A DNA stretch of 64,000 bases, from assembly GCA_033065855.1 (NCBI GenBank), contig JAVXUO010003136.1, positions 28,493-92,492 of the forward strand. The letters are read 5' to 3'. Below, piece after piece: positions 1 through 64,000 of the stretch. The notes beneath the pieces were generated by a model. That model did not search any database, was not told the DNA's origin, and saw only the letters and a program-made list of their open reading frames with translations. Numbering within the stretch: position 1 is the stretch's first letter; each line of letters starts with the position of its first letter. This DNA comes from Escallonia rubra (Eukaryota > Streptophyta > Magnoliopsida > Escalloniales > Escalloniaceae). A program made the translations under genes and the position numbers.

Positions 1-2645
1 TATTTCTCCATCCTGATTGTTTGGCAACATGCACAAACTACAGAAGTAACATGCGCATAGTGCAGTTATGCACTGGAAAGGTCTGGTGTTTCAGACACTG
101 ACCAGATATGATCCGGTTGCCAATCTACCGTGCCTGAAATGCGTAGTTCTCAAACTATAAACGTTTATCTGGATGGCAGATTTAACTCTCTAATCCAGCT
201 CATAATTTCCTCTTAACTGCAAATTCGACAAAGAACTCCATCCAATTTAATTACTCGTGCAGAGTAAGGTTTTCTATGATGCCAATAGCATTCGATGACG
301 GAATCACATTGATACAGAAATAGCAGATTTAACCTCAACAGCATGTCCATACCTTGGCCAAATGTTCTGCTATATTTTTCCATAAAGAGCTTGGCTAAGC
401 CATAGATTTTTCACCTTAGCATGAAAGATTGGCAGCTACATGCGCCAGGGATTGTTTTAATTAGTGGTAACCAGTCTTCGATTGCTTGATATTTTGACCA
501 AACAATAGCTTGTCAATCAAACTTCGTCGTACTGAATCCTGCAACGCTACAAACATTCCCTCCAAATTGAGTCTATTTGGTTACAAGTAAAGCTACCACA
601 TGGAGCACACTGCTGAAGTTGCAAAATGCGGTTCAGCAGTATCATATACAAAATCAAAGGCCTTCTCTGTCATCTCTTTAAGGCATTACAGTATGATAGC
701 CTTAAATAAGCAGTCCTTTGTTGTTGGGTCTTCAAGGATAAAAGCTGATTTTCCTATTCTTTGATCTCTTCACAGACGTGGATGCTCTTGCCTCAATGTC
801 ATTATTCTATTTTATTACCTTCGCAATGCTGGTGACAACTGTCAAAGTTGATGATTATTCAGATCAAGTATTATTAGGGAAAATAAAAATCACCCCGTCT
901 AGTCCTCGTTTGGAAAATTAACTTCCTCCATCCAGAGCTTAAATAGTTCAAATCATTTTGCTGACTTCACTCACTGATCGAATCATCATTGTTGCATTCC
1001 CACGGTGTTTGCAGTATTGGGATCATCAATTTACTGCAGTCAAGCAAAACAAATCCCTTGAATAACAAACTGATTCCATAGTTTAGGCCAGCCGGATATC
1101 CGAGAGAATGCTATAATGAGGCGTCTAAAAGATGCAAATTCACAACTCAACACCAAATTTCTGGACCATGGGATGTCAAGGATCCTTACTGCTAATAGGA
1201 CAGCCAAGATGTCTGCAAATGCTATGACTCCAATAACAAATTTGGGTTGAAGTCTTCAGCTGTAATATGTACCCGTCACAATGTAAAGCTCGTTGGAATT
1301 TTCAAATGGGAATCCACATGATAAAGCTATCTCCATTTTGGGATACACGATGAAGGGTTGTAAACTTATATAACTGCTTCCCGGTTGCTTCCAATTGCCC
1401 ACTTCATTGTTCAAAAACCATTCTGGTTCAAATATTCAAGCCAGCCAACTGATCTCCTTGTCAGAAAGACAAGACACAGTAGAAGTTTTGAACTCTGTAT
1501 GAAAGCAGAACAGCCCCCTTTTGAACGCAACTCACCAAATGTCCAAAGCTAGTTGGGGTCGGCCATACAGTTTTATTTCTTCGATAATCCCCTATCCAAG
1601 CACATATTCTGTGATTAAATTATCCATCACTTTCTTGCAATTTACTTCTCATGTTATTCACGGTCTACAATCGCTGGAGCATCTAAAGACCACAAAATAT
1701 GAACATACCAGCTCAAGGATGTTTCAAAATCTTTTCCCAATTGGTGCTACCCCCACCTCGTGTAGCCTGCTCATCCACCTAAGCATTTTCGACCCATTTA
1801 CACTCATTTTCTCTATAAGGAGAAACGAGTCTACAGTGAGCTGTATACTAACTCTCTGCAGCACAAAGCGGCGCTTCAAAAAGATATACATAACTCATCT
1901 CTTCACTCTCGTCTTCACATGCTTAGCCCATCTCCAAATCTTTTGAGCCAGCAATCCCCAAAATAGTGGATGCAAAGACATCCAGCATAAGTGGAGCCTT
2001 CGGTGTTACCTTGAATCCTTCATTGAAGCACTCTTGTTGATTTCCCCATTTTCTTCCCTTCTCTTATTTTGTACTTCACAGAGTTTAAAGTGAATTGGAT
2101 AAGAGTAGGCTGTAACTCATGAGTCCCCAGTGGCGGCAACTAAAAGCCGTGGGCAGGTTGAGATTGACAATGAAACAATTGAACAAGCTCTTTATTGAAA
2201 TCAAAACTTGCATCAGGTAAGGACAGTGGGGTTGGCCATGCAATTAATTGATAAACTGGGCGGTTGACGGCGTCAAGATGGAGTGATATCTTCGGTTCAA
2301 TGGAGTTGACAATTGATTCGTGAGTCTGGGTTATTACTAAATTCCTCAGAACACATCTAAGCCCAAATTGTTGGTGGCGATAGTTTCTTGACGGGTGTTC
2401 GGATGGTGGTTGTTGCAACGGCGGGATTAAGAGATTACAGAGGCATGAGAGAGAGAGAGAGAGCATATGTGAACTGAACTGCGACATGAAACAGTATGCT
2501 GCAGAGAGAAAGTCAAAAGTGAGCTCTCGATTCGCTTTCCCCTCCCTCCCTCCCTCCCCAACACAATATTGATCCAAATATCCTGCTTAGGTATCTTTCG
2601 TTTATTTTAGACTCAAGCCTCCTACTTTCTTACTTTGGATTACAA
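1..2645. other. no recognisable gene
   Basis: I see no convincing coding gene here. A 141-codon open frame on the plus strand (1521-1946) has no recognisable domain, no neighbouring coding signal and low-complexity composition, so it is probably chance. A 145-codon frame on the minus strand (2140-2577) overlaps a short GA microsatellite near 2450-2463 and a CCCT-rich stretch near 2540. It could be part of a 5' leader or an exon, but I recognise nothing in it. Confidence 0.5.
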
Positions 2646-2649
2646 GTAC

Positions 2650-3680
2650 AATGTCTCAGTCATGCTTGACCCAAATTCCTTGGTCCGCAGAGTAATTCTA
2701 ACCTGGCATTAACCGCTAGTCGCGTTCCATCAATTAATACTATGTCAGCATTCACCAAAATATACAAACAAAACCTCGTCCCTGGTATTCTTGGTAAGCT
2801 CATCCACAACAAAAAGAGAAAAATACGGGCTAAAAGCTGATCCTCGGTGATGCCCAATTATCATTTGTACACTAGCTAGTGCTCCATCATACATCCCCGT
2901 AACCATTACATCATTCTGAGGGAACCCTTTTCCTTTGTAAAACCCATCACATAAGTTTCAATAACACCCTATCCAAATCTATAACACCATACCGAGATCT
3001 ATTCTTTTCTCTCTAAGTCTCTTAATTAATCGCCTAACCAAGAACATAGCTCCCTTAAGGGATCTAGGCATGAAACCCAACTAGTTCTTAGATAATCGTT
3101 AGTCTCCTTTCTTAGTCACAGCTTCACGGTGTGACTCATGACTTGACTCCTCGATAACTGGTGCAACTTTCAACATATCTCAATGATGCTTATATGTAGT
3201 TGCATCAAGCAGGTTCTTAATGTTGCAGATCTTGTTTGATTACTTAGTCAACTGTTCCAGGACCATATCCCCAAAGCACCTCCAAATCTAGATAAGAATA
3301 TTGTCTGGTCCGCTAGCTTTCCTATTTTCATACTAAAAATTTCATTTACCAATATATTCTAATTCCACAGACATTCCTTCAAGAAACATTACGATGAGTT
3401 ACCAAGTTCTCTTAATCTCTCGTAAGTTTCTCCATGAAACAAAATTGTCAGAGTTACTTCTCCATCTGTCTCTGCCCATATAGTCTACTTGTAGCCTCTG
3501 AATGTCATTCTTCATGCACGTTTATATGGTTCAAAACCGCTTCTTTTGTGTTAGCTTAGCCACGTTGTAATACCTAACCAGTAACCACTTGTATAAATCT
3601 TCATAAGTGTCACCTCTAGCCTCCCTTAATGCCTTCTTTGCTTCATTTCTAGCCAATTTGGATAACACATCCCCCCCCCC
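2650..3680 (-). mobile_element. degraded RTE-clade LINE reverse transcriptase
   Basis: Read on the minus strand in shifting frames, this stretch gives a series of peptides typical of plant RTE-type non-LTR retrotransposons. First comes a charged linker (EAKKALREARGDTYEDLYK) near 3600-3660. Then come YRGIKLMSHTVKLWE-like residues, GFMPRSLKGAMFLVRRL-like residues, a degenerate 'vFIDLekaYDRVP' stretch and an 'MYDGA' motif. Near 2700-2780 is a decayed active-site segment reading NADIVLIDGTR where FADDIVLIDETR is expected. Stops and frameshifts break the frame throughout, so this is a relic. The poly-C run near 3670-3686 marks its upstream edge. It lies just downstream of the PPR gene in the same orientation. 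Family resemblance is from memory; a translated search would confirm it. Confidence 0.7.
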
Positions 3681-4029
3681 CCCCCCTCCTATGCCCCAAA
3701 ACCCAAAAAAAGAAAAGGAAAAAAACCCACAACTAGGAACTAAGAATAAACGAATACCCCACAACCAGATAAGGGAGGAGCGATCCACTCGCGAGCCCGT
3801 TGACGCATCAGCAGCAATAAAAGAAAAAACTGCCAACAAATTTTCCGAACTTTATTAGAAAGAGGAAAAATTCTTATGAGGACACAAAGTATAACCATGC
3901 GCTCCTGCAGCTAAGACAACAGCATCTTCATAACGAATTCGAGAGAATCCCCCAATAATTTGAAAGGTTAACATACCTGCTGAAGAATTAGATGATTTAC
4001 AAAACTTGCCAATTAAGCTGCTTTACTTG

Positions 4030-7000
4030 TTATTCAGCTAATGTCATTCCGTCGTTCTTTGACCCAAACATTTCATCCTCCAAACTCTGATCATCTTTAC
4101 CCATCTGATCAACTAATAATGATTCCGGGTTTCCATTTTTTGCATATTCCATGATTGTGTCATGAATATTAGGGTGTTTTTCCTCAACTGACCTTATAAT
4201 CCAGTTGAATGTGTCCATATCTGCATTTCTTTTCAAGTAATCCAGACAAGAAGCCAAAGTAGCAATGTGTGGTTTCCACCCTGGATGACTTGTCAGGATT
4301 GCTTTCTTCGTCGCCTCTACTGCTTTTGCCATCTGATTGTTTTTACGATCTCCAAGGGCCATACGACTCCACGTGCTTGCATTGGGCTCCACTCCACCCT
4401 CCATAAGCCTGTTCACAATTGATTCAGCCTTCCCCAATAGTCCCTTCATGCAATAAGCACTGATGAGCAAGTTGGGAATACGAAAGTCAAAAGTTTCTTT
4501 CTGGGCTTCCCACTCCGCAAGTATTTTCTCTGCACCATCAAGGTCATCCAACTTCATCAGCGAGCTTATCATGCAAAGATAGCTTATATTGCTAAGTTTC
4601 CCAATTTTCTTGTGCAGGTTCCACATGCGGTGCACCTCATCTTTGATACCAAGTTTAGCATAAAGACTGAGTAGTATTTGATAAGCAAACTTTCTTTTCT
4701 TAATTTTGACAAGTGGCTCAGCTTTCTTTAGCATAGCCACAGCCTTTCCCGTAGCACCAGCTTTTAAATACCCATTAGCTGCTGCAGCATAAGCATTCCA
4801 GTCCGCACCAACTACAGGATCAGCCTCCAATAAAACTTTCTCCATTCTCTCCATGTCAAAAGAAGAGGCATATGCATTTATTCTGATAATAAACGTAAAT
4901 CTGTCGCGATTAATGCCCTTCTCTACCATTTCTTGATCTAGAGCCTCTAGTTTTTCGTGATCTCCCATACGAGAGTAGAGCTTCAGCATGACATTGTAGG
5001 ACAATGTTCCAGCATGATCCAGCTCCTTCATCTTTTGCATGACAGCTTCTGCTTTTTCCAATGACTTTGCGTCGGCATAGCAATTCAAAAGAGCACCATA
5101 AACCTGGAAGTTTCTAAAATTGTTCGAGATACTGTAAAAATACTTCTCTGCTTCTGCCAGGCCGTGAACCTTGGATGTCAAATCCAGCTGAACTGCCATA
5201 TTGCCAGGTAATATATCATCATGTCCTTTACCAGTCATCCATGTAGATATCTGAGACAATTATCAGTACATTCAGGTCCCGCGAACTAAATACTCAAGAT
5301 TATGAAAGATGAACTTGGATTACAGTATGAAATTTAACAAAATGAACTACTAGCCATGAAAGTTTCAGAAAGCACACCCCAAGATAAGTAGTTCCGAAGA
5401 ATTACATTGATCGTAACATTCTCAATTCCTTCAAATTCAGTGCACAGACCTTTTCCCCGTGTTTAAGAACCACTGTCGCCTTTACTTTCCGAATTTCAAA
5501 ACTAAACAGGTCATAAACTAGATATGCTTTCCCCATGATTCTTTTATCTGAAAGCTACTAATTCAGCGATACAACTTTCTATCTATGAACTAGGGACACT
5601 TTAAATGGGGCCTTGGATATGTGTGCATGTGAGTATGCACTGTATGGGGGTGCCATATTCTAGATCTATTGGATATGTGTGCATGTGAGTATGCACTGTA
5701 TGCATCCCAATACAAATTTGTCTTAGTACATTTCATATGTGCAACCAATAGATCTAGAATATGGCACCCCCACTGAAAAATAGGATTTGGCAAGGCTAGA
5801 TACATCCTCAATATGGGGGCATCAACAGAAAAACATACATGGTATCTAACAGTGGCCTACCAGCACTCACTATTCGGTAATGGCACTGAAGCTGTACACG
5901 GGATGCCATCAGCAGAGCAGCGAGGGTCAGTAGGCTGCGGAGTAGGCTATCAATATTTCGAAAGGGTGTTTACTTACATAGGTATGGTTTTCATCACATT
6001 GTACCCTGCTGCTTCTTCCTAAACCTCGTGTATTGCCGCATATATAGACATCCAATCCATATCGCATAGCTTTGAAGTCGTATTCGGTCTAGTCCTCTTC
6101 CTTAAACCTTTGAAGTCCACAAGTATCCAATCTTTTGGAATGAATGCGGAGAGATACACTACCTCCCAAATCTCAAACAAGAAAATTCTAAATTAAAGGA
6201 ATCTCAAATGAAATAGAAAACACTAGCAATATAAGTCCAAGATGTTAGCATCAGGCTGATATTTCTTAAGCCCAATATTTCACAAAGATTTGAATCCTTA
6301 AACTGAAACGGAAGTGAGGAAGCAACGCCCCCAAGGAGGCTAGAAGTTGAAGTCTGCAGGAGAAAAATTTATCAGTTGCCATAAAAACATGGCGGAGACG
6401 ATGTCCGCGCATGAGTGTTATTTTTTGACTCAAAAAGCAAGCCTACAAGTGGACACACTGAGAGAACGATATGGTTATATGACTTATGAAAACACATATC
6501 TACCAAAACATGGATGCAATAAATGGAATAAACATATCTACATACATCAAACTCCGGAATTCTGTACTAATGAAGTTGTACTAATGTTTTTAGGCTACTC
6601 ATGCCACATATACATTCAGAGAACCTTTTGTTCATTTGCCTAGATTAAACGATACATTGACTAAAAGACATATACCTAATGTGGTTTTGTTTCTACCTAT
6701 TAGCAGGCTCAATAATTGCTATAGGACTTGAGGGTCCTATAAGCTTTTTGCACCATTTAGTAGAAGAATGAAAAGTTCCATAATCCATATTCTTGTACAT
6801 TATGTTTAACTACTTTAAAGGGCAAGGGGAGGAAATTCTGTTGTCTTCATAAGCAATTGTACTATAAGCACTACACCAGCCAGGAGTGTGTGGGTGTGCG
6901 GGGTGGGTGGGGGTAGCTGAGCCATGTACAAGGGACAGTAGAAAAGAAGACACAGGGCTTACAACTTGGCTCCCACGAGAACGTCATTGAGGAAAGCCAT

Positions 7001-8604
7001 AAAAGACGCGGTGAATTCTGGAAAGAGGACATATCTTTAGGACACCAAAATCTACAACTTAGTTGATTTGAAGCGATCAAGAGAGGTACTAGATAGTAGC
7101 CTTAGTCTTAGGGTGCAAGCACTTACAAAAGGAATCAGTAAGCTCCACCCGCCTTTTTGCCTATTGAACAGCTTCATAAATTAGGAAGTGCTAAATTTAA
7201 AAAATGCCAGCTGAAACTTAATATAAAAAGGTTTTTCTACTAAGCATAGTATAAGTTCAACGAAAGCTGCAAAGTTGGGCCTATCAGATAAAGTAATGCA
7301 TTTGAACCAAGTCAAGAAAAACAGACGCCAAAATTGACTATTAATATCAAAAAATACAAAAGTAATCTGGCGACAACAATAGCATATGTTTCAGACATCC
7401 AAGCAGCATCAATATAACATCAAAGGCCTGAACCATTTGGTTCTCAAACTTATAAATAAGAACAACTATACATCAGCTCATTATTACAAACACCAACATC
7501 ACTGAACCGTCAATTCAATCGAGTTCACACTTGTTCGTTACGATAACACGTTCCGTTGGCAAAAATGGTCCACGACGCGGACACAACCTCTCTGGATAAT
7601 CACGAGGGTACGGCGGTGCCAATCTCACCCCAATTGACAGAAGCCTCGTGCAGTATGCACCCTAGTAATATATACTTCCTCTGTTTCATAATCTTTGTTG
7701 CTTTTGACTTTTTCACATTCCTAGAATAATGTTCTAAAGATATTAAAATTCACTATACCCATTGTTTTTTACTTAGATTGATTCGTCAGACATTACTTGC
7801 CGATCTCTAATTACTAACCAAGTTCAATTCAAGTTTAGACGTTTCCATGTCACTCTAGGAATTCGCAAAAAAGTCAAAGGAGACAAAAATCACGATACTG
7901 AAGGAGTCAAAATTAAAAAACTTCCATTTTCTTTCTCAAAGCCCAAGTTTTCTCTCTAAAGTCCCAACTAAGCAGGATTAAGAATTCAAAGTGAATCTTA
8001 CACTACCACCATTTCATAAACTTTTTATTTTGCTTTTTGTGAAATCCTAGATTAGAATTTGAAACACGTAAGCATGATCTTTACTAGTTGGTTTTGCTCT
8101 AGTAGTTCCAGTTGTCAAACAATTGCTAGTTAATCTGCAAACACTACTTTGAGCATCGAATGTTTGGCTTTTTCAGATAACGTACTAGAAATTCACAAAG
8201 ATTGAAAGGGGACAAACATTTGACAAATAAGTTCACAAGCCTAGTTAACAATTCGATGGCAGCACTCTGGCGAGAGAAAATGATATATCGACCTCGAGGG
8301 CATGTTTGAAGCGCCTGAACTTTCGGAACTGCCTGATGATCTTCTGAAGCTCTTCTTGCGTGGCCGATTGTCCTTGTTCGGCCCACTCTTCAAGTATCGG
8401 GACCATCGAAAGGCTAGGATCTCCGGCCCGCGAGAGCCTCCTGTAGAGGGTGTCATCTGAGGCTGCTGAGGAGGAGGAGGAGGAGGAGGAGAAGCAGAAA
8501 GTTAGGGTTATTGTGTTACTGTATGCTAAAAACCTAAGGGCATTTGGTATAGCAGAAGAATTGCGCCATAAACTCACAGCAGTACGAAACTGAAGACGTT
8601 TCAT
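4030..8604 (-). CDS. pentatricopeptide repeat protein, two exons, organelle-type
   Basis: Exon 1 is 8293-8604 and exon 2 is 4030-5250, joined in phase 0 (HALE | ISTWM) by a GT-AG intron of about 3.0 kb; the product is about 510 residues. The N-terminus (MKRLQFRTAVSLW, then a serine run encoded by a GAG/CTC-rich microsatellite) looks like a mitochondrial targeting peptide. It is followed by LYRRLSRAGDPSLSMVPILE, a start typical of the P-class PPR group that includes Arabidopsis At2g20710 and At4g21705. Exon 2 carries roughly eight degenerate 35-residue helical repeats, for example TLSYNVMLKLYSRMGDHEKL. PPR proteins bind organellar RNA and act in its processing, stability or translation; the RNA target cannot be read here. 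An in-frame upstream start at 8757 exists, but the stretch after it is lysine-rich and encoded by a poly-A tract, so I prefer the ATG at 8604. Confidence 0.9.
5614..5772. repeat. nested direct and inverted repeat in the PPR intron
   Basis: A 32-bp segment (ggatatgtgtgcatgtgagt and onward) occurs twice, near 5614 and 5670. A 27-bp segment near 5646 (gggggtgccatattctagat and onward) recurs as its exact reverse complement near 5746-5772. Together they form a small hairpin-capable structure inside the PPR intron. No coding or transposon signature was recognised. Confidence 0.75.
7671..7908. mobile_element. Stowaway-like MITE
   Basis: The left end (cttcctctgtttcataatct...gacttttt) and the reverse complement of the right end (gactccttcagtatcgtgat...gacttttt) align over about 50 bp, including a shared 'attcctaga' at the inner side. 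The 'CTCCCTCYGTTTCATAAT'-type terminus and small size (about 240 bp) are typical of plant Tc1/mariner-derived Stowaway MITEs, whose target duplication is TA. It lies in the PPR intron and has no coding capacity. Confidence 0.6.
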
Positions 8605-8959
8605 CAATTTCGTAGGGTTTTTGAAGGTTTCATTCAGTGCGTATTTTTGTGTGCGCTCTGAAAACCAAGGATTTGAAATGTCTTTTAAGCTCAAGTGAAA
8701 TGGGCTTTTTTTTTTTTTTTCCTTCTCTTTTTTAGAGAAATAAAAAATATAAACCAAATTGAAAATTTCTTACATCAGACCCAGAAATCCAGAAATTACA
8801 TCAGAAGCGGCAAACATACATTAGAAGACGGAAAGATATATGAAAAACATGGGACAAAACACCGCTAAGGCACGAAAGGGGGAGTCATAGCGTAATTTAG
8901 GAAGGTAGAACATGCTGACCACTATCAAATCATTACTACTTCAGACCTTGACTTGAGTT

Positions 8960-11900
8960 AGAAGTATAAGACGTCATTGCCGAGGATAGTTGTAAAACAC
9001 AATCTTTGACTTGGAGCAGAAATGTTGGGATAGCCATGTAATAGCTAGTTGCACAGCAGCAACTATTGCACTAGTTTCATCAGCCGAGAAAATAACATCA
9101 GCGTATATCGCAGTCCAAATCCAGACTGAGCTAAATGTCATCATATCAATACCAAACTGTAAGCAGGTAGTAGAATTTGCGACAGAATTGGTGAGAAAGC
9201 TCATAGCATAACTACAACGAGTAGCCTTTGTAATAGAGATGTCACATAATACAGTTATCATCGGAAAAGAGCATTTTCAATGATTTATAAACAATAAAAA
9301 AATTAATAAATAGTAAAAATTTTAAAATTGTAGTGAACATCGTCTATTATTCGAAAGAAATTGTTTTCCTATTTTCCATAAGCATTTTTGGAAACGGGAA
9401 GTGGCAATGATATTGCGGAGCAGACTCTGACTTTGAGCCAAAATGCTTCTCGTAGAAAACTTCCCCCCTCAATTTAAGAGCATTTCTTTCACACCACATA
9501 CCCAAAGTAAAATGATCATACATACAAGGTAATACAGGTCAGAACTATTCCTAAATATTGGCTTGGTGAAAGAGTGCATAAATCCAGTTTCTAGCAGAAG
9601 AAAAGGTAAGTGCTCCACCTTGGCCAAAATGTTGGAGCCAAATATTTTGAACGTAATGACACTCAAGGAAGAGATGATCTTGAGTTTCCGGATATAGTAA
9701 ACAAAGTGGGCACATTTCGGAGATTTGACATTTCCTCTGAACTAAGACCGAGGAGACGGCTAGCTTTTGATGTAGAAACTGCCATAAAAACATTTTGATC
9801 TTCTCCAAAATTAAGAGTTTTCTAGAGTTTGCGCCAGACACTGGAAGGCAAGGAATTAATTAAGGATGAATTTCGAACCACCTTCTCTGTCAGATTTTTA
9901 TAAGTCTTTGCTGTCGAGAAGATGCCTCCCTTGGCATATAGCCATAAATAAATATCCTCTAACTCAGATGGTAAAATCACGAGATGTAAGATAAGAGAGA
10001 CTATTACTAGAGGGAATGTGTTAAGCAAAACTGGTAAGTTCCAGAGATTAGAATTGTGAATGAATATATACCAGTGCTTATTTTGATCGGTGCAAAAAAT
10101 TGTAATTGATTTGAAGCAACCACCAGTCCATCCAGGCAGAAGAGCGATCATTGTCAATTTGTCACTGTATTCCATGTTTAAGAGCGCATTGTCCTACCAA
10201 TAGACTACGCCATATCCATGATTCTTATCTAGAATTACTGGCTCTGAGGAAACAACTTTGGAGAAGTATTTTCCTTTAAGTAACTGTGCTAAAAGACTAT
10301 CTGAATTGGCCCAAATTTTCTATGCTTGCTTAACTAACAAGACTGGTTAAACAATTTAAAATCCCGAAAGCCCGAACCACCCAATTTTTTAAGTAATCAT
10401 AAGGTAGGCCAGGATATCCAATGGATAGACTTTCGGGTCATATCTCCCGACCACCAAAAAGCGCACAAAAGTTTGGCATAATTGTTTGCACACAACCACT
10501 AGAAATTTATAGACTAACATATAGTGCACTAGAAGCGAAGAGAGAACCGATTGTATTAGAGTAGCTCGACCCGCTTTATTTAGCAAGTGTCCTGACTAGT
10601 AAGTACACTTGTCTTGCACTCTCTCGCATAACGCAACAGAAGATATCCTTTTTTTTTTAACAGCAATATCCAAGTTGATTTCAAGATATTTTTAGAATTC
10701 CCGTCTTTCATTAAACTCAAAGTCCTGCTGAATCATGCACTTAACCTCAATGGAAGCATTCAGACTGATCATAAGACTAGACTTTTCCCAATTTATTCAT
10801 TTCCCAAACATCAAATGGTAATCCTCTATTATCTAACCTCAGGAATATTTTGAATTATGTTTCTATTTAAACTTAGAAACAGATAGATGTCAACCGCATG
10901 CATTAAGTGTGTGACTGCGGGAGAACCTCTACATGCTCTAATGCCCTGTATTTCCCTTGCTTCGCCACAGAAACAAATCCCATTGACAAGATTTTCGAGT
11001 ACAGGATGAACAAGAAAGGTAATAAAGGGTCACTTTGTCGTATGCTGCATCTTGGCTTGAAAGGAAGGTTGGAACCCCATTAATCAGGATGGATTAAGAA
11101 ACCGAAGTCAAACATTGATAAACTAGGTTCACCCAAAATTGAAGGAAACTAAAGCTCAGGAGTACCTCCTGCAAGAAGTCCCAGCTCACCTTATCAAAGG
11201 CCTTACTCATGTCTAATTTAAGGGCAACAAAAGCGACACTCATTTCTTTCTATGCCTAATACAATAAATAAGCTCTTGGGCAAGCAGGACGTTGTCTGAT
11301 AGGGTACGCCCAGAGACAAAAGCATTCTGAAGCCCAGAGACAAAAGCATTCTGAAAGTGAGATATAATGTCACTCATGTAGAGAGCCATTCTCGTGACAT
11401 GATTTTGTAGATGACATTACATAAGCTAATCTGATAGAAATCAGCAGCTAATTCCGGAGGATGCTTCTTAGGAATTAAAGTGATGAAGGTTCGATTAGCC
11501 TTAGTAAGCATTCGCCCTGAGTTAAGAAAGAAAGAATGACTCGAGTGACAAGGGGCCCATAAATGACCAACGTCGCTGATAAACAATCGCATTTATTCCA
11601 TCAGGTCCCGGTGTTTTCATCCACATGATTAAAATACTACCCTCTTGATTTACTCAGGTGTAAATGATTGACAAAGAATGGACTCCTATGAGGAAGAAAT
11701 GGTATGAAACGAGTTATTATGAAAAGACGGTCTAATCAAATTTTCGTTAGGGAGTGAGGATCAGATGGGGATAACAAGTTAGTGAATTTTTTTATTATAA
11801 AGGATCTGATTGAATCCTCATCTGAAGTAACAAGGCCATTGTCATTTTCAAGGGAGATGATTTGGTTTCACCACGGATGAATGAATGGCAATGGCACGAA

Positions 11901-13020
11901 AAAATTTTGTATTTCGGTCACCTTGATGTAAGCAATCAAACTTAGATCGCTGAACCCAAAACACGCCCTTACATTTCAGTAGAAAATCCAACTTGCATCA
12001 AAGACAAAAATTCCTCTTGCCTATATTCCCGCAAGATTTGAGAACCTTGTTGAAAGAACAAAAAACTATGTTGAACATCTGTAATCTCAGTTTGCAGTTT
12101 CCTAGAACTAGTTTTACTCCATTCATATGACACTCGCAATAATAGTTTAAACTTACTCATGACTTGAAAAAAGGGAGACCCAGAGGGCTGCAAGAGCCAA
12201 ACATCCCTAATTACAGTAAAGAATGCAAACCACATGGCCTCGAAACATCGAGGTAATTGATACTTGCAATTTAGGGGATTAGTATCACATAATATTGGCA
12301 CATGGTCAAGCGTTGAATAACTAAATTACTAACCATCGCTTGCGAGTAATGAATTATCCATGAGGGGGAGGCCATAACTCGATCTAATTCTTTGTACAAA
12401 AACCCTCTCTCGGGGGAACCTCGAACCCAAATATACAAAGGACCTTCCCAACGAAGATCTAAAAAATCCAAAAGATTCTTAAAAGTCATGTCGTGGACAT
12501 GAGGATGACCAAAAAGAAACCCATAGTAAACCAGATTGTCATCCAATTCTTTCCTTGAGGTTAAAATAAATTAGTGTGCACAAACCCCACAAACAAAGGA
12601 TCGGAAGAAAGCCAATCAAGCCATATATAAACCACCACTTAACCCTACCACTTAATCCTACAGCATCAACCCCTACGAAATTAGAGTACCCCAATTTCCT
12701 AAAGAAACTTCCTACTTTAGAGAACAAGATTTTGGTTTCCGTAAAAAAAAACCGACACTAGGTTATGCTTGCAGATCAAACCAGACGTTATAGCTTGACC
12801 CATGCCACCACAGTTGCAACAAAGAAGCTTCGTTGGTCCACCCGTGATTGATATGCCCAATCACCGAAGCCTCAGTTTGCAAAATAAAAGGATGCCAAAA
12901 GTATCTTACACAACTCAAATCAAATTCAGATTGCATAACAGTAGAATGGCTAGGGAAGCAAATTTTCAGATAAGGAACAGAGTCAACAGGAGCCACAACC
13001 AATTGAGACAGCATTTATAA
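8960..13020 (-). mobile_element. degraded L1-type LINE, near full length
   Basis: On the minus strand, 13020 to 8960, the domains appear in the expected order of a plant L1 LINE ORF2, interrupted by many stops and frameshifts. An AP-endonuclease-like part lies at 12270-13014 (with ERGFLYKELDRVMAS near 12400). Reverse transcriptase pieces follow: NRTFITLIPKKHPPELAADF near 11490, then LNKAGRATLIQSVLSS near 10560. A zf-RVT segment (KIKMFLWQFLHQKL then CPLCLLYPETQDHLFLEC) lies near 9700-9800. An RNase H-like tail (ETSAIVAAVQLAITWL) lies near 9070. No open frame is long enough to be functional, so this is an old insertion. It lies between the PPR gene and the small peptide gene. Confidence 0.8.
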
Positions 13021-13715
13021 GCCTAAATATTTGCTTGCTACTTCTTCTTTTTTCTTCTCTCTATTTTACTATGTGAAGGCAAAATGAACCACTCTGTAGA
13101 TGCAATTCAAGGCAAATGGCGACATATAGAACACTCCTAGAAGGTGCAAAAGACGTTAGTAAAATGCATGAGATACACCAAGTATAGATATTTCTCAACT
13201 CCAAGAGTATGTACGTGCATGTGTGTGTGTGTGCGCGCGCGTGCGTGGACGCGAGGAGAGGAGAGGTGAGCACATGGAGAGATGATTAAAACGCAATACA
13301 AGTCTACAACACCTATCCTAAGCCAAGCTGGGTGCTAGTTGGAGTTCCGTGTTGCTCAAGTGGAAGTCCACTATTAACATGTATTCAAGAATCGACAATT
13401 GACACTTTCGCGGCCCTTCTATAGTCTATTACGAGTTGCAAAAACTTAAAAACTATTTACAATGAGGTATACCCAGGCAACAAAAGAAAATGTGAGCCAA
13501 AAGAAATGCTGGTGCTGGAACCATATATGCCCTCTACCAAAATTTGCTTCAACCGGCGCATGTGGCAACAAATGTTGCAAGCTAGTAGTGAGCTCATTGG
13601 AAGCGTTAAGAGGAGGAAGGAGATATGCTAAAGCAATTCAGAGAGAGAGAGTTGACTACAAAAAGTAATCAAAGAATTTCACAAATGACACACCAATGGA
13701 GCTACACTTGAAGCA

Positions 13716-13940
13716 TCAGTTAATGCCAGGACTTGGTCCTGATGGAGGCACCGGTTCCCCCTTGGGTAGCATTGCTGCAAATTCAATGTATATCGGCCAG
13801 CTCGAAGTCTCAACCTTGAATCCACCACCTTGTACATCATCTAAAAGCGGGCGCGACACCGATCCATGGATGAGAATGAGACACACTGCCAGAACAATCA
13901 AGGAAGACGGAAAGCCGTTGAATTGTTTGGATAACCCCAT
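13716..13940 (-). CDS. IDA/PIP-type secreted signalling peptide precursor
   Basis: This single-exon gene of 74 residues starts with an ATG at 13940. Residues about 10-28 form a hydrophobic signal peptide (SSLIVLAVCLILIHGSVS). A variable linker follows, and the precursor ends with LPKGEPVPPSGPSPGIN. That C-terminus combines the LPKGxPxPPSxPS core of IDA/IDA-LIKE abscission peptides with the SGPSPG core of PIP/PIP-LIKE peptides. In known families such precursors are secreted, cleaved and hydroxylated on proline, and perceived by HAE/HSL2 or RLK7 receptors; which applies here is inference. The usual KRHN ending of IDA is replaced by PGIN, and valine by glutamate in the core. A TATA box (minus strand, ACTATATAAG) lies about 50 bp upstream. 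I rate the gene as real because signal peptide, C-terminal motif and promoter agree. Confidence 0.85.
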   Translation of the reverse strand: MGLSKQFNGFPSSLIVLAVCLILIHGSVSRPLLDDVQGGGFKVETSSWPIYIEFAAMLPKGEPVPPSGPSPGIN

Positions 13941-13987
13941 TGCTTGCTTGGGCTAGCTGAGTACTCATTTTGCGGACAAGTTGAAAC

Positions 13988-13999
13988 GCTTATATAGTA
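13988..13999 (-). promoter_or_regulatory. TATA box of the small peptide gene
   Basis: The minus strand reads ACTATATAAGCG here, about 50 bp upstream of the ATG at 13940. This would give a 5' leader of about 20 nt, compact but consistent with a small single-exon gene. Confidence 0.55.
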
Positions 14000-16388
14000 T
14001 GACAATCCCACGGACGAAAGGGGGGGCCGGCTTTCAACTGAGATTTGCTATTGACTTCGTTTTGAAATGAAGGAAACCCACTTGGAAGTTTGACAGCCAA
14101 GTTTTCGGCCGATGATGCTGCCGGCAAATGGCCTGGCAACAAATATAATACACCTTTCAGAAACAGAGTCGGGAGATTTTGAAGCCGGCTAAACCTGTCA
14201 TATAAACTGCTCATTCGCCAATTTCCACATTAGTACGCAGTGGGGCACATCATGCAACAGTGTTTGCTGAAACAACCACATTCATGCGAGAAAATCTCGA
14301 GTTCAGCAAGATTTCTAAAGCTCCCAACACAAGAATCCATACATATAGAGCCAGAGATCAAAAGTCGTTTTCTTACCTGCGCATTTGCCAAAAAGGAAAA
14401 AAAAAAAAAGAGTGCAGTTGACAGAGGTGGAAGGCACATGCAACTGCCCTTCGTTAGTTTTAGGTTAGTCTTGCGACACGAGTTACCATCCAAAATGTAG
14501 CGATCCCTGCACAGGCAGGAGAGAAGGCTTCTCTCACTGCTGAAGCAAAAATGACCACCTTTCAGACTACATTCTGATATTGAAAGTCTGATGTCCAACT
14601 CCAAACATAATGCTACGTATACCGTCTCAAAATTAGACCCTTGGACCGTTCGCTCAGTCTAGCAATTCGCCCCTTCCTCTAATAATGTAAAACATGTTAA
14701 ACTCCAACTAGAAAGGATACAAACTATGCCTGCAACTCTCCGATCTCTAGAGTTTAATCTAATTTAATATCCTTTTAACTTGCGGAAAACAACTCTAGAA
14801 ATCCGCCCATTGACTGTCAAACCAACTGCAAGCGGCACGAAATAATTCGTGCATATATAACTAAAAGCTGCACGTCCATCAGACACATAATATGTAGAGG
14901 TTGGTAAAAGTAACGTAATCCAGTGGCCAAACCAAATACTGCTCGTGCTGGTGAGATTAAAGGTACAAATCTCGCTTAAAAAAGGAAGCTCTGAGTTCCA
15001 ATAAATAGTACATCCGGAACAGAGGCATGTAGCATGAGTCCTCTAGTAGCTTAAAAAAAAGAAGTAACACGTGACGACGGATGCACATACGCATACAAAC
15101 CAAAAAGCTCAGCAACTAGGTGGTGTGTCAAACAAAGATTGACATACAAAGTTATAAGCTGAACAGATAAGGACCCTCCGGGAGATGTAATAGTCCAGGA
15201 AAGTTGTCAAGACGGTATCAAATCCAAGTCACCGGATGATATAGCTCAAACATCTACTTTGACACTACCACGTCAAATCATCCAGTCTCACTCTATATTC
15301 CACTTTGCAAAATGGGTGTACAACGCTAAAGAGAGCTGTGATTATACGGTACTTCGGAAAGAAAATAGCGCATGGTAAAGAGCAAAATACTCATAAATAC
15401 TGTCACCTTCTTCTACTTAAATGCTGCTGAACATGAGAAAGAACTCTTTTATGCTAATACAGCCAGATCCGCCAGGAATGGGTTACAATTGCAACCCTGC
15501 TAACAAATGTATACGAATAAACTCCATGGACACATACCTGAGCACGGGGACATAGATACGATTATTATAAAAGGATCAAGGTAAATAAAAGAACTACGAC
15601 AACCCATTAGATGTTCAGGCAGAGAGCTAAGAGACTAGCACACTATTTCACATGGTCAGCGAGGCACTTATCACAAGGGCAAAGAGGCAGCAATTGTTAT
15701 CCTTCTGAGAATACAACAGCACAAGCATTAGCGCATATATTAGTTGCACTACAGAGATTCATTGTAATCTACTGGAAGTAGGGTCGCAAGGAAACAAGCT
15801 TCCAATAAACAACCTAGCTTTATGCAACTACTCATCTCTGCTAGACAAGAGGCACGCAGTTTGTTCTAAGACTGATATGAGCACAAAAAGTCCAAGATGA
15901 AACACTCCTCAACAGGAGATTTGGTGTATTTCACGTGAGTCATATTCGTCAAGTGGATTAGACTTGGGATAAATGATAAAGAAAAGATCCAACTTACTCA
16001 ATACCTTATATGTCCTGCCCCAATCAATTCGCTCTATGTTAGCATGTTCTCTGGGGACAATCTAGTCATCGTCTATCTGGTCCAAATACTGGACCCACGA
16101 ATAAGGAGATTCCTCACTTTCATTGGCTTTGTCAGAGGTTGTTTCCTTTGACAGCCTCGAGAAACAAGTAAAGCTCTGCTGGACCATTATACCGTTTCAT
16201 TTAAATTCTTCTTGGTTGAAACTTCCAGGTACTCTACGTAGATTGCTGATATCTTTAGTTCTGTCTCAGCAAATTAATTTTCTCCGCAAGAACTATATTT
16301 TGAAAGAACTGTGGTTTCTCGAGTTGTCCTGTTCATCCATCTCAGTATCACAATTTATCATTTTCATTATCGCCATTGAGCCTCAACA

Positions 16389-16572
16389 TCATGACCTCAA
16401 AACACTTTTAAATGATTGCGTCTCTAAATACGCAAAGTACGTGGGCTATACTCATGCATACGGACGTAGAGGCATGCTCATGACCTACAAACACTTTTAA
16501 ATGATTGCTTCTCTAAATATGCAAAGTACATGAGCTATACTCATGCATACGAACGTAGAGGCATGCTCATGT
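16389..16572. repeat. tandem duplication, two units of about 90 bp
   Basis: The segment beginning catgacctcaaaacactttt near 16389 is repeated near 16479 with about 90% identity, including 'tactcatgcatac' and 'cgtagaggcatgctcatg'. No function is apparent. Confidence 0.8.
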
Positions 16573-17249
16573 AGAGGCTTGATCAAGATTGACTTGTTAA
16601 GCTCGTCAGTTTATTCAGCGTGGTTCAAACTCACTCGATATGCTACACACTGTAATGAGCAAGATGTCCTAACAAAAACCCTAAAACTCAAGCTCCACTC
16701 ACAATTGGATTGTCTCATTAGGTAAAACGGACCACAAGCTTCAATCAACTGGGAAACTTGACGCACCGAGCTTGAGTGACTTAGTCTGGAAGCAACTGTG
16801 CTCAACAACGCACGTAAACGCAGTCACCAACACTGCTACAAGGTAAACCTACTGATCAAAAATCTTTCTTAAACTCTCTGTATATACAGTAGTGACATAC
16901 ATCGTTATGCTCCTCTCAAGAGTAGAAATATGATGCATATAGATCCTATTTAAATATTTGAGGAACTGATGAATTTTGTGGACTCTGGAGAAAAGTATTC
17001 TGATTTCTATGTACCACAGACATGCAAAATATCCGTATTTAGGACTTGGATACACAAATTTCTTAAGTAGAATTAAGGAAGCCCTAGCTGACTTTAAGTC
17101 ATGCAACACAAACAAGGCCTCTGAGCAGCAAGCCGAACCTGAACGGCTTGTTTGCAGTGTAGCTGGAAGACAATTTACCAGGAGGGCCTTGTAATCATAT
17201 ACTGCAAGCACCATCTGAAAGTGAACAAGAGAACAGTTCTTTTCAACTG

Positions 17250-17317
17250 CTTGGATTCAAAATGGTGCTTGCAGCCTAACTGAAATTTAATTTGGATTCA
17301 AAATGGTGCTTGCAGTT
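17250..17317. repeat. short direct repeat, 24 bp twice
   Basis: 'ttggattcaaaatggtgctt' plus 'gcag' occurs twice, about 40 bp apart. This is a small local duplication with no assigned role. Confidence 0.75.
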
Positions 17318-17990
17318 GGAAAAGGATAATAAGTTTGATTCCTAATAAACACCAAATGCTTGGATTGATCAACGGGGCCACCCAGTTCACAAGGCTCACG
17401 CCAGTGGGGGTCTGGGGAGGGTAAAGCAAAACTCTTAAATATACTTGTTGTTTATTACCGGAAAAAAAAAAACCTTTAGTAAATGAAATAAAGAATACAC
17501 AAAACACTGTGCCTAAAGGAAATTGGGCTTCCAATTTTAACTACTAATTACACGTTCTACCAAGTCTATTTCATTGTATACGTGATTTCGATGAACTTCT
17601 GAGCTCTCAGCATAAAATTATCTTCTTTTGCAGTCAATGCAGACATAAAAATGCTTGCTACAATCGAAAAGGTAAGCAAATGCAACAAATAATAGTGCAC
17701 TACTATGAGTTCCGGTGAAAGACATGTAGAATAGGTAAACACTGTAAGTTGCCAACTCAGTAACACAAGCATAAGCTCTTTTATATGAAGGCCAATATGT
17801 GATGCTGAATATACGTATACTACACAAGAATAATATCATACAGAACAAGTGTTCCATTGCACCGTTTCCTTATTCCAACTAATACTGCGCTCATGGTTTT
17901 TGTTAGAATCATGACATTTACAACAGCTTACAGATATTTGTTACGACCACAACATACTTGTTACATATTCTACATTATAACATAACCGAT

Positions 17991-20118
17991 TTACTTGCAT
18001 GATTCCGAGGAGGTTCGTCTCAAGCTGCATTCATCAGCTTGATAAAAGTGCAGCAACTTTAATGGGGAAACCTTTTCCTGATATTAAGAAAATGAAAGAC
18101 AATTTCAGTTCACGTGATTAATTTGTCTTTTTCCTCATCAAAAAACTTAAAACAGCTTCGAAAAAGAAGCAAAAGAAACTCTAATATGTTGACTTTTCAT
18201 TTTTAATCAAAAATAAAAATTTCTTTGTTAGAAATATTAGAACCTGAAATGTTCCATCAGACTGAGAAGGGAAATCAAGGCCAATTGAGCAGTTTGATAA
18301 TTCTTCGGGACTTCTCATCCACGCTCTACGTGCATCACTCGCTTTGATTTTATATTTGAACATCTGAAAAGACAAAGATCTCTTTTTAAAGAAGCTTTCC
18401 GAATCAATTTCCTTATAGAAGATACAAAGGAACAATATAACACAGAGCACAAAAGAAGACAATATACTTAAAGAAAAAAGACAGCAATACTGGCAATAAC
18501 TTGCAAACCTCGGAAAGAGGAACGGTTGGTTTCTCCAGGTCCTCCTCAAAAATATTTACACCCGTGCCCTGGCACGCCGGACAGAACACAGAATAGATTT
18601 GCTTCCTTGCAGCTTCAAGCTTCCCTTCCTTTCCCATTTCATTGATCTTGTTTCCACTCTTTCTCCTAGATCGGCGTTTTTCTTTTGGGCCCGTTAACTG
18701 TTTTGAATATGATTCTACCTCACAGAGAAGTATCCAGTGTATGAGGCAGGATATATGGAAGACGTGAAAAGCCTGCACATCAAAAAGTTCAATATGCAGT
18801 GAACAACAAAATTTGGATGTTGGACGAGTTATAGGCCACCAACAGATACTACTACGCATGAGAAAGAACTGTAAGCATACTATAAACTGACGAATAACTT
18901 CAATGGAATAAAAGAGAGGAGATGTGCAGAAACTTTTACCCCATTCACGTTTCTGCTATTGCAGACAAGTTTACCAGTCTTCCTGTTCAGAAGTGCTGCC
19001 ACATCTTTACCCGGAAGCATCTTGTGTTGACATATATCACACATCCTCTCAGCGGCTACACGCTGCTGCTGCCTCAACTCTCTCCTTAAAGTTTTGCTTG
19101 ATATAACTCTGGAATGCATGAGCTCATCATCGCATCCATTTAACAGCAACATTGAATTGGAATTATCAGAAGATAGAGACTCTTCGCCAGAAGAATCATA
19201 TTGATTGCTCAAGGATTCACTCATATCTTCAGGATCAGAAAAAGACTTCCTTCTTTTCTTTCTAGAGCCCTCAGCTTCTGGAGGAGGACTACACAGAAGC
19301 AAGTACTTGGCATCATCTAGCAACCCCTTTCTTCCTAAATCATAATTATATGTGAAGGTAACAACAGCAAAGTCATGTTGCGGAATCATAAGATCATCGA
19401 CATTACTAGATTCCTTCTTCCCCAACCATTCACACCATATTCGAGTAATCCACTTGGAAACCCCATCCTTCTCAGACAATCTAGCAGCAATTTTTCCAAC
19501 CCCCGTGAACGTAACTTCCAAATCGGAAACTTCATCTTTATGCAGAACACCTGGAACAACCAATTGATAACCCTCTACATCACCATTCAAATCAGCATCG
19601 TAGCAAGTCCTATCACAATTAGTTTCCACTATGGAGTCTGAATATCTCTTAGAACACAGTCCATCACGAGGAACTTGGCCATTACTGACGGGTTTAAACT
19701 TCTCACCAACACAAACAATAGCAAGGTCATTCTCATCATCCCTCTCAGGGTCTAACAGCCTAACTCTATTAGCATTTAAAACCAGTACGTTCTTATCATC
19801 ATTATCCTCATCAGATGGATCATGAAACAAAAGCACACCATCATTGTAAGGCCAAGGATTTGGCTTCAACAAGGTTGCTTTCGCAGCAGCATACCTGTCC
19901 GAGTGTAGACTACCCTTCAAATGATCAAACAACACCGAATCACTATAACATGGAGCGAGACACAGCGTACAGAAGAATATAAACCTCTTCCCATCTTCCC
20001 TAAGCTCAACATACTTGTGCCCCTGCAACCTCACATTCCGCAGAGTCGTCTTGGCCAATTGCTCCCTCAGACTACACGCACCCATTCTTTCAAAGCCCAA
20101 TTCCCTCCTTCCCGCCAT
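17991..20118 (-). CDS. plant-specific zinc-finger protein of unknown function, four exons
   Basis: Exons on the minus strand are 18940-20118, 18509-18772, 18244-18363 and 17991-18077. All are joined in phase 0 by GT-AG introns and give 549 residues ending at a TAA at 17991. Residues 50-72 (CTLC...H-x5-H) form a C2H2-like finger. A second cysteine cluster begins at C360/C363 (CDIC), and a CPAC pair follows near residues 457-460. The middle is acidic and serine-rich with a basic KKRRK stretch near residue 290, a possible nuclear signal. The short last exon encodes EKVSPLKLLHFYQADE. I recall conserved uncharacterised plant proteins sharing the 'GHKYVELREDGKRFIFFC' start, but no known function. 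A nucleic-acid-binding role is inferred from the fingers only. An alternative start at residue 12 (MGACSLREQ) is possible. Confidence 0.85.
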
Positions 20119-21600
20119 TCTACAACTTCAAACGCTAACTTTCAAACTTAAAACTTGCTTAAACTATATAGATTTACACGAAATTCACAATCCTACCTAC
20201 CAGCATAGACACAAGAGGCTTCAATTTTCACGAGATGAAACCCTAATTCCCAAATTCCTCCCATTTCAAAGTGCCAAACCCTAATTTCCGCAACAGTGCA
20301 ATCTAGAGCTCCAATTTCACGACACGTGGCATCAATTTCGAAAATTATTAGCAGGAATTTAACTGAAACCTTGCAGATTGAAAAGCTCGGTCCTTCAAAC
20401 TTCGACTGGAGCTACAAAAGAAGTTGAATCCGAAAATTAAGGAACTTAACATATCCTAAACTTACAACAACTCCGTTGCGTACTCTGTATGGAGTTTTTA
20501 GGAAACCGGCGGGCTATTTGATCGACGGCGAGCGCTTCATGAACCCTAATACACATGATCGCGCAGGAGCAAGCCTCCTCCATGGCTGACATCATCATCT
20601 TCCTCTTCTCCTTGCAACAAAAAGCTGTGAGAGAGAGAGAGAGAAGGGAAGACGAACGACAGTTAACCGAATTTTCGAGAGAAGTTTGTCTGCAAGTTAA
20701 GAATTAACGTCTGTTTGGCACTTTGGGCAATGAAACGCAGGAGTCGGGTAAGATGAGAGATCTTTTGGGGTGACTACGGTGATGCGGTGTGTAAGCGGTG
20801 GGAGCCGTCAGATGTGTGGATCAGGTTGATTCTGATGGGGATTGGACGGTAGATGATTGCGGTCGCGTCCCACGAAGGTAGGGGAGTGCATAGGAATGGA
20901 AACGTTGATACGAATCTCGGGGAGTATATTGGATAAGGATGCGCATGCGGTGTATTTCACGTCATCGGGTTGGCGGGGTGTTAACAACATATAACCGTGT
21001 TACGTTATTATTAGTTGACAGCTGGGTGCTTTGTACACTGAGCCTTGCTCGGGAATAATAAGGATTCTCTTTATTCTCAAAAAATTAGCACACACGACAA
21101 CTTTAGTGATAAAAAAACTATTATTGTTAAAAAGTAATACGAAATATATTATTATTGCGGTTCAAATTTATAATAATAATATTTTATCGCCAAAGTACAT
21201 TTGGTAAAATAACAGTATAGAGCATCCCCGCGCCATCACCAATTGCGCTAAGCCTTATATTGCGTCATCTTTAATTGACCCACTATGTCCTATCCCGTAC
21301 CATCTCATTTAAATCCAACTCACTCTATAATCGATTCTATACAAATCAACCCGTTTAGTTTCTTCTTTTGTTTAAACTAGTAATTTTTTTTAACAAAAAA
21401 AATTATTTATTTCCATAGAGGTGGTGGCCAGAGATGGCTGCCGCGATAAGAAGGCGGTGATGGGCGGCAACAGTGCCTATCGAAAATTTTCAGCAGCGAC
21501 CAGCGGGCGGCTGTCAGAATTTTCTCGCAATAGGTGGTGGTCGGTGTTTGTCCCAGTTTGCGCCTTGTTTGTGTATATCTGTGCGTGTGTGGTGTGAGTG
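20119..21600. other. upstream region of the zinc-finger gene
   Basis: This is non-coding by my reading. A GA microsatellite near 20628-20643 and CT-rich minus-strand sequence are typical of a plant 5' leader and promoter. No TATA box stands out. From about 21050 on, the sequence is AT-rich without recognised features. Confidence 0.4.
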
Positions 21601-21603
21601 TGT

Positions 21604-22620
21604 TGTTGACCTTATGGGTCTAGATTCTTTATTTTGATGACTCCAATCTGTAATGAATAATCTAACTGTGTTTTTAAGTATGATTTTAGGAAACATCAAA
21701 CTCGAACATCGTGGATCTCTCTTTGGAAGAAAACTTTGGACTTAGACCAGATTCCCTTGTTATTGCTTGTAAATTATTTTAAACTAAGTTTTCTTAAAGA
21801 TCAACCAGAAAATCAAAAAGGCCCAAAACCGAAAAGCTTGGACTGACAAGAAGCTTTTCATTTGAATGAATTCATTTCATTCGAACGATTCTGTCCGAAA
21901 CATTATTTTTGTCTCAATTTTCATTCGAAGTTTTCCTTGAAACCTTCGACCGATTCTTTCAGTGGATTTGGTTTTGTCCGAAAGACTTTTTCATTCGATC
22001 GTTTTTGCAAACACTCGGCCGATATATTCAGATGCGAAAAAAAGATATGGGCTTACTTGTTATTTTCATCCGAATGAACTCAATGTTCATTCGACCGATT
22101 TCTTCAGAGACTCAAACATTTCATTATTCTCCTCCATTTTCATCCGAAAGAATCTGACATTCATTCGACCGATCTCTTTAGTGCCCGAACGATTTCTAAA
22201 ATCATTAAATATTTTTCTTCCTTGTCCCATTAAATGTTGTTCAACGGTCATATCTTCCATAAGTATAAAATGGACACTTAGAGAGTTTATCACTCACTAG
22301 TATGATCTCCAAAAATCTCTCTCTCAACATATACTTACATCTTTATAATCACTTGCTTTTGTGCGAGAGTTTGTTATTTGAGATCTTGTCAAGCAAGTTT
22401 CTTGATTAAGTTTTTTGAGATTCAGATCTTCCCACCTAAGAAAGTTTAGCTCATTTATTACAATATCTTATATTTGAGGAGTATAAGTTATATTTCAATT
22501 GTAATATTTTATTTACTTATAATTTTGGAAACCTTGAAGAGGTTTTTTGAATTGTATTGAAGTTTAAGGGGGGGGGGGGGTGTGTGAGGGGGCGAGCACA
22601 TGTAAATGGGTTGAGTTTTT
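21604..22620 (+). mobile_element. possible solo LTR of a retrotransposon
   Basis: This block begins TGTTGACCTTATGGGTCTAG. It contains many short repeats of a CATTCGA/CCGAATG/CGACCGAT theme (21860-22200), has a TATA-like 'agtataaaatgg' near 22261, and runs into a poly-G tract at 22567. The start and the internal layout resemble LTRs of plant copia (SIRE/Maximus-like) elements. I see no flanking gag or pol and did not find a second copy in the window, so a solo LTR or truncated copy is the best guess. The right end is not resolved. Confidence 0.35.
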
Positions 22621-23284
22621 GAAACCCATTTGCCCTATGTCCATTTTGGACTTCCCCAAATAGGTACCGTGTGGGGTGGGGCTCTTATTAAACTCCCAAA
22701 TTGTCATCCCTAGTATGTAGCGACTATGTAACAGCAGAAGATTCGTATTCGCAAGAATATGTGTGGTTTTGCACCCATGTAATTCACTTTAGAGTGGACT
22801 GGCCATTCAAGCACTTGGATACAGGTCATAGAGACCAAAAGACGATATCCCTTTAACTATGCCTATTTTTTATTCGGTTAGGTTGACATCTCTTCTCGGA
22901 AGGGTATAACAACATTTTTATTTTTTTCCCAGATGAAATTGTTCTTGATATTGAAAAGCATGGAAGTATATTAAAGGCACAATGTTTTCATTTTCTCCAA
23001 TCGGACTTATGCGAACCATCGGCCAACACATGTTGTGACTACCACCCAAGACGTCACTTTACCGCCATGCACGATGGCATGCTGCCACCACCAACTCACT
23101 GTAGAACACAAAAAACAACTGTGGTGTCTGAACTGGTGGGGTTCAAGGATAATAGGGGACAGTCTATTAGATTGGTCGTTGATATCCATGGAATTTAGCT
23201 ACTGCAAATAAAAAATTTAGTAAGTGGATCTGCATGTACTAGTCAAGAACGGCGAGAGAGAAAGAGGGTGCGTGTGGTGATAAT

Positions 23285-23953
23285 TAGGGATGAGCACCAA
23301 AGCGTTCAAACCGATCGAATCACTCAAACCGATCAAACTGAACTCGTCCAAAAATCTTAACGGTTCAGTTTCATATTTCTTAAACCGACCTCGGTTCGGT
23401 TCGGTTCACAGTTTATTTTTTTCAAAACCGATCACAAATTGAAGTAAACCGACCTATGATACACTAATTTGTTTTTAGTGACATTTTTTGATAATTTTTG
23501 TATACATGGCACTAAGCAAATCTAAATAAATAAAACTTTAAAAGTTAAAAGAAAATAACGAAAGCAGTTATAACACAAAAGTCAAATTATCGATATGTTC
23601 GTATAGTTATCGTTCTTTCTTGAACATCAATGATAGATGCATAAGTGAGTTTTTATTGTAATATATGCCTTGAACAATATCTAAATCATATGTTAATACG
23701 AGTAGTTAGATATTGAATATAAGAAGGTTAAAAAACTATATCTTCAAAGTTGACTAACATTTGGATCCAATAGTCGGTTTACAGAGAGATAACTCTTTTA
23801 AACAAAAACAAACCGATCCAAATCGAACCGTTTAAACTGACTTAACTGAACCGTCCAAACCAATGATGTTTGATTCATTTTAAGATTTTTCAAAGCAAGG
23901 TATTACGGTTTGGTTTGCGATTTGACTTCCAAATCAAATCATACTCACCCCTA
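23285..23953. mobile_element. hAT-type MITE with 8-bp target duplication
   Basis: The ends TAGGGATGAGCA (left) and TACTCACCCCTA (right, reverse complement TAGGGGTGAGTA) form short terminal inverted repeats of the TAGGGNTG type used by hAT elements. The flanks carry an exact 8-bp direct repeat, GTGATAAT, at 23277-23284 and 23954-23961, which is the hAT target-site length. The interior of about 669 bp is AT-rich and non-coding, with GGTTCGGTT/AACCGA-type subterminal motifs near both ends. Confidence 0.8.
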
Positions 23954-24492
23954 GTGATAATTGCAAATGATGATGATGCAATGACGGTCGTGACGTAGCC
24001 ACCACGATGGTGACTGGGCGAAAAGAGAATTATCGGGACATTATTTAGGTGGTAAAGAACAGTTTGGGAGGCTGGCAAGTGATGCTTTAAGAACCGAGAA
24101 GTTGGCCTCTCCTTTTTCTTTTTTTTTATTATAGCCCCTTCACTGCTACTCTAGCTATGTATTCTATGAACTATCATATGTCTCAATTTCAGCCTATTTG
24201 TTACACTTTCAGTTACTAACGAAGGGCAAACTTATCAGTACCGAAATTTTCTTTCACCTCCCTTGCCTTTTACCATTTCAATCAGTTTTCCTTCTTCCAA
24301 CTTTGTGTGGGTTTGGATGTGTTTTATCTGCTCATTTTCTTATGTGGGCATGGCTTTGTGTTTGCGTGTGCGCGCCAATATAAAATTCGTGTTAATGATT
24401 TCTTAATGTGTGATTTTTTATAACTATGTAAGTACAAAGGTCATTATATGTGTGAGGTGCTTATCTCTAATGTGCTTTTGAATGCGTTGATA

Positions 24493-24587
24493 TTTTTTTT
24501 TGTGGTAAAATAGGAGAATAGCATTGATAAATGAAGATTACAAAGTCACGACATCTTCCATGGTTACAGCAGCGGTGCTCTCTCTCT

Positions 24588-24625
<38 letters not shown>

Positions 24626-24890
24626 CCCTCTCACATCAACATGGGACATCACCCCTGTTGTAACCATGGTTATAGCAGGGGATCCTGATCCCTGTGTATA
24701 CAACCAACCCCCCAACCCCCTCCTGCAACGGCACATCAAGGGCAATGAAGAAGACATCTAGAGGACAATCACCGTCACCGATCAGATCTGCCTTTGGCTT
24801 GGTGTGAGGCTTTTTTTTCTGTGTGTGAAATGAAGACAAAGGAGATGAAGATTGAAGACAGATAGAGAGAGGAGAGAGAAACAAATATAA
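24493..24890 (-). mobile_element. LINE 3' end fragment with poly-A, and a CT microsatellite
   Basis: On the minus strand the sequence ends 'actttgtaatcttcatttat', 'caatgctattctcctatttt' and then a poly-A (plus-strand T run at 24494-24502). This matches the 3' end of the LINE derivative at 30.4-31.7 kb ('actttgtaaccttttaatta' and onward). A (CT)n microsatellite of about 40 bp lies at 24580-24621. There is no usable coding frame, so this looks like a 5'-truncated LINE copy. Confidence 0.45.
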
Positions 24891-24983
24891 AAGAATATAG
24901 AATTTTAATTTTATTTAGGGACAATCAAGTCTTTTTGTCCGTTATGTATTTTTATATTCTGTTTGGTCAATGGATATATAAGA

Positions 24984-25657
24984 GGGTGTTTGAGATTGAT
25001 TATGAGATGGTCAAACCTGATTTAATTTAGATTAAATTATGTATGTGGGTGTTTGGCAAAAAAGATTAAGAGATTTAATCCATCTTCAGAAGCTAAAAAC
25101 TGATTTAATCCATAATCCTCAAAAGTGAGGATTATGAAATAATCATTTTTTTCTTAATCAGGTTTGACCTTCTAATTTACAATCATATCCCCGCATTTTT
25201 CACAAAAGACCTCTCATACCCCTTACTTAATTATCTCAGATAGTTTCTGGAGTTTATCTCTTCTCTTATTGCTAAACTCTTCTCCTACAGCTAGATAATC
25301 TTTTTTTTTTTGGCTTAAGATAAACTTAATTTTTAATTTGGGGATGTTATCGTATTATAAGCAATAACATAAGATTGTTTATGTTGTAGGTGCGTGAAAA
25401 TAGTTATTTTAATAATTTATTTAGGCATTATAGTTACTTACGAATAAAAATTATACTAACGTTGCTTGGATATTAGAAAATTGTTATTGTGATAGTGAAA
25501 CTGATTTAAGTATTTTTTATCCAAACATTTTTTATAGATTTAATCTAGTTTACAATTACAATCAAAATTTGAAACTGATTCTAATTAAATCAAAATTTGA
25601 AAACTGATTAACATTTAAGTTGAATCTGCTTTTTTTAATCAATCCCAAACTGGTGTA
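24984..25657. mobile_element. possible non-autonomous DNA transposon
   Basis: The left end GGGTGTTTGAGATTGATTA and the reverse complement of the right end CACCAGTTTGGGATTGATTA share an imperfect inverted repeat of about 20 bp. The interior is AT-rich, with further inverted copies of 'tgatttaat' near both ends. A clean target-site duplication was not found, so family and borders are uncertain. Confidence 0.4.
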
Positions 25658-26635
25658 ATCTGTCCAACCTAATAGACACGCCTATAATTTCACCATAATA
25701 TCAGGACACTGCTGTAATTATCCCTAAGTAAATAAATCCCAAGTTACATTAGTGAAACATTGAGTTGAAGGAAGGAAGGAAGAGGGAGGGGGGAGGGGCT
25801 TGAATTCTTCGGTGAAATTAAGTGAAATTTTGGGACGATGGGTGGCAGAGGTGGTGAGGTTAAGATGGGTCGGAGGAGGATGATTTCGTCGTGTGTGTGA
25901 TTGTCTGCTGTGGTTGATTGGAAAGATCTGGGTTGTCGCAGAGGGTGGAAAAATTAAAGGTGAAAGACGGTAAACCATGTCTTGTTGGCTTTGTTTGTGT
26001 GCCAAATCTACACACACACACTCACTCACTGGATTACACAATAGATTTGTATAAGCAAAACCAGTTACACACATGTAACCCACAAAAAAAAAAAAATCAA
26101 CTTATATACGGGCTTCACATGGGTTGAATGATTATTTTCACTTGTCATGACTCATGAGTCATGAGAGATAATGATTCAACTTTCAACAACTTGGGGCTCC
26201 TAATCAAACTAAATAAAATACGAGTTAGGCTCCAAATCAAGCTAAATAAGATTCGAAAACGCTTTATTTTCATAATGGAAAGAGCATCCCGCAGAAATTG
26301 ATCCACAGTAGCAGCCTGATGAGCTGTTACACGGATATTCGCAGAGGTTATAGAGCTGAGAGAATCCGCAATTAATCTCAAATAAACGATACGAAATCAA
26401 TCAAGATCTGGTGATAAAAGGCACAGACTAGAATCAAACACTCAAAATGTCATGTATTACTCAAGAACAACAAAACCCCCAAACCAATTTCTGAAACTGC
26501 TTACATGGAATTCGAAAACCTAGGCATCAAAAGCTAAACAGAAACAATACCTACAAGTAACAGATTAACAAGCCCAACCCCATCATCGGATAGATGAATT
26601 CACGCACACAAACACACGTGTGTACAGCGCGGAGA

Positions 26636-26764
26636 TCAGCGCCTGATGTGCTTGACCTTGTACCAGCCTTTCTTGCACGAATCGCCAACGACCTTGGCGC
26701 TCTTCTTGAAGAAGCTCGTCAGCACCTTGGCCCTTACCTTCACTTGCTGCTCGAAGCTTCCCAT
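26636..26764 (-). CDS. small basic peptide gene, 42 residues, unknown function
   Basis: The minus strand encodes a 42-residue peptide from an ATG at 26764 to a TGA at 26636: MGSFEQQVKVRAKVLTSFF followed by KKSAKVVGDSCKKGWYKVK and HIRR. It is strongly basic with one cysteine and one tryptophan, and has no signal peptide or membrane helix. I do not recognise the family with certainty; it is not a DVL/ROTUNDIFOLIA peptide. Several features argue that it is real. A TATA box lies about 105 bp upstream, the CT-rich leader (plus-strand GA repeat at 26790-26812) is typical of plant 5' UTRs, and the codons are GC-rich (AAG, GTC, GGC) in otherwise AT-rich DNA. At 42 residues it falls below usual gene-calling thresholds. 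Confidence 0.7.
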   Translation of the reverse strand: MGSFEQQVKVRAKVLTSFFKKSAKVVGDSCKKGWYKVKHIRR

Positions 26765-26783
26765 CTTTTACCCTAGAAGGAAT

Positions 26784-26814
<31 letters not shown>

Positions 26815-26867
26815 ATTTGCAGGTAGAGAGAGAGGGAGAGAGGGACTTTTGGGTTTGCTGAGGTTTT

Positions 26868-26877
26868 TGTTTATAAG
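26868..26877 (-). promoter_or_regulatory. TATA box of the 42-residue peptide gene
   Basis: The minus strand reads CTTATAAACA here, about 105 bp before the ATG at 26764. The expected start site about 30 bp downstream would give a leader of roughly 75 nt that includes the CT repeat. Confidence 0.5.
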
Positions 26878-27167
26878 AAGAGGAGGAAGTTGAGTGACAG
26901 CTAAGAGTAGTGAGGCTGAAGCAACTTTAAAGCTGGAAGGACGTTGGGATCCAACACATAAGGGACACCTGGCGTCTGGGCTTCTCGCGTAACGGTTCTA
27001 TATTTGGTTACGTCGGTCGCGGGGATAAGCATGGGGCGTGTGGGGTTCCAATTGGTCTCCACTCGACCCATATTTTCTTTCTAATATGTACTTCTTCGAA
27101 CAAAATCCACGTCGGCACAATTTACACCTAAAAATTACGGTTAAAATATTACATGATATCGATCAGA

Positions 27168-27432
27168 AATGAGCACGATTCGATTAGTTTGGAGACGAAT
27201 ATGAAACTAAATCGATCATCATAAGTTTGAAAAAAGAACTTAAAAGCTAGATAACTTTGAATATTTTGATTGTATATCTATGCGGTACGGTTCAGTTCGG
27301 TTTAGAACAGTTCTTCAACAAAAAACAAACCGAACTGACTGAACCTTAATATTTAATTCGGGAAAGAATTGGTAGTGATCGACCAGATTAGTCAATTCAG
27401 TTTAATCGGTTGAATCAATTTGAACGTTTTAA
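27168..27432. mobile_element. decayed hAT-like MITE relic
   Basis: The left end (CAGAAATGAGCACGATTCGA) and right end (TGCTCACTCTTA) resemble the termini of the intact hAT-type MITE at 23.3 kb. The interior also has GGTTCAGTTCGGTTT-like and AACCGAACTGACT-like motifs. No target duplication is visible. It is followed by a short tandem duplication of about 40 bp (27437-27516, 'ttcgaatcatatagcac'). Confidence 0.35.
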
Positions 27433-28227
27433 ATGCTCACTCTTAGTCCGAATCATTTAGCACCGTTAGAATATGTTCACTCCTAGTTCGAATCATATAG
27501 CACTGTTAGAATATGTGATTGATGCTAGAGGAGGAGAGACTAAATGAGATCGGAAGTTATTTTATTATCTATTCAACGGTTGTAAACGATCGATAGTATC
27601 GATCCTAAACCATTCAACACTTTTAGCAAAGTTAAACCTGACAGTTTGCCATTGAAAGTCATACAGTAACAAAAGATCGTAAAATATTGTTGCCGTAAAG
27701 TTTATTCTCTCCTATTTATTTTTCAAAATGCATCTTTTCCATGTTTCTCTAACCAATAAGAAACGAAAAACGGCACTAATGGCCACCTCATAAGAACCCC
27801 TATATATGCACCATATAATTGCTTCTATTTAATTGTGTTATCATTCCGAATTTCTATAGAAGTGCCGCATTATTTTATCGTTACGAATATTCTGGCAGAT
27901 AAGCACTGCCCACAATCCTCTTTCCACATGCAACTTGGTCAAGCATTATTATTTCAAGAATACCGGAGAGATATTGTCTTTTACTAATGATTGTGACAGG
28001 AAAGTAACAAAAATATGAAGAACCTACTAGTCAATCAAAGTCTTGCTCAAAATCAGTAGCTGCAAGAAGATTCTGTCTTCTGGTATAGATTCTTCAATAT
28101 TTTAAATATTAACCAGCTGTTCAGTCTGTCCACCTAGCAGATGTTTTCTTTGAATAAGGAAAATATTGGAACTATAAAATTAGCACTTGGCTCGACTTTT
28201 TTGGTCATGGGAAACGAATAAACCTTG

Positions 28228-28500
28228 CCTTCTACTCGAATTGTATAAATCTTTCTTCAACTCCGTGTAAGTGATAATTAACAGTCGTTAAATATTTTTA
28301 CTGATTTTTTTTCTAATACTTTCAGGAACAATTATTAGCAGCACTTTTTTAGCGCCACTAAATTTTAGTGGCCCTAACAAAAAGTACTGCTAATAATTGT
28401 AACTGAAAGTATTAGAAGAAAAATCAGTAGAAACATTTAACGACTGTTAATTATCACTATACACTGGGTTAGAGGAAGATTCATACAACCCAGATAAGAG
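28228..28500. mobile_element. hairpin MITE with long inverted arms
   Basis: The left arm (gtgataattaacagtcgtta...aatactttcag) and right arm are near-perfect reverse complements over more than 80 bp on each side of a short loop near 28355-28370, which reads 'ccactaaattttagtgg'. The pairing continues outward more loosely to about 28228 and 28500. Related copies occur near 49.69-49.90 kb and twice at 59.1-60.0 kb. There is no coding capacity. A transcript through it would fold into a long stem and could feed small-RNA production. Confidence 0.75.
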
Positions 28501-28529
28501 TCAAAATTTATTCTTTTTCTATTCAGCTG

Positions 28530-30405
28530 TCACATGGTATAGCTTCTTTGGAGAGGGAAAGAGACGCATGAGCTGCGGATAAGATCCTACGACAGCATCA
28601 CTGACAACTAAGTTTATAACAAAAAAAATGTTTTGACGTTGCTGTTAAAATTTATATCGATAGATTTTTATCGTTTAAAAATAGTTGACAATATATTTTT
28701 ATTACAACAAAGATACCATATAACAAAAGATTTTAATATCTACAAATAACCTTCATAGTGGTGCATGCTCTAAATTTCTATTACTAAAAATAACCTTTGA
28801 ATGAGCAAGACTACTATTAACAAATCCATCCAAAAAATACTACCAATCCATCAAATGGAGTAATTTTCTGGAACTAGCAACGTTTTGCAAATTCATGAGG
28901 GATTTTACTATGACACATCGTTGGTCATCTTACTAGTAGCTTTTGCATATTTAATACCCGTACTAACTTTGGCTCATTTGATGGTAAAGCTAGAGAACAT
29001 ATGGTGCATTCCAAACCACTAGGAATGGACCACAGAATTTTCATGGAAAATATAACGGTTATTTTGGAGTGAATTTGAGTTTAATAGATATATTCAAGGA
29101 TAAATTTCCAGCTCCTCGCACTAATCAGATATTACAAATTCCTAAATTCCTTCATCACATATATGAGATCTTTATAAAGGAAGACCATGCGAAAAATATA
29201 CCAAGAAGATTTAAAGTCCTTGCAAAGTAGCGGGTTATGAGCATGCACTATGCATGTTACGTATTTGTTCACTTCCGTCGTTAAAGAACAAATTTCAGGA
29301 CTGAATAGCTATATTAGGGAGGAGAAACAATGAAAGTAAAGTGCGGTTAAAAGTATTTCTTCCTGGTCTTTTTTCCTTATGATCGTCCTTTTTGCCGCTT
29401 TTGATTTTTACATTAGTTAAGCTAGAGAATTTATGCATTCGTCAGTGGTCTCTTTCTTCGGTTACAAAGAGTAGTTAGGCTACTTTTTGAGAGAAACGAA
29501 AGCAATGTAGTGAGTGTAAGTTTAATTACAACCACATTGAACGGTGATTTTGGACATTTACATAGAGCTATTTACTTGGGAAGAGTACAACAAATAAGAA
29601 TTAAAGATCAAGATCATATGCCTCCATCATATGGTAGTCATGTCTGGCTTGGTTTTGAGGTCTTGAGTATCCTTGCCCTGTCTTTGCCGGTGATAATCTA
29701 GCTAAAAGATGTGATATTTTTTAAGTGCAAAGAGATACCATGTATTAATTCAGCATTCTTTCGATCTGATGTGCTACGTGGTTGCATATGAGAGATAAGA
29801 TAAACATCATGAGTGTAGGTATAAGCATGTGTAAAACCTAAATTAAATACCCAAAGAATGCAATATGAAATCCTATTGTGGAAGCTGCGTGTTGAGAGTT
29901 TGTGAGAGAAACTCAGAAACGATGTCTAAACATCATGAGTTCGTCGAGTCTCACATGTGATTAATTTATTTATTTTTGGTAGGAATTAGAATTGCATTCA
30001 TATAAAAAGAAAGTGACAACAATGTTATTGAAAACAATGTCTCTGGGACTTCACATGTGGTTATTGAAATCAATGTTATTTCTCTTTTCCCAAATTAGGC
30101 AGAGGGAAAGCAGTATTGTATTACAAAGTTGAGTTAGGCCGGAAGAGTTAGGCGTTGTTAATCAAGCAATAAGCCATTCCTTAAAGGATTGAAAATTAAG
30201 GTTATGTGGGATGCTCATGTTGAAAGAACTCCAAATGGTGTTATCTCTAGAGCATTGCAAGGATAAGTGAATTATTCGTCAAAGTTATTGCATACAGCTC
30301 AAATCTCATGGATTGAATCCCAATTCTTGAATGGAATGTTATAACGGGGATTCTCTCAAGAAGTAGTTGTCAGAGAAAGAAAGAGATTTTGAGCGGTAAG
30401 TTGAG
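28530..30405. other. AT-rich intergenic sequence
   Basis: No gene recognised. One stretch near 29970-30020 (ttggtaggaattagaattgc) resembles a LINE tail in reverse orientation, but it is too short to call. Confidence 0.4.
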
Positions 30406-30420
30406 GTTTGAAACTGATTT

Positions 30421-31670
30421 CCAATAGAAGACGCACCACAAGAAAAACAAAGAAAAACTCTCTCTCTAAAACTTTTTCTCTATCTTCTCTCTAAACAACC
30501 CACCAAAAGAGCTCGTCGGCGTTGAGGGGGGGGGGGGGGGCTGGGGACTTCATGCCTACCTATCTCTCCCCTTCTCTTTCGTTTTTGTTTTCTGTCCCTT
30601 CCATTTGGTTTGTGTTAGTGACTTGGGGAGTGCAATGGTGACCCGCGGCAACTGGAGGGTGGACGACAGAGTAGCGACAGCCGATGGATCTCCCCAAATC
30701 TTCACGATCGGAGATGGAGTCGCTCAGATCTCTCTACATTATCGCCAGATCTAATCGATCTATGTAGATCTTGACCATAGTCTTGATCTACTAGATCTGA
30801 TAGATCGATCATCTTGGTGAAATGGCCGATGGTAGATCTGTATCTGTGCACGTGTGAAAAGGCTTTCGAGGGCTAGAGAGATGGGCGGAATTTCGCCGAC
30901 GGCAACCTAGAATTTTTGTTGTTTGTGGGGGCTGGGGGCTCTTTGTAGTGGTTAATATGGGTTCTGCTAGGTTTCTTTGTACTGTGATTTCCTTGGTTGG
31001 GAGGGAGGGGTGGGGGGGACAGGGCCTCAGGTGGGCTGGGGGTTTTAGTGTTTCGGGAGGGGGGAGGGGGCCCTGGGGGGGGGGGGGGAGGGGTTTTAAG
31101 ATTTTTAGGGTTTTTGTTGGGTCTTGTTAAGGGGTATGGGTTTGGAAAGGGTTTTGAAATGGGGGTTTTTTTTTGAGGGGGAAGGGGGGGGGGGGGGGAA
31201 TAGTAGTGGTTGTATTGTGTGCTTGTTGGGTCGTTGCCCGTCTAACTGCAGCAAGGGTTTCGGGGTTGGAATTGCCGGTGAAAAGTGTGGAATTGTCGTG
31301 TTGATGGCCTTTCACTCTCGCCCTTGTTTTGTGCTCAGATTGCATAGGTGTCGTGTACCCCTTTGGTTTGTGCGGGTTCAAGGTGTCTTGCTCATTGTAA
31401 TGTGTTTAATTTTATGTGTTTTTTGTTGGTTTAATAGGTTTTAAATTGTATTAGTTCTTAACATATTACTTAAGGGTTAAGCTGAAGTGTAGGATATGCT
31501 CTGTTTCAGCTTAACTGTAATGTGTATAGGCTTAAAAGGTAATTTATTCTTTTATGACCTTCGTGGTCTTGTATACGCATGAGTCACAGAAATGTCGTGA
31601 CCTTCACATGCCGTTGGGAAAACTTTGTAACCTTTTAATTATCAATGCTATTATCTTATTTACCAAAAAA
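30421..31670 (+). mobile_element. compact LINE derivative with 12-bp target duplication
   Basis: A perfect 12-bp direct repeat, TGAAACTGATTT, flanks this block at 30409-30420 and 31671-31682. The right end reads 'tatcttatttaccaaaaaa', a plant LINE-type 3' tail, and the left end is the CT-rich leader type seen at LINE 5' ends. At 1.25 kb it lacks endonuclease and reverse transcriptase, so it must have been mobilised by another LINE's proteins or be internally deleted. The middle holds several long G runs (30527-30541, 31074-31091, 31180-31198). Open frames in it are G-run artefacts as far as I can see. It is inserted beside the reverse transcriptase relic of another LINE. Confidence 0.75.
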
Positions 31671-31689
31671 TGAAACTGATTTTCAAACT

Positions 31690-32560
31690 TGTGATTGGAC
31701 GTTAGTGATGCTAAAAAGAGAGTTCGGGTTTCTCTGATCTTTTAAGCAATGAGAAGGTTATAAGCTGAGGAAACTGAGAAAACACCCTTGTCATCCACAG
31801 TCCATATTACTTTATCTTTGCAACCTGCTACAGAGATGTGAATGTCTTTCATCACCTCGGTTATCTGTCTTGGAAAAATCAATAGGCCATCTTCAATTAG
31901 ATTTGAAACAAATGAACGAGCATGAACCGTGGGTCTGAGGTGCTAATAGCATATTGGTGATAGAGAGGAATCCAGTAGTCGTTCCATAAATCCATAGCCC
32001 TACCATCTCCTACTTCACATGACTCCTTTCAATAGGGTGGAAGTTCCAGCCATGATTCCTCTCCAAGCCTCGGAGCAAATGCTCTTAGAAGAATATTGTA
32101 GAAGAGAACGCGTTTTGTAGGACATGGCAGTGAAAATTCTCGAGAGTAGACTGTCGGGAAAGTCTATAATCTTCCAGCTTGTTTTTGAAAGAATGCCAAG
32201 TTGAACAGTTTGACATCTCGAACCCTAGACCACCTTTGGTCTTGGGTCCACAAAGAGTGAACCAATTAGCCGTATGTAGACCCCTTGTGAAAGTGTCACC
32301 AGACCAAAAAAATTTACTAAAAATCCTATTTAATTTTCTACGGACAGAAAAGATTGCATGTGGTACACAAGGAGTCTTAAGAGAACAAACGAAATAAGAG
32401 TTGCTCTGCTTGCTTTTTTTAGAAGCTGTCCTTTCCAACATGAACATCTATTTTGAACATGGGAAGAACCCTTTCCTATATTTTCAACAATGTCAAGGAA
32501 GGCGCCGAGGTACTGAATATCTGAATATTGAAGCATGAAGTCACATATCGCAGCATGTGA
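31690..32560 (-). mobile_element. L1-type LINE reverse transcriptase relic
   Basis: On the minus strand, broken frames give typical end-of-reverse-transcriptase peptides. WKGQLLKKASRATLISFVL lies near 32450. Next comes RRKLNRIFSKFFWSGDT and NWFTLCGPKTKGGLGFE near 32250-32340. A linker with DIHISVAGCKDKVIWTVDDK lies near 31800. Stops and frameshifts make it non-functional. It abuts the truncated 3' LTR of the gypsy-type element. Confidence 0.75.
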
Positions 32561-32624
32561 TGATCAATACTGGGATACAAACCAGTGATGATTTCGTTCA
32601 ATTCATGTGATGATCAATACTGGG

Positions 32625-32799
32625 CTTGGCACGGCGGACGGCTTGTAAAGAGATAAATACCATTTTACACGTGGTAAATTTTTATTCGACCACGTAATGA
32701 TACACGTATCAGCTTCTTATTCGTCATTCACCATTTTATTTAATGACAAATAAATGACACGTGTCAATTTATATTTGGCATAAAATTTACACTTCTACA
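32625..32799 (-). repeat. truncated 3' LTR
   Basis: It matches the inner and outer parts of the LTR at 40797-41517 but lacks about 185 bp between one 25-bp subrepeat unit (cttggcacggcggacggctt) and 'taaagagataaatac'. The junction carries a TTG microhomology. The outer end of the LTR is missing. Confidence 0.7.
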
Positions 32800-33306
32800 A
32801 ATGTCCTCTCGAGAATTGGTCGCTGGCGCATTGAAAAAGACACTTTGACATTTTTCTTTTGTGTCGCACGGATTTTGCCCATGTAACAAAGAATTTGTAG
32901 TCCCAGGCATTTTGGGACTTAAATTTAGGGCAAATTTCCTTCTACTTCATTTTGAACTTGGATGAAGAAAGCTGAATAAAGCTGACAGACACTTGAATTT
33001 GGATGAACTTATGTGAAGAAATTTAATATCCACAAGAACTTGGACTTGAATTTGGATGAACTTGTGAAGAAATTTAATATCCACAAGAATTTGGACTTGA
33101 TGGCTGAAAAAGAAGTTCTTAAAATTGAATATGACTGCACTTAGAGTTGAGAAATGATGCAAATCCCAATTGGAGTAGAATTTGAAATTAGAATTGGAAC
33201 CAAGTTGTGAAATTAGAATTAGAACCAAGTTCTACTTGAAGAATGAATTCACAAAACCAGTTCAAGTACAATTCTATTGAACGTTAACCAACTGTCACGC
33301 ATTGCT

Positions 33307-33313
33307 TATAAAA
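33307..33313 (+). promoter_or_regulatory. TATA box of the antisense PMD gene
   Basis: 'cttataaaaag' on the plus strand is followed by a long TTC/TTT-rich leader (33530-33900) and then the PMD reading frame at 34086. It sits near the 3' end of the host retroelement but in the opposite orientation, so the PMD gene appears to have had its own promoter. Confidence 0.45.
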
Positions 33314-34085
33314 AGAACAGAGGAATTATACAATTTTTCTTCACAGATCGTGACAAATTGCAGCTTGTAGTCCGAAGAAGTCTGGTAATTGTCTTCAATT
33401 TGTTTTTGTTGTTAGCTCGGTGGCTGCTACACGACGGCTGATCTGGTGGTGTGAGATTTGCTCGGGGGTACGGCATCATCCCTGGCTGATCCGCCGCCTT
33501 CCCGTCGCCGCACATGCGGCGCTGTTTCTCTTTTCTCTTCTGTCGAAGAAGAAAACTCTCCTTTTTTTTTTGTTTTTTGGTCTTGGCTTTAACGTTTCTT
33601 TGGCTGCTTCTCTTCTCCTTTTGTTTCTTCTTTTGGACCCCACTTCTTCCTTTCTTTCCTTTTCTTCACGCCACTTTCTTCTCTTGCTTCCTTTTTTTTT
33701 TTCCTTTCAGCGACTTCCCTTTTTTTGTTGTCTTCTTCTACCTTTTGTTTCTTCCTCTGGCCCCACCCTTTTTTCTTTCTTTCGAGAACATCTTCTTTCT
33801 CTTCTGCTTCTTCTCTTCTTCTTTTTTTCCCTTTCAGCGACTTCACCTTTTTTGTTTTATTGCACGCTCTTTTTCTGCTGCATTATTTTTTGACACGAAC
33901 AATTTATCAATACTATTGCAGTCTGAGTTTTTTTTTCAAAATTTGTAATATCGTACTTTATTTTTGTAGCAGCATTCAGGGAAGGAGTTTAGAAAAATAC
34001 GGAGATCAACATTTTCGGCTCTAGTTTCCTTCAGATCTTGGTGTCCTTTGTACGGTTACTTTCTGCATCCTTGACTAATTTCGGA

Positions 34086-37000
34086 ATGAGCTACTTCAAG
34101 GATTTCGAGCTTCTCGAACCTTCTATGTCCATCATCAAAGAGGACGGAGACCAACAGATTAAGAGCACAACTTTTGCCGTTCATCCTCTAGCTATAGGGA
34201 AATTGGCTCAAGATCGTCCTCTTCATTTTGACCCGCCTCATTTAATAGACTGGTGCGTTAAATCTACTACAGCCGTAGTCAATCATGTGAAAGGCCCCAG
34301 CTACAGCTCTAGCTCAGATGTTTTATTACTGCGGTCATCTTTTCATGATTCAGCAGAAGAAACTTCTCATGCCATGGAGACACCTTTGCCTAACGTTCGG
34401 CTACTTCGACTTAATCTTGAATCTGGCCAAGCCACTTGGGGAATCCCTTCTTCTAATTTCGGCGAACATGTTTATGTCGAAGGGTACTGGGAATGGCTAG
34501 AAGACGCGCTTGAGAGAAACAAGACTTTACTAGATGAAGCGGGGATCTACAATGCACTGCATGCCTCATTATTCACTTATGATAGAGACAAGTACATCCT
34601 TCAAGCATTCTACGAATCATGGTGCTCTTCTTCAAACACGCTTCATACTACGCTTGGAGAGATCTCTATTTCTCTTTGGGATTTACGAATGATTGGGGGA
34701 CTTCCTGTTCACAGACTTTTCTACAACTAAGTTGTTCCATCGGCCAGAGAATTGACTGGTCTTAACCAAGATAGGAAACTTCTCTTGCCTCCTAATTGCA
34801 AATACCTGTTCATAGGCTTCCACGAACTTAACTGCAAAAATGAAGGAGATCAACATGTGACTTTTCTCGAATAGGTCCAGTTTTGGTTTAGAGGTCACAT
34901 TAGATACGACGAACCTCCAGCGAGGACTTCAAAGAAAAGGGATAGTAAACCAAGACGTCGGCATAACCCATACGGTGCCATCACATGTCTTTACATGGGG
35001 AAAAGAGCAGTTTCACCTGTTTGAAGAGTTAGGTGTCGATGGTGACTTGGCGGAGGAAACTTACTTGGCAGCATTTCTATCATGTTGGCTTTGTAAGCTT
35101 GTTCTACCCAGCAGAGAGTTTAATCACATTTGTTCCGGTGTCTTCAAGGTGGCAAGCATGATGGCTTGTGGAAGCAAGTTCTCCTTAGCTGTACCGGTGC
35201 TCTCTTGCATTTATAATGGCTTAAGGGAGCTTACATCTTCTTCCCAAATAAAGAAGTGTGAAGCAATATTTCTTATTCATTATTTCTATGGGTGGATAAG
35301 AAATTACTTCAATGCTTACTTCTCTTCAGATCATATTCACTGTGGTGTTCGCATGGCTAAAGTTTGTGGTGAAAGGATGGCGAAAAGCTTTGATATTTCA
35401 AGCGCTCGAGATTTGCTCCAAAAAGTCAACATATCTACATTGGCTGCGTTGAGTTTGTACAAGAAAGAACAGTTCACTCTGACAGACAACGGAAACCTAT
35501 CATCATCTTGGAGTGACTACTTCATCAGCCTACGCTCGAGCTATTTAACCATTCGACGCGGCAATGAATACATCATTGAACCTTACAGTCCTCATAGGAT
35601 TAGCTACCAATTCGGTTTTTGCCAAGACATTCCAGGTGGACTAAAGAAAAAGCTACATGCAACCTCATTAGATGAAGTGATTCAACTCTGGCAGTCATGC
35701 ACTCATCTTTCCAGTGGGTCCCAAGTCATCATTCCGTCTCATTTGGCGACTAAGTCATGTCTCACCACAAAAGCTTATACCGCATGGTGGTCAAAACGAC
35801 TTGAAGATGCTTCGAAACCTACCAAGATCATCATCAGAACAAGTAAGAACGTGGCATTGAATGTCCCAAAGTCTAACACATCGAAAGGTGCTTCCACAAA
35901 TCCTTCAGGTAAAGAGAAGATCTCAGACTCTGTTCCACATCCCGACAAAGTGAAGAAAAATATTGCGAAGTCTGCTTCGGATAAAGTCAAAAAGGTTCTA
36001 GCAAGCAAAGAAAAGGAAATTGTTTGATCTCTTCCATGTTCTAACAGACTGTAAGACGCGATTGAGAATGCTCATGTGAAGGTTCATCGGCTTTCCTCAG
36101 TTATCGTGAAAGACTCTAATCGCTCTCGTAACATTAAAGAGGGGGTACGAGTTCGTTCATCAAGTGACGGGGAAAGCAATACGGATGACGGTGATCAACA
36201 CTGGAAGTGACCAACCAAAAAGAAGAAAATCCAGGCATTTGACTTGAATCCAGAAGTGTTCTTTGAGAACATCCATATCTCAATATCATCTCTTCCAGAA
36301 TCGGCAAGACATGTACATACGTAAGCTTCATTTAGTGAAAGCCCTTATTGTTTTAATTAAACTGTCCTTACATTATGAGATATTCTTTCATTTTCATCCA
36401 GTTTGATGATCAAGGACTTTCTTTCAATGATGAAGAGCTATTCTTTGAAGATGAACACTCTGTGGATGGCCCAAGTTCTTTTGCGCTGATAGCCAAGAAC
36501 CTTGATCATATGGTAGTGACGTGTCCTCAAGCAAAAGGTGGCGTTGAAGGAAAAAAATTGCAACAAGTGCATGACGCTATTCTGCCCTTTCTGCATGTGA
36601 GGCTATACCTATCCCTGTAAGGATGAAGCCTCTATCTGTTCCACAAGCAGTTGTACCTCGGAGTACGAGTCCTTTAGTTTTCGAGTTTCAACTTGATGCG
36701 AAGATTTCAGATTGTCAACAGAAATACCTCATCATGCTGTGGAACTTAATAAAAGAAAATATCTTTAGAGTACCCTTAGAGCGCATGGCCTTGGTCAAGA
36801 AAGACGTGGACTCACTTTTGAAGGAAATGGCTAACGTCAAATCATTTGATCCTTCTTCTTTGAAAAAGCTTATGAGTTCATTTTTTTTGTAACGTTGCTA
36901 GCTATGAGGCCATAAGGTCTTCCCGAGACGCATCCAAGGAGCATCACTTAAATGCCTCTCACCATCTTGCAGAAGCAGAGGTGAAATCCAGCAAGAAGAA

Positions 37001-37295
37001 AGAGCGTGTCGATTCTCGCAAAGCACAACTGTCAAGGATTAACGAGAAGCATTACGAGCTGATGAAGCAACTTCGAGAGCTAGACGAGCAGAAGGAAGCA
37101 GCAAAGACGTTGCTCAAGCAAGATGAAAAAGATCTATCAAAGCTGGATGTAGAAATTTCCCAGATAAAAGATGAAATCACTTCGGTTGAAAACATCTCTC
37201 CCTTGAATGACGAAGACGCAACAACTTTGGAAAAGATGAAGGTGCTTCTTGAAGATAGTAGAAGGGAACTAGGAGAATTCAATCTCATTGTCTGA
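34086..37295 (+). pseudogene. plant mobile domain (PMD) gene, broken
   Basis: From ATG 34086 the frame encodes a PMD (PF10536, MAIN/MAIL1-related) with hallmark stretches. These include YWEWLEDALERNKTLLDEAG and LHASLFTYDRDKYILQAF, and then NTLHTTLGEISISLWDLRM with GGLPVHR. In-frame stops lie at 34728 (TAA) and 34872 (TAG), and a frameshift follows near 34970. The domain then resumes (VFEELGVDGDLAEETYLAAF, ...SCWLCKLVLPSREF) to 36027. Later pieces include a nuclear-type basic KKKK segment, a TGA at 36208, and a C-terminal coiled coil (36981-37295, heptads rich in E, K and L). The continuity of homologous sequence across the stops argues for decay, not introns. PMD proteins act in silencing and genome stability in Arabidopsis. 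Here the gene is carried antisense inside a retrotransposon. Confidence 0.8.
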
Positions 37296-37424
37296 TTCAA
37301 TGTCATGCTTAAAAGCCCCACCCTTCTTATTTTATGTAATCAGACCTTGAGAACAAGTATTTTGCCTTAGTTCGAATGAAATTAAAGTAGTATTATTTTC
37401 AAATACTAGCCTTAACACCAAAAG

Positions 37425-37610
37425 GACCTCTTTTTTTTTGTTTATGACTGAACTTAGAATTTAAGTCTAAGTTGCCTACGTACCCTGAATAGATCAAGTC
37501 AAATGTAGTTCAAAGGGAAGTTTTTTTTTTGGTTTGTGACTGAACTTAGAATTTAGGTCTAAGTTGCCTACGTACCCCGAAGGGATAAAGTCAAGCGTAG
37601 TTCAATTTGT
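37425..37610. repeat. tandem duplication of about 80-90 bp
   Basis: Two units share 'gactgaacttagaattta' and 'gtctaagttgcctacgtacc', followed by 'aagtcaa.cgtagttcaa', each preceded by a T run. This 'TTGCCTACGTACC' sequence is familiar from internal regions of plant TAT-like retrotransposons. It separates the PMD gene from the gag-protease region. Confidence 0.75.
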
Positions 37611-38149
37611 TTTTCTTCAAGCAAGAAAAATTGCTGAACAAGATTTCTTACTCACTTTAGGAGGCATAACATCACCAAATAGCAATATAGGGTGCATTCT
37701 TCGCATGCGAAGTCAATTTCTTGTGTGTTCGGGATAAGCTTGATAGTGTCCCAATTTGCTTTTTCTTTCTCATAACAAAGTATTCCTGGATGAAGAGGAA
37801 GGAACGGTAATGTACTGATGCGGTGCCAACACATTTCTTTGACTTTCTTCCTCCAATGCACGAGTCCTCTTTTCATTTCAGGACATCGCAATATAGTCAT
37901 CATAGTGTCGAACCCCCATTTATAAGTTAATGGTTCAAGCACACAAGTGCCGGTGACGGAACATATATATTTGGCACCCAAATGGTTTTTTTTACTGCTC
38001 TTTGTAATAGCTCCCATCCATGTTCAGGGTAAGCATTAATGAAGTAAGCCATAAAACCTTCATGGAAGAGTGCATGTGCATTTTCTTTGCTAGAGTAGAC
38101 TTGTAGAAAGTTTCTTGCACCAAGACTACCGGTGTATCAATTATGCCAG

Positions 38150-40706
38150 GAGGACCTTGTCCAAAGGCAGATAGCGGATCACAATTAGGTCTTCAGATAG
38201 TTCTTCCATTTCGCGAGAACACATCTTAGCAGCACAATAGTCTTTGATCGATTTATCGCCAACTTTTTGAAATACGTGTTGCATGATGTCTATTGGGAGT
38301 GCATCTGTCAGGTTGACTTTCTCCTTTATTTTTGCAAGACGTGAAGTTTGTTCAGAGTCCCATTGACACCTACCTGTTGTGCAGTTGCTTCTGTTAGACG
38401 TTTGTCCCTTATTCTCATTATCGTGTAGCCACGGCCGTCCCAAAAAGCATGTTGTTGGGTGTCCTCGCGTCTATCACATGGAATAAAACACTCTAAGCCA
38501 TATCTTTAGTTAACTGTTCTAACCTTGTTACGCAAACAGCTTTCTGCCTTCCTTGGTCGAACCCTTGAATCTTGAGAATGGCACTTCTAAGATCATCGCT
38601 CGAAATTCCAAGTTCCTTCATTACTTTGAAAGGTGAAATGTTGACAACGGAGTTTGTGGTTGTCAAGTTAATGCCCCCATGCATGAAAGTTAAGAACAGA
38701 TGGACTAGGAGGAATGAGCAATTGAGTTGATTATAAATTTGCTATCTTGACTTCAACTGGGTTGAATGAACCAAACTGGATAGTATATGGAGGAACTATA
38801 GATGAATTATTGCATTCTTTCCACGGCACAGTAGGCCCAGTTGGAATGAGGAAGTGAATGGAGCCAAAGGCGACAGAAGTCTGATTTGTAGAAGCCTTGT
38901 CTTCCTCGACGATAACCTTTCCTTGACTTGCCAATTCCATGATATTGTCTTTTAGGACAAAACACTTCTCTACTGGGTGGCCGATTAATCGATGATATTT
39001 ACAGCAGTTAGGGTCATTAACGAGGCCAGCCTGGTTTGGTCTGGTCGTTTTATTTCTGGCAAGTCAATTAGCTCCATACTAAGTAGATCATCAAGCATGC
39101 CAGGCACATCTGAATCGAGAAATGGGTACTCCGTATCTTGCATTTCCTGTAAAGAAAGTCTCTTCATTCTTTTCTTTTGAGAAACACTTCCTTTGTCTAC
39201 TTCTTTCTTCTTACTCTTACTAGAGAGTTTAATTGGCCCACTGTCCACGACCATCGACTCTTTGCTGTCAAATTTGGTCAAAAAGGGTTTGCCTCGAGTG
39301 TCTTGGTTTTCCATGCTCTTGCGGAAGTCCTGAATTGGCAAACCTTGGTTTCCATGTGCAGCAATACTGAGCTCCATGTCATGAGAGCTGGTCGCGAGAT
39401 CCTCAAAAGTTTTCGGTCGTATCCCTTGAAGGATATAATGTAGTCCCCACTGCATCCCTTGAATGCACATCTCGATAGCAGAAGACTCACTTAGGCGATC
39501 CTTGCAATTGAGACTAAGATTTCTCAATCGGTTGATGTAGTCGATAACTAACTCGTCTTTCCATTGACGTGAATTTGTAAGCTCAATAATGCGGACTGTG
39601 TGACGAGTGCTGAAAAACGATTGAGAAATTCTTGTTCTAACTATTCCCAACTGTTGATCGAGTGAGGCTGAAGATCGGTGTACCAGTCAAATGCATTACC
39701 CTTTAAGGATCTGACAAATTTCTTGACAAGATGATCTCCGTAGGTCCCTGCATTGTTACATGTTTCTGCAAAGTGAGCAATATGTTGTTTAAGGTTGCCT
39801 TTACCGTCAAACTGTTGGAACTTTGGCGGCTGATAACCGGTAGGCATCCTTAGAAGATCGATCTTTTGAGTATACGGTTTGGCAAACGCGAGGGAAGACT
39901 TTGTAAGCCCTTCAAGTTTGTCCTTGATGATACCCAGATGAACTCCCTCAGCTGGTCAACAGGAATGGACCCTTCAGACGTGAGTTGAAAAACATTTTTT
40001 TGGTCCTATCTTCTTGTTGGAATTTTCTCCTTTCGGGACTTCTTTGTTCTTACCCTTATTGGCATTGTTTATTTCTCATTCCGAGACTTCTTTGTTCTTA
40101 CCCTTGTGGGCATTGCTTCTCTGCATCTTCCTTACCCTCCAACTTACTAAGGAGAGTGGCAATTTGAGCATCATGATCTTGGACAGTTTTTCTGAGTAAC
40201 TCAAATGCTTTTGCCAGGCTCGCAACTTGCTCTTCGAGAGTCTAAACATTCTTCATCATGACAGGCATGGCACCAGAGAAAGTAGCATTGGAGCTAACAG
40301 ACTGCGGCGAGGCGATCTTGAACTTTGGGGATTTGGCAGGAGAAGTTGGCACAGATTCGCCACTTGAAATGTCTTCCTCATCATCCTTGTGGATAGATGG
40401 AATCATAGGGCTCGAGGTGGATTCTTCGAACATGGCTGGGTGCGAAAGAACAACCTGAACAACATTAAGAACATCGTCTTTTGCCCCTGACGAAGTTGAA
40501 GGGGGAGTCTTTCTTGATGCATTGGTGTCGAAGAACAAATTCTCCTTGAGCGAGGATGCCCCTTGCGAACTTGCTTGAGCTTTGGCTTTTGCTTGGCTAC
40601 GAGTCTCCACGCCCATGCTTGGAGCCCTGGAACTCACAGCAGATGGAACTTTCGAGTCAGCTACCTTAGAGCGAGTCATCATTGAGGCATCGATCTTCGG
40701 AGCCAT
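38150..40706 (-). pseudogene. Ty3/gypsy gag and aspartic protease relics
   Basis: On the minus strand the frame starts near 40706 (MAPKIDASMMTRSKV). It is interrupted near 40240 and again before a coiled stretch (TLEEQVASLAKAFELLRKT). The retrotransposon gag domain runs from about 39850 to 38985: PPKFQQFDGKGNLKQHIAHF, then LKGNAFDWYTDLQPHSINSW, then ELVIDYINRLRNLSLNCKDR. After another break, a retropepsin-like part appears near 38500-38680 (VNISPFKVMKELGISSDDLR) and ends in GRPWLHDNE near 38420. Several stops and frameshifts separate the pieces, so no functional polyprotein remains. No reverse transcriptase or integrase follows. Confidence 0.8.
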
Positions 40707-40772
40707 TGGATCAACAAATTTGAGATTGTCTTTGTTTTTGTTGATGAAGAGAAGAGATGAGAGGCAGAGAAT

Positions 40773-40790
40773 GTCCCACTGGGCGTGCCA
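40773..40790 (-). other. primer-binding-site-like sequence
   Basis: TGGCACGCCCAGTGGGAC on the minus strand lies six bases inside the 5' LTR end. It begins with TGG, as expected for pairing to a tRNA CCA tail. The tRNA identity is not resolved. Confidence 0.55.
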
Positions 40791-40796
40791 AAAATT

Positions 40797-41517
40797 TGTA
40801 CACATAAATTTCGAGTCTAAAGATAAGACAGGAAAATTAGTGACAAATTAAATTTATATTGAAAAGCGAGTACAATTCTCTGAATAAATCTTTATACAAA
40901 GAAAAGGCCCTCTGATTCTTCTCTTGACTAATGTTTGACTGAAGGTTTGATAGCTTGTTTCCAGATCAAACGGCGAATTTGACTGAGTTCGTTCGAACAC
41001 TTGATGAATTTCGTAACGAACGACTTTGATGTCTGGCTCGGCGGACGGCTTGGATGTCTAGCGCGACGGACAATTTGGATGTCTAGCGCAACAGACGACT
41101 TTGATGTCTGGCGCGGCGGACGACTTGGAGGTCTGGCACGACGGACGGCTTGGATGTCTAGCGCGACGGACGACTTGGTAGACTTCTGTGTTGCTGACTT
41201 AGAAGACTTCTTGCTTCTGAACTTGGGAAGAATTCTGTCTGACTGACTTGGAAAACTTCTTGCCCCTTTTTTTGCACCCCTTGGGGTCATCCCATATATA
41301 TAGAGGTGAACGAAAATGTTCTTGTTGAACTGGACTTTTTTTGATGATTATCTCTTAATTTTGTAAAGAGATAAATACCATTTTACACGTGATAAATTTT
41401 TATTCAACCACGTAATGATACACGTGTCAGCTTCCTATTCGCCATTCACCATTTTATTTAATGACAAATAAATGACACGTGCCAAGTTATAATTGGCATA
41501 AAATTTACCCTTCTACA
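40797..41517 (-). repeat. 5' LTR of the gypsy-type element
   Basis: This 721-bp LTR has TG...CA ends on either strand (plus strand: tgtacacataaa ... ttctaca). It contains six 25-bp subrepeats and a promoter-like 'atatatatagagg' near 41294. Confidence 0.7.
41028..41177. repeat. six 25-bp tandem subrepeats inside the LTR
   Basis: Units follow 'gatgtctggcgcgacggacg' plus 'acttg', varying at a few positions. The single remaining unit in the other LTR shows that the array belongs to the LTR and was mostly lost there. Confidence 0.85.
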
Positions 41518-42182
41518 GGGTGATTTTGGCAACCCTCCAAAAGGATTCTTATGATAGAAATGTGGGCGAGCTTTACGCCCAGGATTATTTAACATAAATA
41601 CACACAAAACCATTTGAAAAGAAGAAATAACAAGAAGAATGAAGTAGAAGAGAAGCATGCAAGTAGCTCTATATTTCTGCGGGAGTGTGCCTAGAGACTT
41701 GCTTTTTTATTTGTTTTTGTAAGATTCCTAAATTTTTAAATGATACTGTAATTACAGCGAAATAGACTATAAAATTTTTAAATGATACGCCCAGGTTTAT
41801 TTATGCCTTGTTTCTTTTTGTGCTGGCTGGTGGGGTGGGGTCGGGACGGGAGTGTGCCTTAGTACTAGCGTTGGTTATCATTGGAGCGGTGAGTGTGTCT
41901 TTGGTTGCAAATATATGGTTGGAAAGGTGCCTAATGAAAGCAAGCAGAATCGTGTGAATGGTGATTGTGTGGGTTTCAATTGTCCCCTATTTTAAAACCC
42001 CACTTTGTTCTTAAAACTGGACAGTTGTGTCCCGAACAAATCCACGGCGAAAGCTTCAGTGACGAGTCACCTAATCCTGTCCCCTCATTTTGGTGGTTTG
42101 CATAATTATCCCAAATTGCCGGACATGTAAGAGGCACATAGAAACAGGAGATTAAAGAAAATCCATCAAAAAGAAGAATTTA
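41518..42182. other. intergenic sequence between retroelement and CPBP gene
   Basis: No gene recognised. It contains the 3' flank and probable 3' UTR of the CPBP gene (minus strand), which ends at 42183. Confidence 0.4.
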
Positions 42183-45100
42183 TCACGACATAAATGTTAC
42201 CAAGAGGGTCAAGGCATTGTACAATGAATGTATAACAATAGAAGAACCTAAGTTTCCAGTCCAACAGTATGAGCATCCGAGGATAGACCCAATGATGAAC
42301 AGTTGGATGCTATTCTCACCGGAAAAGTGAGCTGCACTGAAAACGGCAGAACTTACGACAACTGCTTGCTGCCATTTCATTGTGGAGGCCAGAGATGTCA
42401 ACAGGAAACCTCTGTAAACTATCTCTTCCAGCAAGGGAGTGACAAAGCTGTAGACCACAATGCACGCAGCAACAGACGTGGAACCGCTTGAAAGAATTTC
42501 CTTCAGTATAGGGTTGTTAACATCCTGCGCGCATAAGGCATAAGCAAATTAGTTAATAAAAAGGATCGCAATACTAGAATTATACTAGTCTGCCATGTTA
42601 ACTGAAATGAGTACACTTAAGAAACTTATACCGACCCCAGAGGTTATCCTAGATACAAAGAGCTACACTCTTGTTTCTAGAATTACAATGACCACCCCTC
42701 AGCTTTATATGCCAGATGCAAATAACTATCCAGCTTTCATTGGTCATCACCAACAACACGGTATCCGAAGATGCCGTTGTCTAACTTTCATCAGATGCCC
42801 ATTGTGCCGTCTTAGACAGACCAAGTTGGCGATCAGACCGAGTCTTAAGTAACTTCTCAAACATGCCTATCTTTGCAAGACAGTAATAGACCATCAATCT
42901 TTCTGAAACACACTCATCTGGTAGTTGAGTAGAAAACGCTTTTGATCTCTCTACAGGTCTTTGGCATACTCTGTTACATTCGGTTTGAAGCCAATTCTTT
43001 TAGGAATTGGAATTCAAACCCCTCCATATTTTCTCCAGAAAGTACTTAATCTAGTATTTTCCTTAAATAACCGAGTAACTCTAATATACCCAAACGCCTG
43101 AGGAAAATATTAGATTAACTAGTTTTTCAGGAGAATAAATGGAGGGAATTAGTTTTTCAGGAGAATATATGGAGGGAATTCAAAAGGTGAATTGGATTTG
43201 AAACTCAATTTATTCTCTGGGGGAAAATGCACTTTGGCCCCCTACACTTGGAGGGCACACACACGGGTCCCCACCTCCCCCTCTCCCATCCCCATCACCC
43301 ACTACCACAGACACACTACTTGCATACACACACTAACACCCACCCACACATACTGCATGCACATACAAATACACCCACACACACACTGCACGCACCCACA
43401 TACAACATCTAAACACACACAAGTTCACGTACACGCACTGAATATACACAATCACAGACACCACACACAACCACCACGGCCACCCGCTTCCACATCCAGT
43501 CCACCCTCCACCCTTGCAACCCTACCAATTACCATGGCAGGGGTACCAAAACAGTTGACCAAACACTCACGATGGTCGACCCCGAATCCGTCAAAGAAGC
43601 TGAAATCTCAAATACGTTGGTCAAAAAGGAGAAAAAACAAAAGAACTGTCGCGGATTCAGTTGCATTCGTGATGGTGGGGGGTGATGGGCGCGGGCAGCG
43701 GGAGGGGGACACACCACCGTGTGTGGGTAAGTGTTTTTTGTCTATGTGCAGGGTGATGGGGGATGAAGGGTGCGCTGGTATTGGGTGTTGTGGGATGTGG
43801 GGATGGTGGGTGGCACTGGGTGCACCACTGTATGTGGGTCTGTGCAGACGGGGTGCGTAATTGGTGGATGATGGGAAAGAGGGGGGGGGGGGGGTGCTGT
43901 TCTGAGTGGGTGTGTTTTGCTGTGTTTTTGGTGCGGTGATGGGGGATGGGGGCAGTTTGGTGAGGTGGCCGCACCACCATGTGTGGGTGGGAGTTGTGTC
44001 TATGTGTGTGTGCAGATAGGGTGACTAGGGAGCGGTTGGGGTTGGAGCGGGGTGCTTGGGTTGTGTTTGGGGAATGAAAAAAGTCAGAAAATGGTTTTGG
44101 TTTGAAAATTCTATGTATAAAAAGGGGTAGTTAGTGGTGGTAGCGATGGTAATACTGGTGGCTATGGTAGTGGTGGTGACAGCGAAGGTCGTGTAGTGGC
44201 ATCAATAGCGATGGAAGTGGTGGTGGGGAGGTGAAGAAGGAGGTGGTGGTATGACCGGTGGGTTCATGGTTTGTAGAGATTAAGGGAAAAATAAATTAGG
44301 ATAAATAATTTTTTTAGTTCGAACAAATTCAAATTGCATGAAATGCGACCATTTTCCATCTGATTTTACACTATAGAAACAAATCCAGTCAAATCCCATA
44401 AAATCAAATTCCAATTCTATTATTTACTATTCCAAACAACTAGATTTGAGTATTTGAAATGAAATTCCATCAGTTCCATGGTTCCAAACACACTCTTAGG
44501 TATTTTAGATTTCACCACACAGGCAATTGGAGATGGGGAAATAAAAAATAAGTTAAAAAGAACACTCGAGTAAAGAGAAGAGAACAAAGTATGAAGGCAT
44601 CCTACTGAAGTTTTAGGCTAATCTCTCAATATGGTGATCCGCGGGCAAATTAAGAGGACTTGAAAAAGTAAGTAGGAAACAAAAGAAGAATTGGAGAGAA
44701 GGAGAAAAACGGCAGGAGAAAGGGAGCAGAAATATGATGCATGCCTAAGGTGGAACTCAAATCAATCTCCTATATCTACAGACTACAGGTAATGCTCTAG
44801 GTGAAATCTGCTTTCTCATCATACGTCATGAGAACAGAAAAGGGTGTACTAAATCTACTAGTAAAACTGTCAATTTCTTTTATCTGTATGGCGAACAAAT
44901 GTCAGTTTTTCAGAGGTGATTTATTGAACTGTGCTGATCATAACTTGAAGAGCTCAAAGGGCATTTGCAGCTTGGGATTATATTAGCGGCACACTATTAT
45001 GATCTCTTTGTCATGCCCCCAATCTGAAAGGTTGTATCAGTAAGCCTAGTCATGAGTTCATCATCACAACCCTGTCAGCCACTACTCTCTATAGGAAAGA

Positions 45101-48100
45101 CTTCATCTCAAAACAGCTGGACCAACCAGATTCTCAGAACCATTTTAGAGATTCGATCTTTTCTCCTGAGGGATGGGAATGCTCTGAGGCCTTTGTGGAA
45201 CACCGGGTATTTCTCCAAGACCATTGGCTTGCGCTCAAAAAATCTGGCTGAACCACTGAACTATGGGCTATGCTGCATCCTCTTAGGCTTGCCAGGGATA
45301 ATGGAAGCCGCAATTCTGTCTATTCTGGGTATAGTCTTTGTCCTTTGGACCCCATCGGCCTATTGTGGAGTGCAGAGGTATGCTGCAGAGGATTTAGAGG
45401 TAAGACTATGTACATAGGTTTCGGAACATAACTTTTGAGGGCATTGAATAACAAATTTTGGGTTATAGAACCTCCTTACTGTCCCTTTTCCTTTATAATA
45501 ATTTAAGAGCAGTACTGGGCTTATGGCCCTTTGTTGCCGCGAGAGAGAGAGAGAGAGATTACCATAACGATGCACCACGTCATGCAACATTAGTCGAATG
45601 ACGAATATATTAAAAAGCGTGCTGAACTTAATCAATTCATATCTAATAAATTGTTGCTACTCCCTTAGGCTCTTATCTTTCCGGACTTAACTATCACCAA
45701 AAAATATTAAACATGACGTTGGAGATTTCAGTATGCCTACCAGAACCTTTCATACATTGGCATTCTGATAAAATTCAGCATAACAAGTAAGAAAGCTAAT
45801 ACACAAAAAACCCTGCAAATACTGCATCTCTCAAAAGCCAAATGCAAAACCCTCAATCTAAAAGTTGCAGCATACATACATGTAAAAAGGAAGCTATTAA
45901 TGTCAGGCAGCTATTAACGGAAAAAACACTACTAAAGAAAGGTCATTGCCCCTTACTGAAAGATGAATGAAAATCCATAAATATGTTTGAAATTGAAATT
46001 ATATCATCTTCAAATTCGATTACGTGTCATTTCAGAAGTAGGCAAGATATCAAGTACGCATTCTCTAAGATGATAAAAAAGAAAGAGTCCATTAATCTAA
46101 CCTTTGGCCCAATTAATCTGTCAGCAAGGAGTGATGTGAGGAAAACCAACAAAACAAGAACTCCCAAACCAACAGCTGATGGCAAAAACCAGTTCCTTCC
46201 CTTCGATAACTTGTTAGCTTGAGAGAAGTCAAGGAGCCTATAATGAGTCTTTGCAGTAGATGCTATAAGAAGCCAAGTCCCAATTAGCTCTAGAGTTTGA
46301 ATCACAAGTATCGACAGCACCTGTACTGAAAGGGAAAAAAGAATGGGTGAAACACCATGCTTCACTAGCTTAAACGCAACAAGCAGGTACAACCATAGGA
46401 GTTTCACCATCAGAAGCAAAAATACGGATTATCATATTAGTAACTCGAATTGATTTACAGCATATTCTCAACAGCAGTGGGGATCCATCATCATTCTTGT
46501 TCGGCTCTTAAAATCACGTCCAACAGTGGTTGGATTTGTAGGAACAGCATGCAACATCCAACAACTTCACCTACTTCATTGCACCCCAACCCTTTCCATA
46601 CCTCTATCGAAACTGAATGACTAGCAATACCTCATTCAGGACAGATGGAACCGGCTATTCCTCTCCTCAAGATACAAAAGTTATGCTTTTTTTGCACCTC
46701 GTTTGTCAGCAAAAGTGCATTAACAACAAAATATTAACTTCTTAGCAAGAAAAAGGAGGTGGAGAAGCATAAAAGGGGCAGACTTAGAAAATCCATACTG
46801 TAATCTCGCACGAAGAGTCAACTTTGACGTTGCCTCAAGAACTATGCACCATTTTGATACGGGTGACCTATAACGTCGACTCAGTGAAGCTAAATCATGA
46901 AGTGGCACTTGGTTCAAAACCAACCCACTTGTAAGAAAATCTCAACTCTCAACACTTACTCACAGTAAAGAGGCAGAAGTATTACTTGTTGGAGAAAAAG
47001 ATATAAAAACCATTCTACTGCAAAACTGAATCTATGGGATAGAACTAGGAGACAGTAAAGGTGGCAGACAAAAGCAGTAGATATGCTGCCAAGGATTAGG
47101 GTTTAAGGGAAGTCATACCTCAGACCTACAACCAAGAAATCGAATTTAAAAGATTCTATATTTCTCTTATTCGTCCCAAAATTGGAAGCTAACGGAAAAT
47201 CCCAAAATACACCTCTTCTGCCAAGGAATAGGCTGAATGAAAACCCTTGCCAACATAAATCCAGTACATATATATCATCTGCAAGATGCTTGTCTAACTG
47301 ATGCAAAGATGATAACCACGTTATTATCACATGTACAGCCAACTACATGAAAACAACAACATGGTTCTAAGATATGTACCTTAATTTTGCACACAATTCT
47401 TTTAGGCTTGGATGGTGTAATTAACTGATAACTGGGCTTTCTCATGGTAGATCATGTTCAGCTTTCTCCAACCAGAAAAAGTAAACTGTGACAGATCAGT
47501 AAATAACTACCATATGTCGAAGGTTACAAGGAAGCGTAGAAAAGGGCCGCAAGGAAGCAATTCAGTTCAGCAACATTATCTTGTCATTTTTGGCGTGCCA
47601 TTTGGATGTTGAGACCCAATAAAATAGACATGCAATCTAGCGAAGTAAACAAGACATACAGGAAAACAGGAAAAACCAATCAGTTCGCGAGGTTAGAAGC
47701 TTAGCTAGAGATCCACTAAGCTGTATATTGGTCATCTCAACCGAAGCTTAATTAGCACTACCTAGTATGCAGTTCACTTCCCAACATGGTACAGTTACAG
47801 GGTACATGGATTTTTGGTTACAGTACATAGGAAGGATAGCTGTTTTGGTTCAATTTGGCAAGATAAATGGGTATACAATATATAAATGTAAACAGTATAT
47901 ACTTGTAAACATGAATGTACTGGTTTACTTGCTAAGAAGGTGAGCGGGAGAAAGGAGAACATGCATATTTAACTAATTCTACTCCTTTTGCATTTTAGCA
48001 GCCAAACACAACATGCATCATATCATAAAAATCAAGAACTTCCTCACCTCAGTCTGTGGATCAATCACAGGTTGATGCAACATTTCTGCAACCACAGATA

Positions 48101-49558
48101 ACCCTCCGAAACTTAAAGGAATGTGCAAACTGAACATATACAAAGCCATAGTACTCCATGTGCTCCCAGTATCACATTGGCTATCTACTTCCAGAACTGA
48201 AAAACTCTGTTACAAGAAATGAGAGATCCAGCTCATATCAGAGCAGAAACACAAGACAAGCAAAGCAATGAAAAGAAAAGCATTCAACCAAATTTTCCAT
48301 ATGAATACTCTTATTATGACACGTGTGGGGCAGTTATCTTTTCAGACTTTGCAAGCCCACATGCACAAAATTTAGTGTCAGAGTATGTGCATACTGCATA
48401 AGCTTGGTAAATCAAAAGTGTTCCTCTGTTCCATTCAATTTGCCCCATTTGCCTTTCTGCGAATTCTTATAGGATAGCACACGTAAATGTTGACTTCACT
48501 TGTTGTTTTTACCCTGGCTTGGCATGTCAAGCGATACTTATTTGATCTATGATTGCTATTTCGATTCAATGTTTACATGGTACTAAATCCATCCTAGCAT
48601 ATCGTAAAAAGTCAAAGGGGAAAATCCAGTGGATCGAGGAAGTATTGAGTGACCAAATTGTCAAAGATTGTCAAGCTCAACAATCCTTTAAAACCAACAC
48701 CAACCACATTGTCAGACATTTAGGTATCTAAATATCCCTTCCCAAGTTGGCTCTTCATAAATTCATATGTAATGACTACGTCCTACATCATGGCATCTAC
48801 CCACATTCTTTCAGGCCTTAAGCTTGTCATTTAGCACCTTCAACTTGGATGCACCCGTTTTCCTATGCCACACATTCTGAAAACACTCTCATGCTAAATA
48901 GCCTCCAATGCCACTTCAAAATCTTCACCAAATCAATATTTTCCAACATTCTTAAACTAGTAACTTCACTCTACCATCTCAGTATGCTCCTTTCATATTC
49001 AATAATGCCCTAACCCTGTTTCTTAGTCGCCGCAGCAATTGCATCATATACACTGACTGCATAGTTGGCCTATGTATTAACTGCCTATACCATTTAAGAA
49101 GGCACAATCCTTGTCTCTCTCAGTCTCGGATCACAAGACTCTCCAATTAAGCTATCCAATAAATATTTTCAGCGCATCATTCATGAGGTATCGCTTATAT
49201 TTGATTCCTAGTGGCAGTAATTTTGCTACGTTACGGTGCACATAATATGTACAAACAGCATGTACCTGATGTACGCACAATTGCACGCGAGCGCGCGCAC
49301 ACACGCGGAGACAGACACAGATACCCTTAACACGTACATATGAAAGTAAGATTGAGATAAAACGAGGAGAAGAAGTGAAACCACTACCTCGGAAGGTGTT
49401 TGGGTGGTGTCATTGCCTGTGCAACGGCAATTGAAACTCGGGGCTCTGGTACAGTATATGTTGGCAACGAATCGAACAAGCGGCTTCTCGAATTCGCGTG
49501 TGGGTTTAGCAGCGAATGGTGCGAGACAGAGGAGAGGACGATGCACCAACAGTACCAT
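42183..49558 (-). CDS. CPBP-family (CAAX/ABI) intramembrane metalloprotease, plastid-type, four exons
   Basis: Exons on the minus strand are 49388-49558, 48048-48206, 46102-46320 and 42183-42524. All are phase 0 with GT-AG introns, giving about 296 residues. The N-terminus (MVLLVHRPLLCLAPFAAKPT) looks like a chloroplast transit peptide. Membrane segments follow (near residues 75-95, 112-131, 150-172 and 200-290). The CPBP motifs are present: EEIVYRG (E216, E217, R221), FSAAHF (H249) and HSLYNAL (H282, N286), the residues that bind the metal and the catalytic water. It resembles Arabidopsis At1g14270, an uncharacterised CPBP protein. The substrate is unknown. The last intron is about 3.6 kb and holds low-complexity DNA. 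A GTG-started longer reading of exon 1 exists, but the ATG at 49558 is the first usable start. Confidence 0.88.
43122..44300. repeat. low-complexity block in the CPBP intron
   Basis: A 33-bp duplication (tttttcaggagaatataTgg type) lies at 43122-43188. It is followed by CA/CAC-rich DNA (43250-43480), then GT/GGTG-rich DNA (43680-44260) with a G run at 43881-43893. Open frames across it are compositional artefacts. The C-rich then G-rich order could let the transcript pair with itself. The right flank (44330-44500, 'attccaattctattatttac') resembles an AT-rich transposon end, but no inverted terminus was confirmed. Confidence 0.55.
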
Positions 49559-49689
49559 TTTCTCCACCTCTGCTGCTTTACTTTGCTATCTGGACCTTTA
49601 AGACGAACTTGACAGGTAAACGTTAAAAATCGCCGGAGTGCATATTTTGGTCCGTGTAAAAAAAAAAATCAATTTTAACTCCACTTCGT

Positions 49690-49885
49690 GTGGTAGGTAG
49701 GAACCCTCGTCCAACTCTGTGATAATTAATAGTCAATAATGTGACAATTAATAATTAATAAATAATTTTTTATAATTTTTCTACAACCACATTTAGCGAC
49801 AATACTTAATAATATTTCTTAACGCCACAAAATAAAAGTCATCAAAACCATTTAGCGAGCATTAATTATCGTTATATTGAAATGG

Positions 49886-49918
<33 letters not shown>
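49690..49918. mobile_element. hairpin MITE copy interrupted by the MULE
   Basis: This copy is related to the hairpin MITE at 28.2 kb and to the units at 59.1 and 59.7 kb. It shares 'tgataattaatagtc', 'aacgccacaaaataaaagtc' and 'gcattaattatcgttat'. Its right side runs into an (AT)n tract that continues on the far side of the MULE at 59071. Confidence 0.55.
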
Positions 49919-49927
<9 letters not shown>

Positions 49928-49930
<3 letters not shown>

Positions 49931-50174
49931 AGCTGATCCCTTGACAGCGTAGGCAAAATAGGATATCTTGCCAGCGCGATCTGGCCGTCCATCCCGAAGG
50001 GATGGACGGTCCAGATCACTTTTTTTTGCGGCGCTGTCAGTCGTCCGCTACATAGTGTAGCGGACGGATCTTTTTACCATCTTGCCCTCGCTCACCCGTC
50101 CGCTAGACTGTGTAGCGGACGACATTCTTGGGCCAACAAAAAGTAGTCCGCTACACTGTCTAGCGGACGACTGT
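49928..50174 (+). repeat. left terminal inverted repeat of the MULE
   Basis: It matches the reverse complement of 58825-59070. It contains an internal hairpin (gtccatcccgaagggatgga) near 49990 and three TCCGCTA-type palindromes at about 50044, 50099 and 50147. Confidence 0.92.
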
Positions 50175-50253
50175 TTCCGTCAAACCACCCACTTCCCCCT
50201 GACAGTTGTCACATCAGTCGATGCACGTCTGTTACTTTGTCGTTATCCCAGCG

Positions 50254-50274
50254 TCCGCAACACAGTGTAGCGGA
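50254..50274. repeat. fourth left-end palindrome copy
   Basis: TCCGCAACACAGTGTAGCGGA is one of the dispersed palindromes, just inside the TIR. It lies shortly upstream of the PMD-Ulp1 leader, which also holds two copies of 'gcggcgttggcaagtagatc' (50362 and 50479). Confidence 0.7.
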
Positions 50275-50655
50275 CGTTGGCAGGCATTCGAAGCCTTCTA
50301 AACTTCTATTCATTCCTTCTTCTCACAATCAAACTATTCCTTCTTCTCACGATCAAACCAGCGGCGTTGGCAAGTAGATCGGCGCAATTTCTTTGCAAGA
50401 AATCCTTTAATCGTCTCATCAATCACGTAAGTTCACAAACTAATCCTTTCTTTGTTCATAATCTAGAGTTCATCTTGCGGCGTTGGCAAGTAGATCGGCA
50501 CTATGCTAGCGTTTGTCAATGTATATACATATATATTATATATGTGTATTGCGTATTATCTGATCACATGCTAGCGCTGAATATGCTAGCGTTGTATGTT
50601 TGGGAATGTTTACGCTTCCAACCTTGCCCTCTTTCCATTATTTCAGTTGCAAAAA

Positions 50656-53600
50656 ATGGATTTCAACCCTGGACCAGAAGATTCGTCCGTATTATACGAC
50701 CAAGCATCCCATATCAGTACGCTCATATGGGATGGTGGAGTAAGATACTTATTTTATCGTTTATATCGTTTATTTTGCTTACGTATTTCAGTTGCGAACG
50801 TTGTATAGTGTTTATTTTGCTTAAATAATATTTATTAATTCGTAGGAAAGAGCACTTGTCAACACGGTAGAAGTAAGCGATAATTTCAACGCCTGGAAAT
50901 TGAACAGAACCCAGAAAAGATTACTGCGTGGGATTGGGTTTGGGATTTTCACGCATGGGCAGATCTTTCAACAACTTGACCGGCACTTAATAGGTGCCCT
51001 TGTTGAAAGGTGGAGAAGTGAAACGAATACGTTTCACTTCCCTCTCGGAGAGATGACAATTACCCTAGAAGATGTAGGGTTCATCTTAGGGTTACCGGTG
51101 ACGGGGCGGCCGGTAATAGCTCATCCGTCCGAAGCAACGAATAAGAGGACCGCTAGGGACTTCTTTACTTCGATACCCCAGGATGGATTTAACAGTGGTG
51201 GTATCAAGTTGAAGTGGTTGGTAGATACCTACGGGGTTTTGCCGGAAAACTATACGGGCCATGACCTTGTGCTGTACACACAAGCCTTCCTCTTGTGGGT
51301 GATGGGGGCAATATTATTCCCAACGACGTCGAAGAACACGGTCAGCGTCAAATATTTACCGTTTTTGCGTAACCTGGCTGAGGTTGGGGATTATGCCTGG
51401 GGTGCAGCAACTCTTGCATACCTGTACCGAGCATTGCACAAGGCAACGAGGCCCGACTCCAAAGCGATATGTGCATGTCTCTCGCTATTGCAGGTATATC
51501 ATACAATTCTTCATTACGTGCTCTTTGTTGTTTTTTTTTTGTTGAATGGACAATAAATGTTGACGATACTTTTTTTAATGTCTTTGCTCTCAGGTGTGGT
51601 CTTATGAACACCTTGCTACCGGCGCACCCAGGCGTAGGGACGGAACAGATAATGTGTGGCCTCGGTTGTGCGCCTGGGAGTACAGCCGGAAGGAAACCCA
51701 CTACGAGAGGAGAGACGATCCCCATCACAACATTTCATACTATCGGGGGGAGCTCGACTCGTTATCTCCTGGCCAGATGCGATGGGCACCGTACAAACGT
51801 TTGGCGCGACGGGTGGGAGAGTCGTTCGTCTTCACACTCTCCGGGTTGCAACGCACACCCCTGATCCACTTCGAGGTCGCAGAGTGGCAGCTGCCGGATC
51901 GCGCTATGCGCCATTTTGACTGCCTGCAGGGGTTGCCAGCCGGCGCGCCAGATATGAGGCTTAACAGGAACCCACCGGGTGTCGGACTGTTTGGCAGGGC
52001 GAATGCGCACGAGTTGTGCGCGCGTGAAATTGAGGTCTGGAATTCTTGGCAGGACACGCTGGCGGCCATTGTGTCGGAGCCTGACCCCGTCATCAGCATC
52101 GAACAGTACAATGAGTGGTACTACCGCATCACCCGGAGGAGAGTAGCTCCAGTAAGGTTTGAACGCGGGGAGAAGTACCACCCTAGGGGTCAGATCGATG
52201 AGCACATGGCATACAATCTGGTAAGTTGCCCAACCAGTGCTTCTAATTGAACTTGATCATTCTAAGTGTGTACGAAGTTACTTATTTATTATCTCTCTGG
52301 ATGTAGGTTAATGCCTCGTTCGCCTTCTTCCAGAAGTTGAGCGAGCGGAAGGATTTGGTGGATGCCATGGGCGAGGAGCTTCACCAACAGGCTGAAGCGT
52401 TGGCGGTTGGCTGCGGGAATTTTTTGCGGCAAGCATCGGGACAGCCAAACCCGGGAATGGGTTATCCGGGGTGGCAGCGGCCGTTTGTTCCCGAGGGATG
52501 CACCGATCCCTCGGGACAGACTTCGGGAGTGAGCCAGGGATATGGTTTTCCCTCTGTACCGGAGATGGGTGGTGATTGGGGACCGCCAAGCACCATGGGC
52601 CAGGCTCAAGCGCCGTGGGAAGATTACAGTGCGCCCTCCTTCTCTTTACTATTGGATTCGGAACCCCAACCCCTCTCTCAGAGTCAAGTCACGCAAGACT
52701 GGGGTTTCGGAAACATCAGTCTGCCCATTGTCCCGTGGGCAGGACCATCTATTGCCAAAGGCGGGCAATACCCCCCCGTTGACCCCCCTGAAGGAGTGCA
52801 ATATCCCCCCGTCGACCCCCCCCGAAGGAGTGCAATATCCCCCCGTCGACCCCCCCGAAGGAGTGCAATACCCCCCGGTCGACCCCCGAGGGCAATATCG
52901 CAAAGGGCATCCGTTGAAGCCCCTAAAGCCGCAGAAATGCCAGATAATCAGAGAGCGTTATTTTAGCGGCGTCCCGCATGACCAAGCGTTGTATAGTGTG
53001 GATCATCCGGAGGGCATGGATTACAGTTGCTCGTGGGGAGAACTGGCCTCGCTGGCTCCGGGGAGTTGGTTAGACAACGGTGTCGTCTCCACCTACGTGG
53101 AGATTCTGAAGGAAAGGTGTCGGCAGCAGCCGACCTATCCGGCCGTTTTTCTGTTCGATGCCTTTTTTCATCAGATGCTAGTGTCTGAATGGCATGAGTG
53201 GGTCGAAAATAGGGGGAAGAAAAAGTTGGCCCAGTGGAGACCGTCCGTTAACCTACGAGCGTATCTTAATAGGGATAGTCCGGTGAGCGCAAGTGTTGCC
53301 GATGTGTTTCTAATCCCATTTCTAGGGCAAAGCCACTGGTACTTGGTTTGCTACTCCCCAACAACTAAAGTCGTATCGGTGATCGACAGTCTCCACGACG
53401 ATACTCATCAGATGCCTGTGCTGCACATGTACAGAGCCCAGTTGGACGCGTTGGTAATATTACGATCGCTGTATAATTCTCTGATTCTATCTTGCCATAA
53501 ATTTTAACTCGTGTCTTACGCCATTTTCTGTTTCTCGCAGAATATTTTTTGTGCAATGGTCAATCGTGTCCGTGATGTCCCCGTACCGGCGCGGCCAAAT

Positions 53601-53852
53601 CTCAATAGGCGATTGAAGAAGAGGAGGCCCAAGCAACGTAACACTTCGGACTGCGGCGTCTTCCTTTGCATGTACATGGATTTCATTTGTCGCTCTGAGA
53701 GCCTCAAGGCGGCCGTCTGGAGCCAAGCAGAAGTTGAAGGCTATAGATATAGAATGGCTTGGCAAATTATGAAAGGCCGGCCTAGAGCGGTTAGGTTTAT
53801 AGAAAATCCGGCTAATGACGAGAATCCGGCCCAACATGCAGACCCCAGTTGA
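50656..53852 (+). CDS. plant mobile domain - Ulp1 protease fusion carried by the MULE, one frameshift
   Basis: Exons are 50656-50739, 50846-51493, 51594-52220, 52307-53453 and 53541-53852; introns are GT-AG and phase 0, and the product is about 938 residues. Residues 1-28 (MDFNPGPEDSSVLYDQASHI) and exon 2 (ALVERWRSETNTFHFPLGEM, TLEDVGFILGLPVTGRPV) are the classic start of a type-C PMD. Exon 3 continues it (RTPLIHFEVAEWQLPDRAMR). Exons 4-5 hold a Ulp1-type cysteine protease C-terminus with H796 (GQSHWYLV), D813 (VIDSL), Q867 and C873 (QRNTSDCGVF), the full triad plus oxyanion glutamine. The linker has 11-residue repeats (PPVDPPEGVQY). One extra C in the run 52816-52823 (8 instead of 7) breaks the frame and leaves exon 4 at 1147 nt. 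It could be a sequencing error in a homopolymer or real loss of the protease in this copy. Such fusions are known from plant MULEs. A role in deSUMOylation or evading silencing is inference. Confidence 0.85.
52773..52893 (+). repeat. 33-bp coding minisatellite with poly-C frameshift
   Basis: Three full units and one partial unit encode PPVDPPEGVQY. C runs in equivalent positions are 6 plus T, 8, 7 and 5 bases. The 8-base run (52816-52823) shifts the frame. Confidence 0.85.
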
Positions 53853-54030
53853 AATTGTATCATAACAGTATTTTTTACATAAACCGTACGCCATTGGTGT
53901 GATTTGATTTGTGTTGATTTCTGTTGTCGAATACTGATTTTTCTGATGAACGTTGTTGGTTTTTTGGCCTCATTGGGAATGATTGAAATGTGGAAAACGA
54001 AATGGTGCAAAAATTTTGTAAGTTTTTCTG

Positions 54031-54740
54031 CTGCGCCGTCCGCTACATTGTATCGCGGACGTAAAATGAAGACCAAATTTTTCTAAGTGTTGATGGGTGA
54101 AGTTTCTGCTGCGCCGTCCGCTACATTGTATCGCGGACGTAAAATGAGGACCAAATTTTTCTAAGTGTTGATGGGTGAAGTTTCTGCTGCGCCGTCCGCT
54201 ACATTGTATCGCGGACGTAAAATGAAGACCAAATTTTTCTAAGTGTTGATGGGTGAAGTTTCTGCTGCGCCGTCCGCTACATTGTATCGCGGACGTAAAA
54301 TGAAGACCAAATTTTTCTAAGTGTTGATGGGTGAAGTTTCTGCTGCGCCGTCCGCTACATTGTATCGCGGACGTAAAATGAGGACCAAATTTTTCTAAGT
54401 GTTGATGGGTGAAGTTTCTGCTGCGCCGTCCGCTACATTGTATCGCGGACGTAAAATGAAGACCAAATTTTTCTAAGTGTTGATGGGTGAAGTTTCTGCT
54501 GCGCCGTCCGCTACATTGTATCGCGGACGTAAAATGAGGACCAAATTTTTCTAAGTGTTGATGGGTGAAGTTTCTGCTGCGCCGTCCGCTACATTGTATC
54601 GCGGACGTAAAATGAGGACCAAATTTTTCTAAGTGTTGATGGGTGATGTTTCTGCTGCGCCGTCCGCTACATTGTATCGCGGACGTAAAATGCTGCGCTA
54701 AGTGTGGTCCGCTACATTGTATCGCGGACGTAAAATCACT
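54031..54740. repeat. 78-bp tandem array, nine units plus a partial
   Basis: Units start with 'ctgcgccgtccgctacattg' and repeat exactly every 78 bp from 54031 to about 54700; a shortened unit follows near 54708. Each holds one palindrome variant (tccgctacattgtatcgcgg plus a), and units differ mainly at an A/G position (aatgaag or aatgagg). Because 78 is 26 codons, a false open frame runs through it on the minus strand. It lies between the converging 3' ends of the PMD-Ulp1 and B3 genes. Confidence 0.95.
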
Positions 54741-54909
54741 TCCTACCATTCACTATCGAGTGTATCTCAATATATCGAGGCTATTTCAACCTACCATTCA
54801 CTATCGAGGGTATCTCAATATATCGAGGCTATTTCAAACGACACAATTAAGCGAGGAAAAATTTCGAAACACAATCAACAAGAACTCAAATTATTTTATT
54901 AATCATAAA

Positions 54910-55373
54910 TTAGGGTTCACATTGGGGGAAAGAAATTTTTTCACAAGTGCTCCGATCAAAGATTACAACTTGAAAATCCCACCACCCAAGGTGTTCAAAC
55001 ACTACAAAGTCCCCGAGTTCGAGGCCATGCTGGCGCACGAAGACGTTCCAACCCTCTGCGAGTTGCTTTTTTTGGGGTCGGCCGGGCTTCAGCTTGATTT
55101 CAACCTGCCATGCCCCCTTGCGGCTATATAATCTTGCACTGTCATGAATTGTTGTAAATTGATTGGTGAAGGCTTCCGGTATGTCCTAACAAACACAATA
55201 CACAAAAAATAGGTTAGTTTTTAACCAAAAGATATAACACACGAAAATACAGAGATAGAGGGATGGCATACAAGTTCATTCTCAAACCCCGGCATCATGA
55301 CTTTGAAAAAGTGTTTGCCTGCCAGGTGCAAGTTGCCAATAAAATCGTAGGTGGTCTCCGATCCAGAAGCCAT
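54910..55373 (-). CDS. B3 DNA-binding-domain protein carried by the MULE, two exons
   Basis: Exon 1 is 55272-55373 and exon 2 is 54910-55185, joined in phase 0 across an 86-bp GT-AG intron. The product is 125 residues, ending at a TAA. It is essentially one B3 domain of the REM/VRN1 type. Residues 21-37 read HFFKVMMPGFENELDIP, the first strand and loop. GAWQVEIKLKP is near residue 60, GWNVFVRQHGLELGDFVVFE near residues 79-98, and FQVVIFDRSTCEKI near residues 105-118. These match B3 landmarks (FFKVxLP...L.IP, GW..FV..H.L..GDF.VF, F.V.IFD.S). No activation, ARF or AP2 domain is attached. B3 domains contact DNA in the major groove. Whether it binds the element's own palindromes is speculation. 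Leader sequence upstream is GC-rich with 'ccggag' repeats. Confidence 0.85.
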
Positions 55374-55544
55374 CGAGGTCGGCGTTGAGGGGGGGACGGT
55401 TTATCGCCGGAGTTGTGGGTCACCGGAGATGTGGGTCGCCGGAGATGGAGTAGTGGCCTGGGCTAGATGTTCCAGACAGAGAGAGTGGCCTCCAGATTGG
55501 ACTGATAACAGCCGATTGCCCGATATGATTAATATATATCATAT

Positions 55545-55785
55545 AGACTTATCCGCTACATTGTATAGCGGACATAAAAGAAGACCAAAAGTTATGACGT
55601 CCGCTATATTATATAGCGGACATTAAAGAAGACCAAAAGTTTGCCTGCTCTAACGTCCGCTACATTGTATAGCGGACGTACAAAGACCAAAAGTTTTACT
55701 TCGATGCCACCCCTCCGCTATACAATATAGCGGACGTAAAAGACCAAAGTCGATGATGTCCGCTACATTGTATAGCGGACGGGGA
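55545..55785. repeat. cluster of five TCCGCTA palindromes
   Basis: Five copies at about 55552, 55600, 55656, 55712 and 55759 are spaced 47-56 bp apart. Arms are TCCGCTA/TAGCGGA with variable centres (cattgta, tattata, tacaata). The cluster sits between the B3 gene start and the transposase 3' end, so it could mark the B3 promoter. Confidence 0.85.
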
Positions 55786-55930
55786 TTACAAAATAAAAAA
55801 AAAACTCGTAATAAAGACTTTAGATTTGATTCGATGGCCTCTCATAGGTCCATTTTAAAAAAATTCCAGTACCCGGTCGAAAAATTATCCCTCGAATATT
55901 ATTACAAATGTCATAAAGTTGTACAAAAAA

Positions 55931-58228
55931 TTAAAGGTCCACTGCAGCTTGTTCGTCCTCATCTTCGGCGTCACCTTCTTCCCCGTCTTGCAAACCCCTT
56001 GAACTTATCCCCAGTGCCTTGTAATGGTTCCGCTTGTCGTGGTCGGTCATTTTGTTGCACAATGCACACCTTCGCAGCTTTTTAGGTTGAGTTGCCGTTT
56101 CAATAGAGCTTTTCATCCGCGTAGATCTCTTGCGGCCTTTCGTTTGCGATATAATTGGATCCAACAAACGGATATCATTGTCGTCTTCCTCCTCCGGCTC
56201 GTCATCTTCTGATACCCCCGTCGTAGGCTCGGTGTCAATCGCATTGGTGACTGAAGCTGCTTCCAACTGGTCGACGATGGGCTCTTGTTGCTGAGCTACC
56301 TCGAGGAGATGTTTATAACCGACCATTGTAGCAGCACCTTTTACGGACAAACGGGTGAACATCGTCACCAGATGATTATACCGCAACGTCTCTGATTCTT
56401 CAAAGTCAGTATACGGGTGCTCCGGAAAGGAAATGGTACCGTGCAACCTGTTTGCACCTTTTGTCCACCGTGGCAAGACGTATTTATCGGGGATTGTCCT
56501 GATATTCTTCTGGGTGAAAAACCGCAGAACGTGTCTACACAGGATGCCATGGAACTCAAACTTCTTGCAAACACATGTCACCGAGTCCGTCAATGTGTCG
56601 TGGCTCACCGTATACATTCTGCGCAGCTTCTCAGGGACTAGGTCATTCACGAGCGAATAAACCTTGTACTCACGCGTAGACATTTCTGCCACCTTGTTTA
56701 TACTGTATCGTCCGGATTTTCGCAGCTCTACTTGGTATAGCAAGAAGATCTCCTTCGTATAGACTTTGGCACCGTTCATCTCCAGCGGGGTCTCGAGCAA
56801 CGTTCTCCTTTGTTTGTACGTTGTTGCAAAGTCGGCAGCCCTTTCTTTTACGAACAACGAAGCTACCGCTTTTTGTGCGGATGCAACGAAAGTCTTCAAA
56901 TTGGTAGCTGTACCCACATAACTATCGAACGTGGCATTCATGGATTCACTCCTGCCCGTCGTTTTCATGCCCGCTGAAAAATACCTCCTCGTGTAAACGC
57001 CAATCCATTGCTCTTTGCGCTCGTACAAGTGCTGGAGCCACTCGTTGTCTTGCAATGAGTAATCCCGAACAAGCTTTTCCCACCTCTCCTCGAATTCCTC
57101 AATCGTTAACGACTTGAGGACGCACTTGTCAAAATCCTGTTTAAAGTCTTGATACTTTGCGTACACGTGATGCAGCCGTTCCGGGTATTTGTTGCTTATG
57201 TGCCAGGTGCACAAGTTGTGCCGAGTGTCTGGGAAGACGGTCGCAATAGCCTTCTTCATTGCCAAATCTTGATCGGTGATGATCACTTTGGGTGCTTTGA
57301 AGTTCATTGCTTCCAGCCACGTCCTAAACAACCATTCAAAAGAACTCTCGGTCTCGTCCCTTAACAAGGCGAACCCGAACAGGATGGAGTGATAATGATG
57401 ATTGACCCCCGTGAAAGGGGCGAACGGCATCGAGTACTTGTTGGTACGGTATGTGGTGTCGAACGTCACGACATCCCCAAAATGCTTATAAGCAAGCCTC
57501 GAACGACCGTCGACCCAAAAAATTGTGCTAACTCGATGCTCGTCGTCAAGTTTATAATCGAAGGTCAACTGCGGGTCCTCCATCTGCATCCGTTTCAATA
57601 GGCTCATTGTGGCTTGAGCATCATTGAGGTCATACGCGGCTCGTCTATGGGTTCGGACCGCGTTACGAACGTCTGTCGTGTTAAAGGTCAAATTTTGAAT
57701 TCCCCCAGCCTGTTCAGCAAGAACATTAATCATGTCGGTAGGTCCTAGTCGCGCATTGCTCATTGTCTGAATCAGGCTCCTTGCGACCTTACCCATCTTC
57801 TTGTGTTGATGCATCTCACTCACCTTAGAAGGGGTTACTAACGGGTGATTGTGTGCCAGTTCCAGGCTGGTAATAAGCCAATGGTCTTGTTTGGGTTTGT
57901 AGCTTACGAACATCTTGACCTGGCAATTTGTGCGCTCAAAGCAGTCCCGTCTTCTACGCGGATATCCTATTTCGTCCTCACTGTCATCATTGCCTACACA
58001 TGTCTCATTTTGCACTGGGTTTCTGCTCCTATGGCACTCGTATAAGCGAGAGCATATCTTTCTCGTTATGGTGCTCGTTCTTGAAGTCTTTATTCTAATG
58101 CCAAAACCAACCCTCAATGAATACGCTCGAAAACATTCTTCAGCTTCTTCCAACGTAGCAAATGTTCGTCCTAGATACGGATCACTAGCATCTACGGGGA
58201 CGTTGGAGCTCGACACGAAATCAGACAT
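55931..58228 (-). CDS. FAR1/MuDR-type MULE transposase, intact
   Basis: A single open frame of 765 residues starts at the ATG at 58228 (MSDFVSSSNVPVD). A longer reading begins with TTG at 58273 and is less likely. Numbers below count from the TTG (subtract 15 for the ATG). A FAR1/WRKY-GCM1 zinc domain lies near 40-145 (C74, C80, C111, H141, H143). The MULE DDE domain has D272 (VTFDTTYRTN), D334 (IITDQDLAMK), the conserved CTWH at 355-358 and E443 (TGRSESMNATF). A SWIM zinc finger has C567, C569, C579 and H581. The acidic tail is followed by a C-x2-C...H-x4-H knuckle at 736-750. All catalytic residues are present. It should bind the TIRs and cut and paste the element. A 5' leader intron is likely (donor AAG|GTAAGTT near 58590, acceptor TTTTCAG near 58288). 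Related plant FAR1/FHY3 proteins are domesticated versions of such transposases. Confidence 0.95.
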   Translation of the reverse strand: MSDFVSSSNVPVDASDPYLGRTFATLEEAEECFRAYSLRVGFGIRIKTSRTSTITRKICSRLYECHRSRNPVQNETCVGNDDSEDEIGYPRRRRDCFERTNCQVKMFVSYKPKQDHWLITSLELAHNHPLVTPSKVSEMHQHKKMGKVARSLIQTMSNARLGPTDMINVLAEQAGGIQNLTFNTTDVRNAVRTHRRAAYDLNDAQATMSLLKRMQMEDPQLTFDYKLDDEHRVSTIFWVDGRSRLAYKHFGDVVTFDTTYRTNKYSMPFAPFTGVNHHYHSILFGFALLRDETESSFEWLFRTWLEAMNFKAPKVIITDQDLAMKKAIATVFPDTRHNLCTWHISNKYPERLHHVYAKYQDFKQDFDKCVLKSLTIEEFEERWEKLVRDYSLQDNEWLQHLYERKEQWIGVYTRRYFSAGMKTTGRSESMNATFDSYVGTATNLKTFVASAQKAVASLFVKERAADFATTYKQRRTLLETPLEMNGAKVYTKEIFLLYQVELRKSGRYSINKVAEMSTREYKVYSLVNDLVPEKLRRMYTVSHDTLTDSVTCVCKKFEFHGILCRHVLRFFTQKNIRTIPDKYVLPRWTKGANRLHGTISFPEHPYTDFEESETLRYNHLVTMFTRLSVKGAATMVGYKHLLEVAQQQEPIVDQLEAASVTNAIDTEPTTGVSEDDEPEEEDDNDIRLLDPIISQTKGRKRSTRMKSSIETATQPKKLRRCALCNKMTDHDKRNHYKALGISSRGLQDGEEGDAEDEDEQAAVDL

Positions 58229-58824
58229 TGTGAAACAAGAGCTGTGTAGAAATAGACTACGCTTAACAATCAAATGGCATTTCTAACTGAAAATATTACC
58301 TAAAAATTAGGATGGCAAACATACGGTATGCATAATCTCAAAAGTGTCTCCAAATTAACAATTATTAATTTATTGAACATAACAAATTTAAATTAGTAAG
58401 ATAAATAGACGAATTCATCATGCCAAAAAATCGAATTAAACTATAATGAATTAAATATAAAGTTAACAAATTATACCTTTTTGATGAACATCATGTCTAG
58501 AACATCACAAAAAATCTAGAGTATAAAATCACAAATTGATGAATACAGTGACAAATTTCTAGAACATCAAGAAAACTTGAAGCAAACTTACCTTGCTTGA
58601 GCGAAGCTTGAAGCAAGTGTTACTCGAAGCTTGAAGGCAGCTGAAAATGGAAGCGAGTCTGAAGGAGAAGAAAATTGTGCTGAAAGAATTGAGTAGAAGA
58701 AAATTGTGCTGAAAGAAAATTGAGTAGTGGGGATGGGCAATACTGTCCGCTATACTGTGTAGCGGACAGAATTGCCGACATCAAGTCACACTTGTGTCAG
58801 ACAAGTCACAATTGTGTCAGAATG

Positions 58825-59068
58825 ACAGTCGTCCGCTGGACAGTGTAGCGGACTACTTTTTGTCGGAGGATGTTTTCGTCCGCTACACAGTCTAGCGGAC
58901 GGGTGAGCGAGGGCAAGATGGTAAAAAGATCCGTCCGCTACACTGTGTAGCGGACGACTGACAGCGCTGCAAAAAAAAGTGATCTGGACCGTCCATCCCT
59001 TCGGGATGGACGGCCAGATCGCGCTGGCAAGATATCCTATTTTGCCTACGCTGTCAAGGGATCAGCTC

Positions 59069-59070
<2 letters not shown>
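58825..59070 (-). repeat. right terminal inverted repeat of the MULE
   Basis: Reverse complement of 49928-50174, with palindrome copies at about 58832, 58880 and 58935. A further copy lies just inside at about 58748. Confidence 0.92.

Positions 59071-59108
<38 letters not shown>
59071..59108. repeat. (AT)n microsatellite at the MULE right flank
   Basis: The same microsatellite borders the left end (49890-49927), showing that the MULE inserted into an AT repeat. Confidence 0.9.
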
Positions 59109-59112
<4 letters not shown>

Positions 59113-60258
59113 GAGGAAGATTCCTTTAATTACGGTAGCAGCTAACCCTGCCAATAAAGAACATATTTTGTCTTATAAGAAACTTTCTCCAACCCTGTAT
59201 ACAACGACAATTAATAGTCACTAAATATTTCTGGTGACTTTTCTATTAACGCGATAGTTTTTAACAATATTTTTTTAGCGTCACAAAATAAAAGTTATTA
59301 GAAAAACTTAACAACTATTAATTGTCGTTATTTGAAAGTTACGAGAAAGATTACTTCAATCAGGATAGCAGTCAAATTCTTTCAATAAAAATTTTAACAG
59401 CTACCCGAATTTTAAGAATCAAAATTGCATAGGTGAGCTCAGCTTGGCCGGCCGCTGGTGGACCTGGAAATGTTCATCCATTCTCGGTCCTAGTCAGACC
59501 GCTAAATGAATATGATCTCATAGAAAAGAAGTAACAACGAATAGAAAGCACGACTAAAAATCAAACAAGTTAAGAAAGACTTATTGCCAGGAAGGGACTT
59601 GGTTATCATGTCAATGCTAGCAAGCAACCTCTCGAGCATCTACCTTCACGTTAGTAAAAAAAAGACTTGTTTATGGGGGAAGAGATAGAAGGAGGATTCA
59701 TTTAACTAGGGTAGTCCCTAAATCCTGTCAATGAAGAATAAATTTTGACTTGTAAGAAATTTTATCTAACCCTGTATATAGTGACAGATAATAGTAGCTA
59801 AATGTTTTTAGTGACTTTTCTACTGACGCGATAATTTTTAACATTTTTTTATCGTCGCAAAATAAAAGTCACTAGAAACATTTAACAACCATTAATTGTC
59901 GCTATTTGGGAGTTAAGAGAAATATTCCTCCAACCAGAAAAGCAGCCAAATCTTGTCAATAAAGAATAAATTTTGATTACTATTCAGATTTTAAGAATCA
60001 AAACTTCGTAGGTGAGCTCAGCTCGGCCGGCCTCTGGTGGACTTGGAAATGTTCATCCATGCTCAGTTCTAGTCAGACCGCTAAATGGGAAAGAGGAATC
60101 TGATTCTCATAGAAAAGAAGCAACAAAGAATAGAAAGCACGACTAAATCAAACAAGTTAAGAAAGACTTATCGCCAGGAAGGGACTTGGTTATCAGGTCA
60201 ATGCTAGCAAGCAACCTCTCGGCATCTGCGCTTGAGTTAAAAAAAGACTTGTTTCTTG
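59109..60258. repeat. tandem duplication, two units of about 570 bp
   Basis: Units 59109-59680 and 59688-60258 are co-linear at roughly 85% identity. They share a hairpin MITE part (gtcactaaat...taaaagt), 'aggtgagctcagct.ggccgg', and 'aagacttat.gccaggaaggg'. The duplication lies just upstream of the ankyrin gene and may affect its promoter. Confidence 0.85.
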
Positions 60259-60315
60259 TTTTGGCTCTGTCCAATCATTTAGCTTCTATCTCAAGTCAAC
60301 AGAATTGGTCGGTCC

Positions 60316-60321
60316 TATAAA
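60316..60321 (+). promoter_or_regulatory. TATA box of the ankyrin gene
   Basis: TATAAA lies about 90 bp before the ATG at 60409, just after the second duplicated unit ends. Confidence 0.6.
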
Positions 60322-60408
60322 CTCCATAAAGGGGACGACTGAAAGGCCGCATTTCTTATTCGGGCGAACTGTAATACACCTTCAGAGACTAACACGAGAC
60401 CAGACAGA

Positions 60409-60984
60409 ATGGACGCGAGGTTGATGAAGGCTGCTCAAGCAGGAAACATTAACGCCTTGTACGACTTAATACGGCAGGAGGCGGATGTGTTGGAAGGTAT
60501 TGATAATATAGCATTTGCTGAAACACCCCTACACACAGCAGCATCAGCAGGGCATACCCATTTTGCCATCGAGATCATGAGCTTAAAGCCATCGCTTGGC
60601 AGGAAGCTGAACCCAGACGGCCTTAGCCCGCTGGACCTAGCTTTGAGGAAAGGCCGCACTGAAACTGTGAGGCAGCTTGTGAAGTTTTACCCCGATCTAA
60701 TCCGGGTCCGGGGAAGGGAGAGGCTTACTCCTCTGCATTACGTAGCAGAAAAAGATGAAGTCGATCTTCTTGCTCAGTTCCTAGTTGCGTGTCCGGCATC
60801 TATCAAGGACGTGACAATTCGTGGGGAAACTGCATTGCATATCGCCGTGCGAAACGGCAAAATCAACGCTTTTCAGGTCATCTTGGGATGGCTTCAGCGG
60901 ACCAACAAAGAAGATGTGCTGAACTGCAGGGACGAGAAGGGCAACAAAGTTTTGCATGTAGCAGCGTTGACTAACCAACCTCAG
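60409..60984 (+). CDS. BDA1/ACD6-like ankyrin-repeat protein, first exon
   Basis: The 192-residue first exon starts MDARLMKAAQAGNINALYDL and carries about five ankyrin repeats: TPLHTAASAGHTHFAIEIM, LSPLDLALRKGRTETVRQLV, TPLHYVAEKDEVDLLAQFLV, ETALHIAVRNGKINAFQVIL, and a last one, KGNKVLHVAALTNQPQ. This is typical of the plant BDA1-like group. Its members continue with VVxLLL and usually end in a PGG domain with membrane helices, and they act in immune or cell-death signalling at the membrane. The exon ends CAG|GCATGT, suggesting a GC-AG intron, since the frame beyond it (ACSQVHDL...) is not ankyrin-like. No second exon is recognisable before the window end, so the gene either continues outside or was cut by the repeats that follow. 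Confidence 0.85.
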
Positions 60985-61479
60985 GCATGTTCTCAAGTGC
61001 ACGACTTAATTTATTTTTTTTCCGCAAAATTTTTGATGCTAACTTAACCTGTGGTGAAAATGTTAAATATGCTATACAAAACCTACAGAAAGCGTGTCTA
61101 TAGCACACTTAAAACTGACGATAAGAACACTATAACCTTAATGAGATCTCTACACTAACCTCCTAATCAAAAGCCATATATATCAAGCCCTCGCAAAAGA
61201 GTAATAGCAAGAAACCAATGTCGCCAAACCGACCGGTTTATTTGATTAAAATAAATGTGCTTGTGTGCATATTGGAAATTCATTTGCATGTTTGAGTGCT
61301 CACAATTAAATTTCATATGCGTTGTAAATTTATGTGGATTTGTGTGCTATGCTTGCGTGTTTATACCTTTAAAACTAGTGAAAATTTATGATGCTCCAAA
61401 TTTTGGTGATATGATACGGTTTAAGGCCATTATCAAGTCATATCCTTTGTTGCTAGAAATGACATTTTCTCCACATCAA

Positions 61480-62240
61480 TTCGAGTGTCCTTGGACATCA
61501 TTGGCTCCGGCTTTGAGTGATCTTACTACAGTTTTTTATTTTATGTCCAAGCAATCAGCTTTCAAGCGTTGTTGGCTCTGACTCTTAGATATATATAGAT
61601 TCTTATGTCTAAGCGACCAACAAATTCCACGCGTTGTTGGCCCCGGCTCTTAGGTATATCCATATGTCCAAGCGACCAACAAATTCCACGCGTTGTTGGC
61701 CCCGGCTCTTAGGTATATCCATATGTCCAAGCGACCAACTGCTTCCATGCGTTGTTGGCTCTAACTCTTTGGTTCACCTTTTATGTGGGTAAGCGACCAT
61801 CCGCTTCTACACATTGTTGGCTTCGAATCTTAGTCATATTCCTCAGTACCCCTAGATGACCATCTTTTGGGCGGCTCCGGCATCTAGGCATACTTCTTCT
61901 CTATCTGTCGACCGTATTTTGGATGGCTCCAGTAACGAATAGAGTTATGCTTTTAGTATATCTAAATGACTAATGTTTGGGTGGCTCTGAAATCTTGATA
62001 TACACCCTTTGTTCATCGACCATAGTTTTAGGTGGCTCTAGCAATAGACAGAGATACCTTATAGTATTCTTGGATAACCAATCTTTATTATACTTGACTC
62101 CGACTTTTAAGAGTGCACCTTCATCTGGAGACCAATCATTGTTACTGTTGGCTCCGACTCTAGATAAAGTTTATGCCTAAACTCGATGACCAATTGTTGT
62201 TACTATTGGCTTCGACTTCAAGTGATATATTTTTCCGAAG
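61480..62240. repeat. 59-bp degenerate tandem repeat field
   Basis: The clearest units ('aagcgaccaacaaattccac' and onward) start at 61611, 61670 and 61729, exactly 59 bp apart. More diverged units ('ggctccgg..ct', 'gaccat') extend on both sides to about 62240. Such repeats are common near the 3' end of large plant gypsy elements. Confidence 0.75.
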
Positions 62241-62417
62241 TACGTTGTCCGATTCCTTTTTTAAGGATACGCAGGAAACCGTACAAAGACCCAAGCTCAT
62301 ATATGCATGTTATTTGCGAGTTTATCCAATCTTGTGGTCTTTGTTGTATTTCACTACAAAAATATAATTATTATGGGTGATGTTCGCCCGCAAGAGAGCT
62401 CCTTCACTGAAGGTCTT

Positions 62418-63640
62418 TGTAGACACCCGTGTTTGTAGTCTTTTTGTTTATTAATTAATTAATTATTGGGCTTTATTGATAACTAAAGTTTATTATTATT
62501 GGTTTAGGCTTACTAGTATAATGAGCCTGATTTGTTTAATTAGGTCTAATTGTCTAATAAGTAGTCTAATCCAGTTCAATCCAGTATAGTTGAGTTAAGT
62601 ACAGTCCAATCCAGTTCAATATAAGTGCAGTCCATGTTAGGAGATTATGATTTGGTTAGATAATTTAGAAATATCTTGTGAATAAACCCTGATGCATGTT
62701 AATCTCATTGATGTATATGAAATGTTGCGATAGATAATGTCCCAAAATTGAGAAAAATAAATTTTAAAATATTATGGGATAAACCGGGCGGTTTTCGACA
62801 AATCGGCCGATTAGTTGACTTTTGTCCAATATGTGATCCCAACCAAATTTCTGACTTTATCAAAGATCTCAGACTCAAAAGTTATCTTTAGCACTTCGTT
62901 TAGCCCCAGCCTCTATAAAGAAGGCCTTTTGGCCATTTTCAAAGAGACTACTCCTCCTTAGAACTTCTGTATCATTTTTTCATAGAAGTGATATATAATT
63001 TCTAAGCAGAGCTTTACCATTTTCATACCCGCTTCATAGGGAGAATCTTGTATCGTGGATTTATCTTAAAGTGGTTCTAAGGTCTTGAATCCATCATCTT
63101 CTAGAGGTGGTTTTACTTTACTTTCTATAGTTTAGTCTAAAAAAGTCTAGCATATTCCCATTCCCGCGACCGAAGTTTGGCCATCAAAACAAGCTTTCTG
63201 AAAAAGGAGTCTTTTCAATCTATTTTCTCATTTTTGTGTGGAAGACTAGAGTTTAGGTCGCCTCCTATAGGGTCAGAGTCGAACTACAGTGGTTTTGATC
63301 TCAGTTTGTCCGACTGGATACATAAGTCATTTAACACTAGTTGTCGAATTCAAACCAAAGTTATATTTTGAGTTGTGGTTTATTGTATGACTTACATGTT
63401 TTAAGGCCAAAAATCATTAAAAATGAAGTAGATATACGAAGGATATGGTGGGTACCTAACACCTTCCCGCTGTATAACTTAGTCCCTAAACCCATAATTT
63501 CTGTTTTCAATAGATTAGAAGCATGTTTGGCATCTTAGAGTCTTTTAGGGTTTTTCTTATTTTCCCTCTTGTTTATAAAATAAGATGGCAACTCCGAATT
63601 CCTAGACCTTCGCGGGTCGAAAAGGAAATTTTTTTCAAGA
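62418..63640 (+). mobile_element. LTR-like block of an Ogre/TAT-type retrotransposon
   Basis: The block starts TGTAGACACCCGTGTTTGTA. Near 63440-63620 it contains 'gggtacctaacaccttcccg', 'aaaataagatggcaactccg' and 'accttcgcgggtcgaaaagg', sequences I associate with LTRs of plant Ogre/TAT elements. The right border is unresolved. With the 59-bp repeats upstream, it may be the 3' LTR of a truncated element inserted in the ankyrin gene's intron, or the 5' LTR of one extending beyond the window. Confidence 0.5.
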
Positions 63641-64000
63641 CAATTTGCTACGGGTATGCATACTAAAGTTAAATTTTCATCAAAATGCTACTACATCAGG
63701 GGTTAAAAATGAGATACCTACACTATTGTCTTATGGATAAGTAACAATTACATATGTGAAAACAAAATAAATCAACTGATAACGATCTATGTTACATATA
63801 CTCTTCAAAACTTGTGAAGTATCCGTGTCGGACAACACTTGGACATGATAATATAAGATATGTGTCAACACGTCTTATAGGATCGATATGCCAGTTAGAG
63901 CACTATCTTAAAGTGTTTCTTAGTCCGTTATTGCTCTGAGATGAGATAAAGTTTCAATTAAAATAATGTGCATCACACAAAATACTATGTTATTAAAGGA
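63641..64000. other. AT-rich sequence at the window end
   Basis: No gene recognised; it is probably interior or flank of the preceding retroelement. Confidence 0.3.

Follow-up and report, generated by a model that had tools for sequence, protein, structure and literature searches.

The window, a 64,000-nucleotide stretch of the Escallonia rubra genome, contains a MULE of 9143 bp (49928-59070) that was delimited from its inverted repeats and from other copies and that runs from GGGAGCTGAT to ATCAGCTCCC within an (AT)n tract. The left TIR (49928-50122) and the right TIR (58876-59070) are each 195 nt long and are 99% complementary. The MULE transposase is encoded on the minus strand by 783 open codons (55931-58282) with FAR1, MULE and SWIM domains, and scores 114.4 bits against the Pfam MULE profile. 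On the plus strand, a plant mobile domain (PMD) part with putative gene limits (50846-52247) consists of two open stretches (50846-51553 and 51579-52247) that score 172.5 and 67.4 bits against Pfam PMD; a Ulp1/C48 protease part (52860-53849), with open stretches at 52860-53504 and 53511-53849 that score 25.4 and 28.1 bits against Pfam Peptidase_C48 (cut-off 20.7), perhaps belongs to the same gene. By sequence, the MULE transposase and the 195-nt TIRs are features of an autonomous MULE, and the 783-codon frame of the window element recurs in 13 of 20 fetched copies. Assignment to the Pack-MULEs, which are non-autonomous and carry gene fragments, is excluded by this frame together with the complete B3 gene described below. 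Insertions of the element lie within (TA)n tracts, where a target-site duplication of 8-11 bp is indistinguishable, and the element may have a strong target preference for (TA)n-rich tracts. Such tracts surround nearly all of the ends available among the fetched copies (49889-49927 and 59071-59109 in the window). Just beyond the right end of the MULE, an ankyrin-repeat-like frame (60343-61047, read from the translation) is probably a host gene.

The B3 gene of this element occupies 55373-54910 on the minus strand and consists of two exons with a total of 125 codons: exon 1 (55272-55373) contributes 34 codons from the ATG, the intron (55186-55271) is 86 bp long with GT..AG ends, and exon 2 (54910-55185) contributes 91 codons and the stop. 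The preliminary description had assembled this gene of 125 residues across its GT-AG intron from the sequence alone and had recommended a profile search of the joined product; the gene is real, as the product matches Pfam B3 (PF02362) with 41.8 bits against a cut-off of 30.1 (E 1.1e-10), the match spanning product residues 22-112 and profile positions 1-100 of 101. Exon 2 by itself scores 37.5 bits, and B3 is the sole Pfam family in the product. A phmmer search of PDB sequences returned B3 proteins exclusively, with At1g16640 at the top (E 0.008), and a 14-row profile of exon 2 gave six PDB matches to E 0.1, which are B3 proteins without exception: At1g16640 (E 5.6e-5), TEM1 (2.4e-4), NGA1 (0.003), RAV1 (0.006), VRN1 (0.03) and FUS3 (0.099). 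The AlphaFold2 model of exon 2 only has five strands and three helices at a mean pLDDT of 71.9. The position of the intron matches that in host B3 clusters, the window exon 2 starting at profile position 18 and the profile matches of clusters C1471, C1869 and C2145 beginning at 14-18; L052 has HHFFKIMVRDFRR upstream and MIPKKF downstream of a putative intron. Among 20 transposon B3 genes compared, the window gene counted, GT and AG are found at the intron in 18 (the ends are altered to AT..AA in L045 and to GT..AA in L038) and internal stops are absent from 15. These data support the identification of the window gene as a single-domain REM-like B3 gene that is ultimately host-derived.

A young MULE family of high copy number has the B3 gene as a regular component. 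Exact matches to a 29-mer from exon 2 number 397 across the genome, 190 on one strand and 207 on the other, against 0 for the reversed control. The best 40 of 1268 candidates scored in a DNA search with B3 are all 99-100% identical to it, and the best 150 of 1402 candidates scored in a protein search are all 98-100% identical, with open frames. In 20 fetched copies, the longest blocks listed (at most 8 per copy) mostly share 95-99.8% identity with the window element, and the arrays share less. B3 is intact in 21 of 22 distinct copies sampled by B3 similarity, the exception being L010 with a 1-bp deletion in exon 1. An anchor free of this sampling bias is the transposase 3' end: the best 40 of 1188 candidates, the window's own included, are all 100% identical, and 38 of these 40 copies, which are among the youngest, carry B3. 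A listed B3 lies at about 1030 bp in 34 of the 40 (coordinates matched by eye); the remaining six were fetched, and four have an intact B3 and two (L058 and L060) show a palindrome array at the B3 site, so that B3 has apparently been deleted. These two copies look as if recombination between palindrome blocks removed B3. A one-off passive capture is ruled out by the 397 exact matches and by the presence of B3 in 38 of 40 transposase-anchored copies. The same gene was thus found in other copies of the element, as the preliminary description had proposed to check, and also at the same place in six diverged MULEs. Two of the outcomes that this description had named as refuting its reading, lack of a B3 profile match and absence from all other copies, therefore did not occur.

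These diverged MULEs emerged from a Pfam B3 profile search of the genome, in which the best 150 of 1397 candidates were scored; the matches comprise long-frame genes and REM-like clusters, as well as exon-2-like frames of ~86-91 aa that recur many times. Twenty representatives were fetched, of which 19 contain a transposon-type B3 and one (L047) another B3. Six of the representatives are MULEs (L031, L039, L043, L044, L045 and L048, with L044 and L048 being close kin) in which the transposase end lies near B3 with 81-91% amino acid identity over 79-254 codons, and in which B3 occupies the same place, with the same intron position, as in the window. TCCGCTA and TAGCGGA half-sites are present in all six diverged MULEs and in none of the 13 other transposon-type carriers; nine of these 13 have TAGCGACGG or CCGTCGCTA, and the other four (L035, L036, L041 and L042) have TAGCGACCG or CGGTCGCTA. 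One or two of TAGCGACGG and CCGTCGCTA are additionally found in MULEs L031, L039, L043 and L048. With L039:2500-2831 as a query for the diverged MULE family, a listed B3 lies within ~1 kb at 12 of 40 transposase places (by eye), and of four places fetched from the 28 that remained, L063 contains a broken B3 and L064 contains B3, and none was found in the 401 bp of L065 and of L066.

The half-sites belong to a palindrome, GTCCGCTA-N7-TAGCGGAC, which occurs 23 times in the window MULE (at up to 2 mismatches) and only in the TIR regions and on both sides of B3. Four palindromes lie within or beside the left TIR (50043-50275) and four within or beside the right TIR (58745-58955); ten, with the right half TCGCGGAC, are in a 78-bp tandem array with one extra unit 3' of the B3 gene (54025-54729); and five are between the start of B3 and the end of the transposase (55551-55780). 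Palindromes thus precede both the transposase and B3 on their 5' sides, and also the PMD gene insofar as its start can be placed, and they appear to stand at the promoter side of the MULE genes. The type of palindrome tracks the carrier, not the B3 lineage: the B3 segments of MULE L031 and of CACTA element L029 are 89% alike in DNA, yet the neighbouring palindromes differ, which argues against a strict one-to-one fit between B3 and palindrome. The N- and C-arms of the B3 domain of ABI3 contact DNA (PMC8398556), and the limits of these arms in the window B3 were placed by eye. Co-change of B3 and palindrome was considered and found to be weak, with an excess of changes in the C-arm at p<0.05 (uncorrected) in 2 of 7 pairs. 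The TAGCG core that is common to the MULE and CACTA motifs has a chance of ~5% by a rough estimate.

Four complete CACTA elements of 2.5-3.8 kb carry the B3 gene (L032, L030, L034 and L033, with 3-bp duplications AGA, TTT, AGC and TCA, respectively). CACTA termini, a 3-bp duplication and subterminal repeats are present in 4 of 4 elements for which both ends are available; one end of L033 is CACCA, and one end of L034 differs by 1 base from the query. Three further carriers are probably CACTA-like, because L041 is 86% identical to L032 over 1 kb, and L042 and L035 are 96% identical to L041. Upstream of a broken B3 in L035 and L036, another CACTA end with TTTAGCGACCG repeats starts at the same place (L035:1890 and L036:1890). 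Searches with the ends of L032-like CACTA elements gave 2506 candidates, and a listed B3 is nearby in at least 11 of the best 40 (by eye); many CACTA relatives may be without B3. No transposase-like frame was found among the frames of at least 70 codons in the four complete elements, as judged by eye, and only 1 of 150 scored PF02992 places is within 5 kb of a listed B3 (by eye), which is the chance level by estimate. An autonomous CACTA element with B3 was thus sought and found neither among the four complete elements nor among the 150 scored places. The genome is rich in CACTA transposase, with dozens of equal-scoring places with 761-codon frames among the best 150 of 2228 candidates. Since the complete CACTA carriers have no transposase, the B3 gene there could be passive cargo.

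The part shared between the window MULE and the complete CACTA elements, compared at E <=1e-5 over >=40 bp, is an island of two blocks. The gene block (54899-55319) matches all four complete CACTA elements, the 5' flank of B3 (55380-55485, minus strand) matches only L032 and L034 at 77.8-81.3%, and no other part of the window MULE matches them; both blocks are present in identical order in all seven MULEs (the window element and the six diverged ones). In L032 and L034, ~690-800 bp of extra sequence, missing from all seven MULEs, lies between the 5' block and the start of B3 and perhaps represents an inserted sequence or a 5' intron. On the 3' side of B3, MULEs L031, L039, L043 and L048 continue into TTCCGTCGCTAA and L045 into TTCTGTCGCTAA, which is the CACTA subterminal repeat, and L039 aligns with CACTA element L030 for 46 bp at 87% (E 2.6e-9); the window and L044 have no clear CACTA motif there. 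A CACTA subterminal repeat 3' of B3 in MULEs favours transfer from CACTA to MULE, and this is the direction in which the island most likely moved. The sampled transposon B3 genes stand apart from four sampled host genes as one clade (13 transposon B3s, support 100/99). In the DNA tree, MULE rows L043, L039 and L031 adjoin CACTA rows, 34% of bootstrap trees group the MULE rows on one side, and the long host branches make the root unsure, so the tree by itself leaves the direction of transfer undecided. Of the earlier proposal that a captured host gene had been made part of the MULE, host derivation and fixation in the MULE have held up, but the gene is not specific to the MULE, being shared with CACTA elements together with its flanks.

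Comparison of the window B3 with those of L045, L044 and L048 gives dN/dS of 0.63, 0.91 and 0.73, respectively, at dS of 0.27-0.34; the same three pairs, compared at the transposase end, give dS of 0.08-0.11, which implies either that B3 was exchanged between lineages or that it evolves faster as a whole. The codon likelihood grid is best at a dN/dS of 0.85 for 15 rows (p 0.37 versus 1) and 1.0 for 6 MULE rows (p 1), the 15-row set being formed by dropping five of 20 rows for internal stops (L031, L033, L035, L036 and L046) and keeping L045 and L038, which have lost a splice site, and L044, which ends early. Purifying selection over the whole gene is unsupported by these means near 1, and constraint is visible codon by codon only. 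The core residues of B3 are constrained: among the 15 rows, 41 of 115 columns keep a single amino acid throughout versus 17.7 +- 3.8 in neutral simulations, and 19 codons vary only silently versus 8.7 +- 2.7, neither value being reached in 300 simulations (0 of 300 each); in the 6 MULE rows, 58 of 114 columns are invariant versus 36.0 +- 4.6 (0 of 300) and 19 codons are silent-only versus 12.2 (8 of 300). These excesses do not appear to be a product of dropping the rows with stops. The comparison of dN/dS across copies that had been suggested at the outset gave a mean near 1, and constraint shows in the invariant and silent-only codons. In all 9 comparisons made with the window, chosen from 19 rows, coding indels preserve the frame (3, 6 or 18 nt), and intron indels are of 1, 2, 6 or 8 nt; the chance of a stop-free frame at these distances is 0.04-0.09 per pair, the pairs being non-independent. 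Columns with 5 or more residues number 13 versus 5.0 +- 2.1 simulated (1 of 300) and are located in the N-terminus, the loops and the C-arm; columns with 6 or more residues number 2, which was reached in 58 of 300 simulations. Hypervariable columns were not accepted as proof of positive selection because the simulations share one mean rate. B3 combines a fixed core with fast sites, and with a mean near 1 the rest of its codons may have dN/dS above 1.

On evidence that is mixed, the balance tips slightly toward B3 being an element-encoded DNA-binding regulator, VANC- or TNPA-like, that is predicted to bind and act on its own element. A REM-type host gene would have been taken up, intron included, by a DNA transposon, likely a CACTA element, and would have been passed on to an ancestor of the MULE, landing between two MULE palindrome blocks; it would have been retained since its product acts on the elements. 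The B3 protein would most likely bind repeated sites within the TIRs and close to the start of its own gene, and would thereby control transcription of the element, with the outcome that promoters are held active or unsilenced (VANC-like) or that the ends are organised for transposition (TNPA-like). The candidate sites are of two types, TTAGCGACGG repeats in CACTA elements and GTCCGCTA-N7-TAGCGGAC in the MULE. The presence of B3 in two unrelated transposon superfamilies suggests a shared tool for control of their own DNA. In a wider form of the proposal, which is offered tentatively as a possibility, the B3 family is a portable control module: a captured REM gene that crossed between the CACTA and MULE superfamilies together with its flanks, and whose product would recognise TAGCG-type inverted repeats in the ends of its carriers (TAGCGGAC in the MULE, TAGCGACGG in CACTA) and, acting in trans, relieve the silencing of autonomous as well as non-autonomous relatives.

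The main rival explanation, rather doubtful but deserving of consideration, is that a REM gene was captured once in the manner of Pack-CACTA or Pack-MULE elements and has been carried without a role. Plant transposons are well known to capture genes (PMC13317346; see also PMC8903248), and passive carriage would fit a mean dN/dS indistinguishable from 1, complete CACTA carriers devoid of transposase, and stops at 36 of 150 places resembling exon 2 of L032 (the best 150 of 1427, MULE and CACTA mixed, at 76-100%, the other 114 having none). It does not predict the excess of invariant and silent-only codons over 300 neutral simulations, indels that keep the frame, retention of B3 in 38 of 40 copies, or its presence at the same place in seven MULEs at a B3 dS of 0.27-0.58 from the window. 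It is improbable that the gene works on host genes to the element's benefit instead of on the element's repeats. B3/REM proteins are host transcription factors, and similar B3s beside different repeats mean that the repeats need not be the target; against this, B3 lies between two palindrome blocks, and beyond the TIR regions palindromes occur nowhere else in the element. Least probable of all is a repressor or copy-number control that binds the palindromes near gene starts and shuts the element down, since the palindromes located at each TIR and 5' of B3 would suit a repressor and an activator equally, but a family with 397 exact 29-mer copies and with the longest listed blocks of 20 fetched copies mostly at 95-99.8% is not self-limited in appearance, and a repressor gene would be expected to be lost easily, yet this gene was retained.

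The proposed regulator can be compared with several known systems. TNPA of En/Spm is a CACTA-carried DNA-binding protein that acts on subterminal repeats and is not a B3 protein. Like TNPA, the gene described here is carried by CACTA elements and its product is predicted to bind DNA; unlike TNPA, it is of the B3 type and its complete CACTA carriers are without transposase. VANC of VANDAL MULEs binds to short motifs that are arrayed in tandem and relieves silencing, according to Hosaka 2017 (PMC5735166) and a report in EMBO Rep 2023 (PMC10398659). VANC shares with the window gene its status as a MULE-borne accessory gene, the noncoding tandem arrays of a short motif, and a protein with conserved and fast-changing parts. 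VANC is a DUF1985 protein and VANDAL a non-TIR MULE, whereas the window MULE has TIRs of 195 nt and encodes a B3 protein of 125 aa, its motif is a palindrome, the gene is also in CACTA elements, and a role in anti-silencing is a prediction here. Identity with VANC was rejected, as B3 is the sole family in the product, DUF1985 matches the PMD part with 15.5 bits against a cut-off of 35.1, and TIRs are present. TET/JBP genes are common to fungal DNA transposon superfamilies, EnSpm among them (Kojima 2025, PMC12730594); the B3 gene would similarly be a single captured accessory gene that has crossed from one DNA transposon lineage to another, but it encodes a DNA-binding domain and not an enzyme, and is found in MULE and CACTA elements of a plant and not in fungi. 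It resembles the Pack-TYPE captures (PMC13317346, PMC8978399; see also PMC8903248) in being a host-derived gene inside a DNA transposon, and differs from them in that the gene is complete, that the transposase frame of its element is open, and that it is retained across diverged MULEs with constraint on its core. Ulp1 (Kaonashi) genes are likewise MULE accessory genes (PMC13317346), and the window element has PMD and Ulp1 parts too, but B3 is an extra, separate gene on the opposite strand.

Aimed searches of the open-access literature turned up no account of a MULE or CACTA element with a B3 gene. The term "B3 domain" is absent from the text of a 2026 review of gene capture by plant transposons (PMC13317346) and from that of a CACTA survey (PMC8978399). 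A sugarcane B3 gene beside a MUSTANG gene was considered as possible cargo and rejected, as it is a syntenic host neighbour.

Neither VANC nor TNPA, the plant transposon proteins best known for recognising element repeats, is described as a B3 protein. A domain of plant transcription factors that hundreds of MULE copies retain and that CACTA elements share would be a new class of element-encoded regulator, and binding is directly testable with a protein of 125 aa and two defined candidate site types. It would also show passage of a gene between unrelated plant transposon superfamilies, as with TET/JBP in fungi, and counts of B3/REM genes in plants are possibly inflated by transposon copies.
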